From positions 3,348,001 through 3,412,000 of the forward strand of contig NZ_CP115396.1 of the NCBI RefSeq assembly GCF_027625995.1: 64,000 nt of DNA, written 5' to 3'. Each line of letters opens with the position of its first letter. The first letter of the stretch is position 1. Position numbers and translations under genes: made by a program. This document shows positions 1 through 64,000 of this stretch, in pieces. The notes beneath the pieces are model-generated. The model ran no database searches, had not been told where the DNA came from, and worked only from the letters and a program-made list of their open reading frames with translations. The DNA comes from Hymenobacter yonginensis. Lineage in GTDB: Bacteria; Bacteroidota; Bacteroidia; Cytophagales; Hymenobacteraceae.

Positions 1-1152
1 CTGGCGGCCCATATGGCCGTAAGCGGCCGATTCGCTGAAGATAGGGTTGCGCAAGCCCAGGCGCTGCACGATGGCGTAGGGGCGCAGGTCGAAGAGGCGC
101 TGCACTTTTTCGGCAATCTGGCCGTCGGTGAGCTTCTCGCCGTGGCCGTTGCTGGCCTGCGTGGTGCCGTAGGTGGTCACGAACACACCCACGGGCTGCG
201 CCACGCCGATGGCGTAGGCTACTTGCACCAACACTTGGTCGGCTACGCCGGCCGCTACCAGGTTTTTGGCGATGTGGCGGGCTGCGTAAGCGGCCGAACG
301 GTCTACTTTGCTGGAGTCTTTGCCCGAGAAAGCACCGCCGCCGTGGGCGCCTTTGCCGCCGTAGGTGTCCACGATGATTTTGCGACCGGTGAGGCCGGAA
401 TCGCCGTGGGGCCCGCCGATAACGAATTTGCCGGTGGGGTTGATGTGGTAGATGATGGCGTCGGTAAACAGGCTCTGCACCTCGGGGCTGAGCTGGGCTT
501 TCACGCGGGGCACCAGAATGATTTTGATGTCCTGCTCGATCTGCCGGAGCATGGTTTGCTCGTCCTGGTCGAACTCATCGTGCTGGGTGCTTACCACGAT
601 GGTTTCGATGGCCTCAGGCGTGTTGTCGTCGGCGTAGCGGATGGTTACCTGGCTTTTGGCATCGGGGCGCAGGTAGGTCATTTCCGTGCCTTCGCGGCGG
701 ATTTTCGACAGTTCCTGCAGCAAACGGTGCGAGAGGTCGAGGGCCAGCGGCATGTAGTTGGGCGTCTCCTTAGTGGCGTACCCGAACATCATGCCCTGGT
801 CGCCGGCGCCCTGCTCTTCGTCGCTGGCGCGCTCTACGCCCTGGTTGATGTCGGCCGACTGCTCGTGCAGGCGGTTCATCACCTCGCAGGTATCGGCGTT
901 GAACAGGTACTCCGGCTTGTTGTAGCCGATGCGGCGAATTACCTCACGAACAATTGGCTCGGCCTCTACATGGGCCTTCGACTTGATTTCGCCGGCTACC
1001 AGCGCAAAATCCGTGGTGACCAAAGTTTCGCAGGCTACTTTGGAAGCAGGGTCCTGGCGAAGATACTCGTCGAGAATAGCGTCAGAAATCTGGTCGGCTA
1101 CTTTATCGGGGTGGCCTTCCGAAACAGATTCGGAGGTGAACAGGTACGGCAT
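1..1152 (-). CDS. metK: S-adenosylmethionine synthetase (3' end outside window)
   Basis: This enzyme makes S-adenosylmethionine from methionine and ATP in the cytoplasm and so supplies all methyltransferases. Read on the minus strand, the protein begins MPYLFTSESVSEGHPDKVAD, the hallmark N-terminus with the ATP-binding GHPDK motif. It later has GAGDQGMMFGYA, the methionine-loop region, and GGPHGDSGLTGRKIIVDTYG, the P-loop-like signature. The ATG is at 1150-1152. The frame is still open at base 1 (last residues visible YGHMGRQ), so 384 codons are seen and about 35-40 should be missing for a protein of the usual ~420 residues. The next gene is divergent, and the 194 bp between them presumably holds both promoters. 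Confidence 0.97.
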   Translation of the reverse strand, partial: MPYLFTSESVSEGHPDKVADQISDAILDEYLRQDPASKVACETLVTTDFALVAGEIKSKAHVEAEPIVREVIRRIGYNKPEYLFNADTCEVMNRLHEQSADINQGVERASDEEQGAGDQGMMFGYATKETPNYMPLALDLSHRLLQELSKIRREGTEMTYLRPDAKSQVTIRYADDNTPEAIETIVVSTQHDEFDQDEQTMLRQIEQDIKIILVPRVKAQLSPEVQSLFTDAIIYHINPTGKFVIGGPHGDSGLTGRKIIVDTYGGKGAHGGGAFSGKDSSKVDRSAAYAARHIAKNLVAAGVADQVLVQVAYAIGVAQPVGVFVTTYGTTQASNGHGEKLTDGQIAEKVQRLFDLRPYAIVQRLGLRNPIFSESAAYGHMGRQ

Positions 1153-1346
1153 CAGCTTGTAGGGTAGAGTACGCGAGGGGCCGGCAGCCCCTGCCCTGCG
1201 GTTGGAGCAGGGCTACAAAGCTACTATTTAGTTGGGAGTTGCCGGCTATCCTGTTGGCGCGGGGCCTGCAGATGCTGCCAGCCCCGCGGCTAACCCCGGC
1301 AATGCGTTTTCCGTTGTAGCGCTACTCTCCCCTACTCTATTCTACC

Positions 1347-2174
1347 ATGAAGAAACTGACTACTCTGACTCTGGCCGCCGGCCTACTCGCGCTACATGTG
1401 CCCCAGGTCCAGGCCCAGCAGGCCCGCTCGCCCTACCAGACCCGCTTCGCCGTCGACGGCCCCATCACAGCCGGCCTGGGGGCCCTCAGCATTACAGGGC
1501 TGCTGCTGGTACAAAAAAAAGACGGCCTGACGGACGCCCAGCTGGCTGCCCTCAACAAAAACGACATTCCCAAGTTCGACCGGTTTTCGGCGGGCTACTA
1601 CAGCGACCGGGCCCAAACGGCGGGCGACCTGATTGTATATCCTTCGCTGCTGATTGCGCCGGGCCTGCTGGCGCTGGACCAGGACGTGCGCAGCCGCTAC
1701 GGCCAGGTGCTGGGCCTGTACCTGCAGAGCATGCTGGCCGCCGATGCCACCTTCACCATGACCATCGGCAACGTGACGCGCTATCGGCCATTTCTGTATG
1801 GCACCGAAGGCGGAGGCGACCGGAACAGCAAGATTTCCACCAACTCGTTTTTTGCCGGCCACACGGCCCACACGGCGGCCGCCACCTTCTTCGCCGCCAA
1901 AGTCTATCACGACTTCCACCCCGATTCCAAAGCCAGACCATTCATCTGGACTGCGGCTGGCGTGGTGTCGGTGGCAGAGGCCTATACCCGCCTGGAAGCC
2001 GGCAAGCACTTCCTCTCCGACAATATTGTGGGGCTGGCTGTAGGTGCCACGGCGGGCATTCTGGTGCCGCAGCTGCACAAGAAAACAGGCAATACGTATA
2101 GCATCAGCCCGGTGCAGGGCCTCAACGTGAATGGCTACTCCTACTCCGGTTTGTCGTTGACTAAGCGGCTGTAA
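1347..2174 (+). CDS. exported PAP2-superfamily phosphatase
   Basis: A 275-residue protein with a cleavable-looking signal peptide (MKKLTTLTLAAGLLALHVP, then VQAQQ). It carries the three PAP2 motifs: a KX6RP-like NVTRYRPF, SFFAGHTAH corresponding to PSGH, and RLEAGKHFLSDNIVG corresponding to SRX5HX3D, with the catalytic histidines. The family removes phosphate from lipid phosphates (phosphatidate, undecaprenyl pyrophosphate) or other small phosphomonoesters. With a signal peptide and few extra hydrophobic helices, this member probably acts in the periplasm or at the outer membrane. The substrate cannot be read from the sequence. A GC-rich hairpin follows the stop. Confidence 0.88.
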   Translation: MKKLTTLTLAAGLLALHVPQVQAQQARSPYQTRFAVDGPITAGLGALSITGLLLVQKKDGLTDAQLAALNKNDIPKFDRFSAGYYSDRAQTAGDLIVYPSLLIAPGLLALDQDVRSRYGQVLGLYLQSMLAADATFTMTIGNVTRYRPFLYGTEGGGDRNSKISTNSFFAGHTAHTAAATFFAAKVYHDFHPDSKARPFIWTAAGVVSVAEAYTRLEAGKHFLSDNIVGLAVGATAGILVPQLHKKTGNTYSISPVQGLNVNGYSYSGLSLTKRL

Positions 2175-2201
2175 GTATCCTAATATTCGTTTTTACTTTC
2201 C

Positions 2202-2242
2202 ATACCCCGGCTTGCCTTGCTGGCAAGCTGGGGTATTGTTTT
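2202..2242 (+). terminator. rho-independent terminator after the PAP2 gene
   Basis: A 15-bp stem (2202-2216 with 2222-2236, one G-U pair) around a 5-base loop is followed by TGTTTTT. It lies 28 bases after the stop codon of the PAP2 gene. Confidence 0.8.
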
Positions 2243-2415
2243 TGGGCGTACACGAACGGGTTGCTGAGTGAGTTGCATCACTCCTCTATTACAGGCCGGG
2301 CCGCCGTCCACATGCACCCGCACTTTGGGCTTGGCAAAGCAGATACAGGCAAAGCATTTATCTTGCTGCTGAAAACTAGCCTGCGGCATCCAAGCAGGCA
2401 TATCTGTTAAGAAGA

Positions 2416-3837
2416 ATGCGTATTTTATCAGGAATAGCTGCCACTACGGGCGCTATACTATTGGCAGCTTCCGGGCTGCAGGCCCAGAGCTACATGCCGG
2501 GCTACATTGTGCCCACAGCCGGCGACACGGTGCGCGGCGAGCTGGAAAACGAGTTCTGGGAAGCTACTCCGGCCACGCTCCGGTTTCGGTCCGCAGCGGC
2601 CACCGAGCCTCAGGCATTGCGCACCGCCACGCTGAAGGGCTTTGGCTTTGTGCAGGGCCGCTACTGGCGCCGCCAGTACCTGACGTATGACTCCCTGGCC
2701 GAAACCCATACTAATATGGTACAGCCCGGCCCCCTGCGCACGCGCATAGTGTCCGACTCGGTGATGACAGAAGTGCTGGTAGATGGGGTAGCCACGCTCA
2801 CGGCCATGCGCGGTGCCACCCCGCACTACTTTGTGCAGCGGCCAGGCCGCGCCCCGCTGGAACTGGTGGCCCGCACCAGCATCCAGACCAGTCCTGATGG
2901 CACCAACTACGTGCACTCCTTCAACAATTACCGGGAGCAGTTGGGCATCTATTTCGCTGACTGCCCGGCCTTGGCTGCCTCCTGGCGCGCACTACGCTTC
3001 GAGCCGCAGCAGTTGCAGCAGGCTATTAGCCGCTACAATACGCAGTGCCAAGGCCAGCCCGGCGACCTAGCATCGGGGGTGCCAGCCAAGCGGCCGCGCC
3101 TGGAGTGGGGTATACTGACTGGCGCCGCCTACACCCGCACCACCCTGTCCGATGGCCGGTCGCAGGGCCTGGCAGACAGTTCGCCAATCGACGCCCTTCA
3201 GGTGCAGGTTCTGCGGCTGGAGCCGTACTACCTTAACAATGTCCGGCTGGAAAGTGCGTTGCGGCCGCTGGGAGGGCTATACGCCGACCTGCTGTTTGCG
3301 GGCCGACGCTGGGCCATTCATACAGAAGCCACGGCTCGCCCGCTGGCTCCTCTGCGCTACGAGACGGCCACCGGCAGCCCGGCTTTCCCTACTAAAACCT
3401 ACGAGCTACGCGGGCTTCAGGGGGCGGTAACGCTAGGGCTACGGGTATTGCGCCCACTGGCAGCCGGCCAACTGCTGGCAGGACTGGGTGGGAGCGTGCT
3501 ACTCACGAAGTTGAGCCGCAACCAAGCCGAATATCCGGGTGTCAGCAGCCGGACGGCAGGCGGACTGATGCTGCCAGTGCGGGGCTCCCTGGGGTATCCC
3601 ACTCGCCAGGCCGGCGGCTACCTGGAAGCAGGCTACCGCCAGGGCCGCTTCACCGCCACCGCGTCAGTACGGGCCCACTATGGCAACGTAAACGACGATA
3701 CAGCCGTGGAATCAATAGTAGCTGATATCCGGACCGGCCGGTCGCTGGGCGTAGTGATGCCTAAATATTCGCTCAGCAGCTACCAGACCTCACTAACGCT
3801 GGCCCTGCGCCTCAACCGCAACACCGACCAGCGTTAG
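2416..3837 (+). CDS. exported hypothetical protein, probable outer-membrane beta-barrel
   Basis: A 473-residue protein with a signal peptide ending around LAASGLQAQ. Residues of roughly 25-210 form a soluble-looking N-terminal region containing the phrase SFNNYREQLGIYFADCP, a pattern I associate with uncharacterised Bacteroidota surface proteins. The second half alternates hydrophobic and polar residues with many Gly, Tyr and Arg (for example GQLLAGLGGSVLL and GGYLEAGYRQGRFTATASVR), typical of transmembrane beta strands. No catalytic motif is visible. The function is unknown; an outer-membrane or surface location is inference. It is convergent with the following peptidase gene, with only 12 bp between the stops. 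Confidence 0.8.
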   Translation: MRILSGIAATTGAILLAASGLQAQSYMPGYIVPTAGDTVRGELENEFWEATPATLRFRSAAATEPQALRTATLKGFGFVQGRYWRRQYLTYDSLAETHTNMVQPGPLRTRIVSDSVMTEVLVDGVATLTAMRGATPHYFVQRPGRAPLELVARTSIQTSPDGTNYVHSFNNYREQLGIYFADCPALAASWRALRFEPQQLQQAISRYNTQCQGQPGDLASGVPAKRPRLEWGILTGAAYTRTTLSDGRSQGLADSSPIDALQVQVLRLEPYYLNNVRLESALRPLGGLYADLLFAGRRWAIHTEATARPLAPLRYETATGSPAFPTKTYELRGLQGAVTLGLRVLRPLAAGQLLAGLGGSVLLTKLSRNQAEYPGVSSRTAGGLMLPVRGSLGYPTRQAGGYLEAGYRQGRFTATASVRAHYGNVNDDTAVESIVADIRTGRSLGVVMPKYSLSSYQTSLTLALRLNRNTDQR

Positions 3838-3849
3838 CCTAGTCCTGTC

Positions 3850-6330
<2,481 letters not shown>

Positions 6331-6472
6331 CATCAAAGCTACAATTCGAATTGAAAGAGTGCCATAGAGACACAATTGCAGACGCGGCGTTGCCAGCCCC
6401 ATGTAATGAGAACCACTGTTGGCCGGCGCTTCATTATTGGAAGGAAACAGCCATGAATCCTATCTTCCGCCC

Positions 6473-7051
6473 ATGAAAAACCTATTCCTATCCGGTGCTA
6501 CCTTCCTACTGAGCACTATTTTTATATCCGCCAATGCGCAAAACGTCCGGTGGGGCGTAAAAGTCGGCGTCAATTACGCCGGTGTCACTTCGCCTAACTA
6601 CGAGGGGCCACAACGCCGTTGGGCACCCGCTGTGGGAGTATTCGCCCAGGTGCCGCTATCTTCCGACGGGTTTCTGATCCTACAGCCCGAGCTCCTGTAC
6701 TCACAGAAAGGCTCAAGAATCACCTATGCTAGTGGCACGTATACCGACCGATTTCACTACCTGGATTTGCCCATCTTGGCCAGAATCAATGCAGGCGGTT
6801 TGTTCTTCGAGGTAGGGCCACAGATTAGCTACCTGGTGGCTGTCCGCAACGAAGGTCCTACCGGCACCTTCACCAATACAGAAGGCGCTAACCGCCTACA
6901 GGCGGGTGGGGTAGCCGGCGTGGGATATCAACTGCCCATGGGATTGGGCCTGGGCGTGCGCTACACCCATGATTTGGTGCGCATTGCTCGGCAAGGCCCG
7001 CGCAACTCAGTATTCCAGGCGCAACTAAGCTACCTGCTCGGCAGTCGATAG
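6473..7051 (+). CDS. PorT-like outer-membrane beta-barrel protein
   Basis: A 192-residue protein with a signal peptide (LLSTIFISANAQ). It starts the mature chain with VRWGVKVGVNYAGV and shows the family phrases QPELLYSQKG, YLDLPILARINAGGLFFEVGPQ and LGLGVRYTHDL. These mark the small 8-stranded barrels often annotated as porin family or PorT (OMP_b-brl_2). Three longer relatives lie at 48251-50803 and share the same phrases. The ATG at 6473 was preferred over 6419 because it begins the signal peptide. The specific role is unknown; many such barrels are abundant surface proteins. Confidence 0.88.
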   Translation: MKNLFLSGATFLLSTIFISANAQNVRWGVKVGVNYAGVTSPNYEGPQRRWAPAVGVFAQVPLSSDGFLILQPELLYSQKGSRITYASGTYTDRFHYLDLPILARINAGGLFFEVGPQISYLVAVRNEGPTGTFTNTEGANRLQAGGVAGVGYQLPMGLGLGVRYTHDLVRIARQGPRNSVFQAQLSYLLGSR

Positions 7052-7085
7052 CCTGATGAGCGCGCCACAACGCTACTGCTAGCCC

Positions 7086-7718
7086 TTACAACGTCCGCAG
7101 CTCCTGCGCGAGGTTGCGGCGGGCGGCGGCATCGAGCTGCTCCCGAAAACCGGGCGTGTGGTAGAGCACCGGCGCCTCCAACAGCTTCTGCAGCACCTTG
7201 CGGCGGCCGCGGCGGTAGAGCAGGCCCGGCACCAGGCGGTACTCCTGCCGCACCTGCCGGGCATATTCCTGGTAGCGGGCTTCGGAAGCACCCAGGATGG
7301 CCAGATCCGCATCCAGAAAGAACAGCAGGTCCGGGTCGTCGGGCGGCTGGGGCTGGGTGTGGTCGTGGGTGCGCTCAATCAGGAAGGCCACCCGCGCTTG
7401 GCGTTCGGCAGAGAGGGAAGTTGTTGCCAGAAATTCGCGAGCCAGCTCGGCACTTTTTGCTTCGTTGTCGGAGCGCAGTGCCTCGTACACGGCATCGTGA
7501 AACCATACGGCCAGTTGCACTACCGCCGGATCGTGCAGCTGGGCGGCGGCTTTGTCCACGGCGTCCAGCAGCGCCCGGATGTGGGTGAGCGTATGGTAGT
7601 GACGGCCTGGGGCCTCGTATGCCTTGGTCAGCTGCGTGAGCATGGCGGTGCGGGCGGCTTCATCGGGCAGTAGCGGGGCCGTGAGCTGGTGCCAGCGGTT
7701 GGCGAGGGTGGTTTCCAT
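7086..7718 (-). CDS. HD-superfamily metal-dependent phosphohydrolase
   Basis: A 210-residue cytoplasmic protein that fits the predicted HD-phosphohydrolase family COG4339. The metal-ligand pattern is visible: YHTLTHI near residue 41, WFHDAVY (the HD pair) near residue 73, then LIERTHDH near residue 118 and FLDADLAILG near residue 133. The family hydrolyses phosphate esters of nucleotides or similar compounds, but members of this group have no settled substrate. It is read leftward and is followed 34 bp later by the convergent barrel gene. Confidence 0.85.
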   Translation of the reverse strand: METTLANRWHQLTAPLLPDEAARTAMLTQLTKAYEAPGRHYHTLTHIRALLDAVDKAAAQLHDPAVVQLAVWFHDAVYEALRSDNEAKSAELAREFLATTSLSAERQARVAFLIERTHDHTQPQPPDDPDLLFFLDADLAILGASEARYQEYARQVRQEYRLVPGLLYRRGRRKVLQKLLEAPVLYHTPGFREQLDAAARRNLAQELRTL

Positions 7719-7777
7719 GTGGCAAGGCAGGGAATAGGCGTTTCTGATGTGACGAAGCCGGCCGGCAGTGGGCCGGC

Positions 7778-9073
7778 TTACCGCCGTCGGCTCAGCGCGT
7801 AGGGCACCAGCCCCGCCAGCACCGTCAGCAGGCCGTAGAGCGACTCGGTGGGCTTATCGTGGATGATAAACCAGAGCGTCCAGGCGCTGAGGGCCAGGAA
7901 CAGCAGCGGCGTGACGGGGTAACCCCAGGCGCGGTAGGGCCGCGGCAGATTCGGCTCGCGCCAGCGCAGCACAAACAGCCCCAACACCGTCAGGAACGTG
8001 AACAGGTTGAGCACGAAGCCCGCATAGAGCAGCACTTGCTCGAAGGTGGCCGTGAAAATGAACAGCAGTGTGAGGCCGGTTTGCAGCAGCATGGCCCGCA
8101 CCGGAATACCCGCCGCGCTCAGCTGCGCCAGCGGCCGCAGCGGCGGCAAATCCTCCCCCATCACCTGCACGATGCGCGGCCCGGCAAAAATCATGGCGCT
8201 GATGGTGGACACCAGCAGGGCCGCAATCAGCCCGCCCATCAACCGCCCGCCCAACGGCCCAAACAACTCCGTGCCCGCAATGAAGCCGACTTCGGCCTGC
8301 CCGGCCAGCTTGCTGATGGGCGTGGAATACAGGAAAACGAAGTTCAGGGCCACGTACAGGGCCAGCACCAGCGCCGTGCCCGTGAGCAGGATGCGCGGCA
8401 GCGTGCGTTGCGGCTCCTGCACCTCGCCGGTGGCGTACACGGCCGCGTTCCAGCCCGAGTAAGCATACGACACGTACACCAGCGCCACCGCAAACGCCGG
8501 GCTCAGCAGCTCGCGCCCCGCCGCCGCCGACGGCGCAAACGACAGCCCCTGCGGCACAGCCACCACCAGTCCCACGCCCACAAACGCCACCAGCACCAGC
8601 ACCTTCACGGCCGTCACGACGAGCTGCAGGCGGCTGCCGGCACGGCGGCTGCTGGCGTGTACCGCCGTGAGGGCCAGCACCACGGCCACCGGCAGCAGCA
8701 GCGGCGGCAGCCCCGGCCACACGCTGCCCGCGTACTTGCCCAGCGCCATGGCCGCCAGCGCCGTAGGCGCCGCAAACCCCACCGTGCTTGACACCCAACC
8801 CGACAGAAACCCCACCGCCGGGTGGTAAATGCGCGACAAATAGTGGTACTCGCCGCCGGAGCGGGGCAGCGCTGTGGCCAGCTCGCCGTAGCTGAGCGCC
8901 CCGCACAAGGCCACCAGCCCGCCCACCGCCCACAGCATCAGCAGCGCAAACCCACTTTTGATGTCCGTCACCTGGAACCCCAGGCTGGTAAACACGCCGG
9001 TGCCCACCATATTGGCTACCACAATGGAAATGCCGGTCAGGACGCTGATTTTGTAGGGGCTGGCTTGGGGCAT
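7778..9073 (-). CDS. APC-family amino acid permease
   Basis: A 431-residue inner-membrane transporter with about 12 hydrophobic helices. The N-terminus contains VVANMVGTGVFTSLG, the APC-family GSG-type substrate-binding turn in TM1, followed by ELATALPRSGGEYHYL, the conserved TM3 phrase seen in amino acid/polyamine antiporters. The start at 9073 (MPQASPYKISVL) is preferred over an upstream ATG at 9160, because the upstream extension is not membrane-like. It most likely imports or exchanges amino acids; specificity cannot be called. Confidence 0.92.
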   Translation of the reverse strand: MPQASPYKISVLTGISIVVANMVGTGVFTSLGFQVTDIKSGFALLMLWAVGGLVALCGALSYGELATALPRSGGEYHYLSRIYHPAVGFLSGWVSSTVGFAAPTALAAMALGKYAGSVWPGLPPLLLPVAVVLALTAVHASSRRAGSRLQLVVTAVKVLVLVAFVGVGLVVAVPQGLSFAPSAAAGRELLSPAFAVALVYVSYAYSGWNAAVYATGEVQEPQRTLPRILLTGTALVLALYVALNFVFLYSTPISKLAGQAEVGFIAGTELFGPLGGRLMGGLIAALLVSTISAMIFAGPRIVQVMGEDLPPLRPLAQLSAAGIPVRAMLLQTGLTLLFIFTATFEQVLLYAGFVLNLFTFLTVLGLFVLRWREPNLPRPYRAWGYPVTPLLFLALSAWTLWFIIHDKPTESLYGLLTVLAGLVPYALSRRR

Positions 9074-9199
9074 ACGGCGCAAAAGTTGTGGGCCAAAGAT
9101 GCACAAACCCCTGCTGCCGCTGCGTAAGCCACCAGCCAAAAAGCAAAAGCCCGGCAGCAACGCTACCGGGCTTCAGAACTAATACCAAATCGTCAGGCT

Positions 9200-9222
9200 C
9201 CCCCTCTCTTTTGGAGAGGGGG
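9200..9222. repeat. GC-rich hairpin, possible terminator
   Basis: A perfect 9-bp stem (9200-9208 with 9214-9222) with a 5-base loop lies between the permease start and the DUF2480 stop. It has no T-run, so it may be a dispersed hairpin rather than a classical terminator. Confidence 0.5.
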
Positions 9223-9238
9223 CCGGGGGGTGAGGTCC

Positions 9239-9263
9239 GGCACAGGCTAAAACCTATGCTACA
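9239..9263. repeat. GCACAGGCT-type dispersed palindrome, copy 1
   Basis: GGCACAGGCTAAAACCTATG followed by CTACA. The same imperfect palindrome appears at 25123-25148 and 53588-53613. This copy overlaps the last codons and stop of the DUF2480 gene. Confidence 0.7.
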
Positions 9264-9775
9264 CTAACCTTCGGCTTTTTATACAGCGGCACGGTGCTGC
9301 ACGGCTCGCCATACATCACGCTGCTCACCACGGGCAGCAGCTTCTGCATGATGGCCACGTAGGCGTAGGTTGGCACGGGCCTCTCGCCGCAGCCCTTCAC
9401 CACCACTTTAGCGTCGCGGTAGTCTTCGGCATTGATGGCGGCAATGGCTTCCTGAAACAACTCCTGCTCCAGCGCCTCCAGGCTGCCGAACACGTAGCGG
9501 TGGGCGTGGCCCTGCAGCTTGCTGGCCAGCAGCATGTAGGCCCAGGTGGGCACAATGGCATCGGCCGAGCAGATGATGGCTACGTTCTTGCCGTCGTACT
9601 GGCTCCAGTCGTGAGTTTTCACGAACTCGCGCAAATCCTTTTCGCGCAGCATCAGGCCGTGAAACAGGTTGTCCTTGATGTCGTACACGACCCGCTCGCC
9701 GGGGTGCAGCAGTTCCTCCAGGTTCAGCGACGTGAGGGCGCTGCTGGCGACGCGGTTGACGAATAACGGTTCCAT
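9254..9775 (-). CDS. DUF2480 family protein
   Basis: A 173-residue soluble protein starting MEPLFVNRVASSALTSLNLE. It contains the phrases GERVVYDIKDNLFHGLMLRE and VAIICSADAIVPTWAYMLL and a C-terminal CGERPVPTYAYVAIMQKLLP. These match my knowledge of the DUF2480 family, which is confined to Bacteroidota. The family has no established function. The gene stands alone on the minus strand, its 3' end overlaps a dispersed palindrome, and a divergent small zinc-ribbon gene begins 84 bp upstream. Confidence 0.87.
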   Translation of the reverse strand: MEPLFVNRVASSALTSLNLEELLHPGERVVYDIKDNLFHGLMLREKDLREFVKTHDWSQYDGKNVAIICSADAIVPTWAYMLLASKLQGHAHRYVFGSLEALEQELFQEAIAAINAEDYRDAKVVVKGCGERPVPTYAYVAIMQKLLPVVSSVMYGEPCSTVPLYKKPKVSVA

Positions 9776-9859
9776 GAGAAAGGCAGGATAAACAAGCGAA
9801 ACAAAACTTCAAACAAAGCAACAACCGCAAAAAGTTGTTGACCGGTCAGACTCCTCACC

Positions 9860-10012
9860 ATGAAAACAAAAATCTGCGCCCATTGTCAGACCGAGGCGAC
9901 CACACTATACCGCATCCAAACGCCAGCCGAAGGCAAAAGCTGGATTTTCGTCTGCGAAAGCTGCTGCCTGAAGGCCAAACCACTGCCCGGCTACCGCTAC
10001 GGCGGCACCTAG
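9860..10012 (+). CDS. small zinc-ribbon protein (50 aa)
   Basis: A 50-residue open frame starting MKTKICAHCQTEATTLYRIQ and ending GYRYGGT. It has two CxxC pairs, CAHC near residue 6 and CESCC near residue 35, spaced 26 residues apart, as in a treble-clef or zinc-ribbon finger. It is divergent from the DUF2480 gene and convergent with tsaB. The four cysteines and host-like codon use argue that it is real. No function can be assigned; a DNA-, RNA- or protein-binding knuckle is the general expectation. Confidence 0.65.
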   Translation: MKTKICAHCQTEATTLYRIQTPAEGKSWIFVCESCCLKAKPLPGYRYGGT

Positions 10013-10042
10013 CAGGGCTACCGGCACTAGCGCCGGTGCAGC

Positions 10043-10738
10043 TCAGCTTTTCGGGGTAGTGGTGTACACCTCCTTCAGGTAAAACGGCTCGTAGTACGCC
10101 ACGTCGCGGAACTCCTGCCGGGCGTAGGCTTCCACCGCCAGCGCACCCACAGCCACGGCCGAAGGCTCGATGCCGGTCAGAAACGCCACGTTCGGGTTTC
10201 CTGCCGCAAGTGTCTGGAATTTGGCCGCGCCGTTTCCGAAGCATAACACGCGGTGGTGGGTGGTTTGTTCGGCTAACGAGGTTTCATCGAGGATGAGCGG
10301 CGTGGGGGCCAGCACTTCGGCCCCATCAGGGCGATAGAGGGCAGTGTAGACTTCCATGCGGCGCGCGTCCAGCATGGGGCACAGCAGCAGGTCTTCGGTG
10401 GGTACGGTGGCAGCGGCTATCTGCCGGGCCAGCGCCGCCAGGGTGCTCACGGCCAGCAGCGGAATATCAAGCGCGTAGCACAGCCCCTTAGCGGCAGCAG
10501 CCCCAATCCGCAGCCCCGTGTAGGAGCCCGGCCCGTCGCTCACGGCTACGGCCGCCACGTCGGCCAGGGTGTGCAGCATGTTTTCCAGCAGCTGGCTGAT
10601 GAGCACGCTCAGGTGCGAGGAGTGCGACTTTTCCAGCCGCAGCTCCGACTGCCCTACTAGCCGGCCATCGTCCAGCCGGTGCAAAGCCACAGAACAAACA
10701 GCGGAGGACGTTTCGAGGGAAAGGATGAGGCTAGGCAT
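10043..10738 (-). CDS. tsaB: tRNA threonylcarbamoyladenosine biosynthesis protein TsaB
   Basis: A 231-residue protein of the TsaB/YeaZ family, the partner that stabilises TsaD in the complex adding threonylcarbamoyl to A37 of ANN-decoding tRNAs. The N-terminus LILSLETSSAVCSVAL is the ASKHA phosphate-1 segment. The phrase VSDGPGSYTGLRIGAAAAKG near residue 70 is the family signature. The start at 10738 (MPSLILSLE) is favoured over 10762 because it begins right at the conserved strand. The gene follows a hypothetical gene by 10 bp on the same strand, so the two may be co-transcribed. Confidence 0.93.
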   Translation of the reverse strand: MPSLILSLETSSAVCSVALHRLDDGRLVGQSELRLEKSHSSHLSVLISQLLENMLHTLADVAAVAVSDGPGSYTGLRIGAAAAKGLCYALDIPLLAVSTLAALARQIAAATVPTEDLLLCPMLDARRMEVYTALYRPDGAEVLAPTPLILDETSLAEQTTHHRVLCFGNGAAKFQTLAAGNPNVAFLTGIEPSAVAVGALAVEAYARQEFRDVAYYEPFYLKEVYTTTPKS

Positions 10739-10748
10739 GGGGCAAAGA

Positions 10749-11384
10749 TTATTCAGCCACAAAGTTCGGGTTACGACTGATATAATCTTCTATTATCTCT
10801 TCCAATGTGAAGTCGTGCTCGTCTTTATCGAATTCCTCAATGAATGTGCTCAACTCCGCAGTGGTGAACACCGGGCTGATTAACACCTCATAAATGTCCG
10901 CCGCAAGTAATTCTTCCAGAATTTGCCTATAGCTGCCTGTCAGTTCCTCCATACATTGATCGGGCCCCTCGTCGCAACTCCACAACTCATAGCAAGTGAC
11001 AGTTCGGGCCTCCAGAGAAGTCAGAAACCACTCTTGTGCCTGCTGATTTTCTGACCACGAAGTAGTATGGTCACGAAAGCGCCACATGAAGCCGTTTCGG
11101 AAATCAGAGACATCCACGAGTTTCTCCTGAAACAACGGTACTCCCCATTTTTCACGCCACGTCTCAAACAACTCTTCGGCTACACTCCCGCCGATCTGCT
11201 GCCGAATAAACTCTGCGCGGCTTTTTGCGACCTCTGAAGCCATGGCTTCCAGGCGCTCAGCTAAGACTAATCCCTTATCTGATGATACTGTCAGATGAGT
11301 TAAGTGTTCATCGTATTGAATAGCTTCCGCAATAATAGGTTGGCTACTCAATAGTGATTCAAAGTACTGTTGTCTGTCTTCCAT
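10749..11384 (-). CDS. hypothetical acidic protein
   Basis: A 211-residue acidic soluble protein with no signal peptide or membrane segment. It contains several aromatic-acidic stretches (YELWSCDEGPDQCMEELTG, EEFDKDEHDFTLEEIIEDY). I do not recognise a family. Its base composition is lower in GC than its neighbours, which may mean recent acquisition. It sits 10 bp upstream of tsaB on the same strand and just upstream, in gene order, of the S41-protease terminator. Confidence 0.7.
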   Translation of the reverse strand: MEDRQQYFESLLSSQPIIAEAIQYDEHLTHLTVSSDKGLVLAERLEAMASEVAKSRAEFIRQQIGGSVAEELFETWREKWGVPLFQEKLVDVSDFRNGFMWRFRDHTTSWSENQQAQEWFLTSLEARTVTCYELWSCDEGPDQCMEELTGSYRQILEELLAADIYEVLISPVFTTAELSTFIEEFDKDEHDFTLEEIIEDYISRNPNFVAE

Positions 11385-11400
11385 TTACTTTAGGTCATAA

Positions 11401-11430
11401 AAAAAGCAGGCCCGAAGAACCTGCTTTTTC
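11401..11430 (-). terminator. terminator after the S41 peptidase gene
   Basis: A perfect 10-bp stem (11401-11410 with 11420-11429) flanked by A- and T-runs lies 17 bp beyond the peptidase stop, read leftward. Confidence 0.8.
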
Positions 11431-11446
11431 AATTTTCAATTAATCT

Positions 11447-13138
11447 CTACTTCGCCGTGCCGGCCCCTTTGGTGGCGCTGGCGGCGCGGCCGTTGGGGCG
11501 GAGCAGAGCGGCGTAGCGGTTGGGGTCGTTGAGCACGCTCATGGCCATCAGGATGTTGGGGTCGTCGTCGAAAGTGGCTTCAATCTGGCCCTTCTGGAAG
11601 TAATAGCGCGACACGATTTCCTGCTCCAGCAAGTCCTTGATTTCCGGCTTGAAGCGGGTTAGGTCATTGCCTTTGTTGGTGCTCACCTTGCGGCGCATGG
11701 CCTCCAACTCGGTTTTCACGTCGTCGTAGTGCTTCTCCTCCTTCACCTTTTTGGTGAGGTCGTTGATGGCCTTTTCGGCGTCGGTGCTGTAGCTGATGTC
11801 CTTGCCCTTGAGGTAGTCCGTGAACTTGGCGTAGTCGGCATCCGAGAGCTTGAACTGCCGGGCCGGCGCAATGGTGGCGTGCTCGGCGCGGTAGCGGGTG
11901 GCGTAGTCGAAGAGGTAGCTCTTCTGCAGCAGCACCCGCGTGATGTCGGCAATTTCGCGGTCCTGCACTTCCACGTCGGGCGCCACGCCGCCGCCGTCGT
12001 ACACGGTGCGGCCGGCCTGCGTTTTGAAGGCCGTGCGCAGCGAGTCGGGCACCTTGCCCAGCGTGCCATCGTCGGCGCGGTGCGCGTAGTCGATTTCCTG
12101 GATGCAGCGGCCGCTCGGGATGTAGTATTTGGCCGTCGTCACCTTCAGCTGCGAGTTGTAGCTCAGCGGCCGGGTGGCCTGCACGAGGCCCTTACCGAAC
12201 GTCCGCTCCCCTACCACCACGGCGCGGTCGTAGTCCTGCAGCACGCCCGACACGATTTCCGAAGCCGACGCCGACCGGCTGCTGGTGATGATAACCACCG
12301 GAATCTGGGTGTCCAGCGGCATATCCAGCGCCTTGTATGTCTTGTTCCAATCGGAAACCTTGCCCTTGGTGCTTACGATGTCCAACCCCTTGTCCACGAA
12401 CAGATTGGAGATGTTCACCGACTCGTTGAGCAATCCGCCGGGATTGTCGCGGATATCGAACACGATTTTCTTGGCGCCTTGCTCCTTGAGCTTGGTGAGG
12501 GCCATGCGCACTTCCTTGCCGGCATCCACTGTGAAGCCCGACAGTTGGAAATAGCCGATATCGTTGGTGAGCATGCCGTAGTACGGCACGTTGTCCACCT
12601 GAATCTTGTCGCGCGTGATGTTGATTTCCACCGGCGCATCCTGGCCGTAGCGTGTCACCATCAGTTTCACCAGCGAGTTGGCCTGCCCCTTCAGCAGCTT
12701 GCTGATGTCGGAGTTGTTCTTCTTCTCAACATTGACGCCGTTGATAGTCAGAATCTCGTCGCCGGGCAGCAAACCGGCTTTCTGCGCCGGGTAGCCTTCG
12801 TAGGCGGCCTGCACAATGGTTTTGCCGTTGCGCTTCACTACTACCGCCCCAATACCGCCATACTGGCCGGTAGTCAGGGTCCGGAAGTCCTCGATGTCAT
12901 CCTCGGGGATGTAGTTGGTATAGGGGTCCAGCGACTTCAGCATGGCGTCGATGCCCGTCTTCACCAGCTTGGCCGGCGGCACCTCATCCACATAATAGGT
13001 ATTCACCTCCTTGAACAGAGTGGCGAAAATGTCGAGGTTCTTGGCGATTTCGAAGTACCGTTCGTTGTCGGAGCGGAAGGAAACCAACAGCGCGGCCCCG
13101 CTCAGGAGGGCACCGGCCACAATAGACTTGTTGCGCAT
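11447..13138 (-). CDS. S41 C-terminal processing peptidase (CtpA/Prc type)
   Basis: A 563-residue exported serine protease. A short N-terminal hydrophobic segment (SIVAGALLSGAALLVSF) serves as signal or anchor. A PDZ domain lies at about 90-175 (GQYGGIGAVV, AQKAGLLPGDEILTINGV). The catalytic core has SSRSASASEIVSGVLQDYDR (Ser nucleophile, about 291) and ERTFGKGLVQ (Lys 316), the Ser-Lys dyad of the family. These enzymes trim or degrade periplasmic proteins by their C-terminus. The C-terminal ~130 residues are helical and charged. The rnpA-rpmH pair lies immediately upstream on the same strand, 28 bp away. Confidence 0.94.
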   Translation of the reverse strand: MRNKSIVAGALLSGAALLVSFRSDNERYFEIAKNLDIFATLFKEVNTYYVDEVPPAKLVKTGIDAMLKSLDPYTNYIPEDDIEDFRTLTTGQYGGIGAVVVKRNGKTIVQAAYEGYPAQKAGLLPGDEILTINGVNVEKKNNSDISKLLKGQANSLVKLMVTRYGQDAPVEINITRDKIQVDNVPYYGMLTNDIGYFQLSGFTVDAGKEVRMALTKLKEQGAKKIVFDIRDNPGGLLNESVNISNLFVDKGLDIVSTKGKVSDWNKTYKALDMPLDTQIPVVIITSSRSASASEIVSGVLQDYDRAVVVGERTFGKGLVQATRPLSYNSQLKVTTAKYYIPSGRCIQEIDYAHRADDGTLGKVPDSLRTAFKTQAGRTVYDGGGVAPDVEVQDREIADITRVLLQKSYLFDYATRYRAEHATIAPARQFKLSDADYAKFTDYLKGKDISYSTDAEKAINDLTKKVKEEKHYDDVKTELEAMRRKVSTNKGNDLTRFKPEIKDLLEQEIVSRYYFQKGQIEATFDDDPNILMAMSVLNDPNRYAALLRPNGRAASATKGAGTAK

Positions 13139-13166
13139 AGACAGGGGAAGGAGCAGAAAAACAACC

Positions 13167-13610
13167 CTACACAGCAGACGCCTGCGCGCCGTGCGGGGTT
13201 GCGTCAGTCAGCAAACGCTCCAGCCCTGAAATTAATTTTTTTTCCACCAGCGCGAAAGGCTTTTTTTCCTTCCCGGTGTAGATAATGGCCAGCAGCCCGA
13301 CGCCGTGGCCGCCCGCAGCCTCCGTGAGGCGGTGCTTATTGAGCCGATACGCCTCGCGCATGAGGCGCTTGAGGTAGTTGCGGTCGACGGCGCGCTTGAA
13401 GCTGCGCTTGCTCACGCTCACCAGCACCTGCGGGGGCGTAGCGGTATGCGTTTCGGCGGGCCGCCACACCAGCCGCAGGGGGTATAAACCAAAAGAAGAA
13501 CCCTGTGCGAAAAGCTCATCAATGAGTTTTTTTCGGCACAGGTGTTCTTCTTTCGAAAACGAATAGGAGCGCTCCTCCGGCAACGGGTGCGGGGTAAGGA
13601 GCTCAGCCAC
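13167..13610 (-). CDS. rnpA: ribonuclease P protein component
   Basis: A 147-residue basic protein that binds RNase P RNA and helps remove 5' leaders from tRNA precursors. The signature RNR region reads FKRAVDRNYLKRLMREAY near residue 75, and RLVWRP and VLVSVSKR form the central sheet. The start at 13610 lies 16 bp after the rpmH stop, reproducing the rpmH-rnpA order found in nearly all bacteria. Confidence 0.95.
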   Translation of the reverse strand: MAELLTPHPLPEERSYSFSKEEHLCRKKLIDELFAQGSSFGLYPLRLVWRPAETHTATPPQVLVSVSKRSFKRAVDRNYLKRLMREAYRLNKHRLTEAAGGHGVGLLAIIYTGKEKKPFALVEKKLISGLERLLTDATPHGAQASAV

Positions 13611-13626
13611 AGCAGTTGGCAGCAGC

Positions 13627-13785
13627 CTAGCGCTTGTGACGGCCTTCGTCGGATACGGTCAGGCGCTTGCGGCCTTTGGCACGGCGGCGGGCCAGCACGC
13701 TGCGGCCGTTAGCGGATTCCATGCGGGTGCGGAACCCGTGCTTGTTGCGGCGCTTACGCTGCGAGGGCTGAAAAGTACGTTTCAT
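13627..13785 (-). CDS. rpmH: 50S ribosomal protein L34
   Basis: A 52-residue, extremely basic protein beginning [20 protein letters not shown], the invariant L34 start, with the conserved [20 protein letters not shown] later. It binds 23S rRNA. It is the first gene of the rpmH-rnpA pair and reads leftward from an ATG at 13785. Confidence 0.98.
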
Positions 13786-13982
13786 GGTATGTCTGGTGAC
13801 TCAATTACAGGTAGGGCCGGCAAAGGTAAGCGGTTGAGTTGGAAACAACAAAGCCTCGGCCGCCTTTTTCCGCAGCCGGCTGCCGGCATCTGCCCGCCGT
13901 TCAGAGCCTTGACGTGTCCTGAAGGCTGGTTTTCAGGGCCGAAAACCCTGTTATTTATCCGCTTATTTCGGCCGGATAGCCC

Positions 13983-13990
13983 TACCTTTG
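13983..13990 (+). promoter_or_regulatory. Bacteroidota-type -7 element (TACCTTTG)
   Basis: TACCTTTG matches the TAnnTTTG consensus used by the Bacteroidota housekeeping sigma factor. It lies 35 bp upstream of the M61 peptidase ATG. A clear -33 element is not visible. Confidence 0.45.
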
Positions 13991-14025
13991 TAATGGGTTT
14001 TCAGCCCTTTCCGCCCCGCGCACCC

Positions 14026-15762
14026 ATGATTCACTACTCCGTCTCGTTTGAGAACCCGCTGACCTTTTATGTGCAGCTGCACATGACGTTTGAGGTACCC
14101 ACCGACGGCCCCGCTACGGTGGAGCTACAGCTGCCGGCGTGGCGCCCGGGCCGCTACGAGCTGCAGAATTTCGCCCAGAAAATTCAGCAAGTGGAGGTTT
14201 CCGACGCGGCCAGCCACGAGCTGCTGCCCACGCGCAAGCTCACCAAAGACCGGTGGGAAGTGCGCGAGGCAGCCGGCCGCACCGTGCGGGTGAGCTACAA
14301 CTTCTACGCCCACCAGATGGATGCCGGCGGCTCCTGGCTCGACGAAAGCCAGCTGTACATGAACCCCGTGCAGGGCTTCATGTACGTGGAAGGCCGCCAG
14401 CACGAGCCCTGCCAGGTGCAGCTGCACCTGCCCGAGAACTGGCAGCTGGCCTGTGGCCTCCCGCAAAGCGGCCCCAACGTGCTGCAGGCCCAGAACTTCG
14501 ACCACCTCGCCGACTCGCCCTTTATTGCCAGCCCCACGCTGCAATACCGCAACTACGAGGTGCAGGGCCTCCCCTTCTACATCTGGATTCAGGGCGAGTG
14601 CCCCGTGGACTGGCAGCGGCTGGTGGCCGATTTCCGGGCCTTCAGCCAGGAGCAGCTGGCCCTGTTCGGCGCGTTTCCGGCCCAGGACTACCACTTCCTC
14701 AACCAGATTCTGCCCTACAAGCACTACCACGGCGTCGAGCACCTCAACTCTACCGTTATTACGCTGGGCCCGGCCGAGCTGCTGATGACCGAAGGGCTGT
14801 ACAAGGAGCTGCTGGGCGTGAGCTGCCACGAGCTGTTCCACGCCTGGAACATCAAGAGCATCCGGCCGGCTGAGATGCAGCCCTACGACTACAGCAAGGA
14901 AAACTACTTCCGCACCTGCTTCATTGCCGAGGGCGTCACGACGTACTACGGCGAGTACCTGCTAGCCCGGGCCCATGTGCGCACCGCCGAGCAATATTTC
15001 GCGGAGCTGAACACGGTGCTGCGCAAGCACTACGACGATTACGGCCGCTACCACCTCTCCCTGGCCGACGCCAGCATGGACCTGTGGCTGGACGGCTACA
15101 AGCCCGGCATTCCGGACCGCAAGGTGTCGGTGTACCACAAGGGCGCGCTGGTGGCGCTGCTGCTCGACCTCACGCTACGCCGCCTCTCCCAGCACCAGCG
15201 CAGCCTCGACGACGTGATGCGCCGCCTCTACGAGGAATTTGGCAAAACCGGCATCGGCTACACCGAAGACGACTACGTGCGCATCGTGACGGACGTGGCC
15301 GGGCGCGACATGACGGCCTATTTCGACAAGTTCATCTACGGTACGGCCCCGCTGGAAGAGCCGCTCGACAAGGCCCTGGCCTTTGTGGGCTGCACGCTGC
15401 GCATCACCGAGAATATGTCGGCTTCTGAGGGCCTGTTTGGCTTCCGGACCGTGACCCGCAATGAGCGTACCGAAGTGACGGACATCCTGCCCGGCTCGCC
15501 GGCAGCGGCGGCTTTCACCGTCGATGATGAGCTGGTGGCCGTGGATGGGCGCCGCGTGGACATGAACCTGCAGAGCCTGCTTTCCGCCGACAGCGAACAT
15601 CCGTACGAGGTTAGCGTATTCCGCCAAAACCGCCTGCTCACGGTGCCGCTGGCGGCCCGCAGTGGGGAGCGGTTCTGGCAGAAAATTACCATTGAAAAGC
15701 TGCCGGCCGCCACGGCGGAGCAACAGGCCAGCTTCCGCAGCTGGCTGAAACAGGATTTCTAG
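14026..15762 (+). CDS. M61-family (glycyl aminopeptidase-like) metallopeptidase with PDZ domain
   Basis: A 578-residue protein. The zinc site is HELFH (residues 268-272), with the third ligand glutamate in FIAEGVTTYYGEYL (Glu 302). The upstream YKHYHGVEHLNSTV is the M61 family phrase. An N-terminal beta-rich domain (1-170) precedes the catalytic domain. A PDZ-like domain follows at about 455-530 (TEVTDILPGSPAAAAFTVDD). Family M61 cleaves N-terminal glycine or alanine. No signal peptide is visible from the ATG at 14026, which I prefer because the 13636-14025 extension is not protein-like and contains a promoter element. Confidence 0.92.
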   Translation: MIHYSVSFENPLTFYVQLHMTFEVPTDGPATVELQLPAWRPGRYELQNFAQKIQQVEVSDAASHELLPTRKLTKDRWEVREAAGRTVRVSYNFYAHQMDAGGSWLDESQLYMNPVQGFMYVEGRQHEPCQVQLHLPENWQLACGLPQSGPNVLQAQNFDHLADSPFIASPTLQYRNYEVQGLPFYIWIQGECPVDWQRLVADFRAFSQEQLALFGAFPAQDYHFLNQILPYKHYHGVEHLNSTVITLGPAELLMTEGLYKELLGVSCHELFHAWNIKSIRPAEMQPYDYSKENYFRTCFIAEGVTTYYGEYLLARAHVRTAEQYFAELNTVLRKHYDDYGRYHLSLADASMDLWLDGYKPGIPDRKVSVYHKGALVALLLDLTLRRLSQHQRSLDDVMRRLYEEFGKTGIGYTEDDYVRIVTDVAGRDMTAYFDKFIYGTAPLEEPLDKALAFVGCTLRITENMSASEGLFGFRTVTRNERTEVTDILPGSPAAAAFTVDDELVAVDGRRVDMNLQSLLSADSEHPYEVSVFRQNRLLTVPLAARSGERFWQKITIEKLPAATAEQQASFRSWLKQDF

Positions 15763-15922
15763 CACTTCAGGCTCACGGGTCAGTCGGGCAGCCTGCGTTG
15801 GTTTCCTGCTGACACCTTTTCTGCTTGCCGTATCACGTAACGCCAAGATCTATTTCCTAAGTACCGGGCACCCAGCCCTGAAGCGCCCTATGCACCCACA
15901 ACTAAGCTCTAATTCCTGACTC

Positions 15923-16738
15923 ATGTTCCGGCTTCGCGCACTAGTAGTGGTTTTGCCGCTGGCAGTGCTTGTATTGAGTTGTTCTTTTCGTGGCCCGGCC
16001 GAGCGCGCCCAGCCCGGCGTGTCCGTGACGGCGCCCGTGGCGCGGCTGCCCCGCCCTATTCCGCCGCGCATCTACCGCCTCGGCCACCTCGACACGCTGG
16101 TGCAGGTGCCGGGCCGGGTGCTGCCCATCCATCAGGCGTCGCGGGGCACCTACGAGCGGCTGCCGCAGCCCATCCGGCTGCCCGTGCCGCCCGCTTCGGC
16201 GGAGGAAGAAGAAGCCTTCGACTTTGAGGCAGAGGAGCGCAACCGCCTGCGCACGGCCGGCAAGAGTGTGCGCCGCTTGGGCAAGGTGCTGTGGCTCTAC
16301 CCCACCGCAGCCAAAGCGGTTCAGCTGCGCAACAACCCCGCCGACAACCCCGACACCAACATCAGCTACGAGTATCTGGCCACACTGCCCGCCATCCGGC
16401 AGTGGCTGGTGGCCGTGCACCTCTATGAGGGTGGCTACTCCATGCTGGTCGACCAGCGCACCGGCCGCCGCACGCGCGTCTGGAGCGCCCCGGCCGTGGC
16501 CCCGGACGGCCGCCATTTCGTGTGCGGCAACTCCGACGTGCTGGCCCGCTACGAGCCCAGCGGCCTGCAGCTGTGGTCGGTGGACGGCAGCACGCTGCGC
16601 CTGCTGTGGGAGCGCCAGACCGAATGGGGCTGTACTCAACCGCGCTGGCTCGACAACAAGACCATCCTGTTCGAGCAGGACTTCTTCGACAACGGCGACG
16701 TGGACACCCGCGTGGTGCGCCTGACGGTAGTGCCGTAG
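15923..16738 (+). CDS. putative lipoprotein, beta-propeller-like
   Basis: A 271-residue protein with a lipobox (LAVLVLSCSF, Cys 20) predicting lipid anchoring. The mature part is proline- and arginine-rich near its N-terminus, then contains WSAPAVAPDGRHFVCGNSD and LWSVDGSTLRLLWERQTEWG, phrases resembling WD-like propeller blades. No catalytic motif is visible. A long inverted repeat follows 10 bp after the stop. Confidence 0.75.
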   Translation: MFRLRALVVVLPLAVLVLSCSFRGPAERAQPGVSVTAPVARLPRPIPPRIYRLGHLDTLVQVPGRVLPIHQASRGTYERLPQPIRLPVPPASAEEEEAFDFEAEERNRLRTAGKSVRRLGKVLWLYPTAAKAVQLRNNPADNPDTNISYEYLATLPAIRQWLVAVHLYEGGYSMLVDQRTGRRTRVWSAPAVAPDGRHFVCGNSDVLARYEPSGLQLWSVDGSTLRLLWERQTEWGCTQPRWLDNKTILFEQDFFDNGDVDTRVVRLTVVP

Positions 16739-16748
16739 ACTGGAAATC

Positions 16749-16836
16749 AGCAATAAAAAGTGAGAGGTGAGACTTTCGTTCTGCCGGCCCGATTGGGTTT
16801 CAGAACGAAAATCTCACCTCTCACTTTTTTATTGCT
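16749..16836. terminator. long inverted repeat, probable bidirectional terminator
   Basis: About 35 bp at 16749-16783 are inverted at 16801-16836 with one substitution and one extra T. The arms contain A/T runs (AAAAAGTGAG and CTCACTTTTTT) suited to termination in both directions. It lies between two convergent genes. Confidence 0.75.
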
Positions 16837-16849
16837 GCTTACTACAAGC

Positions 16850-17095
16850 CTAGTCACCCTGGCGGCCGGGGCCTTTGCCGCCGCCGTCTACCGACATGGG
16901 CTTGTTGCCCTGTGGGTTGCTGCGGATGTTGTTCACGCCTGCGCCGGCCGAGTTGCCGTCGGTGGTGTTGCCGTGGGCCGATACGTCGGTGGTGTTGGGG
17001 CTTTGCACCTGCGTGCTTTTCTTCTTGGTATTGGCAGCCGGGTTGACGGACGTTTTATCGTTGGTCAGGTCGGTTTCTTTTTTGCTCATGCTCAT
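16850..17095 (-). CDS. small hydrophilic hypothetical protein
   Basis: An 81-residue protein rich in Asn, Ser, Gly, Lys and Thr, with no predicted membrane segment. It starts MSMSKKETDLTNDKTS and ends GGGKGPGRQGD. The composition suggests a disordered protein. I do not recognise a family. It lies between two strong hairpins, and its frame has an ATG and stop well placed between them, which supports a real gene. Confidence 0.5.
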   Translation of the reverse strand: MSMSKKETDLTNDKTSVNPAANTKKKSTQVQSPNTTDVSAHGNTTDGNSAGAGVNNIRSNPQGNKPMSVDGGGKGPGRQGD

Positions 17096-17173
17096 GGCCG
17101 TGGGGGTTACGGGTGGATGAATACTCCTTCTACCCTGCCGCTGACCGTGGGGTTGCGCAAAATTCGGGCACGA

Positions 17174-17206
17174 AAAAGCCTCAGCCGATAAGGGCTGAGG
17201 CTTTTA
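17174..17206 (-). terminator. terminator downstream of the PfkB kinase gene
   Basis: A perfect 13-bp stem (17174-17186 with 17193-17205) with flanking A/T runs lies between the small hypothetical gene and the palindrome after the kinase gene. Confidence 0.75.
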
Positions 17207-17210
17207 GCTA

Positions 17211-17306
17211 GTAGAAGGTCATTCCGAGCAGCGCGAGGAATCTCGCTAGTATGGTATAACTACTACTCTGACGAGATTCCTCGCGCTGCTCGGAATGACC
17301 TTCTAC
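17211..17306. repeat. REP-like palindrome, family CATTCCGAGCAGCGCGAGG, copy 1
   Basis: A perfect 35-bp inverted repeat (17211-17245 and 17272-17306) with a 26-base loop. Its right edge is one base from the stop codon of the PfkB gene. Related sequences occur at 24591-24706, inside the loop of 46741-46925, and at 62331-62389. Confidence 0.85.
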
Positions 17307-17307
17307 T

Positions 17308-18240
17308 CTACGAAGCCACCGTGGCGGCCGGGGCTACGGCTACCAGGTCGGCGAACTGCTGCTCGCGGGCTTCGATTTCTTCCTGCGTGAGGTGCAGCAG
17401 CCGCTCGGTGCCGAACTTCTCCACGCAGAACGAGGCCATGGCCGAACCGTGAATCACAGCACGCTTCATGTTCTCGAAGCTGATGTCGTCGGTGGCAGCG
17501 AGGTGGCCGATGAAGCCGCCCGCGAAGGTGTCGCCAGCGCCGGTTGGGTCGAATACTTCTTCCAGCGGCAGCGCCGGAGCGAAGAAGATCTGCTTCTTAT
17601 CGAAGAGCAGCGCGCCGTGCTCGCCTTTCTTGATGATGAGGTATTTGGGGCCCATTTCCAGAATAATCTTGGCGGCCTTCACCAGCGAGTGCTGGCCGGA
17701 CAGCTGACGGGCTTCCTCGTCGTTGATGCTGAGCACATCCACCATTTCGATGGTTGTTTTCAGCTCGTCCAGCGCAATGTCCATCCAAAAGTTCATCGTG
17801 TCCATCACGATGAGCTTGGGCCGATTCACAAGGCGCTGAATCACGAGGCGCTGAATCTGGGGCGTGAGGTTGCCCAGCATCAGATATTTGCAGTCCTGGT
17901 AGGAATCGGGCAGGATGGGGTCGAAATCGGCCAATACATTCAGCTCCGTCACCAGCGTTTCGCGCGAGTTCAGGTCGTTGGCGTACTTGCCCGACCAGAA
18001 GAACGACTTCTCGCCCTGCTTGATCTGCAGGCCGGTGGTGTCGGCGCCGTGCTGCTGGAGCAGGTCGATGTCGGATTGCGGGAAGTCGTCGCCGACTACG
18101 GCCACCAGCTTCACCGGCTTCACGGAGTAGCTCGCCGACAGCGAAATGTAGGTAGCCGCGCCACCAATGATTTTGTCGGTTTTGCCAAAAGGCGTTTCCA
18201 GGGCGTCGAACGCCACCGTACCGATTACGACCAGACTCAT
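17308..18240 (-). CDS. PfkB-family carbohydrate/nucleoside kinase
   Basis: A 310-residue ribokinase-superfamily protein. The N-terminal signature IGGAATYISLSAS and the C-terminal DPTGAGDTFAGGFIGHLAA (catalytic Asp and anion hole) are both present. Such kinases phosphorylate sugars or nucleosides such as adenosine or ribose with ATP in the cytoplasm; the exact substrate cannot be called. The start at 18240 (MSLVVIGTVAFD) is placed at the conserved first beta strand. Its 3' end lies against a palindrome, with a terminator beyond. Confidence 0.9.
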   Translation of the reverse strand: MSLVVIGTVAFDALETPFGKTDKIIGGAATYISLSASYSVKPVKLVAVVGDDFPQSDIDLLQQHGADTTGLQIKQGEKSFFWSGKYANDLNSRETLVTELNVLADFDPILPDSYQDCKYLMLGNLTPQIQRLVIQRLVNRPKLIVMDTMNFWMDIALDELKTTIEMVDVLSINDEEARQLSGQHSLVKAAKIILEMGPKYLIIKKGEHGALLFDKKQIFFAPALPLEEVFDPTGAGDTFAGGFIGHLAATDDISFENMKRAVIHGSAMASFCVEKFGTERLLHLTQEEIEAREQQFADLVAVAPAATVAS

Positions 18241-18383
18241 ATTCAGAGAGGAAAAAAGTGATTCATACAAGAGACTTCTGCCTTGCAACGCCGCAAATAT
18301 CCAAATCCTTCCGCACTACCGCCGAATTTATTGCACCTGCGGCCGCCTGCCCACCCGGCGTAACTACCTGATTAGACAAAGAA

Positions 18384-18413
18384 AAAGCCTCTGACGCAAT
18401 GTCAGAGGCTTTT
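18384..18413 (-). terminator. terminator of tRNA-His
   Basis: A perfect 12-bp stem (18384-18395 with 18401-18412) with a 5-base loop and an A/T flank, lying just past the 3' end of the leftward tRNA gene. Confidence 0.8.
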
Positions 18414-18419
18414 GCAGTG

Positions 18420-18494
<75 letters not shown>

Positions 18495-18583
18495 GTGTTT
18501 GTTTTGGAGCAACAAAAGTAGTGCACGAAAGTGCATTTGCAAACTTTGATGGTAGTTTTTTTCTGGATGGCACGATAACCTGC

Positions 18584-18683
18584 TGTCATCCTGAGCAGAG
18601 CGAAGGACCTAATTACGACTGAGCACGCGGTTGTCAGACCTATTATTCGGGCGTGATAAGGTCCTTCGCAGGCTCAGGATGAC
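18584..18683. repeat. dispersed inverted repeat (TCATCCTGAGC type)
   Basis: Arms of about 25 bp (18584-18610 and 18659-18683; GTCATCCTGAGC, CGAAGGACCT and their complements) surround a loop of about 48 bases. It fills most of the gap between tRNA-His and the helicase gene. It resembles the palindrome at 46741 in design but not in sequence. Confidence 0.7.
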
Positions 18684-18726
18684 CGTGGATTATCGGTTCA
18701 CGGAAAAACGCCGCCTATATTCCCCG

Positions 18727-18734
18727 TACCTTTG
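18727..18734 (+). promoter_or_regulatory. Bacteroidota-type -7 element (TACCTTTG)
   Basis: TACCTTTG fits the TAnnTTTG consensus and lies 22 bp before the helicase ATG at 18757. No convincing -33 element can be seen. Confidence 0.5.
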
Positions 18735-18756
18735 CGGCTTGCAACACCCTTTTGAC

Positions 18757-20184
18757 ATGTCCGATACGCCGCAGGTGCCCGCCTTTTCCGATTTCAAGCT
18801 CAACAAGCAGCTACTCACGGCCGTAGCCGAGGCGGGCTTCACGGAGCCCACGCCTGTGCAGGCGCAAACCATTCCGCTGCTGCTCGCCGGCCACGATATC
18901 CTGGGCATTGCCCAGACCGGCACCGGCAAAACCGCCGCCTTCGGCTTGCCGCTGCTGATGAAGGTAAAATACGCCCAGGGCACTCACCCGCGGGCCCTGG
19001 TGCTGGCCCCCACCCGCGAGCTGGCCATGCAGCTGGAAACTCACCTCAAGAAGCTGGCCGTCTACACCGACCTGCGCATTTTCGCCATCTACGGCGGCCT
19101 GGGCCCGAAAACCCAGATTGAAACCATTGCCGCCGGCGTCGATATTCTGATTGCCACGCCGGGCCGTCTGCTGGAGCTCTACCTCAAAGGCGACCTAGTG
19201 CTGAAGGAGCTGAAAACGCTGGTGCTGGATGAGGCCGACAAGATGATGGACATGGGCTTCATGCCCCAGATCCGGCGCATTCTGGAAGTTATTCCCACCA
19301 AGCGGCAGAACGTGCTGTTCTCGGCCACCATGCCCGAGAAGGTGTCGGTGCTGAGCGAGGAGTTTCTGGAGTTTCCGGTGCGCGTGGAGGTGACGCCCGC
19401 CGCCACCTCGGCCCAGACCGTGACGCAGGAGCTCTACGAAGTGCCCAACCTGCTCACCAAAATAAACCTGCTGGAGTACCTGTTTCTGGACTGGGACACC
19501 TTCCACCGCGTGATGATTTTCACGCGCACCAAAGAGCACGCCGACAACGTGGCCAGCTTCCTGGCGCGCAAGGCGCACGGCGAGGTGCGCGCCATCCACG
19601 GCAACAAGGGCCAGAACATGCGCATCAACGCCATGGAGGCCTTCAAGGCCGGTGACATCCGCTTTCTGGTAGCCACCGACGTAGCCGCCCGCGGCATCGA
19701 CGTGCCGCTGGTAAGCCATGTCATCAACTTCGACGTGCCGCTGATTTACGACGACTACGTGCACCGCATCGGGCGGACGGGCCGGGCGCAGCACACGGGC
19801 GCGGCCATCACCTTCGCCAACGAGGCCGAAATGCACCACATGCAGAAGATTGCCGAGCTGATCCGCCAGGAAATTCCGCTGGTGCCGCTGCCGCCCGAAG
19901 TGGAGGTGATGCCCACCATGTTTGAGGAGCAACAGGACATGGACCGCGAAAAAGATGAGCGCCGCAAGCGCGAAGACCCCGAGTTCAAGGGAGCCTTCCA
20001 CGAGCGCAAAGAGTGGATCAAGCCCGGCGTCACGATTGACAAGCGCACCGGCCGCCCCTTCGTGGCTGGCCCCAACCGCAGCACTAAAGGCAGCAAGTTC
20101 AACTCCACCAAAGGCAGCGACTCGCGCCCCGGCAAAAAGGCCGTGAAAGCCGCCCGCGCCAAAGCCCGCACCAAGCGCAAGTAA
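18757..20184 (+). CDS. DEAD-box ATP-dependent RNA helicase (RhlE-like)
   Basis: A 475-residue RNA helicase. The motifs run in order: Q motif (TEPTPVQAQTIP), Walker A AQTGTGKT, PTRELA, Walker B VLDEADKMMDMGF, SAT (FSATMPEK), the second RecA domain with ATDVAARGIDVP, and HRIGRTGR. The C-terminal ~100 residues are lysine- and arginine-rich (GSKFNSTKGSDSRPGKK) and probably bind RNA. Such helicases remodel ribosome precursors or mRNA, often at low temperature. The ATG at 18757 begins the conserved region and follows a TACCTTTG element. Confidence 0.95.
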   Translation: MSDTPQVPAFSDFKLNKQLLTAVAEAGFTEPTPVQAQTIPLLLAGHDILGIAQTGTGKTAAFGLPLLMKVKYAQGTHPRALVLAPTRELAMQLETHLKKLAVYTDLRIFAIYGGLGPKTQIETIAAGVDILIATPGRLLELYLKGDLVLKELKTLVLDEADKMMDMGFMPQIRRILEVIPTKRQNVLFSATMPEKVSVLSEEFLEFPVRVEVTPAATSAQTVTQELYEVPNLLTKINLLEYLFLDWDTFHRVMIFTRTKEHADNVASFLARKAHGEVRAIHGNKGQNMRINAMEAFKAGDIRFLVATDVAARGIDVPLVSHVINFDVPLIYDDYVHRIGRTGRAQHTGAAITFANEAEMHHMQKIAELIRQEIPLVPLPPEVEVMPTMFEEQQDMDREKDERRKREDPEFKGAFHERKEWIKPGVTIDKRTGRPFVAGPNRSTKGSKFNSTKGSDSRPGKKAVKAARAKARTKRK

Positions 20185-20244
20185 ATACTGCCGTTGCGAG
20201 AACGGAGCAGCGCTTCTTTCTCGCTTAGCACTCACTTCCCCATC

Positions 20245-20293
20245 AGAAAGCCCTCCGACATTAGGTACAACCTAGTGCCGGAGGGCTTTCTGC
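20245..20293 (+). terminator. terminator after the helicase gene
   Basis: A 13-bp perfect stem (20245-20257 with 20279-20291) with further inner pairing (TTAGGT/ACCTAG) lies 60 bp after the helicase stop. Confidence 0.7.
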
Positions 20294-20339
20294 TTAAAGT
20301 CGTGGCGCGCTTGATGCGCGGAATGCCGGCAAGGCTAGC

Positions 20340-20813
20340 CTAGCGGTAATGGTCGAAGATGGGCAGGTGGCTGAACTTGACAGCCAGCAGCGTGAAGGCC
20401 GCGCCCCACAGCACCGCGCTCCAGAACATGTGCAGCATGATGCGCAGGCGCGGCACATGCAGCTGCGTGGCAATGACGGTGCCCCCGATGGGGCTGAACA
20501 GAATGGGCGTGAGAAAAGCAATGCCCGCCATGCCAAACCGCCGAAAGATGCCCACAATGCGGCGGCTCTTGCGGCTGAACAGCGGTTTGCCCTTGGCCTC
20601 GCGCCGCCGCCGTTGGTGCAGCGCCCACATCTTGCCCACACTGGAAATCAGTACCACCGTCGTCATCATGCCCGCCACCGACAGCAGCCAGATGAGCAGC
20701 ACCGGCAGCCCGGCCGCAATGCCGGCCACCGGGGCCGCCACAAACTTGACCATGCCCAGCAGGAAAACGGAAGCGTATTTAAGCAATTGAGGCAGCACGG
20801 CAGCAAGGAACAC
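20340..20813 (-). CDS. small multidrug-export-like integral membrane protein
   Basis: A 157-residue protein with about four hydrophobic helices. The phrases GMAGIAFLTPILFSPIGGTV and RIMLHMFWSAVLWGAAFTLL resemble the small multidrug export/COG2426 type of DedA-like membrane protein. The middle is a basic cytoplasmic loop (HQRRRREAKGKPLFSRKSRR). Transport of drugs is only a family label; the real substrate is unknown. The gene stands alone on the minus strand. Confidence 0.6.
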   Translation of the reverse strand: MFLAAVLPQLLKYASVFLLGMVKFVAAPVAGIAAGLPVLLIWLLSVAGMMTTVVLISSVGKMWALHQRRRREAKGKPLFSRKSRRIVGIFRRFGMAGIAFLTPILFSPIGGTVIATQLHVPRLRIMLHMFWSAVLWGAAFTLLAVKFSHLPIFDHYR

Positions 20814-20915
20814 AAGCAGGAAGCGAATCCTAAAAATACGACGAACTTCGGGAAGAGGTGCGTTATCATTTAAGGAAGAAACGCTGGAATGCGTTCCGTA
20901 TGGCTGGGCAAGAAG

Positions 20916-21608
20916 TTACAGCTTGCTGCCGTACGACAGGTCGCCGGCGTCGCCGAGGCCGGGCACGATGTAGGCCTGTTCGTTGAGCTTTTCGTCGATG
21001 GCGGCCACCCAGAGGGTGGCTTCCGGAATTTCGCGCGTCACGTAGGCTACGCCGTCGGGCGAGGCAATGACGGCGGCAATGTGCACCTGGCGCGGCGTGC
21101 CGAAACGCAGCATGGCCCGGTAGGTCTGCACCAGGCTCTTGCCCGAGGCCAGCATCGGGTCCACCAGAATCAGCACCCGCTCATCGAGGCTAGGAGCCGA
21201 CAGGTAATCGACCTGCACCTGCACCTGCGAAGTGCCCTCGATGCGGTAGGCGGCCGCGAAGGCGCTCGGCGACTGGTCGAAGTAGTTGAGGAAGCCCTGG
21301 TGAAACGGCAGGCCGGCGCGCAGCACCGTGGCCAGCACCGGGAAGTCGTGCAGCTGCAGGCTTTTGGCTTCGGCCAGCGGCGTTTTCACGGTTTTCTCCA
21401 CGTAGCTGAGCTGGGAGCTGATGCGGTAGGCAATGATTTCGCCGAGGCGCTGCAGGTTGCGGCGGAACCGCAGCGAGTCGCGCTGCACGTCTACGTCGCG
21501 CAGCTCGGCCAGAAAGTGGTTGGCGATGGACGGCTCGGCGCACACTACGTGCACCCGAGGGTTGTCGGCGGCGGCGGCATCGGCCGGGAGAGAGGTCAGC
21601 GCATCCAT
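20916..21608 (-). CDS. upp: uracil phosphoribosyltransferase
   Basis: A 230-residue cytoplasmic enzyme that makes UMP from uracil and PRPP (pyrimidine salvage). The PRPP-binding segment is LILVDPMLASGKSL. VLATVLRAGLPFHQGFLNYF and IPEATLWVAAIDEKLNEQAY match the family's substrate loop and C-terminal segment. Its first 13 bases overlap the end of the upstream FemAB-like gene, implying co-transcription from that gene's promoter. The N-terminal ~18 residues are Ala/Asp-rich and may not be conserved. Confidence 0.94.
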   Translation of the reverse strand: MDALTSLPADAAAADNPRVHVVCAEPSIANHFLAELRDVDVQRDSLRFRRNLQRLGEIIAYRISSQLSYVEKTVKTPLAEAKSLQLHDFPVLATVLRAGLPFHQGFLNYFDQSPSAFAAAYRIEGTSQVQVQVDYLSAPSLDERVLILVDPMLASGKSLVQTYRAMLRFGTPRQVHIAAVIASPDGVAYVTREIPEATLWVAAIDEKLNEQAYIVPGLGDAGDLSYGSKL

Positions 21609-22576
21609 TGCAGGTACCAGGGGCGTTGGGAGGTGAAGGAAAGGGCCGCGTAGGGAACGGGCGTGGCCCCGAAATTGGCGAAAAAACGGGCAATGGACGG
21701 TATCATGCCGCCCTCGAAGTCGAGCACCAGCCCAGGCGTGCCGGCGTGCTGCTGAATCACGTAGTCGAGCAGCAGCAGCGGGGCGCCGGCTTTGCGGCCG
21801 GCCGGCGAGGCCGCCGCAAACAGGTACACCAGCTGCGTGCGGTAGCGCACAAACAGGGCCGCCGCCAGCAGCTCGCCGGTTTCGGGGTGGCGCACCTGCA
21901 GCGGCAGGGCCTGGCCTAGTGGCTGCAGAAAGGCATACAGAGCTTGTAGCTGCCGGTAGTGTTTGGGCTTGAGGCCGGCCGCCTCGCCGCTGTGCTGCCG
22001 GAACAGGGTCAACACTTCGCGGATATCGGACAGCGGCGCCACCATCAGCGGCGCGGCTAGCTGGCTGTTAAGGCGCAGGCGGCGGCGGTAGTCGGCGGCG
22101 TAGCCGGCCAGCAGCGTGGCATAGCTCGGGGCCAGCGGCAGATGGTAGGTAAGCCGCTCGGTGAGCTGGAAGCCGGGTGGCGCGGCGGCCAGCTGCTGGC
22201 CAGTGTGCAGCTGCAGGTAGCCCTGGGCGTAGTGCCCGGGCAGCAGCGGCAGGTAGTCAAGCAGCTCGCGGTGGCGGCTGGCGGCGGTGGTTAGTAGGCC
22301 CAGCTGCTGGGTGAAGGTCGGCTGGTAGAGGGTGCGGCCCCAGGGACGGCGCTGCACGGGCAGCGGCAGCACGCTCAGGTAGTCGCCGGCGGGGCCGGTT
22401 TCCACTACGGCATCCCAGCGGCCGGCGGTGGCCGCTAGCCAGCCGCTTTGCGCGTAGGGCACCGGCGGCGTGGCCCGGGCCACGCAGGCATCCCAGGCAG
22501 AAAGGTCGAGTTGAGGATGGCGGAGCAGCAGCAGGGGCACGCGCCAAAGGTACACGCGCCGGGCTTTGGCCCGCAA
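21596..22576 (-). CDS. FemAB/GNAT-like acyltransferase
   Basis: A 326-residue protein with the layout of FemAB-related N-acyltransferases. An N-terminal half contains GWLAATAGRWDAVVETG and LYQPTFTQQLGLL, and the C-terminal half holds GLVLDFEGGMIPSIARFFAN, the GNAT-type acyl-donor region. This group is common and uncharacterised in Bacteroidota; aminoacyl or acetyl transfer in envelope or exopolysaccharide chemistry is plausible. It overlaps upp by 13 bp and is divergent from the Wzi-like gene. Confidence 0.75.
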   Translation of the reverse strand: MRAKARRVYLWRVPLLLLRHPQLDLSAWDACVARATPPVPYAQSGWLAATAGRWDAVVETGPAGDYLSVLPLPVQRRPWGRTLYQPTFTQQLGLLTTAASRHRELLDYLPLLPGHYAQGYLQLHTGQQLAAAPPGFQLTERLTYHLPLAPSYATLLAGYAADYRRRLRLNSQLAAPLMVAPLSDIREVLTLFRQHSGEAAGLKPKHYRQLQALYAFLQPLGQALPLQVRHPETGELLAAALFVRYRTQLVYLFAAASPAGRKAGAPLLLLDYVIQQHAGTPGLVLDFEGGMIPSIARFFANFGATPVPYAALSFTSQRPWYLQWMR

Positions 22577-22671
22577 CCCACCCGGGCAATGCCGGCCGCG
22601 GCGGCACGTTTAGAGAGGCACACTTCCCTCGCAGCCAGTGCCGTCGGCGTCCGACTGTTGCGCCAACTGCG

Positions 22672-22679
22672 TAGGTTTG
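22672..22679 (+). promoter_or_regulatory. Bacteroidota-type -7 element (TAGGTTTG)
   Basis: TAGGTTTG fits TAnnTTTG and lies 39 bp before the Wzi-like ATG in the divergent intergenic region. Confidence 0.45.
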
Positions 22680-22718
22680 CGACTTGGCTGCCGGATTTGC
22701 GTATGCGGCCTACCTCCT

Positions 22719-24572
22719 ATGAAAAAACCTATCCTCCTTCTGGCCCTGAGCGCCTTGCTGCAGCAGGCAGCCTTCAGCCAAAGTATGTCGCTGCAGTTCG
22801 ATGGCACGGTGCCGCCGCCGCCTGCGCCCGACAACCTCGCACTATCGCCTAACTATACGCAGGGCTCTACCACCGTGCCGCTCGATGCCGACGTGTACCG
22901 CATGATTGACCGGTACGCCATTCTCTACGGCACCGACTCTATCTACCAGCTGCATACGTCCGTGCGGCCCTACCCGCGGGCGGCCGTGGCGCGCCTCGCC
23001 GAACGGATGCTGGCCGACAGCGCCAACCTCTCGGCCCAGGACCGCTTCAATGCCGAGTACCTGCTGCGCGACAACTGGAACTACACCTCCCGCGCCACCG
23101 CCGTAAACCGGCGCCCGCAGCCGCGGCTGAAGTATTTCTACGAGCGCCACTCCGACCTCTACAGCGTAGCCACGCCCGACTTCACGCTGCGCGTGAATCC
23201 GGTGGCAGGCCTGAGCCTCGGCAACTCCGACGGTTCCAAGAGCTACGCGTTTCAGAACACCCGCGGTATTCAGCTGGAAGGCACCATTGATAAGCGCCTG
23301 GGCTTCTATACTTTTCTGGCCGACAACCAGATGGCCGTGCCCGAATACGTGCAGCAGCGCGTGGAGCGCGACCTGGCCGTGCCGCACGAGGGGTTCTGGA
23401 AGCCGTTCAAGACCACGCCTGGCCAATACGACTACCTCTCGGCGCGGGGCTACCTCACGTATGCCGCCGGCCGCCACATCAACATCCAGCTGGGCCACGA
23501 CCGGAACCAGATCGGCAACGGCTACCGCAGCCTGATCATGTCGGACTACTCGGCGCCGTATCTGTTCCTGAAGCTGAACACGCGCATCTGGAAGTTCAAC
23601 TACCAGAACCTGTTTGCCCAGATGGTATCCGACGCGCCTAATGTAGACGACTCCTACGAGCGCAAGTATCTGGCCATGCATCACCTCAGCCTCGATGTGC
23701 GGCCCAACCTGAACATCGGCGTGTTTGAAAGCGTGGTGTTTAGTGGCTACGAGGAAGTACAGGACATAATATCCCCACCTGGAACGAACCCTCCTGTATA
23801 CCAGACCCGGCAGCGCCGCCGTGGCTTCGAGCTACAGTACCTGAATCCCATCATTTTCTACCGTGCCGTGGAACAGGGTGTGGGCTCCGAGGACAACGCG
23901 TTGCTGGGCCTGGATTTCAAGTGGAACGTGAAACAGCAGCTGCAGCTCTACGGCCAAGTGGTGCTCGATGAGTTTGTGCTGAGCCAGATCCGGAGCGGCA
24001 ACGGCTGGTGGGCCAACAAGCAGGGCATTCAGCTGGGCGCCAAATACGTGAACGTGGCCGGCATCCGCACCCTGGACGTGCAGGGCGAGTTTAACTACAT
24101 CCGCCCTTACCTCTACCAGCACGAAGACAAGTACCGCAACTACCAGCACTACCAGCAGCCGCTGGCGCACCCCATGGGCGCCAACCTTTGGGAGCTGATT
24201 GGGATTGTGAGCTACCAGCCGCTGCCGCGCCTGAACGTGGTGGCCAAGGGCTTCTATGTGAAGCAGGGCCTCGACCCGCTGGGCCAGAACTTCGGCGGCA
24301 ACCCCAACCTGCCTTACACCAACCGCCCGCTCGACGCCAACGGCAACATTCGGGAATACGACTTCCGCGTCGGCGACGGCGCCACGTCCTACTTGTTCCA
24401 TGGCGACCTGACCGGCACCTGGCAGGCGGCCCACAACCTCTGGCTCGACGGCAAGCTCATCGTGCGCAACCGCACCCTCGACCAGGCCGTGCCCTACGCC
24501 ACCGCCGGCACCACCGCCCTGGCCTCGCTGGGCTTGCGCTGGAACATCGCCCAGCGCCTGCACGAGTTTTAA
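22719..24572 (+). CDS. Wzi-like capsule assembly / outer-membrane beta-barrel protein
   Basis: A 617-residue protein with a signal peptide (MKKPILLLALSALLQQAAFS). The N-terminal part contains VYRMIDRYAILYGTD, then a long barrel region with GYLTYAAGRHINIQLGHDRN and NLNIGVFESVVFSGYEEVQD. These match the capsule-assembly Wzi family as found in Bacteroidota, outer-membrane barrels that bind surface polysaccharide. The start at 22719 begins the signal peptide. The neighbouring FemAB-like, ABC-exporter and gmhA genes suit an envelope polysaccharide role, but linkage is only by position. Confidence 0.82.
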   Translation: MKKPILLLALSALLQQAAFSQSMSLQFDGTVPPPPAPDNLALSPNYTQGSTTVPLDADVYRMIDRYAILYGTDSIYQLHTSVRPYPRAAVARLAERMLADSANLSAQDRFNAEYLLRDNWNYTSRATAVNRRPQPRLKYFYERHSDLYSVATPDFTLRVNPVAGLSLGNSDGSKSYAFQNTRGIQLEGTIDKRLGFYTFLADNQMAVPEYVQQRVERDLAVPHEGFWKPFKTTPGQYDYLSARGYLTYAAGRHINIQLGHDRNQIGNGYRSLIMSDYSAPYLFLKLNTRIWKFNYQNLFAQMVSDAPNVDDSYERKYLAMHHLSLDVRPNLNIGVFESVVFSGYEEVQDIISPPGTNPPVYQTRQRRRGFELQYLNPIIFYRAVEQGVGSEDNALLGLDFKWNVKQQLQLYGQVVLDEFVLSQIRSGNGWWANKQGIQLGAKYVNVAGIRTLDVQGEFNYIRPYLYQHEDKYRNYQHYQQPLAHPMGANLWELIGIVSYQPLPRLNVVAKGFYVKQGLDPLGQNFGGNPNLPYTNRPLDANGNIREYDFRVGDGATSYLFHGDLTGTWQAAHNLWLDGKLIVRNRTLDQAVPYATAGTTALASLGLRWNIAQRLHEF

Positions 24573-24590
24573 GCCGAACGACAACCCAGC

Positions 24591-24706
24591 ACGTCATTCC
24601 GAGCGAAGGCGGAGCCGGAGCCGAGGAATCTCGCCAGTGTAGTAGCATCATTTACTACACTAGCAAGATTCCTCGGCTTCGGCTCCGCCTTCGCTCGGAA
24701 TGACGT
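24591..24706. repeat. REP-like palindrome, family CATTCCGAGC, copy 2
   Basis: A near-perfect inverted repeat of about 55 bp per arm, starting ACGTCATTCCGAGCG and ending in its complement. It shares the CATTCCGAGC and GAGGAATCTCG blocks with the copy at 17211-17306, but its middle reads GAAGGCGGAGCCGGAGCC. It begins 18 bp after the Wzi-like stop. Confidence 0.85.
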
Positions 24707-24738
24707 TCTTTTACACCATCAACTCATCACCACACTCC

Positions 24739-25098
24739 ATGCGTCACGAACCCGAAGCCCTGCTGCTGTACCGTCCTGTCAATCAGCAGGAGCTGGATTT
24801 GATTGCGGCTTCGGGGTGGCTGGAGTTTCCGCCGCGCCTGCCGGAGCAGCCGATTTTCTATCCGGTGCTCAACGAGGAGTATGCCACCCGCATTGCCCGC
24901 GACTGGAACGTGCCCTACTACGGCGTGGGCTACGTGCTGCGCTTCGCCGTGGAGGCCGAGTACGCGGCTACCTTCCCGGTGCAGAACGTGGGGCTGCGGG
25001 AGCACAACGAGCTGTGGGTGCCCGCCGAAGAACTGGCTGAGTTCAACCGCCACATTATCGGCCAGATTGAGGTAGTAGCTGTTTTCGGGGCAGAGTAA
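24739..25098 (+). CDS. small conserved protein (ADP-ribosylation/crystallin J1-labelled family)
   Basis: A 119-residue soluble protein. LLLYRPVNQQELDLIAASGW, FPPRLPEQPIFYPVLNEEYA and ELWVPAEELAEFNRHIIGQI agree with a widespread small family usually labelled ADP-ribosylation/crystallin J1, a name of doubtful meaning. No catalytic residues are evident. The chosen ATG at 24739 begins the conserved part; an ATG at 24700 lies inside the palindrome and is unlikely. Confidence 0.7.
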   Translation: MRHEPEALLLYRPVNQQELDLIAASGWLEFPPRLPEQPIFYPVLNEEYATRIARDWNVPYYGVGYVLRFAVEAEYAATFPVQNVGLREHNELWVPAEELAEFNRHIIGQIEVVAVFGAE

Positions 25099-25122
25099 GT
25101 CCCGGCGGGCCCGGGGTGGCGG

Positions 25123-25148
25123 GGCACAGGCTAAAGCCTATGCTACAA
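25123..25148. repeat. GCACAGGCT-type dispersed palindrome, copy 2
   Basis: GGCACAGGCTAAAGCCTATG followed by CTACAA. It stands directly before the TACCTTTG element of the ABC-exporter gene. Other copies lie at 9239 and 53588. Confidence 0.7.
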
Positions 25149-25151
25149 TGC

Positions 25152-25159
25152 TACCTTTG
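25152..25159 (+). promoter_or_regulatory. Bacteroidota-type -7 element (TACCTTTG)
   Basis: TACCTTTG lies only 9 bp before the exporter ATG at 25169, so transcription from it would give an almost leaderless mRNA. The dispersed palindrome occupies the -33 position. Confidence 0.45.
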
Positions 25160-25168
25160 TGGCTACCG

Positions 25169-27010
25169 ATGAAGACTTACCTCCGCATTCTGCAATACGC
25201 CCGGCCCTACGCCGACTTTCTGCCGCTCTACCTGCTGCTCACGGTGCTGACCATTGTGTTCAGCATCTTCAACTTCACGCTCATCATCCCGCTGCTGGAC
25301 GTGCTGTTCGACACCACCGACAAGTCGCCAGTGCCCGCCGCGCTGCCGGGTTTCTCGCTGTCGGCGGAGTATTTCAAGGACACGTTCTACTACCATTTCG
25401 GGCAGGTGATTGCCGAGCGCGGCAAGCTGGGGGCGCTGTCGTTTGTGTGCGTGTTTGTGGTGGCCTCGGTGTTTTTCAGCAACGTGTTTCGCTACCTCAG
25501 CCTCCGGCTGATTGCCCGGGTACGGGCCCGCGTCATCCGCGCCCTGCGCCTCGACCTCTACCACCGCATCATTCAGCTGCCGCTGGGCTACTTCAACGGC
25601 GAGCGGAAGGGCGACCTGATGTCGCGCTTCACGTCCGATGTGCAGGAAGTGGAAACGTCGGTGGTGAACACGCTGACCGGCGTAATCCGGGAGCCGCTCA
25701 CCATCATCTTCTACTTCATCGTGCTATTCAGCATCTCCCTGAAGCTCACGCTGTTTACACTGGTACTGCTGCCCATTTCCGGGGGGCTGATTGCGAGCCT
25801 GTCGAAGCGCCTGCGCACGCAGGCCAAGCGCAGCCAAAGCACGCTCGGCTCCATGCTGTCTGTGATTGACGAGACGCTGGGCGGCATCCGGGTCGTGAAG
25901 GCGTTCAACGCCCAGGCCTACATCACGGGCAAGTTCGAGGACCAGAACGACCAGTACGCCCGCACCTCGCGCCACATCGACAACACCCGCGACCTGGCTT
26001 CGCCGTTTTCGGAGTTTGCGGGCGTCACGGTGGTGGCGGGCCTGCTGTATTTTGGCGGCACCCTGATTCTGGGCGGCGAGTCCAACCTGTCGGCGGCCAC
26101 GTTCATCGGCTACATCGTCATCTTCTCGCAGGTGCTCACGCCAGCCAAGGCCCTGTCGTCGTCGTTCGGCAACATCCAGCGCGGGCTGGTGGCCGGCGAG
26201 CGGGTGCTGACCATCATCGACACCGACCCCGTGCTGCGCGACAAGCCCGACGCCCAGGTGCTGCCCGAGTTCAGGCACCAGATCGAGCTGCGCAACCTGC
26301 AGTTTGCCTACGCCGACGCGCCGGTGCTGCAGGACATCAACCTGACCATTGAGAAAGGCAAAACCGTGGCTCTGGTAGGCCCCAGCGGCTCCGGCAAAAG
26401 CACCCTCGCCGACCTGCTGCCCCGCTTCTACGACCCCACCGGCGGCCAGATCCTCATCGACGGCCACGACGTGCGCGACTGCACCATCCACTCCGTGCGC
26501 GAGCAAATGGGCATTGTCACGCAGGAAAGCATCCTGTTCAACGACACCATCCTCAACAACATCCGCTTCAACACCGAAGCCACCGAGGCCGAGGTGATGG
26601 AAGCGGCCCGCATTGCCAACGCCCACGACTTCATCATGGCCACGCCCGAGGGCTACCACACCCTCATCGGCGACCGGGGCGGGCGGCTGTCGGGCGGGCA
26701 GCGGCAGCGCCTGAGCATTGCCCGCGCCATCCTGCGCAACCCGCCCATCCTCATCCTCGACGAAGCCACCTCGGCCCTTGATACCGAAAGCGAAAAGCTG
26801 GTGCAGGAAGCCCTGACGCGCCTCATGCAAAGCCGGACCTCGCTGGTGATTGCCCACCGGCTGAGCACCGTGCAGCACGCCGACGAAATCATTGTGCTGC
26901 ATCAGGGCCGCATTGCCGAGCGCGGCACCCACGACGAGTTGCTACGCCAGCCCGGCGGCCTCTATCAGCGCCTCAGCCAGATGCAGGCCACCAACGCAGC
27001 GCTGGTGTAA
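25169..27010 (+). CDS. MsbA-like ABC exporter (fused membrane and ATPase domains)
   Basis: A 613-residue half-transporter. Residues ~1-310 form six transmembrane helices (LPLYLLLTVLTIVFSIFNF, FVCVFVVASVFFSNVF) with the coupling segment PLGYFNGERKGDLMSRFTSD. The ATPase domain has Walker A GPSGSGKST, signature LSGGQRQRLSIARA, Walker B ILILDEATSALD and the H-loop IAHRLSTVQ. Family members flip lipid A-core or other lipids, or drugs, across the inner membrane. Lipid export is the usual role in this phylum and fits the nearby gmhA and Wzi-like genes, but the substrate is not proven. Confidence 0.9.
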   Translation: MKTYLRILQYARPYADFLPLYLLLTVLTIVFSIFNFTLIIPLLDVLFDTTDKSPVPAALPGFSLSAEYFKDTFYYHFGQVIAERGKLGALSFVCVFVVASVFFSNVFRYLSLRLIARVRARVIRALRLDLYHRIIQLPLGYFNGERKGDLMSRFTSDVQEVETSVVNTLTGVIREPLTIIFYFIVLFSISLKLTLFTLVLLPISGGLIASLSKRLRTQAKRSQSTLGSMLSVIDETLGGIRVVKAFNAQAYITGKFEDQNDQYARTSRHIDNTRDLASPFSEFAGVTVVAGLLYFGGTLILGGESNLSAATFIGYIVIFSQVLTPAKALSSSFGNIQRGLVAGERVLTIIDTDPVLRDKPDAQVLPEFRHQIELRNLQFAYADAPVLQDINLTIEKGKTVALVGPSGSGKSTLADLLPRFYDPTGGQILIDGHDVRDCTIHSVREQMGIVTQESILFNDTILNNIRFNTEATEAEVMEAARIANAHDFIMATPEGYHTLIGDRGGRLSGGQRQRLSIARAILRNPPILILDEATSALDTESEKLVQEALTRLMQSRTSLVIAHRLSTVQHADEIIVLHQGRIAERGTHDELLRQPGGLYQRLSQMQATNAALV

Positions 27011-27115
27011 GTTTTTGTTGCGCGTGATTCGTTTTTTGTTGTTCGTAGTGAGGAATGCGTAGTTTGCTTTGATTAAAACGAATTACAAACCACTAATCAC
27101 AAACAACGATAACGA

Positions 27116-27376
27116 ATGGCTACTCCTACTCCTCAGGTTCCGTGGTATAAGTCGCAATGGTTTTGGGTGCTGGCCCTGGTGATGATTGGTCTGCGGTTTG
27201 GTTACAAGTACTGGCGCCAGGAGCAGCAGACAGATTCGGCCACCCGCATGGAGCAGCTCACCGAGCGGAGTGCAGCGCTGGAAGACCGGATCCGGGCCAG
27301 CCAGGCCGCCAGCACCGCCCCCGTCGTGGTAGCCGATTCCACCGTTTTGGCCGATACGGCCGCCGTGGCGCGCTAA
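27116..27376 (+). CDS. small single-pass membrane protein (86 aa)
   Basis: An 86-residue protein with one hydrophobic helix (WFWVLALVMIGLRFGYKYW) followed by a charged helix (RMEQLTERSAALEDRIRASQ) and an Ala/Val/Asp-rich tail. I recognise no family. It is the first of three small rightward membrane genes after the exporter, 15 bp from the next. Confidence 0.65.
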   Translation: MATPTPQVPWYKSQWFWVLALVMIGLRFGYKYWRQEQQTDSATRMEQLTERSAALEDRIRASQAASTAPVVVADSTVLADTAAVAR

Positions 27377-27391
27377 GGCCCGGCCGGCGGT

Positions 27392-27781
27392 ATGGCGACT
27401 TCTTCAGAAAACACGCGCCGCTGGGTAGCCACCCTGATTGTGCTGCTGCTGCTGGCTCAGGGCGGCACGTGGCTGTGGCGCAAGTTCCGGCAGGTGCAGC
27501 AGCAGCCCGTCCGGCAAGCCACCGAGGCCGCCCTGCAGCGCAAAATAGCCGCCAGCATGGCCTACGACACTGCCCTGCTCCGAGCCGACTCGCTGCTGAC
27601 GGCCGCCGATACGCTGGCCGCCACCCGCCTGCTGGATTCGCTGCGCCGCCAGCCCACCGACAGCCTCTTTCCGATTGAGCGCCAGAAGCTACGGCAGCTG
27701 CAGGCACGGCTTGCCGGCGCCCGGCCCTCAGCGGCCGGTTCGGTGCCGCTTCGGCCGGAGGCTGACAGCTTGGTAGAATGA
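27392..27781 (+). CDS. small membrane-anchored helical protein (129 aa)
   Basis: A 129-residue protein with an N-terminal hydrophobic anchor (WVATLIVLLLLAQGG) and a long helical, Ala/Leu/Arg-rich soluble part (RADSLLTAADTLAATRLLDS) likely to form a coiled coil. Function unknown. Its position after the previous small membrane gene suggests a shared transcript. Confidence 0.65.
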   Translation: MATSSENTRRWVATLIVLLLLAQGGTWLWRKFRQVQQQPVRQATEAALQRKIAASMAYDTALLRADSLLTAADTLAATRLLDSLRRQPTDSLFPIERQKLRQLQARLAGARPSAAGSVPLRPEADSLVE

Positions 27782-27860
27782 GCGAACCACTATATTTAAC
27801 CCGCCTGCGGCGTTTTCGCGTACACGGGCCCATTGTTCACTCACCTAGCTCTGCCACCTC

Positions 27861-28271
27861 ATGCTTGCGCTGAAACGTCTGGTCACCATTCTGGTGATGC
27901 TTTATGTCCTGCTGGCTCTGTTGCTCATCCTCAGCCCCGGCTCGCGCGACGGCCTGATGGCCGTGACGGCCGGTAGCAACGCCGCCGGCTTCTACTACGC
28001 CCTGTTCGTGACGGGCGCCGTGCTGCTCACCCTGCAGCTCATCACCGAAAACCTCGACAGCACTCTGCTGCGCCGCAACGTGGCCGCCCACGAAGGCAAA
28101 ATCAACGAACTGAAGGCCCGCCTCTACGACCAGCAGCTGGAGCAGCGCAGCCCCGGCCTGGGCGCGCCCCGCACCGGCACCACCGTGCATCCCGAGGGCT
28201 ACGTAGTGCCGGCCCCCGTGCCGCCCGACGCCCCCCGCCCCACCACCCGCGACGAGGCGCCGCTGGCGTAG
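27861..28271 (+). CDS. small two-helix membrane protein (136 aa)
   Basis: A 136-residue protein with two hydrophobic helices (LVMLYVLLALLLILSP; YYALFVTGAVLLTLQLI), then a charged helix and a proline-rich cytoplasmic or periplasmic tail (PVPPDAPRPTTRDEAPLA). I recognise no family. It ends 18 bp before the GTG start of gmhA. Confidence 0.65.
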   Translation: MLALKRLVTILVMLYVLLALLLILSPGSRDGLMAVTAGSNAAGFYYALFVTGAVLLTLQLITENLDSTLLRRNVAAHEGKINELKARLYDQQLEQRSPGLGAPRTGTTVHPEGYVVPAPVPPDAPRPTTRDEAPLA

Positions 28272-28277
28272 CCGGCT

Positions 28278-28285
28278 TATCTTCG
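28278..28285 (+). promoter_or_regulatory. possible -7 element (TATCTTCG) for gmhA
   Basis: TATCTTCG is a near match to the TAnnTTTG consensus and lies 4 bp before the GTG start of gmhA. If used, the mRNA would be leaderless. Confidence 0.3.
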
Positions 28286-28289
28286 CGCC

Positions 28290-28892
28290 GTGAATACCCC
28301 CGTTTCCCTCCCCGACCTCATCCGGGCGGAGCTGACCGAAGCCCGCACCGTGCTCGACCGTTTTCTGGCGGACCCTACCAACCTCACGGCCATCGAGCAG
28401 GCCGCCCGCCTCATGGCTGGCAGCCTGCGCCAGAAAGGCAAAATCCTGAGCTGCGGCAACGGAGGCAGCCTCTGCGACGCCCAGCACTTTGCCGAGGAGC
28501 TCACCGGCCGCTACCGCCAGAACCGCCCCGCGCTGGGCGCCATTGCCCTGACGGAGGCCTCGCATATGAGCTGCGTAGCCAACGACTTCGGCTACGACCA
28601 CGTCTTCAGCCGCTATGTGGAGGCCCTGGGCCGCCCCGGCGACGTGCTGCTGGCCATCAGCACCAGCGGTAACTCGCCCAACGTGCTGCGCGCCGCCGAG
28701 GCCGCCAAAGCGGCCGGTATGCAGGTAGTGGGCCTCACCGGCAAGGACGGCGGCCAGCTGGCGGCCCTTTGCGACGTAGAAATCCGGGCCCCGCACCACG
28801 GCTATGCTGACCGGGTGCAGGAAATCCACATCAAGGCCATTCACATCATGATTATGCTCATCGAGCAGCTGGTGGACGAACAGGGCAGCTAG
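28290..28892 (+). CDS. gmhA: sedoheptulose-7-phosphate isomerase / SIS-domain protein
   Basis: A 200-residue SIS-domain protein starting with [43 protein letters not shown] and [19 protein letters not shown] hold the substrate loops and the C-terminal catalytic helix of GmhA. GmhA makes D-glycero-D-manno-heptose-7-phosphate, the first step to the heptose of LPS core. A DiaA-like replication regulator has the same fold, so the symbol is probable, not certain. A 14-bp inverted repeat follows at 28942-28999. Confidence 0.8.
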
Positions 28893-28941
28893 CCCGTTCT
28901 GTCTGCTGGCTTCCGGCGGCGCTGCCGCTGCTGTATCCTTC

Positions 28942-28999
28942 CGCCCGTAGCTTCTTCCCGGCCCGGCCTAACCCGCTGAGCCGATAGAAGCTACGGGCG
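28942..28999. repeat. inverted repeat between gmhA and comM
   Basis: Perfect 14-bp arms (28942-28955 and 28986-28999; CGCCCGTAGCTTCT and its complement) with a 30-base spacer. There is no T-run, so it may be a small dispersed palindrome or weak terminator. Confidence 0.6.
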
Positions 29000-29070
29000 A
29001 ATTTGTATGCGCCGGGATGTAGGAATTCGGCTATATTGCTACTCCACTTTATTGTTTACCGACGGATCCT

Positions 29071-30167
29071 ATGCTTACCAAAACCTTCGGCTCGGCCGTG
29101 CAGGGAGTAAACGCTTATACCATTACCATTGAAGTAGTTGTATCGCAGGGCACCAATTTCTACGTGGTGGGTTTGCCCGATAATGCCATCAAGGAAAGCC
29201 AGCAGCGCATTGAGGCCGCCCTCAAGTTTCGGGGGCTGCGGATGCCGCGTACCAAAGTAGTCGTGAACATGGCTCCGGCCGATATCCGCAAGGAGGGCTC
29301 GGCCTACGACCTGCCCATTGCGCTGGGCATCCTGCACGCCTCGCAGCAGCTCAGCACCGAGCAACTGGGCGAGTACATCATAATGGGCGAAATGGCGCTG
29401 GACGGCGCCCTGCGGCCTATTCGGGGCGTTCTACCGATTGCCATTCAGGCCCGCAAGGAGGGCTTCAAAGGCTTCATCCTGCCCCGCGAGAATGCGCGGG
29501 AGGCCGCCATCGTCAACAACCTCGACATCATTCCGGTGGACACCATGCAGGAGGCCATCGACTTTTTCGAGGGCCGGCTGGCCATTGAGCCACTGGTGAT
29601 GGACACGCGTGATGCCTTCCAGCTCGATGCCAACCAGTACGCCGCCGATTTCGCCGACGTGCAGGGCCAGGAAAACATCAAGCGGGCCCTGGAAATAGCG
29701 GCGGCCGGCGGCCACAACGTCATCATGATCGGGCCGCCCGGCGCGGGCAAAACCATGCTAGCCAAGCGCCTGCCCACCATTTTGCCGCCGCTGGCCATTC
29801 AGGAAGCCCTCGAAACCACCAGGATTCATTCGGTGGCCGGCAAGCTGGGCGCCAATGCCTCGCTGCTGGGCACGCGCCCCTTCCGCGCCCCGCACCACAC
29901 CATCTCCGACGTGGCGCTGGTGGGTGGCGGCGGCAACCCGCAGCCGGGCGAAATCTCGCTGGCCCACAATGGCGTGCTGTTTCTGGATGAGCTGCCGGAG
30001 TTCAAGCGCACGGTGCTGGAAGTGATGCGCCAGCCGCTGGAAGAGCGCCGCGTGACCATCTCGCGGGCCAAGGTCAGCATCGACTTCCCGGCCAATTTCA
30101 TGCTGATTGCGAGCATGAACCCCTGCCCCTGCGGCTACTACAACCACCCCGAGAAAGAGTGCGTGTG
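29071..30167 (+). pseudogene. comM: ComM/YifB, N-terminal part, interrupted by the transposon
   Basis: The first 365 codons of a Mg-chelatase-like AAA+ ATPase. In proteobacteria, ComM is a DNA helicase aiding natural transformation. An N-terminal Lon-protease-like domain (about 1-170) is followed by Walker [18 protein letters not shown], Walker [11 protein letters not shown] and the [11 protein letters not shown] segment. The frame then meets the transposon end at 30168 and stops at 30189 after six foreign residues (KYKSR and stop). The truncated protein lacks the arginine-finger region and C-terminal domain and should be inactive. The 3' half is at 44774-45220. Confidence 0.93.
30163..30167 (+). 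repeat. target-site duplication, left copy (GTGTG)
   Basis: GTGTG directly precedes the transposon terminus TGTCAAATA. The identical five bases follow the right terminus at 44774-44778. Confidence 0.93.
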
Positions 30168-30234
30168 TGTCAAATATAAAAGTCGATGATAAACTATATT
30201 AGTCGGTGATAATTCCAAAATGTTATCACCGACT
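30168..30234. repeat. transposon left end: terminal inverted repeat and three TnsB-like sites
   Basis: The terminal repeat is 30168-30192. Three 12-bp motifs follow: AGTCGATGATAA at 30181-30192, AGTCGGTGATAA at 30201-30212 and, reversed, TTATCACCGACT at 30223-30234. The third may also serve the regulation of the adjacent gene. Confidence 0.85.
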
Positions 30235-30294
30235 ATTAGACATTCTTTAACCGACCTTCGTCAAACTATACAACTATACTTACCACACGTCGCG

Positions 30295-32058
30295 ATGGCA
30301 GCACCTATTACGATTAATTTACCCGACGGCGAATGGACGTGTCGGTGGGTCAACGATTTCTGCTACAGCAAAGACCGATTCGGCAATGGCATCAGCGTAA
30401 GCTGCGTAGTGAGCTACGTCAATGCGAGAGGTGATGTCAAAAACATCTTTTCTCCGCTCAACGTCCTGTACCGAACAGTAATTGGGAACAAATTACTCGT
30501 TAGGAATAAGACAGCACACGTAATAGTTAGTAATCCGGCACAACAACGCGTGCTCTATCAGACAGCGGTTACAGAGGAGTGTTTATCGCAAACTGCCTCT
30601 TGCTTCTTCAATCATCTGGGCCTAACCTACGAACAGCATAATCAAGCTCTCGTTAGCAGTTCACCGTTTCAGACGCTGATGCGGGAATTGCAGCTTCCTA
30701 CCGGGTTTGGGTACACCCCCGTTCACTGCCTGCCCGCTCCTGATGGCAGCAGTGTAATCCGGAATGTTATCATTCCCAGTTACGAAGTGCTACGCTACTT
30801 CTTCCTGCAAGGTAATACGTTACCTGACCTCCTTTTGTCATACTTTACCGGCCGAGCACAAAAAGGGAAGCGCATATGCCAAGGAATTCCCGAACTAGTC
30901 GCTCATCCGACCGGCGAGCCCCTCGTGGTGGTGCGCAACGGGGAGCGAGTTGCTTTTCTGCAAGTGAAAGAGGGGCTCAGTAAGGCAGAGGTTTCGTGTC
31001 TGGCCCGCATCGCTTTCATCCCCTGGGCCGCTGACTGCCTAGACAAGGTGCGCGAAGGCCTGTTGTTGAGCAGCGCCCGGCCCGACAACCTCCCCGATAG
31101 GTGGCACGCGTTCAAATCCCTGCGCACCATCCTTCCCCAGAGCCGGCCGTTTATGCTCGCTGCTTGTGGCCGAGAATTTTCCTGGCAAGGAAAGTCCTAC
31201 CTCCTGGTAGACCAGATATATGATACGCAGGAGAAGATGCCCTTCGACAAAATCAGCTACCTCCCTTTGGGTGACCATCGCAGCAAGTCGATCCCGCTCA
31301 ACCCGGCGGCGGCTCGGGAAAACCTGTCTCCCCGCACAAAGACGCAACCGGCCGCGTCGGCCCGGCTTACGGCGGACGAGTTAGGAAATACCAACCAGCC
31401 GACTAGCCTGATGGATTCGGTAGACACCGTTTCCGTATTCGGCGAGAAGCCCCCAGTGATCAAGCTGCCTAAAAGAGACCAAACTGGCCGTTATCATACA
31501 GTCGGCATCTCCCAAGAGGAAAGCGAACTGCTCTCCTTGTTGGAGCAAGGACTGAAAGATGCCGGACCCGGGCGCGTACGGGTAGAGGCCGGCATACCCG
31601 ACACGCATAGTCAGGTTAGAAATTTATTCACGGCCTTGCAGGTACTCCCTACCTACACGTGTGCGTACCTCAACCTAGACCAGGACCCACCGATTTTTCA
31701 GGAGCGCTATTATCTGAACCGTACCCGGCCCGGCCTCCCCCATGCCGTGATGCTCGGACGCCTGCAACCGCGCTCGGGCTCCACTCAGGCAACCGTCTAT
31801 GTGGTGTGGGCCAGCACCATCCGGTACGCCCTGTTTTACACCCCTACCCTGCAACCTCTCGACTCATCGGTGCTGAACCACCTGCATACGGAACTATTTG
31901 GCAAAGCAGGCCTGGATACAAACTTGATGCAGCAGCACCTGGAATTGTGGCATCGATTCAACCCGGCCGACCTACGTGTGGAAGGCTTGGTTAGTAAAAT
32001 AGAAGGCGACCTACGGGAAATCATCGACGGCAGAAAATCGCGAACAAGAGTGCGGTAG
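30295..32058 (+). CDS. transposon left-end protein, family unknown (possibly TnsE/TniE-like)
   Basis: A 587-residue soluble protein starting MAAPITINLPDGEWTCRWVN. The start at 30295 is preferred over 30220, which would overlap a TnsB-like site. I see no known catalytic motif. An N-terminal beta-rich half ends in SYLLVDQIYDTQEKMPFDK, a low-complexity linker spans about residues 340-395, and a C-terminal half contains YHTVGISQEESELLSLLEQG and ATVYVVWASTIRYALFYTP. Size, two-part layout and position as the only large protein outside the tns operon recall TnsE/TniE target selectors, but similarity is too weak to name it. It could instead be cargo. The next gene is 92 bp on, same strand. Confidence 0.6.
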   Translation: MAAPITINLPDGEWTCRWVNDFCYSKDRFGNGISVSCVVSYVNARGDVKNIFSPLNVLYRTVIGNKLLVRNKTAHVIVSNPAQQRVLYQTAVTEECLSQTASCFFNHLGLTYEQHNQALVSSSPFQTLMRELQLPTGFGYTPVHCLPAPDGSSVIRNVIIPSYEVLRYFFLQGNTLPDLLLSYFTGRAQKGKRICQGIPELVAHPTGEPLVVVRNGERVAFLQVKEGLSKAEVSCLARIAFIPWAADCLDKVREGLLLSSARPDNLPDRWHAFKSLRTILPQSRPFMLAACGREFSWQGKSYLLVDQIYDTQEKMPFDKISYLPLGDHRSKSIPLNPAAARENLSPRTKTQPAASARLTADELGNTNQPTSLMDSVDTVSVFGEKPPVIKLPKRDQTGRYHTVGISQEESELLSLLEQGLKDAGPGRVRVEAGIPDTHSQVRNLFTALQVLPTYTCAYLNLDQDPPIFQERYYLNRTRPGLPHAVMLGRLQPRSGSTQATVYVVWASTIRYALFYTPTLQPLDSSVLNHLHTELFGKAGLDTNLMQQHLELWHRFNPADLRVEGLVSKIEGDLREIIDGRKSRTRVR

Positions 32059-32150
32059 CGACTATTTTCTTGGCGTAATCCCCTGGGTAGAGTAAGGCCA
32101 ATAGCGTGCCCTGCTCCGCTTATCACCTTTCCTTATCCCTGTTCAATCCC

Positions 32151-32789
32151 ATGTCAACAACCCCTGTTACCCTATCCTGCGGCCACTGCAGCAATGTTTC
32201 CTTTATGCCTATCGTGGGAAATGTACAGGACTTCGAAGAGCGCGGCGATGCCACCCACGGCTACGATGAGCATGGCGAGGTGTACACGGTTCTGAAGTGT
32301 CCGGCCTGCTTTAAAATAAACATTGCCTCCTACTACTGGAGTGAAAGCATGGAGCCCGATGAGGTCGTCCGTTACGAGCAGCTCTACCCACAGGAGAAGA
32401 ACATTCCCATTGGCCTGCCGGACAATATTTTACGGGCGTTAAAAGCTGCCGAAAAAGTTAAAACTATTGACGCTCACGTCTACGCTTTTTCCCTCGGCCG
32501 AACATTGGAATTGGTGTGTATGGACAGAAATGCGCAGGGAAACACCTTGGCTGAGATGTTGAAGGACCTAGCCGACAAACACGAGATTCCTGAAAAGCTA
32601 GTTGATGTCGCCAAAGGCCTTCGCCAACTCAGAAATGTCGGTGCCCACGCCGGATTAGGCAATTTGAGTGAAAGCGATTTGCCCATTGCCCAGGCGCTCT
32701 GTTACGCGCTGCTGGAATACATTTACAGCGCGCCACACCTTGCTGCCCAAGCGGAAATAGCGCTCGCTAAAATCCGGGCCAGCCACTAG
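32151..32789 (+). CDS. DUF4145 domain protein with N-terminal zinc ribbon
   Basis: A 212-residue protein. Two CxxC pairs (CGHC at residue 10, CPAC near residue 43) form a zinc ribbon. The rest fits the DUF4145 fold: LPDNILRALKAAEKVKT, FSLGRTLELVCMDRNA, then AKGLRQLRNVGAHAGLGN, whose RN...AH pattern recalls HEPN-like helices. DUF4145 domains are frequent in phage-defence and restriction loci, often as accessory proteins. It starts a rightward run that continues 56 bp later with the two ParB-like genes and the methylase. Confidence 0.75.
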   Translation: MSTTPVTLSCGHCSNVSFMPIVGNVQDFEERGDATHGYDEHGEVYTVLKCPACFKINIASYYWSESMEPDEVVRYEQLYPQEKNIPIGLPDNILRALKAAEKVKTIDAHVYAFSLGRTLELVCMDRNAQGNTLAEMLKDLADKHEIPEKLVDVAKGLRQLRNVGAHAGLGNLSESDLPIAQALCYALLEYIYSAPHLAAQAEIALAKIRASH

Positions 32790-32845
32790 CTGGTTACCCC
32801 ACCTCCCTGTTTTTCATTTCCTATTTACTCTGTAAACAACGCACA

Positions 32846-34612
32846 ATGGCTCGCATCGATTATGCCTCCTGGGAAGAGCGCAAATTTGTTACCGCTCGTC
32901 TACGACTGGACGCGCAAAACTTACGTCTCCGTAGCAACCCCGTCGTACTCTCTCCCCGCAACATTATCCAGTATATGTTCGACTATGAGAAAGTACTGTA
33001 TTTAGCCCGGGCGATTGCGTTGAAAGGCTACTTTGTCAACGAGATGCCGATTGTGGTGCAAGAAGGCGGAAACTACGTCGTGATTGAGGGCAATCGTCGC
33101 ATAACCGCCTGTAAAGTACTGCTGGACCCGAAGCTCGCACCGGATAAGTACCAAGAACACATCCAGTATCTGGCAAGTACTTTCAACACGGAATCTTTGC
33201 GAAAGATGAAGTGCGTTATTGCCCCCTCCCGCGATGACGCGCGGGTCATTATTCAGAACCGGCACACCGGCGGCAGCCAGATAGAGAAGTGGGACGGGAT
33301 GAAGCAGGACATGTGGTACATCAACGATATTACCCGGGGCTCCACCGTCGATGAGATCGCGAAAATCTATCTGCAGAGCAAAGGAAAAGTGCTCAGCTCC
33401 ATCCTTCGCTACAAGCTCTATGCGGAAGCCAAACAGGTTGCTGGGTTATCCGATAGTGCGTACCGCTTTGTGCATAGCGATGAGCGGTTTCCTATTTCTA
33501 CGCTATGGCGCTTTCTTTCGAGCAAGCAAGGCATCGAGTTTTTAGGCCTTGAGTACACCGCCGCTGGAGATATTGAAATTTTATTGCCTCCCGAGGAATA
33601 CAACAAGCGGTTTGCGGCCATTTTGGAGGATTTGGCCAAAGGCAGCAAAGAGGAACGGGCAAAGGCCGGCAAGGGCAACAAAGAAGGCATCAACTCCCGG
33701 GAACTCAATACTGAAGCCGATATCGTCCGGTACGTCTCCGGCTTGGCGGAAGGCGGCCGCTTTGATCCGTCCATCGTACCCCGACCAGCCGATAAGGATG
33801 CCATTGATGTCGGCAAGCTGTCGGAAGATAACTCGGAAGAGTCCTTGGACGAAACCACTGACTTTCGATTTGAGGACGACAGCGAGGAAGAAGACGCGGC
33901 CGCCAGCGCGGTGCCTGATGCCCAACCGGCAGCAGGTGATGATGTGCCACCACCCGCCACCACCAAGCCCAAAAAGGCCCGGAAGGCCACTTCCCCTCCA
34001 CCCGCTACTTCCTCACCGGCTCCGCTCATTAGCGAGGCATTCTCTTGTCAAACCACCGTTCCTAAGATAGACGAGATTTTTGGAGAGCTAAAGACCATTG
34101 CCCTCGATAAACCGAATGCGATTGCCGTCCTGTTCCGCACCCTGATGGAACTGCTGCTAACCAAGTATGTGGAGGAAAACCAGCTAGACGAGGCGCTGCG
34201 CACGAGCCAAATACAGGAATACGTTACGAGCAACCGGAAGATTGAAGAAAACCTGATCAGATACCTCAAGACCCGTCACGGTATTGATGAAACGCCAGAA
34301 GACATCAAGCGCATTCTAAAGTTGAGAGAAGAGCTTCCCGAACGTTGGAAACCGTCTCTGGGATTTATGTTGAAGTACTTCAATGACCACGCAACGGAAC
34401 TTATCGCTCACCCCAGCATCCGCGAAGCCTTTCAAGGCTATGTCCGGCAGCAGAACACGGTCACCCAGAGTGAATTTAATCTATTTGTTCATAACCCGTT
34501 CTTCATCGCCAACCCTACCGTCCTACAGGAATTTTGGAGCAATTTTGCTCCTTTTATCACCTTCCTTATCAAAGGAATAACCGAAAAGCAAGACCCAACG
34601 GACGCAGCATAA
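32846..34612 (+). CDS. ParB/Srx-fold protein A (588 aa)
   Basis: Residues ~40-130 show a ParB/sulfiredoxin-type domain with the key box NYVVIEGNRRITACKVLL (EGNRR at 81-85). A conserved-looking RHTGGSQIEKWDGMKQDMW (139-157) and a helix-turn-helix-like stretch (GSTVDEIAKIYLQSKGKV) follow. An acidic, then Pro/Lys-rich linker (about 330-395) leads to a helical C-terminal domain starting KIDEIFGELKTIALDK and AIAVLFRTLMELLLTKYVEE. The next gene has the same plan. ParB-like folds include CTP-dependent clamps and nucleases; no nuclease residues can be confirmed. It lies 29 bp before its partner. Confidence 0.75.
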   Translation: MARIDYASWEERKFVTARLRLDAQNLRLRSNPVVLSPRNIIQYMFDYEKVLYLARAIALKGYFVNEMPIVVQEGGNYVVIEGNRRITACKVLLDPKLAPDKYQEHIQYLASTFNTESLRKMKCVIAPSRDDARVIIQNRHTGGSQIEKWDGMKQDMWYINDITRGSTVDEIAKIYLQSKGKVLSSILRYKLYAEAKQVAGLSDSAYRFVHSDERFPISTLWRFLSSKQGIEFLGLEYTAAGDIEILLPPEEYNKRFAAILEDLAKGSKEERAKAGKGNKEGINSRELNTEADIVRYVSGLAEGGRFDPSIVPRPADKDAIDVGKLSEDNSEESLDETTDFRFEDDSEEEDAAASAVPDAQPAAGDDVPPPATTKPKKARKATSPPPATSSPAPLISEAFSCQTTVPKIDEIFGELKTIALDKPNAIAVLFRTLMELLLTKYVEENQLDEALRTSQIQEYVTSNRKIEENLIRYLKTRHGIDETPEDIKRILKLREELPERWKPSLGFMLKYFNDHATELIAHPSIREAFQGYVRQQNTVTQSEFNLFVHNPFFIANPTVLQEFWSNFAPFITFLIKGITEKQDPTDAA

Positions 34613-34641
34613 TAATCCTGATTTAACGTTTAGCTGAATCT

Positions 34642-36024
34642 ATGCCACGTTTACATGCCCAAAGAGTTACGATCCCCATCCACAAAATCGGGGTGGACGA
34701 GCGCAACCCACGGCTCCCACCCCAGCAAAGCCAGCGCGAAGCCATCCGGGCAATGATCGAGCAGCAGGGCGAGAAAATTGTGCACTTGGCGGCCGACATC
34801 ACCGAACACGGCCTGAGCGAGGCTGAACGCTTTATGGCCATCGTACCCGACAATCAACGTTTCCCTTATGTCTCGCTGGATGGTAACCGTCGGCTAGTAG
34901 CACTCAAGCTGCTGCAAGAGCCTACTCTCGCTGACGGTGTACTCTCTGGCCGGTGGTTTTCGCGCCTGCTAAAAATAGCCGAACTCTTTGCGAAGGATCC
35001 CATTAAGGAAGTGGAGTTAGCTGTATTCGATAGCCGCGAGCACGGTGCGCTGTGGGTGGCACGGCGGCACTCGGTCAATCTCAACGGCATCGGCCAAGAT
35101 CCCTGGGACGCCATGGAAAAGCATCGGTTCGATGCCTGGCGCGGGGTCGCCTCGCGCGAGTGGCAGGTTCTGCAGTTTGTGCACGAGCATGGTAACCTCT
35201 CGCCGGCCGACGTAAAGCGCCTGCCCAAAGTGCCTATGAGCACCCTGTTGCGCCTGATCGGCGACAGCTACGTGAAAGAGCAACTCGGCTTGGAATACCG
35301 CAACAACCTAGTCGTAACGAACCTTCCCAACGAGGAAGTTATCAAGCCCCTGCGGCGCATCATTCTGGACTTACTCGACCGAAAGGAGGACGTAACGACC
35401 CTCGATAGCAAGGCGGACCGAAAGCGCTACATCGACAACCTAGCTTTGACCGAGAAGCCCAGCTCTACTGCCTCTCTCACCCACTTTCACCGTCTGGGCC
35501 AGAAAGAACGTTTCGTAGCTCCCCCCGCAATAGCTTCCAAGGCCTGCCCTGAGCCGCTCCCAGTTGCGCCCAAATCCGCGTTCCGCAAACTTATCAATGA
35601 GCGAACCACCATTGCCCCCAGCTCGTGCCAACTCGCTATCGGTCAGCCGCGCATTCAGGATATCTACCAGGAATTGCAACAATTGGATATTACCGCGCAC
35701 GCTACGGCTGGAGCGGTGCTGTTGCGCTTGTTTGTAGAGCTAAGCCTAGACCATTTTTTGGCGCGGCTGACCGAGCGAATAGAGGCAACAACTTCGGTGG
35801 CCGAAAAGCTGGAGGCTGCTGCTAAATATTTTAGCGCTAATGGTTCGCTCGGTGAAGACGAGTGCGTATATATGCGCAAAATTTCGGATAGGAATTCTGT
35901 ACTTTTGCCTAACGTAGACTCTCTTTCCGTCTATGTGCATACCCAAGTTGCGGCGCCCTTGCCCGCCGATCTACGGCAGCAATGGGATGCACTGCAGCCT
36001 ATTTTACGCCTTATTTGGTCCTGA
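34642..36024 (+). CDS. ParB/Srx-fold protein B (460 aa)
   Basis: A partner of the preceding gene with the same order of parts. The N-terminus RVTIPIHKIGVDERNPRLPP is ParB-like. The box FPYVSLDGNRRLVALKLLQE (DGNRR at 80-84) follows, then RRHSVNLNGIGQDPWDAMEK (141-160), which parallels the RH..G....W block of protein A. The C-terminal domain (about 335-460) starts RIQDIYQELQQLDITAHATA with LLRLFVELSLDHFLARL, matching protein A's C-terminal domain in pattern. It has no acidic linker. It ends 5 bp before the methylase ATG, so the two are surely co-transcribed. Confidence 0.75.
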   Translation: MPRLHAQRVTIPIHKIGVDERNPRLPPQQSQREAIRAMIEQQGEKIVHLAADITEHGLSEAERFMAIVPDNQRFPYVSLDGNRRLVALKLLQEPTLADGVLSGRWFSRLLKIAELFAKDPIKEVELAVFDSREHGALWVARRHSVNLNGIGQDPWDAMEKHRFDAWRGVASREWQVLQFVHEHGNLSPADVKRLPKVPMSTLLRLIGDSYVKEQLGLEYRNNLVVTNLPNEEVIKPLRRIILDLLDRKEDVTTLDSKADRKRYIDNLALTEKPSSTASLTHFHRLGQKERFVAPPAIASKACPEPLPVAPKSAFRKLINERTTIAPSSCQLAIGQPRIQDIYQELQQLDITAHATAGAVLLRLFVELSLDHFLARLTERIEATTSVAEKLEAAAKYFSANGSLGEDECVYMRKISDRNSVLLPNVDSLSVYVHTQVAAPLPADLRQQWDALQPILRLIWS

Positions 36025-36029
36025 ACGAC

Positions 36030-37097
36030 ATGCCTGTCCAACCATTCCCGTCGCCCCTCCGCTACCCCGGCGGTAAGCTCAAGGTAGCGAACTACGTAAA
36101 GCTGCTGTTTGTGCTAAACGACCTGATGGACGGACACTACGCCGAACCCTACGCCGGGGGCTGTAGTGTCGCGCTTTCCCTGCTGTTTGGACAATACGCC
36201 TCCAAAATTTTCATAAATGATATAGACAAAGATATATATGACTTTTGGTTTACAGTGCTTAATGACCCTGATGGACTGTCCAAAAAGATTCGCGATGCCA
36301 AGCTCGACATGGACGAGTGGAACTCACAGCGCCGGTTTCTAGACAATAAAAAGGACGAGCATAGCCAATTAGAAAGAGCATTCGCTGCCTTTTATCTCAA
36401 CCGCACTAATCGCTCCGGCATTATCAGAGGCGGGGTTATTGGGGGTAAGAATCAGACTGGGAAGTGGAAAATAGATGCTCGATTTAATAAGGACAATCTG
36501 ATCCAGCGAATTGAAAAAATAGCAAGGCAAAGGGACCAAATTGAGATTTCAAATCTCGATGCCCGCATTTTCCTTCGAGACGTTGTCCCTACTATGGACA
36601 AGCGCAGTCTAACATACTTGGACCCACCTTATTATGACAAGGGCCAAGGCCTTTACACCAATGCCTATGATCATGATGGGCACGCTGATGTTGCTGACGA
36701 TGTTGCGAAATTGAAGTCACCCTGGTTGGTGTCATATGATAATATAGAGAAGATCAAGGAACTATATACAGGTCATACTTCTATAGAGTACAACCTGTAT
36801 CACAGTGCTGCAAACCATGTAGCGAAGGAAGAAAAGGATACTGAAGCAGATGCTACGCCAAGTGTCGAGTCAGAAGCGATTTTTAAGGAACCCATCGCTG
36901 AAGAAACAGCAGTCGGCGAGGACTCCCCGACTGAGCATGTTCCTAAACCTCGCCGTAAAGGCAAAGAAATCATGTTTTTCTCTCCTGGATTGATTTTACC
37001 TGAAGGAATTACAGACCCTTCCGCCATTTCTGTCAAGAAACTGCACGCGCTATCAAAGGAATGTAAAGAGATGCGACAACTGTCTTTGATGTTTTAA
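36030..37097 (+). CDS. Dam-type (D12 class) DNA adenine N6-methyltransferase
   Basis: A 355-residue methylase. SPLRYPGGKLKVANYVKLLF is the D12-class motif I region, EPYAGGCSVALSLLFG and FINDIDKDIYDFWFTVL follow, and the catalytic DPPY lies at residues 198-201 (SLTYLDPPYYDKG). The order gives the alpha (Dam-like) class that methylates adenine N6. An acidic insert of about 55 residues rich in Glu/Ala/Thr interrupts the end of the domain between HSAANHVAK and KGKEIMFFSPG, where normal members run straight on. The start (MPVQPFPSPLRYPGG) lies 5 bp after ParB B. Its GC content is lower than the host average. Confidence 0.88.
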   Translation: MPVQPFPSPLRYPGGKLKVANYVKLLFVLNDLMDGHYAEPYAGGCSVALSLLFGQYASKIFINDIDKDIYDFWFTVLNDPDGLSKKIRDAKLDMDEWNSQRRFLDNKKDEHSQLERAFAAFYLNRTNRSGIIRGGVIGGKNQTGKWKIDARFNKDNLIQRIEKIARQRDQIEISNLDARIFLRDVVPTMDKRSLTYLDPPYYDKGQGLYTNAYDHDGHADVADDVAKLKSPWLVSYDNIEKIKELYTGHTSIEYNLYHSAANHVAKEEKDTEADATPSVESEAIFKEPIAEETAVGEDSPTEHVPKPRRKGKEIMFFSPGLILPEGITDPSAISVKKLHALSKECKEMRQLSLMF

Positions 37098-37184
37098 GGT
37101 AAAGTAAGCTGTTTGGCTAAGGCAACACAATTCCAGCCGTTTTCAGCAGGTGCTTGTTACCACCAGCTACTGTTCTGTTTATAA

Positions 37185-37219
37185 GCAAAAAGCCTGCACA
37201 TCATGTGCAGGCTTTTTGC
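37185..37219. terminator. bidirectional terminator after the methylase gene
   Basis: A perfect 16-bp stem (37185-37200 with 37204-37219) with a 3-base loop and A/T runs on both sides. It stands between the rightward methylase operon and the leftward small-peptide frame, so it can serve both. Confidence 0.9.
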
Positions 37220-37291
37220 GTGTATTACATGCGATACGGATCACCGTATGCGGCTTATGGGATGTAGCTCTTAAACTAGATCCCCAATGGT

Positions 37292-37414
37292 CTAGTGGAG
37301 AGTTGAGCGAAGGGAGCCGATACGGCCTTGCTTAGCACCCAAGCGGCCCTGTCGAGAGCCGATACGCCCTTGCTTGACATTCCCAAAACGGATGTTCCAT
37401 GCTTGATTTTTCAT
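37292..37414 (-). CDS. 40-residue Gly/Arg/Lys repeat peptide
   Basis: A 40-codon frame starting MKNQAWNIRFGNVKQGRIGS and ending RIGSLRSTLH, with three 7-residue repeats of the type (K/R)QGR(I/L)G(S/A). It lies 64 bp beyond the membrane-protein stop on the same strand and ends 73 bp before the shared terminator. Two 24-bp near-identical direct repeats at DNA level (37314-37337 and 37356-37379) make up the repeats. No clear ribosome site is visible. It could be a small basic peptide, a toxin or a chance frame over repeats. Confidence 0.35.
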   Translation of the reverse strand: MKNQAWNIRFGNVKQGRIGSRQGRLGAKQGRIGSLRSTLH

Positions 37415-37478
37415 GTCAAAACCTGTTAATGAGTGGTTTGGAAACATAAATATAAGGCTTCATGGCTTAACTGTTGAT

Positions 37479-38495
37479 CTAAGCCGTTATCTTTTTCAAC
37501 GTAAAAACAAACCCTTGGTTGGGCAAAATACCTCCTTGTGCTCTATAGCTTCTCCTGTTTTCTTGTAGAAGAGGGTCTGGTACTAGCTCGGAAGCAAGGG
37601 ATGAAAATACATGAAAGTCATAGCCAGCAGGAAAGTTTGCTTCCAAGGTTGCATTGACAACTGGGTAACGGGTGAAGAAGCTGTCGTTTATCGGCAGGAC
37701 ATTATAAGCAGTTTCGTAAACCTGACTTATCTGAACAGTACCACCTCGCAGTATCGGAAAGCTTATAAGCACTTCAGAGCCGCCAGAACCGGACTCGGTA
37801 ACAACCACCTTTCCATCGCATGCCGTCTTCTGCCTGGGATTATCAGGGTCTGCTACTAGTTCATCATATTTAAAAGATAGAACCGGCTTGTCATCTTGCC
37901 TGCAAATAAATTCTTTTAAAAAGGCTACACCACTTGCGTCATCGCACACTGCGATAATTTGCTCAGTGCGATCAGCACCCGTACCATTATAAAGATGATA
38001 GCGATCGGTCTGGCGCAAGGATATATTTCCGTTAGGCAATTCCACAAAATCATAAGTCCACCTTATATCTTTTCTTACCATTCCATTCTTGATAATATCC
38101 CGCTTAATTATCTCAAATATCTCTTCATCTACCAGCGTGCGGAACACGGATGAGAATACGTTCTCTCTTATCTCCGCATTTATTGCATCCAATTGAGCAG
38201 CTCTCTTGGCAGCCAATGAATCCTCAATACCTTTTATAAAAAAAAGCGAAACGATCAGGGAAAAGCATAGTGTCAAACAAGCATCTCCAGTTAAATTAAA
38301 CAGCGTACGTCCATAGGGTGTCACAAAGTCTATACTATCTTTTGATACGCCATTGATGATAATGCGCTTTTCCACTACGAACGACTCATAGGCGAGCGAT
38401 GCATATACTTTCATGGCAACCCCTAAGAAGAATAGGACTACAACAATCCCTATCTCCTTACTACCATATCCTCTTTCTTCTAAAAATCTTGGCAT
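37479..38495 (-). CDS. hypothetical two-helix membrane protein (cargo)
   Basis: A 338-residue protein with two hydrophobic helices, EIGIVVVLFFLGVAMKVYAS near residue 14 and CLTLCFSLIVSLFFIKGI near residue 73, separated by a ~35-residue segment. A ~240-residue soluble domain follows, containing VFSSVFRTLVDEEIFEIIKR and VTESGSGGSEVLISFPILRG. I recognise no family. Codon and base use are clearly AT-richer than the host genes. With the XRE gene upstream, the layout resembles a repressor-controlled membrane effector, which is inference. Confidence 0.7.
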   Translation of the reverse strand: MPRFLEERGYGSKEIGIVVVLFFLGVAMKVYASLAYESFVVEKRIIINGVSKDSIDFVTPYGRTLFNLTGDACLTLCFSLIVSLFFIKGIEDSLAAKRAAQLDAINAEIRENVFSSVFRTLVDEEIFEIIKRDIIKNGMVRKDIRWTYDFVELPNGNISLRQTDRYHLYNGTGADRTEQIIAVCDDASGVAFLKEFICRQDDKPVLSFKYDELVADPDNPRQKTACDGKVVVTESGSGGSEVLISFPILRGGTVQISQVYETAYNVLPINDSFFTRYPVVNATLEANFPAGYDFHVFSSLASELVPDPLLQENRRSYRAQGGILPNQGFVFTLKKITA

Positions 38496-38824
38496 CTTCT
38501 ATGCTGGCACTTCTTAACTTGAGGAAAAAAGTGATAAAACAAATACTCTATTGATTAATAAATTATTTGTTTTTCACCTGTATTTAAGCAAACTCTTCTC
38601 TTTTATGATGCATACTCATTTATTGGAGATACAACAAGAACATAGTTTATCTAATTCAGTATAGGTCAATTTATTGAAGAAATACTTAATTTTCTAATGT
38701 AAACAATCACAATATATCAGCCATATGATTTACCATGCATGAATCAGTTTACTACTGACAATTTTCAAATAACCCCTAATGATAGTTTCATCCTCGATTA
38801 TTGTATTTGTAATCCTTATAATCT
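38496..38824. other. AT-rich noncoding stretch between XRE and membrane-protein genes
   Basis: About 330 bp of very AT-rich sequence with no credible gene or hairpin. It presumably holds the leftward promoter of the membrane protein and the XRE operator. The composition contrasts with the flanking transposition genes. Confidence 0.5.
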
Positions 38825-39070
38825 TTAGGTCAACTTATTGGTGTTTAAGTAGTCTTCAACGTGTCGAAGCAAGTCAGAAGGTTGTAGACTCATCGCCGCG
38901 GCTAAACGAAAAATGGTGGTAAGCGAGGGTTGTTTACTCCCCGTCTCCAGTTGGGAGATATACGTGCGGTCCAACTTTGCCTCATCGGCTAGTACCTCTT
39001 GGGACATACCCCGCGCTTTGCGCAGCTGCTTGATGCTCAGCCCAAATGCCGTTATTGGTTCGCCGCCCAT
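38825..39070 (-). CDS. XRE-family helix-turn-helix regulator
   Basis: An 81-residue Cro/C1-type protein: IKQLRKARGMSQEVLADEAK, LDRTYISQLETGSKQPSLTT and IFRLAAAMSLQPSDLLRHVE. The helix-turn-helix spans about residues 24-45. Such small regulators control restriction-modification or toxin genes. It lies 330 bp upstream of the membrane-protein gene on the same strand and is divergent from the ribbon-helix-helix-like gene. Confidence 0.88.
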   Translation of the reverse strand: MGGEPITAFGLSIKQLRKARGMSQEVLADEAKLDRTYISQLETGSKQPSLTTIFRLAAAMSLQPSDLLRHVEDYLNTNKLT

Positions 39071-39141
39071 ATGAGCGGCAAGCTATCGGCCGTCGATAGT
39101 CACCTGTTGTTGTCAGTAGTCTACAAAAAAAGAGATAAATT

Positions 39142-39540
39142 GTGCTTCCTCACCGACAGAGGCGACTACACTATTTCCTTCTACTGTCACCCGTGTACAA
39201 CGACGTACCTCTTCTCACGCACTTCATCACCAAAGTGCTAAGCCCCGACAAAGGCCAGCAACTTTTTGAAGTAGAAATCATCGTTCGCCGGGCTACGGCA
39301 TCAGAACCCGTCATCGACGCGCAAAGCCCGCGTGCATTGGAAACTGGCCGTAGGGCCTCTGCCTACGTCTATTCCTTCTCCACCAACCTGAGCGAGGATA
39401 ACAAGCGGGGCCTCGACAATCTGACGTATTGGGCCGCAGGCCCGAGAAAGTCGAAAACCTACATTATTAACCAAGCGTTGGCCCAGTATCTTAGCCAATA
39501 CAAGGAAGCCCAGCAGCCGGTCCCCTCAGATGAAGGCTAA
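39142..39540 (+). CDS. small protein with ribbon-helix-helix-like C-terminus
   Basis: Up to 132 residues. The C-terminal ~50 residues, SFSTNLSEDNKRGLDNLTYW followed by SKTYIINQALAQYL, match the strand-helix-helix pattern of CopG/RHH DNA-binding proteins. The N-terminal part is unrecognised. The true start may be the ATG at 39142 or a GTG at 39193. It is divergent from the XRE gene and may be a second regulator. Confidence 0.55.
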   Translation: MLPHRQRRLHYFLLLSPVYNDVPLLTHFITKVLSPDKGQQLFEVEIIVRRATASEPVIDAQSPRALETGRRASAYVYSFSTNLSEDNKRGLDNLTYWAAGPRKSKTYIINQALAQYLSQYKEAQQPVPSDEG

Positions 39541-39554
39541 GAAACAAAGCTGCA

Positions 39555-39740
39555 TTAGCGGACTTTTTTCACTAGGCGCTTCTTCTGGGCGGCGGGTAAA
39601 GCTATCTCCTCCATCCGAGTATCATTCTGCTTTTTGCTCTGCGCAATGAACAGGGATATTTCCCGCAGTTCCTTCTTGGTCGGCGGCTTGGATTGAATCA
39701 GCCCGGCGTTCTCGGGTTCGTCGTCACGAAGAGTGTTCAT
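39555..39740 (-). CDS. small basic hypothetical protein (61 aa)
   Basis: A 61-residue hydrophilic protein, MNTLRDDEPENAGLIQSKPP at the start and basic at the end (AAQKKRLVKKVR). It lies between tniQ and the convergent RHH-like gene. No family is recognised; it may be a transposon accessory gene or a spurious frame. Confidence 0.4.
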   Translation of the reverse strand: MNTLRDDEPENAGLIQSKPPTKKELREISLFIAQSKKQNDTRMEEIALPAAQKKRLVKKVR

Positions 39741-39811
39741 GCACAGAAGGAGAAAGAGAAAGTGTCATTACAGTACGTTGAAACCAGCGCTCTGGTGGCC
39801 TCAGTTACACT

Positions 39812-40870
39812 TTAGTGTTCGAATTGACTCCAGCTTCTATTCCTGGCCGAGAAGAAATGTTCAACCAGGACGCTACTGAACCAGAAGGGCATTTCCTCGG
39901 CCATATCCCTGCGTATCGTATAGCTCTTTATTTGATTGTCGTGCATGACGCGGATGAACCGTGCGGGCCAATCTTCCAGCAGCCACATGGCCTGCTCCAG
40001 TAAGTAGATACGTCTTGCAATAGGCAGTTGCTCGAAGGCTCCTCCACCCGAGGGCCATGTCACTGGTTGGCCCATCCGAAGTCGTACGTCAACCTGCAGC
40101 CGCAAGGCCTCCCCGAACGGGCAGGATAGTACCCTGACTATTTGACGCAGTACCCGGAAATACTGGTGCGGATAGGGCACGGCTTCCTTCCATCCTTCCC
40201 GACTGACGCGGTATAATGTGTAATACCGGCTCAGCTCTTGGGCAGGAACCGGTTGCATGGGAGCCTGGCTCAGATCAAAGGCACACTTATAGCAAGTGGA
40301 GAGGAGCTGTTCAGCGGCGTTCTGGTGCCCCATGTCGAGGCGGAAGAAATTTACGGGGGCACCACAAGCGGGGCATTCCTCTCGTAGATAGACGCCGCAT
40401 GTAGGGCACACCACGTAAAACGCCAGTCGCCAACTGGTTCGGTAGTAGGGGTTGGCTCCATCCCGCTGCAGGCACCCGGGACAGTACACCAGTCCGTTTC
40501 CCTGGCGTGTACGGTGTACAATACCCACGGGCATCAACCAACTGGTGGGTCCTCGCTTAACATGGAGCAACTGGGTTCCGGTCAGGCGCTCGACAGCGGG
40601 GGCTAGCATCGTCTGGGCAATGCGATGAGGGTCCGTTAGGGTGCGGACCACCAGAGTGTTCAGCATGTGGGGCGGGGCGAGCTTATCAATGTCCCGCTTC
40701 CACACCACGATCTGCGGCCAGAGGTAGTGGGAAAACAACTGCACTTTCACCCGATGGGCCTGTGCCAGCCGCACTAACCAGCTCGACAGCAACTCGTCCT
40801 CGCTCGGATGAAACGTGCAGGGCAGAATGCGCCGCTCCAATAGGGCGTCCGGTGAGAGTATAGGTGTCAT
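39812..40870 (-). CDS. tniQ: TniQ-family target-selection protein
   Basis: A 352-residue TniQ/TnsD-related protein. The N-terminal phrase HPSEDELLSSWLVRLAQAHR is typical. Four CxxC pairs follow at residues 130-133 (CPGC), 155-158 (CPTC), 166-169 (CPAC) and 193-196 (CYKC), enough for two zinc fingers. TniQ/TnsD proteins bind the attachment site and recruit TnsC. As the only one in the element, it is the likely recogniser of comM. Its ATG overlaps the tnsC stop (ATGA), so translation is coupled. At 352 residues it is shorter than Tn7 TnsD. Confidence 0.9.
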   Translation of the reverse strand: MTPILSPDALLERRILPCTFHPSEDELLSSWLVRLAQAHRVKVQLFSHYLWPQIVVWKRDIDKLAPPHMLNTLVVRTLTDPHRIAQTMLAPAVERLTGTQLLHVKRGPTSWLMPVGIVHRTRQGNGLVYCPGCLQRDGANPYYRTSWRLAFYVVCPTCGVYLREECPACGAPVNFFRLDMGHQNAAEQLLSTCYKCAFDLSQAPMQPVPAQELSRYYTLYRVSREGWKEAVPYPHQYFRVLRQIVRVLSCPFGEALRLQVDVRLRMGQPVTWPSGGGAFEQLPIARRIYLLEQAMWLLEDWPARFIRVMHDNQIKSYTIRRDMAEEMPFWFSSVLVEHFFSARNRSWSQFEH

Positions 40871-41757
40871 CAGGCCGAAACGCCTTGAAAGCGGCGGCGT
40901 TCCGAGGGAAGCACGTAATCAATCTGGTCCAGTAGCTTCAGATCAATGCGCTCCTTGCCCGCGCGGATGGCTGTCACGGCAGCCGTAGTAATGACGGCGG
41001 AAATCTCGCCTATCGTCCCCTCGCTCATGGCGTAGATGCGTTCGGCTAACGCCGGCTCAGTCAGGCGCGACGCCTCGCGCAGGGGCAGCAGCCGCTCGAA
41101 GCTGGCCAGCAGGCGCAAATACTCCTCGGTATAGTGCCACCGAGGCAGGAATTTCTGCACAAAGCGGTTCGCCATCTGCGGGTCCGCACTCATGGCGTTG
41201 CGCGCTTCCATCGTACCCGCCGCCACAATGACGATTTGCAGCTCATTAGCCATCCCCTTCAGCACGTTCAGAAAGACCCGCTGGCTGGTGCTGCTGCCCG
41301 CCAACAGGTTTTGAATCTCGTCAATGATGAGCATCCGGGTATCCAGGTGCTGCAGAACGTGAAAGACCTGCCGCTCCATGCGGTCCAGCCGGTCCGCCTG
41401 CCGGTAGGGCGCGTTGAGCTGGTCCAGAAGCTTACGATAGAACTGCTTCTCGTCAGGCTTGGGCGGGGCTTCCACCGTAACGACCGGGCGAACCAGCTTT
41501 TCGTCGCCGAGCGTAGCGTACGGCTTGTGCAACTGACAAAATTTTTTGAGCAACAAGGTCTTGCCATTGTTCGTCTCCCCCACCAAGAGCAAGTTGGGCA
41601 TCCGGGCAATCTTGGGATGGGCCAGGAGTTCCTCCAGTCGCTCTAGGATACGCTCTGCGGCCGGGTACTTTATCCAGCGATTCGACTGGATAAATTGGAT
41701 GCGGGTGGGAGTATCACTCAGCGCAACGGGATGCAGCGCCTCAATCAAATGCTTCAT
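40870..41757 (-). CDS. tnsC: TnsC/TniB AAA+ transposition regulator
   Basis: A 295-residue AAA+ ATPase. Walker A is GETNNGKT (residues 60-67) and Walker B is RMLIIDEIQNLL (Asp 146, Glu 147), with sensor-like VIVAAGTMEARNAM after it. TnsC links target-site proteins to the TnsA/TnsB transposase and enforces target immunity. It is shorter than Tn7 TnsC (555 residues) and closer to TniB in size. Its start overlaps the tnsB end by 17 bp. Confidence 0.92.
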   Translation of the reverse strand: MKHLIEALHPVALSDTPTRIQFIQSNRWIKYPAAERILERLEELLAHPKIARMPNLLLVGETNNGKTLLLKKFCQLHKPYATLGDEKLVRPVVTVEAPPKPDEKQFYRKLLDQLNAPYRQADRLDRMERQVFHVLQHLDTRMLIIDEIQNLLAGSSTSQRVFLNVLKGMANELQIVIVAAGTMEARNAMSADPQMANRFVQKFLPRWHYTEEYLRLLASFERLLPLREASRLTEPALAERIYAMSEGTIGEISAVITTAAVTAIRAGKERIDLKLLDQIDYVLPSERRRFQGVSA

Positions 41758-43648
41758 ATTCTAGTTCGTCGAAGGGTTGAATAGGTCCCGTAACCAGCGG
41801 TAATGAGCGGGCCAGCTCATTAGGGGTAGAACCGTCCGGGGTCAGCTTGGCCGAGACCATTTCCTGCCGGATGCTTTTAGCGCGGCTGCTTTCCGTCTTA
41901 GCCTGCCGGCGCTGACGACGCACGCGCCGGGTCTGACTCACGGCCTGCGCTTCGATTTCCCGCAGCTTCTCATACGCACTGAAGAGCGCTTCCTCGTCTA
42001 CTGCCGTTACCCCTTCACTCTCCAACTGTCGCAGCACCTGCTTGTGCTCCCACAGAGTCATAGGTGGGCGCAGCAGGTCGCGGTACGGAATCTCGAAGTA
42101 GCCCTTCGCCTCGGGGTCGTAGAAAAACAGAACGCTGATGTCGCGCGGGTCCCGCTTGAAGATGAACTTGCGCTTGCGCTTATTCTTTGGGGAATCTCCT
42201 TCCAGCGCGTGGACCCAGGGGCGGAGCACGTCGCTATAGTAGTGGATATAATCCAGCACGACCCCGTACTCCTGAACGGTGCGCTCGAAGTAGGGCAGAA
42301 AGTCGAGCTTGACCCGTAGCTCGTCCTGGAAGCGAGGCGGCAGGCCGGTCTTTTCGTAGATGCCGTCCTCGAACACCTCCAGCGGTGTTCGGCCTAACGC
42401 AGTGTGCACGCGTTTGTGGTAGATATTCACGATCAGGTGCAGCAGCCACCGTTCAAATTCGCCCAGCGTAAGGGCTGCCTTGTCGGCGGATGGGTACTCG
42501 CCCCGCTGCTGTGGGTTAGAAAACGTCGTGCCCGGCAATTCATGAATTTCATTGGCAAACGTGCCCAGCAGCCGCTCAATATGGCCGCCGTAGTTGGGCT
42601 TGCGTACGGGCCGCCACTCCAGGTCAATGCCGTACTCCTCACAGGCGCGCTTGAGCATGTTGCCCCGAAACTCCTTGCCGTTGTCGGCGTAAATCTTTCG
42701 CATCTTACCCCAGCAGGGCCACTCGCCTAGCACGTCCAGCCGATGCAGCCAGGCTTCCTTGGGCAGCAGGCTGTTGGCGACACACATGCCGACGCCCAGC
42801 GCACCCGGTGTCTCAAAAGATATGTAGAGGCCGACCACCAAGCGGCTGTAGACGTCGATAGCCATTGTAATCCAGGGCTTGCCCAGCGGTGTGCGCGTTT
42901 TGTCGTCCACCAGGATGACGTCGCCCGGCGTGTGGTCGATTTGTACGACCGCCAAGGGAAAGTCAGCTCCTGGGTATTTTCCTTCGTGTGGACGAAACTG
43001 GTCGTCGGCTGCCTTATGCCCGTGCCGGAAGCGAAGTGCCTTCTCCTGACGAATGGCCAATACCCTGTTGCGCACGGTACCCACGTGCGGCGGGGTCAAC
43101 CCGTGCCGCCGGCAGCGGGCGGTCACATCGTGATATACTCGCTTGAGCGGAAAGCGCTGCTTGGTTTGGTGTACCTCCTCCACGGAGGCGCGCACCAGTG
43201 CTTCCACCTCAGCAGAGAGCCGGGTTTTGCCTTCGCCCCCACTGGAACGGCTCGGAATCAACTGGGAAACCTGCCCGGTGGCCTCGAACTGATTCATCCA
43301 CCGGTAGAGCGTTGCCGGACCGATCCGATGCCGGCGCGCCGCTTCCTGCACCAGTTGCCCATCGCCCCGGCGGGCTAAGAGCGGCTGAATGATGGCCAGC
43401 CGCTTCTGGGCCTCGGCCCATTGCTCGTCTGAGACCAGTTCTAAGGGAATAGCTGGCACCGTTGCGGCTTCGGCCGCCGGGGACGGCGGTCGCAGGTGCG
43501 CGATAGGCGCGCGGAGCAAGCGTCCCGAAATCGCGTCTTCCAGCACCACCGTTTTTAGGTTGCCCGTTAACTGGCGAATCTGGTACGACTTCCCGTGGTA
43601 CGTGACCTCGCTGCCGAGTTGCAAGGAGAATTCCGTTACGACATCCAT
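41741..43648 (-). CDS. tnsB: TnsB/TniA DDE transposase
   Basis: A 635-residue transposase of the retroviral-integrase superfamily (Mu/TniA group). Helix-turn-helix regions lie in the first 200 residues. The catalytic triad is Asp 238 (VVQIDHTP), Asp 322 (KIYADNGKEFRG) and Glu 358 (GGHIERLLGTF), with 35 residues between the last two, the classic D,D(35)E. It binds the terminal repeats and joins the 3' ends to target DNA. It overlaps tnsA by 13 bp. The C-terminal ~170 residues are basic (KNKRKRKFIFKRD, RRVRRQRRQAK) and probably contact TnsC. Confidence 0.95.
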   Translation of the reverse strand: MDVVTEFSLQLGSEVTYHGKSYQIRQLTGNLKTVVLEDAISGRLLRAPIAHLRPPSPAAEAATVPAIPLELVSDEQWAEAQKRLAIIQPLLARRGDGQLVQEAARRHRIGPATLYRWMNQFEATGQVSQLIPSRSSGGEGKTRLSAEVEALVRASVEEVHQTKQRFPLKRVYHDVTARCRRHGLTPPHVGTVRNRVLAIRQEKALRFRHGHKAADDQFRPHEGKYPGADFPLAVVQIDHTPGDVILVDDKTRTPLGKPWITMAIDVYSRLVVGLYISFETPGALGVGMCVANSLLPKEAWLHRLDVLGEWPCWGKMRKIYADNGKEFRGNMLKRACEEYGIDLEWRPVRKPNYGGHIERLLGTFANEIHELPGTTFSNPQQRGEYPSADKAALTLGEFERWLLHLIVNIYHKRVHTALGRTPLEVFEDGIYEKTGLPPRFQDELRVKLDFLPYFERTVQEYGVVLDYIHYYSDVLRPWVHALEGDSPKNKRKRKFIFKRDPRDISVLFFYDPEAKGYFEIPYRDLLRPPMTLWEHKQVLRQLESEGVTAVDEEALFSAYEKLREIEAQAVSQTRRVRRQRRQAKTESSRAKSIRQEMVSAKLTPDGSTPNELARSLPLVTGPIQPFDELEYEAFD

Positions 43649-44313
43649 AGTTCGGTTTGTAAGGACAGTTCAACGGTCAAATCACAATGAATCAGGCGCA
43701 CGGCCACCAAATGCCAGAGCGTGTACAGCAGTTCGGCTCGCTTCGTCCGGTCGGCGGTGGCCATCAGCAATAATTCCTCCGCCGTCGTCAGTTGAATGTC
43801 CTGCATGAGACGCATCAACAAACCTTGGTCCGTCTGCCTGATCTGTACCTCGGGGCCAGTGTATTGCCGCAGGAAGCGCACGTTGGCGAGGTACTCGGTG
43901 CGGATTTCGCGCTCCGTAATCAGCTTAAACCGCCAGCCTTGCCGGTCGGCATAACGCAGGGCAGCCATAAACCGGGGCTTCAGGGCAGCCCAGTTCTGCC
44001 GCAACTCGTCGCGGTACTTTACCTCATACAGCGTGGGCCGGATCGCGCTGGACACGGCCAAATCCTCGCGGTAATACACTAGCACGTCGGGCGTGTAGTG
44101 TCGCACCACCCCCTCGTGCATGTACTCGATAGTAACTGGCTGCTCGCAAAAGAAGTCAACACCGTGGTCGAAGTCCAGCAGTAGCAGTAGGTCGCGTTCC
44201 AGCGCAGATTCATACTGGGGTGAGCGGCCGACTTTGGGGCTGCTCAACTGACCGCGAATGGAGCGGGATGACGGAAGAATAGCGCGAACCGGGTTAAAGC
44301 GTGTAGTAGACAT
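43636..44313 (-). CDS. tnsA: TnsA heteromeric transposase endonuclease
   Basis: A 225-residue restriction-like endonuclease that cuts the 5' transposon ends in Tn7-type elements. The nuclease residues line up as Glu 39 (YESALERDLLLLL), Asp 76 (RHYTPDVLVYY) and Lys 99 in YEVKYRDEL, the E-D-ExK pattern. Its presence means simple cut-and-paste insertion rather than cointegrates. It is the first gene of the leftward operon, starting 460 bp from the right end. Confidence 0.92.
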   Translation of the reverse strand: MSTTRFNPVRAILPSSRSIRGQLSSPKVGRSPQYESALERDLLLLLDFDHGVDFFCEQPVTIEYMHEGVVRHYTPDVLVYYREDLAVSSAIRPTLYEVKYRDELRQNWAALKPRFMAALRYADRQGWRFKLITEREIRTEYLANVRFLRQYTGPEVQIRQTDQGLLMRLMQDIQLTTAEELLLMATADRTKRAELLYTLWHLVAVRLIHCDLTVELSLQTELWMS

Positions 44314-44773
44314 CAGGGATGGTGGTCAGGAAATAAGAGATCAGCATGTATGAAATCGGCTGATGAACGACATACTTAGTGATGCAGCTACTTTCGCCAC
44401 CTCTCTATCCAGCATAGGGAGGACGGGTTTAGTTGAAATTCCACAGCTGCTCGATTTGACTTGGTGAAAAATTTAATAAAACCCTCAATCATATGGAAGC
44501 TACTGTATTAGGCTCAATAATTGCTAAGCGCTGCCCCAAAAAAGTGAAAGCAACGATTCCAGTGCACATGTTGCGATAAAGCGTGAGCTTACTGATAGCA
44601 CCGACAAAGAATGGGGGCAGGCAAGAGCTTGCCGGGCTATTTTGTAAACTGTAATCATCGACTACAGGTAGTTTCCAATCTAGTATCATCAACTCTTGTA
44701 AAATTCTCATCGACTTTTAGTGCGAAAGTGCCTAAACTATAGTCTCGATTATCATCGTCTTCTGTATTTGACA
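44314..44773. repeat. transposon right end: noncoding leader, four TnsB-like sites, terminal repeat
   Basis: 460 bp upstream of tnsA with no credible gene. Four 12-bp motifs close to TTATCATCGACT lie at 44652-44663, 44683-44694, 44704-44715 and 44749-44760, the last inside the terminal repeat 44749-44773. Four right-end sites against three left-end sites is the arrangement of Tn7. Confidence 0.85.
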
Positions 44774-44778
44774 GTGTG
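44774..44778 (+). repeat. target-site duplication, right copy (GTGTG)
   Basis: Identical to 30163-30167 and directly follows the terminal TTTGACA. Confidence 0.93.
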
Positions 44779-45220
44779 CGGCCCCGGCGTGGTGCAGCGC
44801 TACCTCAACAAAGTCAGTGGCCCGCTCCTCGACCGGATTGACCTGCACGTGGAAGTCACACCCGTCACGTTCGACCAGATGACGGAAACGCGCAAGGCCG
44901 AGAGCAGCCAGGCCATTCAGCGCCGCGTAGATGCGGCCCGGCAGGTGCAGGCCCGCCGCTTCCAGGATTTCCCCGACATCCACTCCAACGCCATGATGCC
45001 GCCCCAGATGGTGAAGGACATCTGCGCTATCAACGACGCCGGCCGCACGCTGCTCAAAACCGCCATGGAGCGCCTCGGCCTTTCGGCCCGCGCCTATGAC
45101 CGGATCCTGAAAGTGGCCCGCACCATCGCCGACCTGGCCGAAGCCGAGGAAATCCAGCTGCCCCACCTGGCCGAAGCCATCCAGTACCGCAGCCTCGACC
45201 GCGAAGGCTGGGCCGGCTGA
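44774..45220 (+). pseudogene. comM: ComM/YifB, C-terminal part, severed by the transposon
   Basis: Codes for CGPGVVQRYLNKVSGPLLDR, IDLHVEVTPVTF and the Mg-chelatase C-terminal domain with RTIADLAEAEEIQLPHLAEA. In an intact gene this follows [11 protein letters not shown] directly. Joining 29071-30167 to 44779-45220 gives 1539 bp, 512 residues, the normal YifB length, with no frameshift. The piece has no start of its own apart from codons supplied by the transposon end. Confidence 0.93.
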
Positions 45221-45350
45221 ATCACGGATTCAAACGGATTTTTCGGATTTCGCGGATTTTGTAGTTGGCGCGGGGCCGGATGCCGGGCAAGTTGGGGGTG
45301 GCTGCACGACCTGGACTTGCAGGGACTTTGGCTTCCAGTAGGCAACAATA

Positions 45351-45385
45351 AAAAACCCTCACTGCGTGTCGCAGTGAGGGTTTTT
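45351..45385 (-). terminator. terminator of tRNA-Lys
   Basis: A perfect 15-bp stem (45351-45365 with 45371-45385) with A/T runs, directly past the 3' end of the leftward tRNA. Before it, 45221-45350 carries only a low-complexity ACGGATTTTTCGGATTTCGC tract and no gene. Confidence 0.85.
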
Positions 45386-45387
45386 AG

Positions 45388-45460
45388 TGATCCCGCTGGG
45401 ATTCGAACCCAGGACCCATACATTAAAAGTGTATTGCTCTACCAGCTGAGCTACAGAATC
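45388..45460 (-). tRNA. tRNA-Lys (anticodon TTT)
   Basis: A cloverleaf on the minus strand: acceptor GATTCTG with CGGGATC (two G-U pairs), D arm GCTCAGCTGGTAGAGC, anticodon arm ATACA-CTTTTAA-TGTAT with anticodon TTT, T arm CTGGG-TTCGAAT-CCCAG. CCA is not encoded. It lies beyond the comM 3' fragment. Confidence 0.95.
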
Positions 45461-45698
45461 AGTTCCCGTTGCAGTGGCCTTGGCTTCCTGCTGAAGGGAT
45501 GGCAAAAGTACTAGGTCATTTCACTTCCTGCAAGCTTTTTTCTGCCTTTGCGGTCAGGCAGCCCGTGTTGCACACCCGATTCAGCTAGTTTTCAGGCATA
45601 TATCTTTCAAAATAAATTTTTCAGGAGCTGTTGCCAGACCGCGTGTCCGCTAACGGAATAAGTGGGAGCTTTGTCTTCCGGAAACGCGCTGGTCAGCC

Positions 45699-46730
45699 AT
45701 GTACAAAGCCCTACTCAAGCCCCTGCTCTTTCAGCTCGACGCAGAAAAAGCGCATCATCTGGTGTTCGATAACCTGCGGCGCACCCATCGGGTGCCGGGC
45801 GGGGCTGCGCTGCTGCGCGGGCTCTACGACTTTCAGCATCCGGATCTGGAGCGGGAAGTGTTCGGGCTGCGGTTTCGCAACCCGGTGGGGCTGGCCGCCG
45901 GCCTCGACAAAAACGCCGAGCTGCTGCCGGAGCTAGGCGAGTTGGGCTTCGGGTTCGTGGAAATCGGGACGGTGACGCCGCGGCCTCAGCCGGGCAACCC
46001 CACGCCGCGCCTGTTCCGGCTGCCGCAGGACGGGGCGCTGCTCAACCGCATGGGCTTCAACAACCACGGCGCCGCCGCCGCCGCCGAGCGGCTGCGCGGC
46101 CCGCGCCCGGCCGGCCTGATTGTGGGCGGCAACATCGGCAAGAACAAGGACACGCCCAACGAGCAGGCGGCCCACGACTACGTGGCCTGCGTGGAGGCGC
46201 TGCACGCCGTGGTCGACTACTTCGTGGTGAACGTGTCGTCGCCGAATACGCCGGGGCTGCGGCAGCTGCAGGAGCGCGAGCCGCTGATCCGGCTGCTGCA
46301 GCAGGTGCAGGAGCGCAACGCCACGCTGCCCTCGCCCCGCCCGCTGCTGCTCAAAATAGCCCCCGACCTCACCGACGCCCAGCTCGACGATATCCTGCTG
46401 ATAGCCCGCGAAACGCAGCTCAGCGGCCTCGTGGCCACCAACACCACCATCAGCCGCGACGGACTGCAGACGCCTGCCAGCCACGTGCAGAGCCTGGGCG
46501 CCGGCGGCCTGAGCGGCCGCCCGCTGCGCCAGCGGGCCACGGAGGTGGTGCGCTACCTGCATCAGCACAGCAAAGGCGCGCTGCCCATCATCGGGGTGGG
46601 CGGCATTCACTCGCCCGAGGACGCGCAGGAAAAGCTGGCGGCCGGCGCCTCGCTGGTGCAACTGTACAGCGGCTTCGTGTACGAAGGCCCCGGCCTGATC
46701 AAGCGCATCAATCAGGCGTTGGTGAAGTAG
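45699..46730 (+). CDS. pyrD: dihydroorotate dehydrogenase (quinone), class 2
   Basis: A 343-residue membrane-associated flavoenzyme that oxidises dihydroorotate to orotate with quinone as acceptor, the fourth step of pyrimidine synthesis. NPVGLAAGLDKNAELLPELG binds FMN. VNVSSPNTPGLRQLQ holds the catalytic serine of class 2. LVATNTTISRDGL and LPIIGVGGIHSPEDAQEKLA complete the FMN site. The amphipathic N-terminal helix (KALLKPLLFQLDAEKAHHLV) inserts into the membrane. Confidence 0.95.
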   Translation: MYKALLKPLLFQLDAEKAHHLVFDNLRRTHRVPGGAALLRGLYDFQHPDLEREVFGLRFRNPVGLAAGLDKNAELLPELGELGFGFVEIGTVTPRPQPGNPTPRLFRLPQDGALLNRMGFNNHGAAAAAERLRGPRPAGLIVGGNIGKNKDTPNEQAAHDYVACVEALHAVVDYFVVNVSSPNTPGLRQLQEREPLIRLLQQVQERNATLPSPRPLLLKIAPDLTDAQLDDILLIARETQLSGLVATNTTISRDGLQTPASHVQSLGAGGLSGRPLRQRATEVVRYLHQHSKGALPIIGVGGIHSPEDAQEKLAAGASLVQLYSGFVYEGPGLIKRINQALVK

Positions 46731-46740
46731 CGGGTTGCTG

Positions 46741-46925
46741 GGTTGGTGGAGTGGTGGGTTGAACGTCATGTTGAGCTTGCCGAAGCAGCTCTACCGCTTC
46801 TTTGGGTTGCCATGACCAATGGCAGCACGCGAGATTCCTCGCGCTGCTCGGAATAACATTCCAGCGAAGCGGTAGAGCTGCTTCGACAAGCTCAATATGA
46901 CGTTGAACCCACCACTCCACCAACC
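46741..46925. repeat. large composite inverted repeat with a REP half in its loop
   Basis: About 60-bp arms (46741-46800 and 46866-46925) containing AACGTCATGTTGAGCTTG, CTCTACCGCTTC and their complements. The loop holds GAGATTCCTCGCGCTGCTCG, the half-site of the 17211 palindrome family, suggesting one repeat inserted in another. It lies between the convergent pyrD and PagL-like genes. Confidence 0.85.
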
Positions 46926-46938
46926 CACACATCCACCA

Positions 46939-48048
46939 TTATAGCTTCACGCCCACTTTCCACTCGATGACGTCGGCGGAGCCGCGGTGTACTTTGAGGT
47001 CGACGGCGCCGAAAACGTGGTCGGTGAAGTGGTATTTCAGGCCGATCCGCTCGTAGTAGAACTTGTTGGATTTATAGGGATTGTAGATGTAGAAGCCTAG
47101 GTGCGTGACGACGGCCAGACGGCCGAACAGCAGTTCGTGGCCGATGAGGGCCCCGGCCTTTTTCACGTCGGGCAGGTTGTCGGTGGTGCGGGCGGTGTCG
47201 CGCAACTCCGGCACCAAGCTCCGGTCGTAGAAGCCTTCAAGGCCCACCAGCAGGTTGCTTTTGCGCCCCACGCGGCGCCCACCCAGCACCGACACCGAGT
47301 GCACGAGGTACTTGTGGCGGTCGGTGGCGCTGCGCTGCTTGAAGCCCAGGCTGGTGCTCAGGTTGAGGAAGTTCTGGCCCAAGTCGGCGGGGGTGTCGTC
47401 GGCGGGCGGAGCCAGCGGCACGAAGGGGCGCTGCTGGTGGTAGTTGAGCCCTAGAAACACGGTGGGCAGGTTGATGCCGAAGTTGGGCTTGGTGGTGGCG
47501 CCGTTGGAGTAATGATTTAGCCCCAGGCCCACCAGCAGCCCCAGGTGCTCAGCCACGGCCATATCGTACTCTAGTCGCATCTGCAGCGTAGCGTTCAGGC
47601 GCGAGCTGACGATGGTGTTTTTGTGGTTGGTTTCGAGGCTGAACGGGTTGGTGAAGTAGGCCAGGCCGGTACCCAGCCGGAAGTTCAGTTCGTGCCGGGG
47701 CGAGTACAGAAACCGTTTGTTGAGGTAGATGGTGGACGCGTAGGACTGGCCCAGCACGGGGTTGTGATAGTCGTAGTAGACCAATGCCAGCCCGATTTTG
47801 GGGTAGCGGTACCAGGCGTGCCAGGGCTCCGAGCCGTTGGTCTGGCGCTGCAGGTTCAGCTCCAGCCCCGTGGGGTGCGACACGGCCAGATGGCTGATGG
47901 CCGGAGTGTGGGCGATAATAAAACTACCCTGCGCGTAGGCCCCGATAACCAGCGGGCCGGGCGGGGCCTGCTGGGCCTGCAGCGGGCCGACCAGCAACAG
48001 CAAAAATACCCCTGTGAGCTTCAGTATCAATCGACTAGAGAACGGCAT
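46939..48048 (-). CDS. acyloxyacyl hydrolase / lipid A 3-O-deacylase-like (PagL type) outer-membrane protein
   Basis: A 369-residue exported protein with signal peptide LTGVFLLLLVGPLQAQ. LGLNHYSNGATTKPNFGINL is the PagL-type active-site segment (catalytic His-Ser). The flanking strands (RHELNFRLGTGLAYF, GLALVYYDYHNPVLGQSY) fit the acyloxyacyl hydrolase family, which is longer than classical PagL in Bacteroidota. It would trim acyl chains from lipid A in the outer membrane. Convergent with pyrD across a large inverted repeat. Confidence 0.8.
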   Translation of the reverse strand: MPFSSRLILKLTGVFLLLLVGPLQAQQAPPGPLVIGAYAQGSFIIAHTPAISHLAVSHPTGLELNLQRQTNGSEPWHAWYRYPKIGLALVYYDYHNPVLGQSYASTIYLNKRFLYSPRHELNFRLGTGLAYFTNPFSLETNHKNTIVSSRLNATLQMRLEYDMAVAEHLGLLVGLGLNHYSNGATTKPNFGINLPTVFLGLNYHQQRPFVPLAPPADDTPADLGQNFLNLSTSLGFKQRSATDRHKYLVHSVSVLGGRRVGRKSNLLVGLEGFYDRSLVPELRDTARTTDNLPDVKKAGALIGHELLFGRLAVVTHLGFYIYNPYKSNKFYYERIGLKYHFTDHVFGAVDLKVHRGSADVIEWKVGVKL

Positions 48049-48250
48049 ACGACAGCAAAACGAGCACGAAAATAGGCAGCCTAACTGCCGCGGCCCGCAC
48101 GTATCCGTCAGATTAATTTTTCAGGCCAACGCAACATTTCGGGTACTTCCTTCGCTAAGAGGCCCTGAAACGGCCCCACTGATGGCCATTGGCCCGGATT
48201 TGTGTTGTCGTCACGTGTTTGCCACCTCCACCCCCTCCTCACTCATTCTC

Positions 48251-48994
48251 ATGAAAAAGTCTCTTGCCCTCACGCTGGCCCTGGTGTCAGCTGCCGCCGT
48301 TGCTCACGCCCAGGATGCAGGTGGTTTCCGCATCGGTATCAAAGCCGGCGGTACCTACTCCAACGTTTCCGGCGACAATGTGAACCTGATTACCGGCAAC
48401 AACTACAGCACTGACCTGGGCGACTACAAGCTGGGCTATAACGGTGGTATCAGCGCCATCATTCCGCTGAGCAGCGACGGGTTCTTCTCGTTCTCGCCAG
48501 AGCTGCTGTACAACCGCAAAGGCTACGAAATCTCCACCACCCAGAAGTCGGGCCTGGCCACCAACGTGAAGTCGTTTGAGCAGGAGCAGCAGCGCGTGCT
48601 GCACTACCTCGACGTGCCCCTGCTGGCCCGCATCAACGCCGGCGGTCTGTTCTTCGAGCTGGGCCCACAGGTAAGCTACCTGTTCGGTTCGAAAACCAAG
48701 TCGCAGACTACCACCAAGTACACCGACGGCACCAAAGACAAGGTGGAAGACAACGGCGGCTTCCTCGACTACACCGGCGTAAGCCGCGACGACGCATACA
48801 AGTCGGATCTGGCGCAGTTTGACATCAGCGGTGTAGCTGGTGTGGGCTACATGACCGATGGCGGCATCAGCCTGGGCCTGCGCTATGCACGTGGCTTCAA
48901 CTCGCTGATTGACACCAAAAATACCGACAACGAGCCGAAGGCTTTCAACAACGCTTTCACGCTGCAGCTGGGTTACCTGATTCCTACCAAGTAG
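48251..48994 (+). CDS. PorT-like outer-membrane beta-barrel protein
   Basis: A 247-residue protein with signal peptide MKKSLALTLALVSAAAVAHA. It contains FRIGIKAGGTYSNVSG, FSPELLYNRKG, YLDVPLLARINAGGLFFELG and ISLGLRYARGFNSL, the family phrases of small outer-membrane barrels. The start at 48251 begins the signal peptide. It heads a row of three such genes; a terminator follows it, so they are transcribed separately. Confidence 0.88.
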   Translation: MKKSLALTLALVSAAAVAHAQDAGGFRIGIKAGGTYSNVSGDNVNLITGNNYSTDLGDYKLGYNGGISAIIPLSSDGFFSFSPELLYNRKGYEISTTQKSGLATNVKSFEQEQQRVLHYLDVPLLARINAGGLFFELGPQVSYLFGSKTKSQTTTKYTDGTKDKVEDNGGFLDYTGVSRDDAYKSDLAQFDISGVAGVGYMTDGGISLGLRYARGFNSLIDTKNTDNEPKAFNNAFTLQLGYLIPTK

Positions 48995-49016
48995 GCAACT
49001 GGCACAATACACTCTG

Positions 49017-49057
49017 AAAACGGCCGTTTCTTCCCGCGAAGAAGCGGCCGTTTTTTT
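49017..49057 (+). terminator. terminator after the first barrel gene
   Basis: A 17-bp stem (49017-49033 with 49038-49054, one mismatch) and a run of seven T. Confidence 0.85.
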
Positions 49058-49127
49058 GCTACCACAACCCGCCTGCCCGCCTGGCTCGTATAGCAGGCAC
49101 TGTGGTTTACTTAACCTTTTTTACCCC

Positions 49128-49793
49128 ATGAAAAAGACTTCTGTTGCCTTGTTTGCCCTGCTGCTGATGGGCGGCGCCTCCGCCCACGCGCAAGGCATCC
49201 GGTTCGGCCTGAAAGGTGGTGCCAACCTCTCCAACATCTCCGGCGACCTCACTGAGGAGGACCGCTACAAGAACAAGGTTGGCTTCCATGGCGGCGCCAT
49301 GCTCAACATTGGCCTGCTCGACGACGGCTTTCTGTCGGTGCAGCCGGAAGTGCTGTTCTCGCAGAAGGGTTTCACCTACGCCGACGATGAGTTTACCATC
49401 GGCAGCACAAAGGTGAAATACGACGGCGACCGGACCTATAATTACATCGACGTGCCGGTGCTGCTGAAAATACGCGCCGGCGGTGCCTACTTTGAGGCCG
49501 GCCCGCAGTACAGCTACCTGCTGAAAGTGAAGGATGACTCGAAGGTGTCCATCAACGGCAACACGGCCTTCCAGCGCCAAGGTGTAGCCGACCTCGACAA
49601 CGTGAACCGCAACGAAATCGGGTATGCTGCTGGCCTTGGCTTCCAGGCTGATAACGGCCTGATCCTGGGCCTGCGCTACAACGGCTCGTTCACGGATTTC
49701 GGCAAAGATGGCTACACCGGCGACGCTGACGTGCGCAACGCCCGCAACTCGGTATTCCAGGCCTCGGTAGGTTTCCTGCTGCCCGGCAACTAG
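49128..49793 (+). CDS. PorT-like outer-membrane beta-barrel protein
   Basis: A 221-residue relative of the preceding protein: signal peptide ending GGASAHAQ, then IRFGLKGGANLSNISG, VQPEVLFSQKGFTY, YIDVPVLLKIRAGGAYFEAG and LGLRYNGSFTDFG. Second of three such genes in a row; probably arisen by duplication. No specific function can be given. Confidence 0.88.
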   Translation: MKKTSVALFALLLMGGASAHAQGIRFGLKGGANLSNISGDLTEEDRYKNKVGFHGGAMLNIGLLDDGFLSVQPEVLFSQKGFTYADDEFTIGSTKVKYDGDRTYNYIDVPVLLKIRAGGAYFEAGPQYSYLLKVKDDSKVSINGNTAFQRQGVADLDNVNRNEIGYAAGLGFQADNGLILGLRYNGSFTDFGKDGYTGDADVRNARNSVFQASVGFLLPGN

Positions 49794-49817
49794 CCGGTAG
49801 TCCTCCCCCACCCCCAA

Positions 49818-49857
49818 AAAAGCCCTCTGCCCTTCCCGGCAGAGGGCTTTTGCTTTT
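49818..49857 (+). terminator. terminator after the second barrel gene
   Basis: A perfect 14-bp stem (49818-49831 with 49838-49851) followed by TGCTTTTT. Confidence 0.85.
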
Positions 49858-49957
49858 TATATCCTTTCCAACAGATACTCCTGGCGCTCTTTTTGCAGCC
49901 GTAGCGTAGCGGCTCGTCGGAAGACCGGCCGGATAGGCTATCAGGTATTTTGTAAGG

Positions 49958-50803
49958 ATGAGAAAAAAGCTACTGCTGCTATTCGTGGGCCTGGGCGCCA
50001 CACAAACGGTGAGTGTTGCCCAAACCGTGAAAATTGGAATCAAGACCGGACTAAGCCTCTCCAGCGGGGTCGGCGCGGACGTAGGGCAGAGCCGCCTCCG
50101 GCTGGGCGGGCACGCCGGTGGCATGGCCCGGCTCCGGCTTACTGATCGGCTGGGCGTACAGGCGGAAGCACACTATGCGCTCAAAGGCGACCAGTCCAGG
50201 CAGTACGGCCCCAGCATTGGCCACCGGCTGGCTTACTTGGATGTGCCGGTGCTGGCGCAGTACACGCTGGACGACCTTTTTGTGGAGGCCGGCCCGCTCG
50301 TCAGCCGCCTGCTTACGGCGCAGCCCAACGCCCCTGCCCTGGGCTCGGCCGGCAAGACGCCATTCAACCCCTACACTTATGGATTTGCCGTAGGTTTCGG
50401 CTACCAGGATCCGTCCGGCGTGCAGATGGGTTGGCGCTACTCCGCCGACCTCACGCCGCTATACCGCGACGTTGATTTTTCCGGCGACGTCGTCCGGACA
50501 AACATCCGCAACAGCGCGCTGCAGTTTTACGTGGGGGCTTTGTTTGAGCCCAAACAGGTGAAGCGCGCTAGCGTCGCGACAGGCACCGCCCTCTGGCGCG
50601 GCAGCAAATCGTTGGCACGCAACAGCACCCGCCTGGTATTCATCACCACCCCAACGCTGCTTTTTCGGGGCGGAAGCTTTCTGTTGTATCGAGGCCCCCG
50701 CAAGCTGCTACAAGCTATAGGCAAGATCGGGCGCGCACCCGCTGCACCCGCCACGCCACAGCCGGCCGCTCCGGCGGCTGGCACGGCGCCGGCTGCGCCC
50801 TGA
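49958..50803 (+). CDS. PorT-like outer-membrane protein with extended C-terminus
   Basis: A 281-residue barrel relative. The signal peptide ends VSVAQ, then VKIGIKTGLSLSSGVG, YLDVPVLAQYTLDDLFVEAG and FGYQDPSGVQMGWRYSADL. Unlike its neighbours it has about 90 extra residues after the last strand, basic and ending in an Ala/Pro-rich tail (PAAPATPQPAAPAAGTAPAA), so the tail may sit outside the barrel. Its stop lies inside the following terminator stem. Confidence 0.82.
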   Translation: MRKKLLLLFVGLGATQTVSVAQTVKIGIKTGLSLSSGVGADVGQSRLRLGGHAGGMARLRLTDRLGVQAEAHYALKGDQSRQYGPSIGHRLAYLDVPVLAQYTLDDLFVEAGPLVSRLLTAQPNAPALGSAGKTPFNPYTYGFAVGFGYQDPSGVQMGWRYSADLTPLYRDVDFSGDVVRTNIRNSALQFYVGALFEPKQVKRASVATGTALWRGSKSLARNSTRLVFITTPTLLFRGGSFLLYRGPRKLLQAIGKIGRAPAAPATPQPAAPAAGTAPAAP

Positions 50804-50850
50804 AACCGAAAGGCCGCTCCCACGATGGTGGGAACGGCCTTTCGGTTTCA
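50801..50850. terminator. bidirectional terminator between convergent genes
   Basis: A 16-bp perfect stem (50801-50816 with 50835-50850), TGAAACCGAAAGGCCG and its complement, with an inner CTCCCAC/GTGGGA stem. The left arm includes the stop codon of the barrel gene. Confidence 0.8.
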
Positions 50851-50864
50851 GGGCAGTCTAATCT

Positions 50865-52229
50865 TTACGCCTTCATGGCCGCGGCGTAGTTGCGGTAGAA
50901 GTGCGGGATGGTTTCGATGCCTTTCAGGAAGTTGAACACGCCGTAGTGCTCGTTGGGCGAGTGGATGGCGTCGGAGTCGAGGCCGAAGCCGAGCAGCACC
51001 GTGTCGAGGCCCAGCTCGGTTTTGAACATGGCCACAATCGGGATGGAGCCGCCGCCGCGCGTGGGGATGGGGCGCTTGCCGAAGGTGGTTTCCATGGCGT
51101 CGGCCGCGGCTTTGTAGGCCACTGAGTCGGTCGGCGTCACCACGGGCTCTCCACCGTGGTGGGGCTTCACGACCACCGTCACGCCGCTGGGGGCAATGCT
51201 TTCGAAGTGCTTCTGGAACAAAGCCGTGATTTCGTCGGAGGTCTGGTGGGGCACCAGGCGCATCGAAATCTTGGCGTAGGCCTTGGAGGCAATGACGGTT
51301 TTGGCGCCCTCACCGGTGTAGCCGCCCCAGATGCCGTTCACGTCCAAAGTGGGCCGGATACCGATGCGCTCCACGGTGGTATAGCCTTTCTCGCCGTACA
51401 CATCGTTGAGGCCGATGCTTTGCTTGAACTCGTCGTCGGAGTGCGGCACGCGGTTCAGCTCGGCGCGCTCGGCGTCCGTCAGCACGGCCACGTTCTTGTA
51501 AAACTCCGGGATGGTGATGTGGTTGTTTTCGTCGTGCAGCGAGGCAATCATCTTGCAAAGCACGTTGATAGGGTTGGGCACGGCCCCGCCGTAGATGCCG
51601 GAGTGCAGGTCGCGGTTGGGGCCGGTCACTTCCACTTCGTGGTAGCTCAGGCCGCGCAGGCCCACCTCAATGCTGGGCGCGTCGTTGGCGAGCATGCCGG
51701 TGTCGGAAATCAGGATGACGTCGGCCTTCAGCTTTTCCTTGTTGGCGCGCACGAAGATGCCGAGGTTATTGGACCCGATTTCCTCCTCGCCCTCAATCAT
51801 CACCTTGATGTTGCAGGGCAAGCCGCCGTCCAGGTTCATCATTTCCAGGGCCTTCACGTGCATGTACACCTGGCCTTTATCGTCGCAGGCGCCGCGGGCG
51901 TAGATCTTCTCGTCTTTGATGACTGGCTCGAACGGCGGCGAATCCCAGAGCTCATACGGGTCGGCGGGCTGCACGTCGTAGTGGCCGTACACGAGCACCG
52001 TGGGCAGGCTGGGGTCAACGATTTTCTCGCCGTAGACGATGGGGTTGCCGGCCGTGGGGCACAGCTCTACCTTCTCCAGCCCTACTTCCTCGAAGCGGGC
52101 CTTGAGGTACTCGGCGGCTTTCAGCACGTCGCCGTGAAACTTGGGGTCGGCCGAAACCGAAGGAATACGCAGCCAGTCGAGCAATTCGCTCAGAAAACGG
52201 TCCTGGTGCTGTTCGAGGAGAGAAGCCAT
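50865..52229 (-). CDS. M20-family dipeptidase
   Basis: A 454-residue metallopeptidase of the M20 family (dipeptidase group). Metal-site segments are visible: VLVYGHYDVQPADPYELWDS, YARGACDDKGQVYMH, and IEGEEEIGSNNLGIFV with the catalytic Glu pair. HHGGEPVVTPTDSVAY and GGGSIPIVAMF follow in the catalytic domain, with the lid dimerisation domain in between. It cleaves dipeptides in the cytoplasm. The start at 52229 (MASLLEQHQDRFL) begins the conserved part; an earlier ATG at 52301 gives a non-conserved extension. Confidence 0.92.
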   Translation of the reverse strand: MASLLEQHQDRFLSELLDWLRIPSVSADPKFHGDVLKAAEYLKARFEEVGLEKVELCPTAGNPIVYGEKIVDPSLPTVLVYGHYDVQPADPYELWDSPPFEPVIKDEKIYARGACDDKGQVYMHVKALEMMNLDGGLPCNIKVMIEGEEEIGSNNLGIFVRANKEKLKADVILISDTGMLANDAPSIEVGLRGLSYHEVEVTGPNRDLHSGIYGGAVPNPINVLCKMIASLHDENNHITIPEFYKNVAVLTDAERAELNRVPHSDDEFKQSIGLNDVYGEKGYTTVERIGIRPTLDVNGIWGGYTGEGAKTVIASKAYAKISMRLVPHQTSDEITALFQKHFESIAPSGVTVVVKPHHGGEPVVTPTDSVAYKAAADAMETTFGKRPIPTRGGGSIPIVAMFKTELGLDTVLLGFGLDSDAIHSPNEHYGVFNFLKGIETIPHFYRNYAAAMKA

Positions 52230-52304
52230 GCGGGAAGCGGGGTTAGTGGGAATGCGGGGGTAAAGGTAGTTGAGAGGCAGCATATGCCGTAATTGAAGCA
52301 ATAG

Positions 52305-52805
52305 CTACTTGCTTATATACATATCATTAGCCTTTATAACGTTCATCATACCACCATATAAATATATTTTCATTACCTCAGGATCATAAAATACATTTTC
52401 GTGATACTCAACGGTATCACCATTAGCTCTTATTTCCATAATAGGTTCGTAACTTTTTAGATTGCTATTCACAAAACTCGTGATATAATTAGACACTTTA
52501 GCCTTTTCACAGAGACTATGCTTTATCAGAATAGAATCCCCATATGCATTTATCACAGCACATGGCCGTATTATATCAATAAATTCTCTACGCATAAAGG
52601 AAGACATTTCAATACTTGTAGTATCATTTGACTTACTTATTTCAATATAATAAACAGCATCTTTTAAATTATTCCTCTTCATATATGATTTAATTTCATA
52701 TTTAACGTATTCGCTTTTAAATTCTGGATATCTATCTAAATCTGTTTTCATATCCGCACAGGACATGCACAAAAGCAATAAAATACTAAAGACCTTAGGT
52801 GACAT
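52305..52805 (-). CDS. AT-rich orphan lipoprotein
   Basis: A 166-residue protein with a probable lipobox (LLLLCMSCADM). The mature part is Lys/Ile/Tyr-rich (YPEFKSEYVKYEIKSYMKRN, VMKIYLYGGMMNVIKAND). The gene is strikingly AT-rich among GC-rich neighbours and uses AT-ending codons, a clear sign of foreign origin. No mobility gene is adjacent. No family recognised. Confidence 0.7.
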   Translation of the reverse strand: MSPKVFSILLLLCMSCADMKTDLDRYPEFKSEYVKYEIKSYMKRNNLKDAVYYIEISKSNDTTSIEMSSFMRREFIDIIRPCAVINAYGDSILIKHSLCEKAKVSNYITSFVNSNLKSYEPIMEIRANGDTVEYHENVFYDPEVMKIYLYGGMMNVIKANDMYISK

Positions 52806-52828
52806 ATTACTATTTTATGAAAAGGCAA

Positions 52829-53470
52829 TTACTTCCGCTTCCACGGCAGCGGCACGCGGCTCTCGGTGCCGGCGCGCAGCCGCCCAATGTTGGCGCGGTG
52901 GGTGTAGACGAGCAGCGCCGCCAGCACAAAGCCGAACCACACCAGCAGCGGATTCTGCGGCCGGAACGCCGGCAGCAGCTGCAGCAGCGCAAACGCAACC
53001 CCGGCCGACATGCTGCTCAGCGACACGTACTGCGTGGTAGCCAGCACCGCCAGAAACACCAGCACGCACACACCCACCGTGGCGGGCGCAATGGCCAGCA
53101 TCATGCCCAGCACCGTGGCCACGCCCTTGCCGCCCCGGAACCCCGCAAACACCGGGTAGATGTGCCCCACAATGGCCAGAATGCCGCAGGCCAGCTGAAA
53201 ATACAGCAGCTGCCCAGGCGTGATGGCGCCCTGATTGAGCATCACCTGAGCCAGCGAGGTGGCGGCCCAGCCCTTCAGCACATCAATGGCCATCACGAAG
53301 GAGCCCGGCTTCTTGCCCAGTACCCGGAAGGTGTTGGTGGCACCGGCGTTGCCGGAGCCATGCTCCCGGATATCGAGGCCGAAGAAGCGCTGGCCCACCC
53401 ACAGGGCCGTGGGGATGGAGCCAAGCAGGTAGGCGGCCAGCAGCAGGCCGAAGATGATAGCAAGATTCAT
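52829..53470 (-). CDS. plsY: glycerol-3-phosphate acyltransferase PlsY
   Basis: A 213-residue inner-membrane enzyme that acylates glycerol-3-phosphate using acyl-phosphate, the first step of phospholipid synthesis. LLGSIPTALWVGQRFFGLDI, REHGSGNAGATNTFRVLGKK and VFAGFRGGKGVATVLGMML are the three conserved PlsY motifs. The start at 53470 (MNLAIIFGLLLAAYLLGS) begins the first transmembrane helix; upstream codons are not membrane-like. The gene lies 23 bp from the AT-rich lipoprotein on the same strand. Confidence 0.95.
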   Translation of the reverse strand: MNLAIIFGLLLAAYLLGSIPTALWVGQRFFGLDIREHGSGNAGATNTFRVLGKKPGSFVMAIDVLKGWAATSLAQVMLNQGAITPGQLLYFQLACGILAIVGHIYPVFAGFRGGKGVATVLGMMLAIAPATVGVCVLVFLAVLATTQYVSLSSMSAGVAFALLQLLPAFRPQNPLLVWFGFVLAALLVYTHRANIGRLRAGTESRVPLPWKRK

Positions 53471-53587
53471 GGGCGGGGAGAAAGGAACAGGGCCAAAGAT
53501 AGAAAGTGCTGCATACGCTTCCGCGCGCCAGTTGGCCAACGGCGTGTAGGGCCGTAGCAAGGAGGCTAGGCAAGACATACGCTGCAC

Positions 53588-53613
53588 GGCACAGGCTGAA
53601 GCCTGTGCTACAA
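53588..53613. repeat. GCACAGGCT-type dispersed palindrome, copy 3
   Basis: GCACAGGCTGAAGCCTGTGC is a near-perfect palindrome followed by TACAA. It is the most symmetric of the three copies (others at 9239 and 25123). Confidence 0.7.
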
Positions 53614-53618
53614 CGCAA

Positions 53619-53645
53619 AACGCCCCGGCCGGGGGCCGGGGCGTT
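53619..53645 (-). terminator. GC-rich terminator after the giant gene
   Basis: A perfect 12-bp stem (53619-53630 with 53634-53645) lies seven bases beyond the stop of the leftward 1791-codon gene, with only a short A-run; so moderately strong. Confidence 0.7.
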
Positions 53646-53651
53646 GGTTGC

Positions 53652-56600
53652 TTAGGAGTCGCCGAAGGGGTCGTCTTCTTTGTTTTTCTTCTTCTTGGCG
53701 TCCTCTTTGGCTTTCTTCTCTTCTTCTTTCTTCAGTCGCTCGGCTTCCTTCTTGGCCTGCTTGGGGTCTACGGCAGGCTCCTCGTCGGCAGGGTCGGCGG
53801 CTACGGGCTCGGCGGCTTTCTTGGCCTTCTTGCCGGTGTCTTCTGCTGGCTTCTTGCTGGTGTCTTCCACTGGCGTTTCGTCGGCCCCGAAGGCGGCTTC
53901 CTCCTTCTTGTTTTTCTTTTTCTTCTCGACCGGGGCTTCCTCAATCGGCATGCCGTCGGCGTCGAAGGCGGGCTCGTTGCCTTTCTTCTTTTTCTTCTTG
54001 CTGGTATCCTGGTCGAAGTCGAAGTTGCCGGTGCTCTGCGCGCCCGACGATACCGGCGCCTTGATCTTCTTGGGGTCTTCGCGCAGGTAGTCTTTTCGGA
54101 AGTGCGTCAGGTACTGCTGCACCTCCTGGTCGTCGCCGAGGAAGAAGCCGTACTGGGTGGCCGTGTTGTAGTCGCCCTTGGCGGCGCGGCCCACAATCTC
54201 GTCGAAGGAGCCGTGCTGGGCCTTGGCCAGCAGTGCCGTGCCCGAGTACTTGAGGAAGTACCAGGTCTGGGGCTCAGCCTCCAGGTAGAGGTTCACCTCA
54301 TCGGTGTTGTTTTCGCCTTTCCGGATTTCAATGTAGCCGTCAATCAGCGCGTTCAGATCCTTCTTGCCGACACTCACCAAGCCAATCTTGCCCACCGAGT
54401 ACCAAGCCTTGAACTTCTCGTTCCAGCGCAGATTCACCTTGTTGAGCACCACCGTGTGCAGCATTTTGGGCGAGAGTTTCTGCAGCGGCTCGTACTTGCC
54501 GCGGCGCTCGGCGTAGGTCTGCACGCCCTTGTTGCCAATGAACTCGGCCAGCTTATACAACTCGTCCTGGGTGCCGTCGAGGGCCTCGGGGGCGCCCTTG
54601 GTGTTGGTGGCCATATCGGCGGCCATGGCTTCCACGGCTTTCTCCGGCAGGTTGATGTCGAAGGTCAGGAAGCTGTTGATGGAGTAGCGGTTGCTGTCGG
54701 GGCGGGCGGTGCCCACGCCCGAGGCCGTTATGCCGTAGTCTTTGCTGGAGTTGATGAAGTTGAACTTGCCGCGGAAGCTCAGCGCCGACGTGGAATCCGT
54801 GAAGCTCATCACCGAGCCCTCATACTGATTGGGGTCGGCCAGGTCGTGGTTGGCAATGGTGTACACACCTTTCTTCTGGTCGAAGGCCAGCGTGCCGCCC
54901 GCCTGGAAGAAGTTCCGGTCGATGATGTCGGGCTTGGGGCCGGCGAAGAGCGGGTACACCTTGCCCGTGCCGTCGGACAGGAACAGGCCCGTGAACAGGT
55001 TGTCGTCGGCGGCCTTCACGCCGGGCTCCGGAATCCGCAGCCGGATGGCCTTGGGGTCAATGGAGTCCTGCACCGCAAACCACTCGGCGGCGGTAGGCAC
55101 CTTACTGAACTCCAGCCGCGCCTGCCCGTCGAAGATGAAGCCCTTACGCTTGGAGCTCATATTGACGCCGCCGCGGTAGGCAATGCGTGGGGCCAAGTGG
55201 AACTTGTCTTTGGCATCAATGGTGGCCACGGCCGTGGTGGGCGGCGAAAGCGGGGCGTTGCCGGTGTCGTCGTTGCGCTTGAGCAGGCCGCCTTTCTTTG
55301 CAGCCACCGGCTTAGCGCCTTTCGCCGAGCCCATACCTACCGCCGCCGAGTCGATCTGGAAGTTGGCGAACTTAATGGCGAAGGAGTCGGCGGAGGCGTT
55401 TTTGTAGCTATACAGGGCGTTGCCGGTGAAGGCATTGCGCGACAGCACCTTGATTTCGCCTTGGTAGAGCTTGTGGAACTTGGCCAGCGTGTCCATCACG
55501 ATGCCCGCGTTCTGGAAGGTGCGCATCTGGGCATTGGCCAGGATGTAGACCTTGCTGGAGTCCGGCGAAATCCAGGCGTCGGCGGAGGCAATGTAGGGCA
55601 CGCCGCCGGCCACTAGGCGGTAGCGGGCCAGGTCGTACTGGCCGGTAGCGGCCCGGAACTTCAGGCCGTTCTGGTCTTTGCGGGTCGAGTAGAAATAGGA
55701 GCGCGTGGAGTCGGCGCCGGGCGCCACCTTCAGTTGCACCAGCTTCTTCTTGAAATCCCAGACCCCGCCCGACAGCGTGGTTTTGTAATCAGAATACGGC
55801 AGGTCGATGCTGGACTTGGTGTCGTCGGCTTCGCGGGCAAAGACGGTGTTGCCGTTCTTCACGTCGTAGGCGAAGGCCACGTTGTTGGCCGTGAGGGCGG
55901 GCTTGTTGGGCTCCGCCGACTTGATGCTGAGCGTGGAGCGCTTGCCGCTGTAGCTGGTGGGCTTGAAGGCAATCTGAGTGGCGCGGATGAAGGACTGCGG
56001 CCCTTCAATGCGGCCGTCGCCGTAGAGGCCGCCCGGCGAGAGGGTGGCCACGCCCTTGAAGCCGTACTGGTCGCCGTAGAGCAACATGGGCTTGCCCGCG
56101 GTGCCGGCCTGGGTGCTCAGGTACATCGAGTCCTGCTTCACGGCCCACTTCATCTGGTAGCCGGGCGGCAGGTTCACCTTCGTAAACTCGGTGCCGTTCA
56201 GCGGCCCCGGCAGAATGGTGCCGGCCTTGCCCACCGTCACCACGGAGTCTTTGTAGAAGATAAACTGCTCGGAGCTGAGCGTGCTGGTCAGGTACTTAAT
56301 GTCGCCAATGCCCTGGATACCGCGGTTGCTCATCTTCACCTTGTTGAACAGGCGGCCCTTGCCGCCATACACCGGCACGCCTTCCTTGGGCAGATCGTAG
56401 GTGAAGCCCAGCGAGCCGTCTTCCTGCAAACTGAGCTTGGTTTTGATGTCGGGCACTATGCCGCCGCTCACGAACGTGCCCTTGAAGCCCACCGCAGAGC
56501 GGTTTTTGTTGTTGAGCGAGTCGAGTTTGAAGGGCGGAATGTCGAAGTACACCGTGGTATCGTAGGCGCCGCCCAGCACCTCGGGCTTGTCGAAGTACAC

Positions 56601-59027
56601 ATAAGCGCCGGTAGTGGCGTCAAACGACGGATACGCGCCCAGCTTCTTGCGCCCCGACTTGTTGTTGGGGTGGTTGATGTAGAGCTTGCCGGTGGAGGTT
56701 TTCTTCTTGTTGGTGAGGGTGAAATCGGTGTCTTTGCGGGCCTTCATCACCGAGCCTTTCGAGTTCTTGCCCTTCACGATGATGGAGTCAATCTGGGCCA
56801 GGTCGATGAAGAAGCCGTCGTAGTCGAACCGGAACTCCTTGCCTTTGAACACGAAGGCCGAGGCCACCACCGTGCCGTTGAACAGCACCCCGCGGTTTTT
56901 CTGGATGCGGATGATGCTGGAGTCGGGCTTCACGAACACCGTCACGGAGTCGTCGGAGAAGTTGAAACGGTCCACGCCGCGCACAATCAGGTCGTTGCTG
57001 GTGAGGTTGAGGGTGGCGTTCTTGCCCGACGGCGACAAACTCTTGATGGCAATGTGGTCGTAGTCTTTCTTGCCGCGTGAGGAATTCACGTAGTGCAGGG
57101 CCTTGGGCCGCAGCGTAATCTGCTGGGTCTGGGGGTTCCAGTCCACGTAGCCGTCGCGGGCGAGGCCGGCGGCGGCGGAGCGCACGTTTTCGGGCTTGAG
57201 CTTGCGGAAATCGGCCACTTCCTGCACCGTGAAGCGCTTGCGGTTGCCGTTTTCGGCACTGAAGCCCACCACCATCTGCAGCGGGTGCAGCTTGTTGATG
57301 GCCTTGATCTGCTGGTAGCGGGTGTTGGTATAGAACTCCTTGCTCTCGAAGTTGGCCGTCACCTGGTTTTTGGCCGTCAGGATGGAGAACTGGATATCGG
57401 GCGTCCGGATGGGCCAGGTCAGCATCTCCGCCGTGATTTCCATCTGGTGGTATGAGTCGTAGTAAGGCGTGGTTTTGTAGAGGCCGGCCTCGCGGGCCAG
57501 TTGCAGAATCTGGGCCTTCTTGTTGAACTTCAGCTTCACGCCGGGGTGAGTGAGCGAGTCAATCTTGTCCTCAAAAATCGACACCGAAGCCCGCTCTGCC
57601 GTGATAACCGAGTCGCCGAGCACGTAGGCCCGGCTGTCGGCCCGGAATTTGGGCTTGCCGTCCACGTCCACGAAGATGCGCGACAACGAGCCGTCCAGCG
57701 AGGCCGACAGCGTGCGGCTGCCCGCCAGCGAGAAGCCCCCATAGTAGCGGATGTTGTCGCCGATGTTCTTGACGCGGGCGTCGTTGGTGAGCGAGATAAA
57801 GCGCGGATAGCCGGAGTCGGCGGCGCCCGGCTTCTTCTTCACGCTCTTGTAGGATAGCGCGCCTTTCACCGGTGATTCCAGCACCGCCGGGTACGTCAGC
57901 GTCACGGGCTCGGCCGTGAACTCGGGGCGGTTGAGGTCGAAGTCGTAGGTGCTGAGGTCGGCCGTAACGGGGTTGCCGTTCACCTGCCAGGCATACTGGC
58001 CGCCGTAGCCTACAAACTTGCCGGTGAGGGGCAGCACGGCCCCGCTGGTTTTGGTGATGGTGACGGAGTCGGCGCTGCTGGAAATGAACAGGTCGGCATC
58101 CTTGAGCAGCAGCACCGGGCCGCGCGTGGGCGGGGCCACGTAGCTGTCGAAGTAGGGCGCGGGCTCATACACCGGCTCCGGCGCGGGCGTGGCGGCGGGG
58201 GCGGTGCCGGCTTTAGCGGGCGCGGCTTTAGTGGTTTTCTTGGGCGTGCCCCAGCCGTCGTTGCTGTCGCCCCAGCCGCTGCCGCTGCTGCTCCACAGGT
58301 CGGCAGTGTCCCAGCCGTCGGAGCTGCGCTTTTTGGCGGGCTTCTTGGCGGCCGGCTTGGCGGCGGCTTTGGTGTTGAGCGGCTGCGTAACTACCGGCGC
58401 CGAAACGGGGGCGGGCGCCGGAGCCGGCGCGGGCGCCATGCTGGGCATGTCCTGGTCGTTGTAGGCGAAGGAGAAGCTGCCTCCTACCACCCGCAGCGAG
58501 CTGTAGCGCGAGCTATACAGCACCTTGGTATCCAGAAACTGGGCCGTGCTGCTGATGAACTTGGCCGCTTCCGGCCCCGGGTCGCGGCGCACGGTTTTGG
58601 TCAGCACGTCCAGCAGCTCGTCGGTCTGGCGGTCGGTGAAGTTCTGCACGGTAGCACCGGCCACAATGGCCCCGAACAAGGCCTCCAGGTGCGGGCGGGG
58701 CTTGTAGCCCAGGGTCTGCATCTGCTGGGCCAGCGCCACAATGGTGCCCTGCTGGGTGGCCGTGAGCTTGTTGCTGCCCCACAGCTGCTGCAGCTTGGCG
58801 GCGGTGTTTTTGGCGGCCGCGTTGTTGGTGGCCGCCATCATCAGTTGCACATCCTGGATAAACTGCGCGGGGTCGGCGGAGAGCTTGCCGTTAAAGCGCG
58901 GCACGGCGGCCGGGGCGGCGGCAGGCTGCTGGCGGGCAGGCGTTTGCGGCTTGGGTTGCTGGGCCAGGGCGGGCATACTCAATGCCAGCAGCAGGGCGCT
59001 AAGCCACCCGAAAGCGAATTGCTTCAT
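53652..59027 (-). CDS. giant exported hypothetical protein (1791 aa)
   Basis: A signal peptide (MKQFAFGWLSALLLALSMPA) is followed by a helical domain (about 45-170), a low-complexity linker with WGD/SSG repeats (KRSSDGWDTADLWSSSGSGW, about 235-290), then over 1200 residues rich in beta strands with recurring phrases such as VTITKTSGAVLPLTGKFVGY and FVKPDSSIIRIQKNRGVLFN. The last ~110 residues are extremely charged (KKKKKKGNEPAFDADGMPIE, EAERLKKEEEKKAKEDAKKK). I recognise no family. The design suggests a periplasmic or cell-surface scaffold. It is the longest gene in the window. Confidence 0.85.
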   Translation of the reverse strand: MKQFAFGWLSALLLALSMPALAQQPKPQTPARQQPAAAPAAVPRFNGKLSADPAQFIQDVQLMMAATNNAAAKNTAAKLQQLWGSNKLTATQQGTIVALAQQMQTLGYKPRPHLEALFGAIVAGATVQNFTDRQTDELLDVLTKTVRRDPGPEAAKFISSTAQFLDTKVLYSSRYSSLRVVGGSFSFAYNDQDMPSMAPAPAPAPAPVSAPVVTQPLNTKAAAKPAAKKPAKKRSSDGWDTADLWSSSGSGWGDSNDGWGTPKKTTKAAPAKAGTAPAATPAPEPVYEPAPYFDSYVAPPTRGPVLLLKDADLFISSSADSVTITKTSGAVLPLTGKFVGYGGQYAWQVNGNPVTADLSTYDFDLNRPEFTAEPVTLTYPAVLESPVKGALSYKSVKKKPGAADSGYPRFISLTNDARVKNIGDNIRYYGGFSLAGSRTLSASLDGSLSRIFVDVDGKPKFRADSRAYVLGDSVITAERASVSIFEDKIDSLTHPGVKLKFNKKAQILQLAREAGLYKTTPYYDSYHQMEITAEMLTWPIRTPDIQFSILTAKNQVTANFESKEFYTNTRYQQIKAINKLHPLQMVVGFSAENGNRKRFTVQEVADFRKLKPENVRSAAAGLARDGYVDWNPQTQQITLRPKALHYVNSSRGKKDYDHIAIKSLSPSGKNATLNLTSNDLIVRGVDRFNFSDDSVTVFVKPDSSIIRIQKNRGVLFNGTVVASAFVFKGKEFRFDYDGFFIDLAQIDSIIVKGKNSKGSVMKARKDTDFTLTNKKKTSTGKLYINHPNNKSGRKKLGAYPSFDATTGAYVYFDKPEVLGGAYDTTVYFDIPPFKLDSLNNKNRSAVGFKGTFVSGGIVPDIKTKLSLQEDGSLGFTYDLPKEGVPVYGGKGRLFNKVKMSNRGIQGIGDIKYLTSTLSSEQFIFYKDSVVTVGKAGTILPGPLNGTEFTKVNLPPGYQMKWAVKQDSMYLSTQAGTAGKPMLLYGDQYGFKGVATLSPGGLYGDGRIEGPQSFIRATQIAFKPTSYSGKRSTLSIKSAEPNKPALTANNVAFAYDVKNGNTVFAREADDTKSSIDLPYSDYKTTLSGGVWDFKKKLVQLKVAPGADSTRSYFYSTRKDQNGLKFRAATGQYDLARYRLVAGGVPYIASADAWISPDSSKVYILANAQMRTFQNAGIVMDTLAKFHKLYQGEIKVLSRNAFTGNALYSYKNASADSFAIKFANFQIDSAAVGMGSAKGAKPVAAKKGGLLKRNDDTGNAPLSPPTTAVATIDAKDKFHLAPRIAYRGGVNMSSKRKGFIFDGQARLEFSKVPTAAEWFAVQDSIDPKAIRLRIPEPGVKAADDNLFTGLFLSDGTGKVYPLFAGPKPDIIDRNFFQAGGTLAFDQKKGVYTIANHDLADPNQYEGSVMSFTDSTSALSFRGKFNFINSSKDYGITASGVGTARPDSNRYSINSFLTFDINLPEKAVEAMAADMATNTKGAPEALDGTQDELYKLAEFIGNKGVQTYAERRGKYEPLQKLSPKMLHTVVLNKVNLRWNEKFKAWYSVGKIGLVSVGKKDLNALIDGYIEIRKGENNTDEVNLYLEAEPQTWYFLKYSGTALLAKAQHGSFDEIVGRAAKGDYNTATQYGFFLGDDQEVQQYLTHFRKDYLREDPKKIKAPVSSGAQSTGNFDFDQDTSKKKKKKGNEPAFDADGMPIEEAPVEKKKKNKKEEAAFGADETPVEDTSKKPAEDTGKKAKKAAEPVAADPADEEPAVDPKQAKKEAERLKKEEEKKAKEDAKKKKNKEDDPFGDS

Positions 59028-59320
59028 AGGAAAATTCGTCGGAACCTGATAAGTCGCCTACAATTTCGTTAATAGTCGGCATACTCGGAGGCATGGCGGC
59101 ACCCGCTCCGGTATTTTGCTGGTTTCGGACTATTTAGCTCGCCTACCGTCCTAAAATCAGCGGCAGTGCCGAACTGATTTTGAGCCCGCCCGACGGCAAT
59201 AAATAATGCAACAGACACACAAATTTCTTGCAAAGTTTACCGCCCAGCTCAGCTAAAACGGTATCTTTCGGAATGTATCTGCGTATCTTATAAGCAGAAC
59301 TTTCTCCTTTGCCTTGTCTT

Positions 59321-59662
59321 ATGCTAAACGCTGCTTCCCGGCTTTCTGCCCTCGCCCCGAACGCGCTGCTGCGCGCCGTTCAGACGCTGCGCGACGACAT
59401 CACGCAACGCCTGGGCAAGTCTTCTGCTACCGTATCGGAGTGGAAGGAAATGCTGCTACTCGTCGACCCTGAAGTGCAGGTGCGGCCTGAGTGCGGCACC
59501 ATCATCGTGCGCCGGGGCAAAGCCGCCCTCGACCGGCTGGCCCGCCACTTCCTGGTGTCGCCGCAGGATGTGCTGCCCGTGCTCAGCCGCAAAGCACTGG
59601 TCCACGAAAACCCCGTAGACTACGGCCTTTCCGACGAGGAATGGCTGGCGCTCTGCCTGTAA
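59321..59662 (+). CDS. small hypothetical protein (113 aa)
   Basis: A 113-residue soluble protein starting MLNAASRLSALAPNALLRAV, with SATVSEWKEMLLLVDPEVQV and VSPQDVLPVLSRKALVHENP. It has no signal peptide or cysteine pairs. I recognise no family. A second ATG four codons upstream (59309) is possible. The 293 bp upstream, between it and the divergent giant gene, hold no visible gene and presumably both promoters. Confidence 0.6.
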   Translation: MLNAASRLSALAPNALLRAVQTLRDDITQRLGKSSATVSEWKEMLLLVDPEVQVRPECGTIIVRRGKAALDRLARHFLVSPQDVLPVLSRKALVHENPVDYGLSDEEWLALCL

Positions 59663-59685
59663 TCTTTCCCTGACCTTCAACACAA

Positions 59686-59722
59686 AAGGCCCGCACTACC
59701 GAGTAGTGCGGGCCTTCTTTTT
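59686..59722. terminator. terminator between convergent genes
   Basis: A perfect 13-bp stem (59686-59698 with 59704-59716) followed by CTTTTTG. It can serve both the small hypothetical and prmA. Confidence 0.8.
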
Positions 59723-59741
59723 GGGCGGCCGCTGGGCGCGC

Positions 59742-60575
59742 CTAAGCCTGATAGAAAATGGCCGATACCCAGTGGTTCTGGGTGCGGTGGCTGCCGTAGC
59801 GCAGGCCGTGTTGCTCGGCCGCCGCCCGGATTAGGGCCAAGTCTTCCTCGTAGAAACCCGAGAACAGAATGGGGCAGCTGGGCTTCAGGTACTGGCCGTA
59901 GGCGCCCATGTCGTCGAGGAGCACGTTGCGGTTGATGTTGGCCAGGATGATGTCGAACGGGGCCTCGCCTTCCAGGGCGGTGATGTCGCCGAGGCGGGCT
60001 TCCACTTTGTCCTGCACGTTGTTTTCGAGGGCGTTGTCGGCGGCGTTTTCGGCGGTCCAGGGCTCCACGTCCACGGCCAGTACGTAGCTAGCGCCCAAGT
60101 GCACGGCCATAATGGCCAGGATACCGGTGCCGCAGCCCATGTCCAGCACGCGCTTGCCCTGATGGTCTACGTCGAGTTGGTTGGCAATCATCAGGGCCGT
60201 GGTGTCGTGGTGGCCGGTGCCGAACGACATGCGGGGCATAATCACGATTTCGTACTCCAGGTCGGGCCGGGCCTCGTGGAACGGCGCCCGCACCGACACC
60301 TTATCGGCAATGACCAGCGCCTCGAAGTTCTTTTCCCACTCGGCGTTCCAGTTCTGGCGCGTAATCACGCGGTGCTCGTAGCCCAGCTCGCCCTGGCCCT
60401 CGTAGCGGCTCATGATTTCGGTTACGGCGTCGGCCGCAAACTGGTCTTCGTCGATGTAGGCGCAGAAGCCCTCGTCGTTGTCTTCGAAGGTGGTGTAGCC
60501 TACTTCGGCCAGCTCGGCCACTAAGATGTCGGCCAGCTCCCGGGGGGCCAGCACGCGCACTTCAACAAAATCCAT
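59742..60575 (-). CDS. prmA: ribosomal protein L11 methyltransferase
   Basis: A 277-residue SAM-dependent enzyme that trimethylates ribosomal protein L11. The N-terminal substrate-binding domain precedes PRMSFGTGHHDTTALMIANQ and motif I VLDMGCGTGILAIMAVHLGA. ANINRNVLLDDMGAYG is the catalytic NPPN-like segment of this family, and CPILFSGFYEEDLALIR the last strand. The start at 60575 (MDFVEVRVLAPREL) is at the conserved beginning; the ATG at 60650 gives an unrelated extension. Confidence 0.94.
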   Translation of the reverse strand: MDFVEVRVLAPRELADILVAELAEVGYTTFEDNDEGFCAYIDEDQFAADAVTEIMSRYEGQGELGYEHRVITRQNWNAEWEKNFEALVIADKVSVRAPFHEARPDLEYEIVIMPRMSFGTGHHDTTALMIANQLDVDHQGKRVLDMGCGTGILAIMAVHLGASYVLAVDVEPWTAENAADNALENNVQDKVEARLGDITALEGEAPFDIILANINRNVLLDDMGAYGQYLKPSCPILFSGFYEEDLALIRAAAEQHGLRYGSHRTQNHWVSAIFYQA

Positions 60576-60749
60576 AATCAGGAAGGAAAAAATCAGGGTT
60601 AGCCGGCCGGGCCGGGCTGCAAAGTTCGCAGGAAAATCGGGCCGGGCCAATGCGGCCGGTTAAACCGCCGCCATATTCATTCATCTATCATTTTATATAA
60701 ATATCACTTCCTTTGAGCCACCAATCTTACTCTTTCCAACCACCGTTTC

Positions 60750-61445
60750 ATGAAAACAACGATTCGACTCGTAGCCTCCTGTGCTTTGCTGGGCCTGCTG
60801 GCCTCCTGCGGCAAGAAAGACAACGCCGAAGACACCACTGCTACCACCGAAACCAGCCCAGCCGCCACTACTGAGGCGCCAGCCACCACCGAAGCCCCCG
60901 CCGAAGCGGCGGCCACCACCACCGCCCCGGGTGCCACCTTCGACCTCAGCACCGTGCCCGTAAGCAGCGCCAGCCTGGGCGCCTGGCCCTACCTGAGTGG
61001 CCTGAAAGGCTACCACACTGCCTACGACAGCGACAGCACCGGCTTCGACTTCGACCGCGCCTACGTGTACGACGGCAAAAACCTGGTGGCCGTGGAAGGC
61101 CGCATCGTAAGCCGCCACTTCCGCCCCGTGGATTCCGAGAAACCGGCTTCGGAGCTGATGCAGCAGCGCAACTACGAAAACCTGATCAAGAGCCTGGGCG
61201 GCGTGAAAGTGTCGTCGGGTGAGGTGTCAGAGGACGCCATCAAAGTTGTTGGCGAAGACGAGTACGAGAAGCATGACACCAACATTTCCGGCCCTACCGA
61301 CACGTACGTTATCCGCCAGAAAGACAAGGAAGTGTGGGTGCAGATGCAGCCTAGCGGCTCCGACTACGTGCTCAACGTCATCGAAAAAGCCGGCATGCAG
61401 CAGCAGGCCGGCGTGGTGAATGCCGCCGACATAAAAAAAAACTAG
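60750..61445 (+). CDS. lipoprotein, N-terminal part of a split OmpA-type protein
   Basis: A 231-residue frame with a lipobox (ALLGLLASCGKK), a Thr/Ala/Glu/Pro-rich linker (TTATTETSPAATTEAPATTE) and a globular domain to residue 225. It runs into a run of nine A at 61433-61441 and stops (AAC TAG). A -1 shift on the run joins it to the OmpA domain that follows without a start of its own, giving a 345-residue lipoprotein. This may be programmed slippage, a real mutation or a sequencing error; the run length decides. OmpA-like lipoproteins tether the outer membrane to peptidoglycan. Confidence 0.85.
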   Translation: MKTTIRLVASCALLGLLASCGKKDNAEDTTATTETSPAATTEAPATTEAPAEAAATTTAPGATFDLSTVPVSSASLGAWPYLSGLKGYHTAYDSDSTGFDFDRAYVYDGKNLVAVEGRIVSRHFRPVDSEKPASELMQQRNYENLIKSLGGVKVSSGEVSEDAIKVVGEDEYEKHDTNISGPTDTYVIRQKDKEVWVQMQPSGSDYVLNVIEKAGMQQQAGVVNAADIKKN

Positions 61446-61786
61446 ACGCCGACGGCCACATAGCCCTCTACCTGAACTTCGACACGGATAAGGCCACCCT
61501 GCGGCCCGAGGCCGCGGCCGGCGTGGCAGAAGTGCTGGCACTGCTACGCCAGAACCCGCAGCTGCGCCTGGCCGTGCAGGGCCACACCGACAACGCCGGC
61601 ACCCCGGCCCACAACCAGCAGCTTTCCGAGGCCCGGGCCCGCACCGTGGTGGCAGCGCTAACCAAAGCCGGCACAGCCGCCAGCCGCCTGCAGGCCACCG
61701 GCCTCGGCCAGACCAAGCCGCTGACTGACAACGCCACGGAAGACGGCCGCGCCAAAAACCGGCGCGTGGAGCTGGTGAAGCTGTAG
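61442..61786 (+). pseudogene. OmpA/MotB peptidoglycan-binding domain, -1 frame continuation
   Basis: In frame -1 to the preceding gene: DADGHIALYLNFDTDKATLR, LRLAVQGHTDNAGTPAHNQQ, LSEARARTVVAALTKAG, and DGRAKNRRVELVKL at the end. This is a complete OmpA C-terminal domain with the diaminopimelate-binding Asp and Arg residues (HTDN, RNRR-like KNRR). No ATG precedes it in frame except one (61523) inside the domain. Listed as a pseudogene fragment, although frameshifting may express it. Confidence 0.8.
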
Positions 61787-61850
61787 GCCGTACGCCCAAA
61801 AAAGAAGCCCTTGCTCAACTGAGCAAGGGCTTCTTTTTTGGGCGTACGGC
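61787..61850. terminator. perfect 31-bp palindrome, bidirectional terminator
   Basis: 61787-61817 is exactly inverted at 61820-61850 with a 2-base centre. Arms contain GCCGTACGCCC, an A6/T6 run and AAGCCCTTGCTCA. It follows the OmpA stop immediately and ends 4 bp before the convergent gene's stop. Confidence 0.85.
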
Positions 61851-61854
61851 CCAG

Positions 61855-62241
61855 CTATTGCTTGCGGCAGCCGGCAAAGGAGCGCACTTTGGTGTAGCTG
61901 ATGCTGAAGTCGGCCAGGCCGCGGTTCGGGCTCACGAACAGCACGTAGTCGGCGAAGTCGCGGGTTTCGGTGAAGTACCACAGGCCGGGCTTGTCGGCGA
62001 AGAGCTTGTTGCTTTCCGGAAACACCAGCACGTCGGCGAAGGCCTCTTCCGGTTCCTCATACACCGCCCCGAAGCAGAAGCCGCGGCGGTTGGGGTCGCG
62101 CTCCAAGTACACCGAACCGTAGAGGCGGCACGGCTCCAGCGAAGCTGCTACGGCCGGCGGCGCCACAAACGGCGCCCGCGGCTGCGGCGCGGCAAAGGGG
62201 TTCAGCGCCAGCAGGCCGGAGAGTATCAGGGTGGAGAGCAT
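61855..62241 (-). CDS. small exported hypothetical protein (DUF6150-like)
   Basis: A 128-residue protein with a signal peptide (MLSTLILSGLLALNPFAAPQ). The mature part, RLYGSVYLERDPNRRGFCFG, FADVLVFPESNKLFADKPGL, WYFTETRDFADYVLFVSPNR and LADFSISYTKVRSFAGC, has repeated aromatic-Ala-Asp units that I associate with the DUF6150 family of Bacteroidota. Three cysteines are present. Function unknown. Confidence 0.72.
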   Translation of the reverse strand: MLSTLILSGLLALNPFAAPQPRAPFVAPPAVAASLEPCRLYGSVYLERDPNRRGFCFGAVYEEPEEAFADVLVFPESNKLFADKPGLWYFTETRDFADYVLFVSPNRGLADFSISYTKVRSFAGCRKQ

Positions 62242-62330
62242 AGTGTAAGGTTAGGATTTGTCTTCCCGACAATTATCCGGCCGAAATAAGTCCGTTGATG
62301 TTACGGACGGGCTGCGTGTCAAGCAATAAC

Positions 62331-62389
62331 GAGGAATCCGGAGGCCCATTGTGAGCACCCCAGATTCCTCGCGCTGCTCGGAATGACAG
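62331..62389. repeat. degenerate REP-like palindrome next to the tpiA stop
   Basis: GAGGAATCCGGAGG and, inverted, CAGATTCCTCGCGCTGCTCG followed by GAATGACAG. It carries the right arm of the 17211 family nearly intact and a decayed left arm. It abuts the tpiA stop codon at 62390. Confidence 0.75.
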
Positions 62390-63154
62390 TTAGAACGACT
62401 TGATGATTTCGGTGAAGTCGCGCGACTTGAGGGCGGCGCCGCCGATGAGGCCGCCGTCTACGTCGGGCTGGCTGAACAGCTCGCGGGCGTTCTGGGCGTT
62501 GGCCGAGCCGCCGTAGAGGATGGTGGTGCTCAGGGCCGCCTCGGCGTCATAGGCGCGTGCAATCTGCTCGCGGATGAAAGCGTGCACCTCCTGCGCCTGG
62601 GCGCTGGTGGCCGTTTTGCCGGTCCCGATGGCCCAGATGGGCTCGTAGGCAATTACTACCTGGTCGAACTCTTCATTGCTGAGGTGGAACAGGCCGTCTT
62701 TCAGCTGCTTGCTGATGTAGTCGAAGGTTTCGTCGGCTTCGCGGGTTTCCAGGCTTTCGCCCACGCAGAAGATGGGCTTGAGGCCAGCGGCCAGGGCAGC
62801 TTTTAGCTTCTGGCTCAGCAGCTCGTCGTCCTCGCGGAAATACTGGCGGCGCTCCGAGTGGCCCAGAATCACGTACTCCGCACCCACCGACTGCAGCATC
62901 TTGGCCGATACCTCACCGGTAAACGCGCCGCTTTCCTTCTGGTGGCAGTTTTGGGCACCCAAATGGAACTGGCCGCCCGTGGGCAGCTGCTTGCCGATGG
63001 AAGCCAGGAACGGAAACGGCGGGCAGATAACCACCTCCACCGCGGAGCCGGTTACTTCATCCTGCACCATGTTGGTGATTTCAGACACCAGCGCTAGGCC
63101 ATCCTGGAGGGTCATGTTCATTTTCCAGTTGCCGGCAACGAGGTTCTTGCGCAT
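62390..63154 (-). CDS. tpiA: triosephosphate isomerase
   Basis: A 254-residue glycolytic enzyme interconverting dihydroxyacetone phosphate and glyceraldehyde-3-phosphate. The catalytic residues are in VAGNWKMNMTL (Lys), YVILGHSERRQYFRED (His) and VIAYEPIWAIGTGKTA (Glu, plus phosphate loop start), with YGGSANAQNARELFSQPDVD for the phosphate-binding C-terminal loop. Length is usual. The next gene upstream on the strand is the TspO-related gene, 56 bp away. Confidence 0.97.
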   Translation of the reverse strand: MRKNLVAGNWKMNMTLQDGLALVSEITNMVQDEVTGSAVEVVICPPFPFLASIGKQLPTGGQFHLGAQNCHQKESGAFTGEVSAKMLQSVGAEYVILGHSERRQYFREDDELLSQKLKAALAAGLKPIFCVGESLETREADETFDYISKQLKDGLFHLSNEEFDQVVIAYEPIWAIGTGKTATSAQAQEVHAFIREQIARAYDAEAALSTTILYGGSANAQNARELFSQPDVDGGLIGGAALKSRDFTEIIKSF

Positions 63155-63210
63155 AAGAAGAAGAAGACGAGTAGAAAGGGAAGTTGTTGAAGGGCCAAAT
63201 TACGGACAAT

Positions 63211-63996
63211 TCAGACGCCCAGCGCCCGGCGCCGGCGGCGCGAGGCCAGCACGAAGCTGCCCGCCGCCACCACCACGGCGCCCGCCAGCGCGGCCCAGGC
63301 CAACTCGGGGTACTCGGGCCGGCGCGCCACCCAGATGGCCAGCAGCGCCCACGCCCCTACCAGCGCCGGGGCCTCGTCGCGGAATTCGCGGCTCAATAGC
63401 AGCCCCAGGCCCACCACCACGGCCAGCAGCAGCAGCGTCAGGAGCACCGTGAGGTTTTCGGCGGTCTGCCAGCCCAGCTGCCGCAGACCAATGGTGATGT
63501 TGATGGTGGCGGCCACCGAAATCCAGCCCAGGTACAGGGCAAACGGCACGCTGGCCCAGCGCGGCGCGCTGTGCCCCAGCACCCGCCGCCGCGCCCGGCC
63601 ATACACCACAATCAAGGCAGCCAGAATCACGAGCATGGTGGCTACGCTGGGCAGAATGTGCTCAAAGGCAAACAGCACCACCCAGCCGGCCGTGGCCACA
63701 CTGGCCAGCGTGAGGGGCTTGGCTACAGCGTCGGGCAGGGTGAGCTGGCGCTGGGCCGGCAGCAGCTGCCACACGGCGTACACCGTCAGGGCCAGAAAAA
63801 TCAGGCCCCAGATGCTGAACGCGTAGCCGGCCGGCGTGAGCAGCGTCGGGTACTTGGCCGACACCTCGCCCATGTTCTGCCCGTTGAACGGAAAGGCGTT
63901 GGAGTAGTAGTTGAGGAAGATGTTGCCGAAGATGGCGGCGGCGGCCAGCCAGCGCCAATGGCGGCCGGCAGCGGCGGAGTGTGAGGGAGCAGACAT
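63211..63996 (-). CDS. TspO/MBR-related (tryptophan-rich sensory protein-like) membrane protein
   Basis: A 261-residue inner-membrane protein with about seven or eight helices. FLNYYSNAFPFNGQNMGEVS, LLTPAGYAFSIWGLIFLALT and FALYLGWISVAATINITIGL match the longer TspO-related group annotated as tryptophan-rich sensory protein. Its function is not established; classical TspO binds porphyrins and steroids. The ATG at 63996 is four bases from the window end, so the promoter lies outside. Confidence 0.78.
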   Translation of the reverse strand: MSAPSHSAAAGRHWRWLAAAAIFGNIFLNYYSNAFPFNGQNMGEVSAKYPTLLTPAGYAFSIWGLIFLALTVYAVWQLLPAQRQLTLPDAVAKPLTLASVATAGWVVLFAFEHILPSVATMLVILAALIVVYGRARRRVLGHSAPRWASVPFALYLGWISVAATINITIGLRQLGWQTAENLTVLLTLLLLAVVVGLGLLLSREFRDEAPALVGAWALLAIWVARRPEYPELAWAALAGAVVVAAGSFVLASRRRRRALGV

Positions 63997-64000
63997 ACAA

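Follow-up and report, generated by a model that had tools for sequence, protein, structure and literature searches.

PD-Lambda-5 was found in E. coli and was tested there against phages (Vassallo et al. 2022, PMC9519451), and the passages of that paper on phage susceptibility describe the effect on lambda-vir as weaker than that on T-even phages and state that T4 and T7 withstand most RM systems. In connection with this system we take the mrr deletion as a hint that host DNA is really methylated. The system has two component families, PD-Lambda-5_A, which is ParB-like, and PD-Lambda-5_B, an adenine DNA methylase, and these are called A and B here. In the passages on PD-Lambda-5 of six papers (PMC9519451, PMC10799925, PMC12629846, PMC12824646, PMC10482375, and PMC13216270) the system is treated in the form of discovery, surveys, and remarks, with no mechanism given and with no locus of two A genes and one B gene described.

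Proteins of the ParB fold bind CTP, ATP, or GTP by means of a conserved arginine in the P-motif, as stated in the part of PMC12704722 that deals with this, and fusions of ParB to HEPN domains, for example Saro_3948, are on record (Anantharaman 2013, in the relevant part of PMC3710099). A table of one review (PMC10952713) names HEPN for other PD systems and not for PD-Lambda-5. With regard to carrier elements of the kind described below, the section of PMC10293859 on target sites reports that Tn6022-type Tn7-like transposons target comM.

The locus and its carrier

The locus lies in a stretch of 64,000 nucleotides (the window) and its features are listed in Table 1. A sequence-only reading had described four rightward genes with gaps of 29 and 5 bp among the last three and a terminator after the fourth, and had proposed that they form an undescribed system composed of a DUF4145 protein, two ParB/Srx proteins, and a Dam methylase. 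The frames and the Pfam and PADLOC matches bore out the four genes at their places, and the gaps of 29 bp (A1-A2) and 5 bp (A2-B) are both correct, while 56 bp separate the DUF4145 gene from A1. The starts at 32151 (DUF4145) and 36030 (B) are chosen ones, the mechanical frames opening at 32106 and 35982, respectively. At the place of the terminator there is a terminator-like hairpin that begins 87 bp past the stop of B and has a folding energy of -27.4 kcal/mol that none of 200 shuffles equalled, though it was absent from the list of a simple terminator consensus scan, which found 7 sites as against 6.4 in shuffles. We think that the scan missed this hairpin because its stem absorbs the T run. 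The promoter scan found 5 sites as against 4.9 in shuffles, which is no excess.

Table 1. Features of the locus and of the element around it (coordinates in the window)
Feature	Coordinates	Strand	Evidence
Tn7-like element, 14,606 bp	30168-44773		inverted TGTCAAATA ends; 5-bp duplication GTGTG; splits a gene that we take to be comM
DUF4145 protein gene, 212 aa	32151-32789	+	Pfam DUF4145 1.4e-13
A1, ParB-like protein, PD-Lambda-5_A type, 588 aa	32846-34612	+	PADLOC PD-Lambda-5_A 8.7e-54 (best stretch, residues 17-457)
A2, ParB-like protein, PD-Lambda-5_A type, 460 aa	34642-36024	+	PADLOC PD-Lambda-5_A 6.3e-113 (residues 8-459)
B, PD-Lambda-5_B, Dam-type (D12 class) adenine DNA methylase	36030-37097	+	PADLOC PD-Lambda-5_B 2e-111 (residues 22-284, numbered from the frame opening 16 residues before the likely start); Pfam MethyltransfD12 6.3e-24
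Terminator-like hairpin 3' of the methylase gene	37185-37219	+	fold z -7.49
TniQ, TnsC (TniB), TnsB, and TnsA genes	39812-44313	-	Pfam matches

A1, A2, and B all matched PD-Lambda-5 components in PADLOC, B also matched a type II methylase model (3.4e-95), and the DUF4145 protein was without any PADLOC match. In Pfam, DUF4145 and the D12 methylase were the sole domains that passed the cut-off in the four proteins. The gene order is that of PD-Lambda-5 because A2 lies directly upstream of B on the same strand. The layout of one A for each B, which comes from our own tally and not from a published definition, does not hold here since the window has two A genes. Membership of the window system in PD-Lambda-5 is very probable, and judged by the profile matches three of the four genes are those of a known anti-phage system and what is new is the two-A arrangement. 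The sequence-only reading had named a match to a described system as what would count against it; such a match exists for three of the four genes, and the term undescribed had to be given up. Its view that the methylase and the ParB-like pair are anti-phage cargo of a Tn7-like element, on the other hand, fits the PD-Lambda-5 matches and the element that surrounds these genes.

The carrier has TnsA, TnsB, TnsC, and TniQ genes, paired ends, and a 5-bp duplication, GTGTG, at 30163-30167 and 44774-44778, and is therefore a Tn7-like element. Parts of the gene that we take to be comM flank it on both sides, and the joined flanks give an open frame of 512 residues. The 612-aa gene at the end of the element (30220-32058) had no convincing family match in Pfam, PADLOC, NCBIfam, or PHROG, and it is 20% identical (E 0.007) to the gene at the like place in genome G250. 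G250 has a related element, with a TnsB that is 78% identical, beside the 5' part of comM; the 2.2 kb past its TnsA gave no sign of the 3' part. In the 33.5 kb fetched from G250 there was no A or B match. Since this related element has a different gene in the cargo place and no A or B match in that stretch, we read PD-Lambda-5 as cargo of the Tn7-like element in comM.

Distribution of the one-A and two-A forms

Genome contigs were scanned with the methylase alignment and the loci used are the best 80 of 556 relatives. There were 56 adjacent same-strand A-B pairs among the listed loci L001-L090, from which L004 and L022 had been dropped as repeats, and 19 of these pairs have a gene in the same direction at most 160 bp upstream of A. 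In a tally of 139 distinct B genes (those above 250 bits, contig ends included), 98 have A within 300 bp, namely, 97 with one A and 1 with two, and 41 have none, the share with A being biased upward because some loci were obtained by way of A searches. Going by these counts, one A with one B is the common form.

The family search covered 204 genomes of Hymenobacteraceae, and the A-family profile matched in nine of them. A is full-length in four (G767, G794, G804, and G864), and is cut by a contig end in G808, and the other four genomes match in the N-terminal part only. The arrangement A1-A2-B was found in 2 of the 204 genomes, G794 and G804, which belong to the same genus as Hymenobacter properus. 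The two gaps are 26 and 12 bp in G794, and in G804 a 1-base overlap (at the chosen start) is followed by a gap of 10 bp. H. properus (G767, which is locus L011) has an intact single A-B. Outside G794 and G804, L065 was the sole further case of a B preceded by two A genes on its strand, and both of these have low scores (31 and 60 bits); A genes in two pieces (L044, L054, L184, G377, and G464) are excluded from this count. In the order sample a full-length A was present in 1 of 291 genomes (G131), as two identical copies 39 kb apart, and of the 395 genomes in the phylum sample 23 matched A, with no same-strand tandem pair in the table of places. It appears from these samples that the two-A layout is rare and is mainly seen in the genus of H. 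properus. The tandems of G794 and G804 lie near genes that look to us like tyrosine integrases, and the two-A layout is thus not tied to the Tn7-like element of the window.

The A proteins, the methylase, and their history

No ParB model of Pfam matched A1, A2, or any of 45 family members (E 0.01), and none of the curated ParB models in Pfam and NCBIfam was above its cut-off for A1 or A2. The assignment of the A proteins to the ParB-like class is based on matches of A1 to PHROG ParB families (best 3.8e-6), on a weak match of the A-family profile to the solved ParB 4umk (E 0.0028), and on the GNRR motif, the four columns of which are invariant in all 92 distinct A proteins of at least 400 aa and at least 150 bits. 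In the same set 89 of the 92 have a C-terminal His (433 in A2). The exceptions are A2 of G804, which has Pro, A2 of G794, which has Gln and is additionally without the conserved Arg 362, and L087, in which the alignment missed a YAH at the end of the protein and the absence is probably a misalignment. The A fragment beside B in G808 is also without the His, but this fragment is cut by the contig end. Window A2 retains the His. A1 retains 14 of the 14 conserved positions examined and carries a long acidic and proline-rich linker; a scan of viral contigs with A1 alone as the query gave no relative. The C-terminal domain of A, when compared by hhalign with a 7-row DUF4145 set, matched weakly (probability 24%, E 8e-4), and the HEPN motif Rx4-6H is in 3 of 45 A rows whereas the His itself is in all 45, and the apparent HEPN link of this domain is therefore weak.

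B has a DPPY motif and, in an alignment of 6, shows extra low-complexity sequence close to its C terminus. Because its match to the NCBIfam Dam model is 66.9 bits, which is under the cut-off of 114.85, GATC specificity was not assigned to it.

In the 42-row A tree, window A2 and the second copies of G794 and G804 form a clade (100/99) inside a six-row clade (100/100) to which the first copies of G794 and G804 and the A of H. properus also belong. Window A1 is outside this genus clade and is near the A of G653 (L110), G531 (L108), Pseudohongiella, a planctomycete, and Sphaerochaeta. Support for its group is modest (90/74, with 92/72 for the pair with L110), and it is 100/98 for the four-row version in an earlier A tree, which omitted A proteins shorter than 400 aa as well as L004 and L022, which are repeats. 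Members of the A1 lineage that have their own B beside them are L077, L055, L073, L108, and L110. The rows of the 42-row tree were hand-chosen: long branches of the earlier tree (L007, L063, L080, the second copy of L083, and L087) were dropped and L073 was kept. The long branches in the 42-row tree are L073, L110, and L183. Forcing window A1 together with the two other first copies cost 192 log units (p-AU 1.03e-13), in a test that was not fully blind because this grouping by gene position was made after the earlier tree had separated A1 from A2. Both A trees and this test spoke against a local duplication as the source of window A1, and that origin was rejected. In the methylase tree window B clusters with the B proteins of G808, G804, G794, and H. 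properus (100/96). Based on the A trees, the AU test, and the methylase tree, window A2 and B look like native genes of this genus, and A1 was acquired from elsewhere; A1 may have either replaced an earlier first copy or joined a single A2-B.

Readings of the locus and comparison with known systems

The reading that we favor, and hold to be somewhat probable, is that 32846-37097 is a two-A PD-Lambda-5 (A1-A2-B) that would act as a working unit. This reading draws on family membership, gene order, close spacing, and the same layout in G794 and G804, while the intact single A-B of H. properus counts against a joint unit. Window A1 may instead have come by chance to lie next to an already complete A2-B and could be a remnant of another PD-Lambda-5 that lost its methylase, in which case the two would have no joint function. 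The different lineage of A1, five members of which have their own B, and the commonness of the single A-B, in H. properus as well, speak for such an accretion. Against it are the same A-A-B order with short spacing in two other genomes of the genus and the state of A1, an open gene in which all the conserved residues examined are retained. We consider accretion a possible but doubtful explanation.

If the locus were plain restriction-modification, the A proteins would be nucleases that cut unmethylated sites, and two of them would mean two sites or a heterodimer. A is beside the methylase in most loci that have the methylase, and ParB/Srx proteins with nuclease activity are on record in the passages on this subject of PMC10853773 and PMC12839542, but no nuclease family matched A1, A2, or the 45 A-family members, and the phage range of PD-Lambda-5 in E. 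coli, set beside the resistance of T4 and T7 to most RM systems (PMC9519451, as above), argues in the same direction. This explanation is thus rather unlikely.

It had also been proposed that the DUF4145 protein is an accessory, and a system of four genes would have it as a working part. Its gene is in the same direction and close to A1, and DUF4145 is a HEPN family that is also present in operons with R-M genes, according to the pertinent part of PMC3710099. However, among the first 90 loci listed nothing related to the DUF4145 protein of the window was found (E 0.01). A home-made DUF4145 profile, which can miss some because it recovered 6 of 8 fetched DUF4145 loci (L137 and L139 were missed), found only L013 among the A-B loci, and there the 365-aa protein upstream of A-B is a marginal match (24.1 bits against the Pfam cut-off of 23.1). 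Among 50 genomes with PD-Lambda-5 loci (50 of the best 80 loci) DUF4145 is present in 11, with 13 matches, of which 8 lie on contigs whose lengths differ from those of the A-B contigs, one more is L013, and the other four had their placement judged by the home-made profile. The surroundings of the G794 and G804 tandems, as fetched, held no DUF4145 relative, and G820 has a 58% identical homologue, with neither A nor B in the 18 kb fetched there. Relatives of this protein were also found once among plasmids and once among phages, with no PD-Lambda-5 gene annotated within 4-5 kb. Hence, of the four families, A and B have a conserved neighborhood in these loci and the DUF4145 gene is not a conserved part of it. 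The latter looks like a same-direction neighbor and not like a conserved part of the system, and a four-gene system is highly unlikely. That these are housekeeping ParB partition genes, as the weak PHROG and 4umk matches could suggest, is extremely improbable because the best matches by far are to PD-Lambda-5_A and no ParA-like match was found by Pfam among the ten element proteins scanned.

If the locus is a two-A PD-Lambda-5, B would methylate adenine in host DNA and would thereby mark and protect self. A, whose switch would be a nucleotide bound at the GNRR site, would react to unmarked or disturbed DNA or to disturbance of B, and its C-terminal domain, which is weakly HEPN-like, would deliver or control damage. 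The outcome would be damage to nucleic acid or a stop of the cell, much as in a compact system that combines restriction with abortive infection. A2 would likely be the protein coupled to B, and A1 would be a replaceable effector or would add a second specificity. Having two A proteins may broaden the set of triggers or may separate sensing from action. Such split roles of A1 and A2 are put forward tentatively, since only two full-length A2 proteins are without the His and window A2 retains it. Equally speculative is a heteromeric PD-Lambda-5 in which A2, after duplication, would be coupled to B as a guard or a scaffold and would be prone to lose its C-terminal active residue, and A1 would be an effector that can be swapped for a distant homologue; if true, this would be a modular sensor-effector version of the system. 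Two-A loci, with a distant A1 in the window and a His-less A2 in relatives, give genetic access to the questions of which component is the sensor, which one is the effector, and what it is that the methylase protects.

Among the closest loci are the tandems of G794 and G804, which have the same three-gene layout and whose A2 and B share clades with window A2 and B. They differ in that their A1 is close to their A2, which is without the C-terminal His, whereas in the window A1 comes from a distant lineage and A2 retains the His. The A proteins resemble the ParB-HEPN fusions, as described in part of PMC3710099, in having a ParB-type N-terminal domain and a C-terminal domain with a conserved His, and differ in that Rx4-6H is mostly absent; these fusions are a lead for the putative HEPN link. 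With the Tn6022-type transposons, as far as the section cited from PMC10293859 describes them, the window element shares its Tn7 type and its place in comM, and it differs in the gene at its end (30220-32058), which matches no family. Finally, the locus shares with PD-Lambda-5, as described in PMC9519451, both component families, the order of A and then B, the short spacing, and a mobile-element setting, and it differs in its Tn7-like carrier, in linker insertions in A1 and B, and in having two A genes from different lineages that share one B.

Shorter ParB-like proteins

Four loci encode a second, shorter ParB-like protein of about 370-400 aa: in L059, L064, and L083 it is close to the A-B pair (the ParB-like protein and the adenine DNA methylase of PD-Lambda-5), and in L126 it is close to the methylase. 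In the one of these four that was tested, from L059, the match to PD-Lambda-5_A profiles was confined to the first 200 residues. The A1-A2-B tandem in G804, a genome of the H. properus genus, is directly preceded by genes for two proteins, one with a RES domain and the other of the DUF6932 family.

Other genes and sites of the Tn7-like element

The 612-aa gene at the element end is possibly a target selector or an element-specific gene, and its start codon falls between the second and third of three GTCGrTGATAA sites. All three sites are at this end of the element and are perhaps bound by the transposase. G250, a genome with a related Tn7-like element, has a 607-aa gene in like position that shows marginal similarity to it (20% identity, E 0.007). 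The product of the gene at 37479-38495 gave only weak matches (PADLOC REase_II, 0.0072; PHROG, 0.17), and, judged by reading its sequence, its N-terminal part appears to contain two membrane segments.

Features in the window and in related loci
Feature	Location	Remark
612-aa gene	30220-32058	no convincing family match
GTCGrTGATAA sites	30182-30192, 30202-30212, 30223-30233	two direct, one inverted
Weakly matched gene	37479-38495	leftward
Shorter ParB-like protein	L059:8873-9991	
Shorter ParB-like protein	L064:9880-11001	
Shorter ParB-like protein	L083:6545-7756	
Shorter ParB-like protein	L126:1486-2616	
RES-domain and DUF6932 proteins	L231:7605-10014	
ATPase and methylase	L034, L040, L057, L075, L079, L086, L089, L150, L151, L155, L156, L158, L160, L168, L175, L178, L182	no A found beside the methylase

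An AAA ATPase beside the methylase

In 17 loci where no adjacent A was found, a relative of one particular AAA ATPase (469-590 aa) is encoded at most 94 bp from the methylase, and its domain matches in the two of these loci that were checked, L034 and L150, are AAA_15 and AAA_21. Seven other loci (L016, L029, L031, L067, L070, L080, and L166) have a complete A-B pair with such an ATPase no more than 77 bp away. The ATPase and the PD-Lambda-5_B-like methylase may together constitute a sister system.
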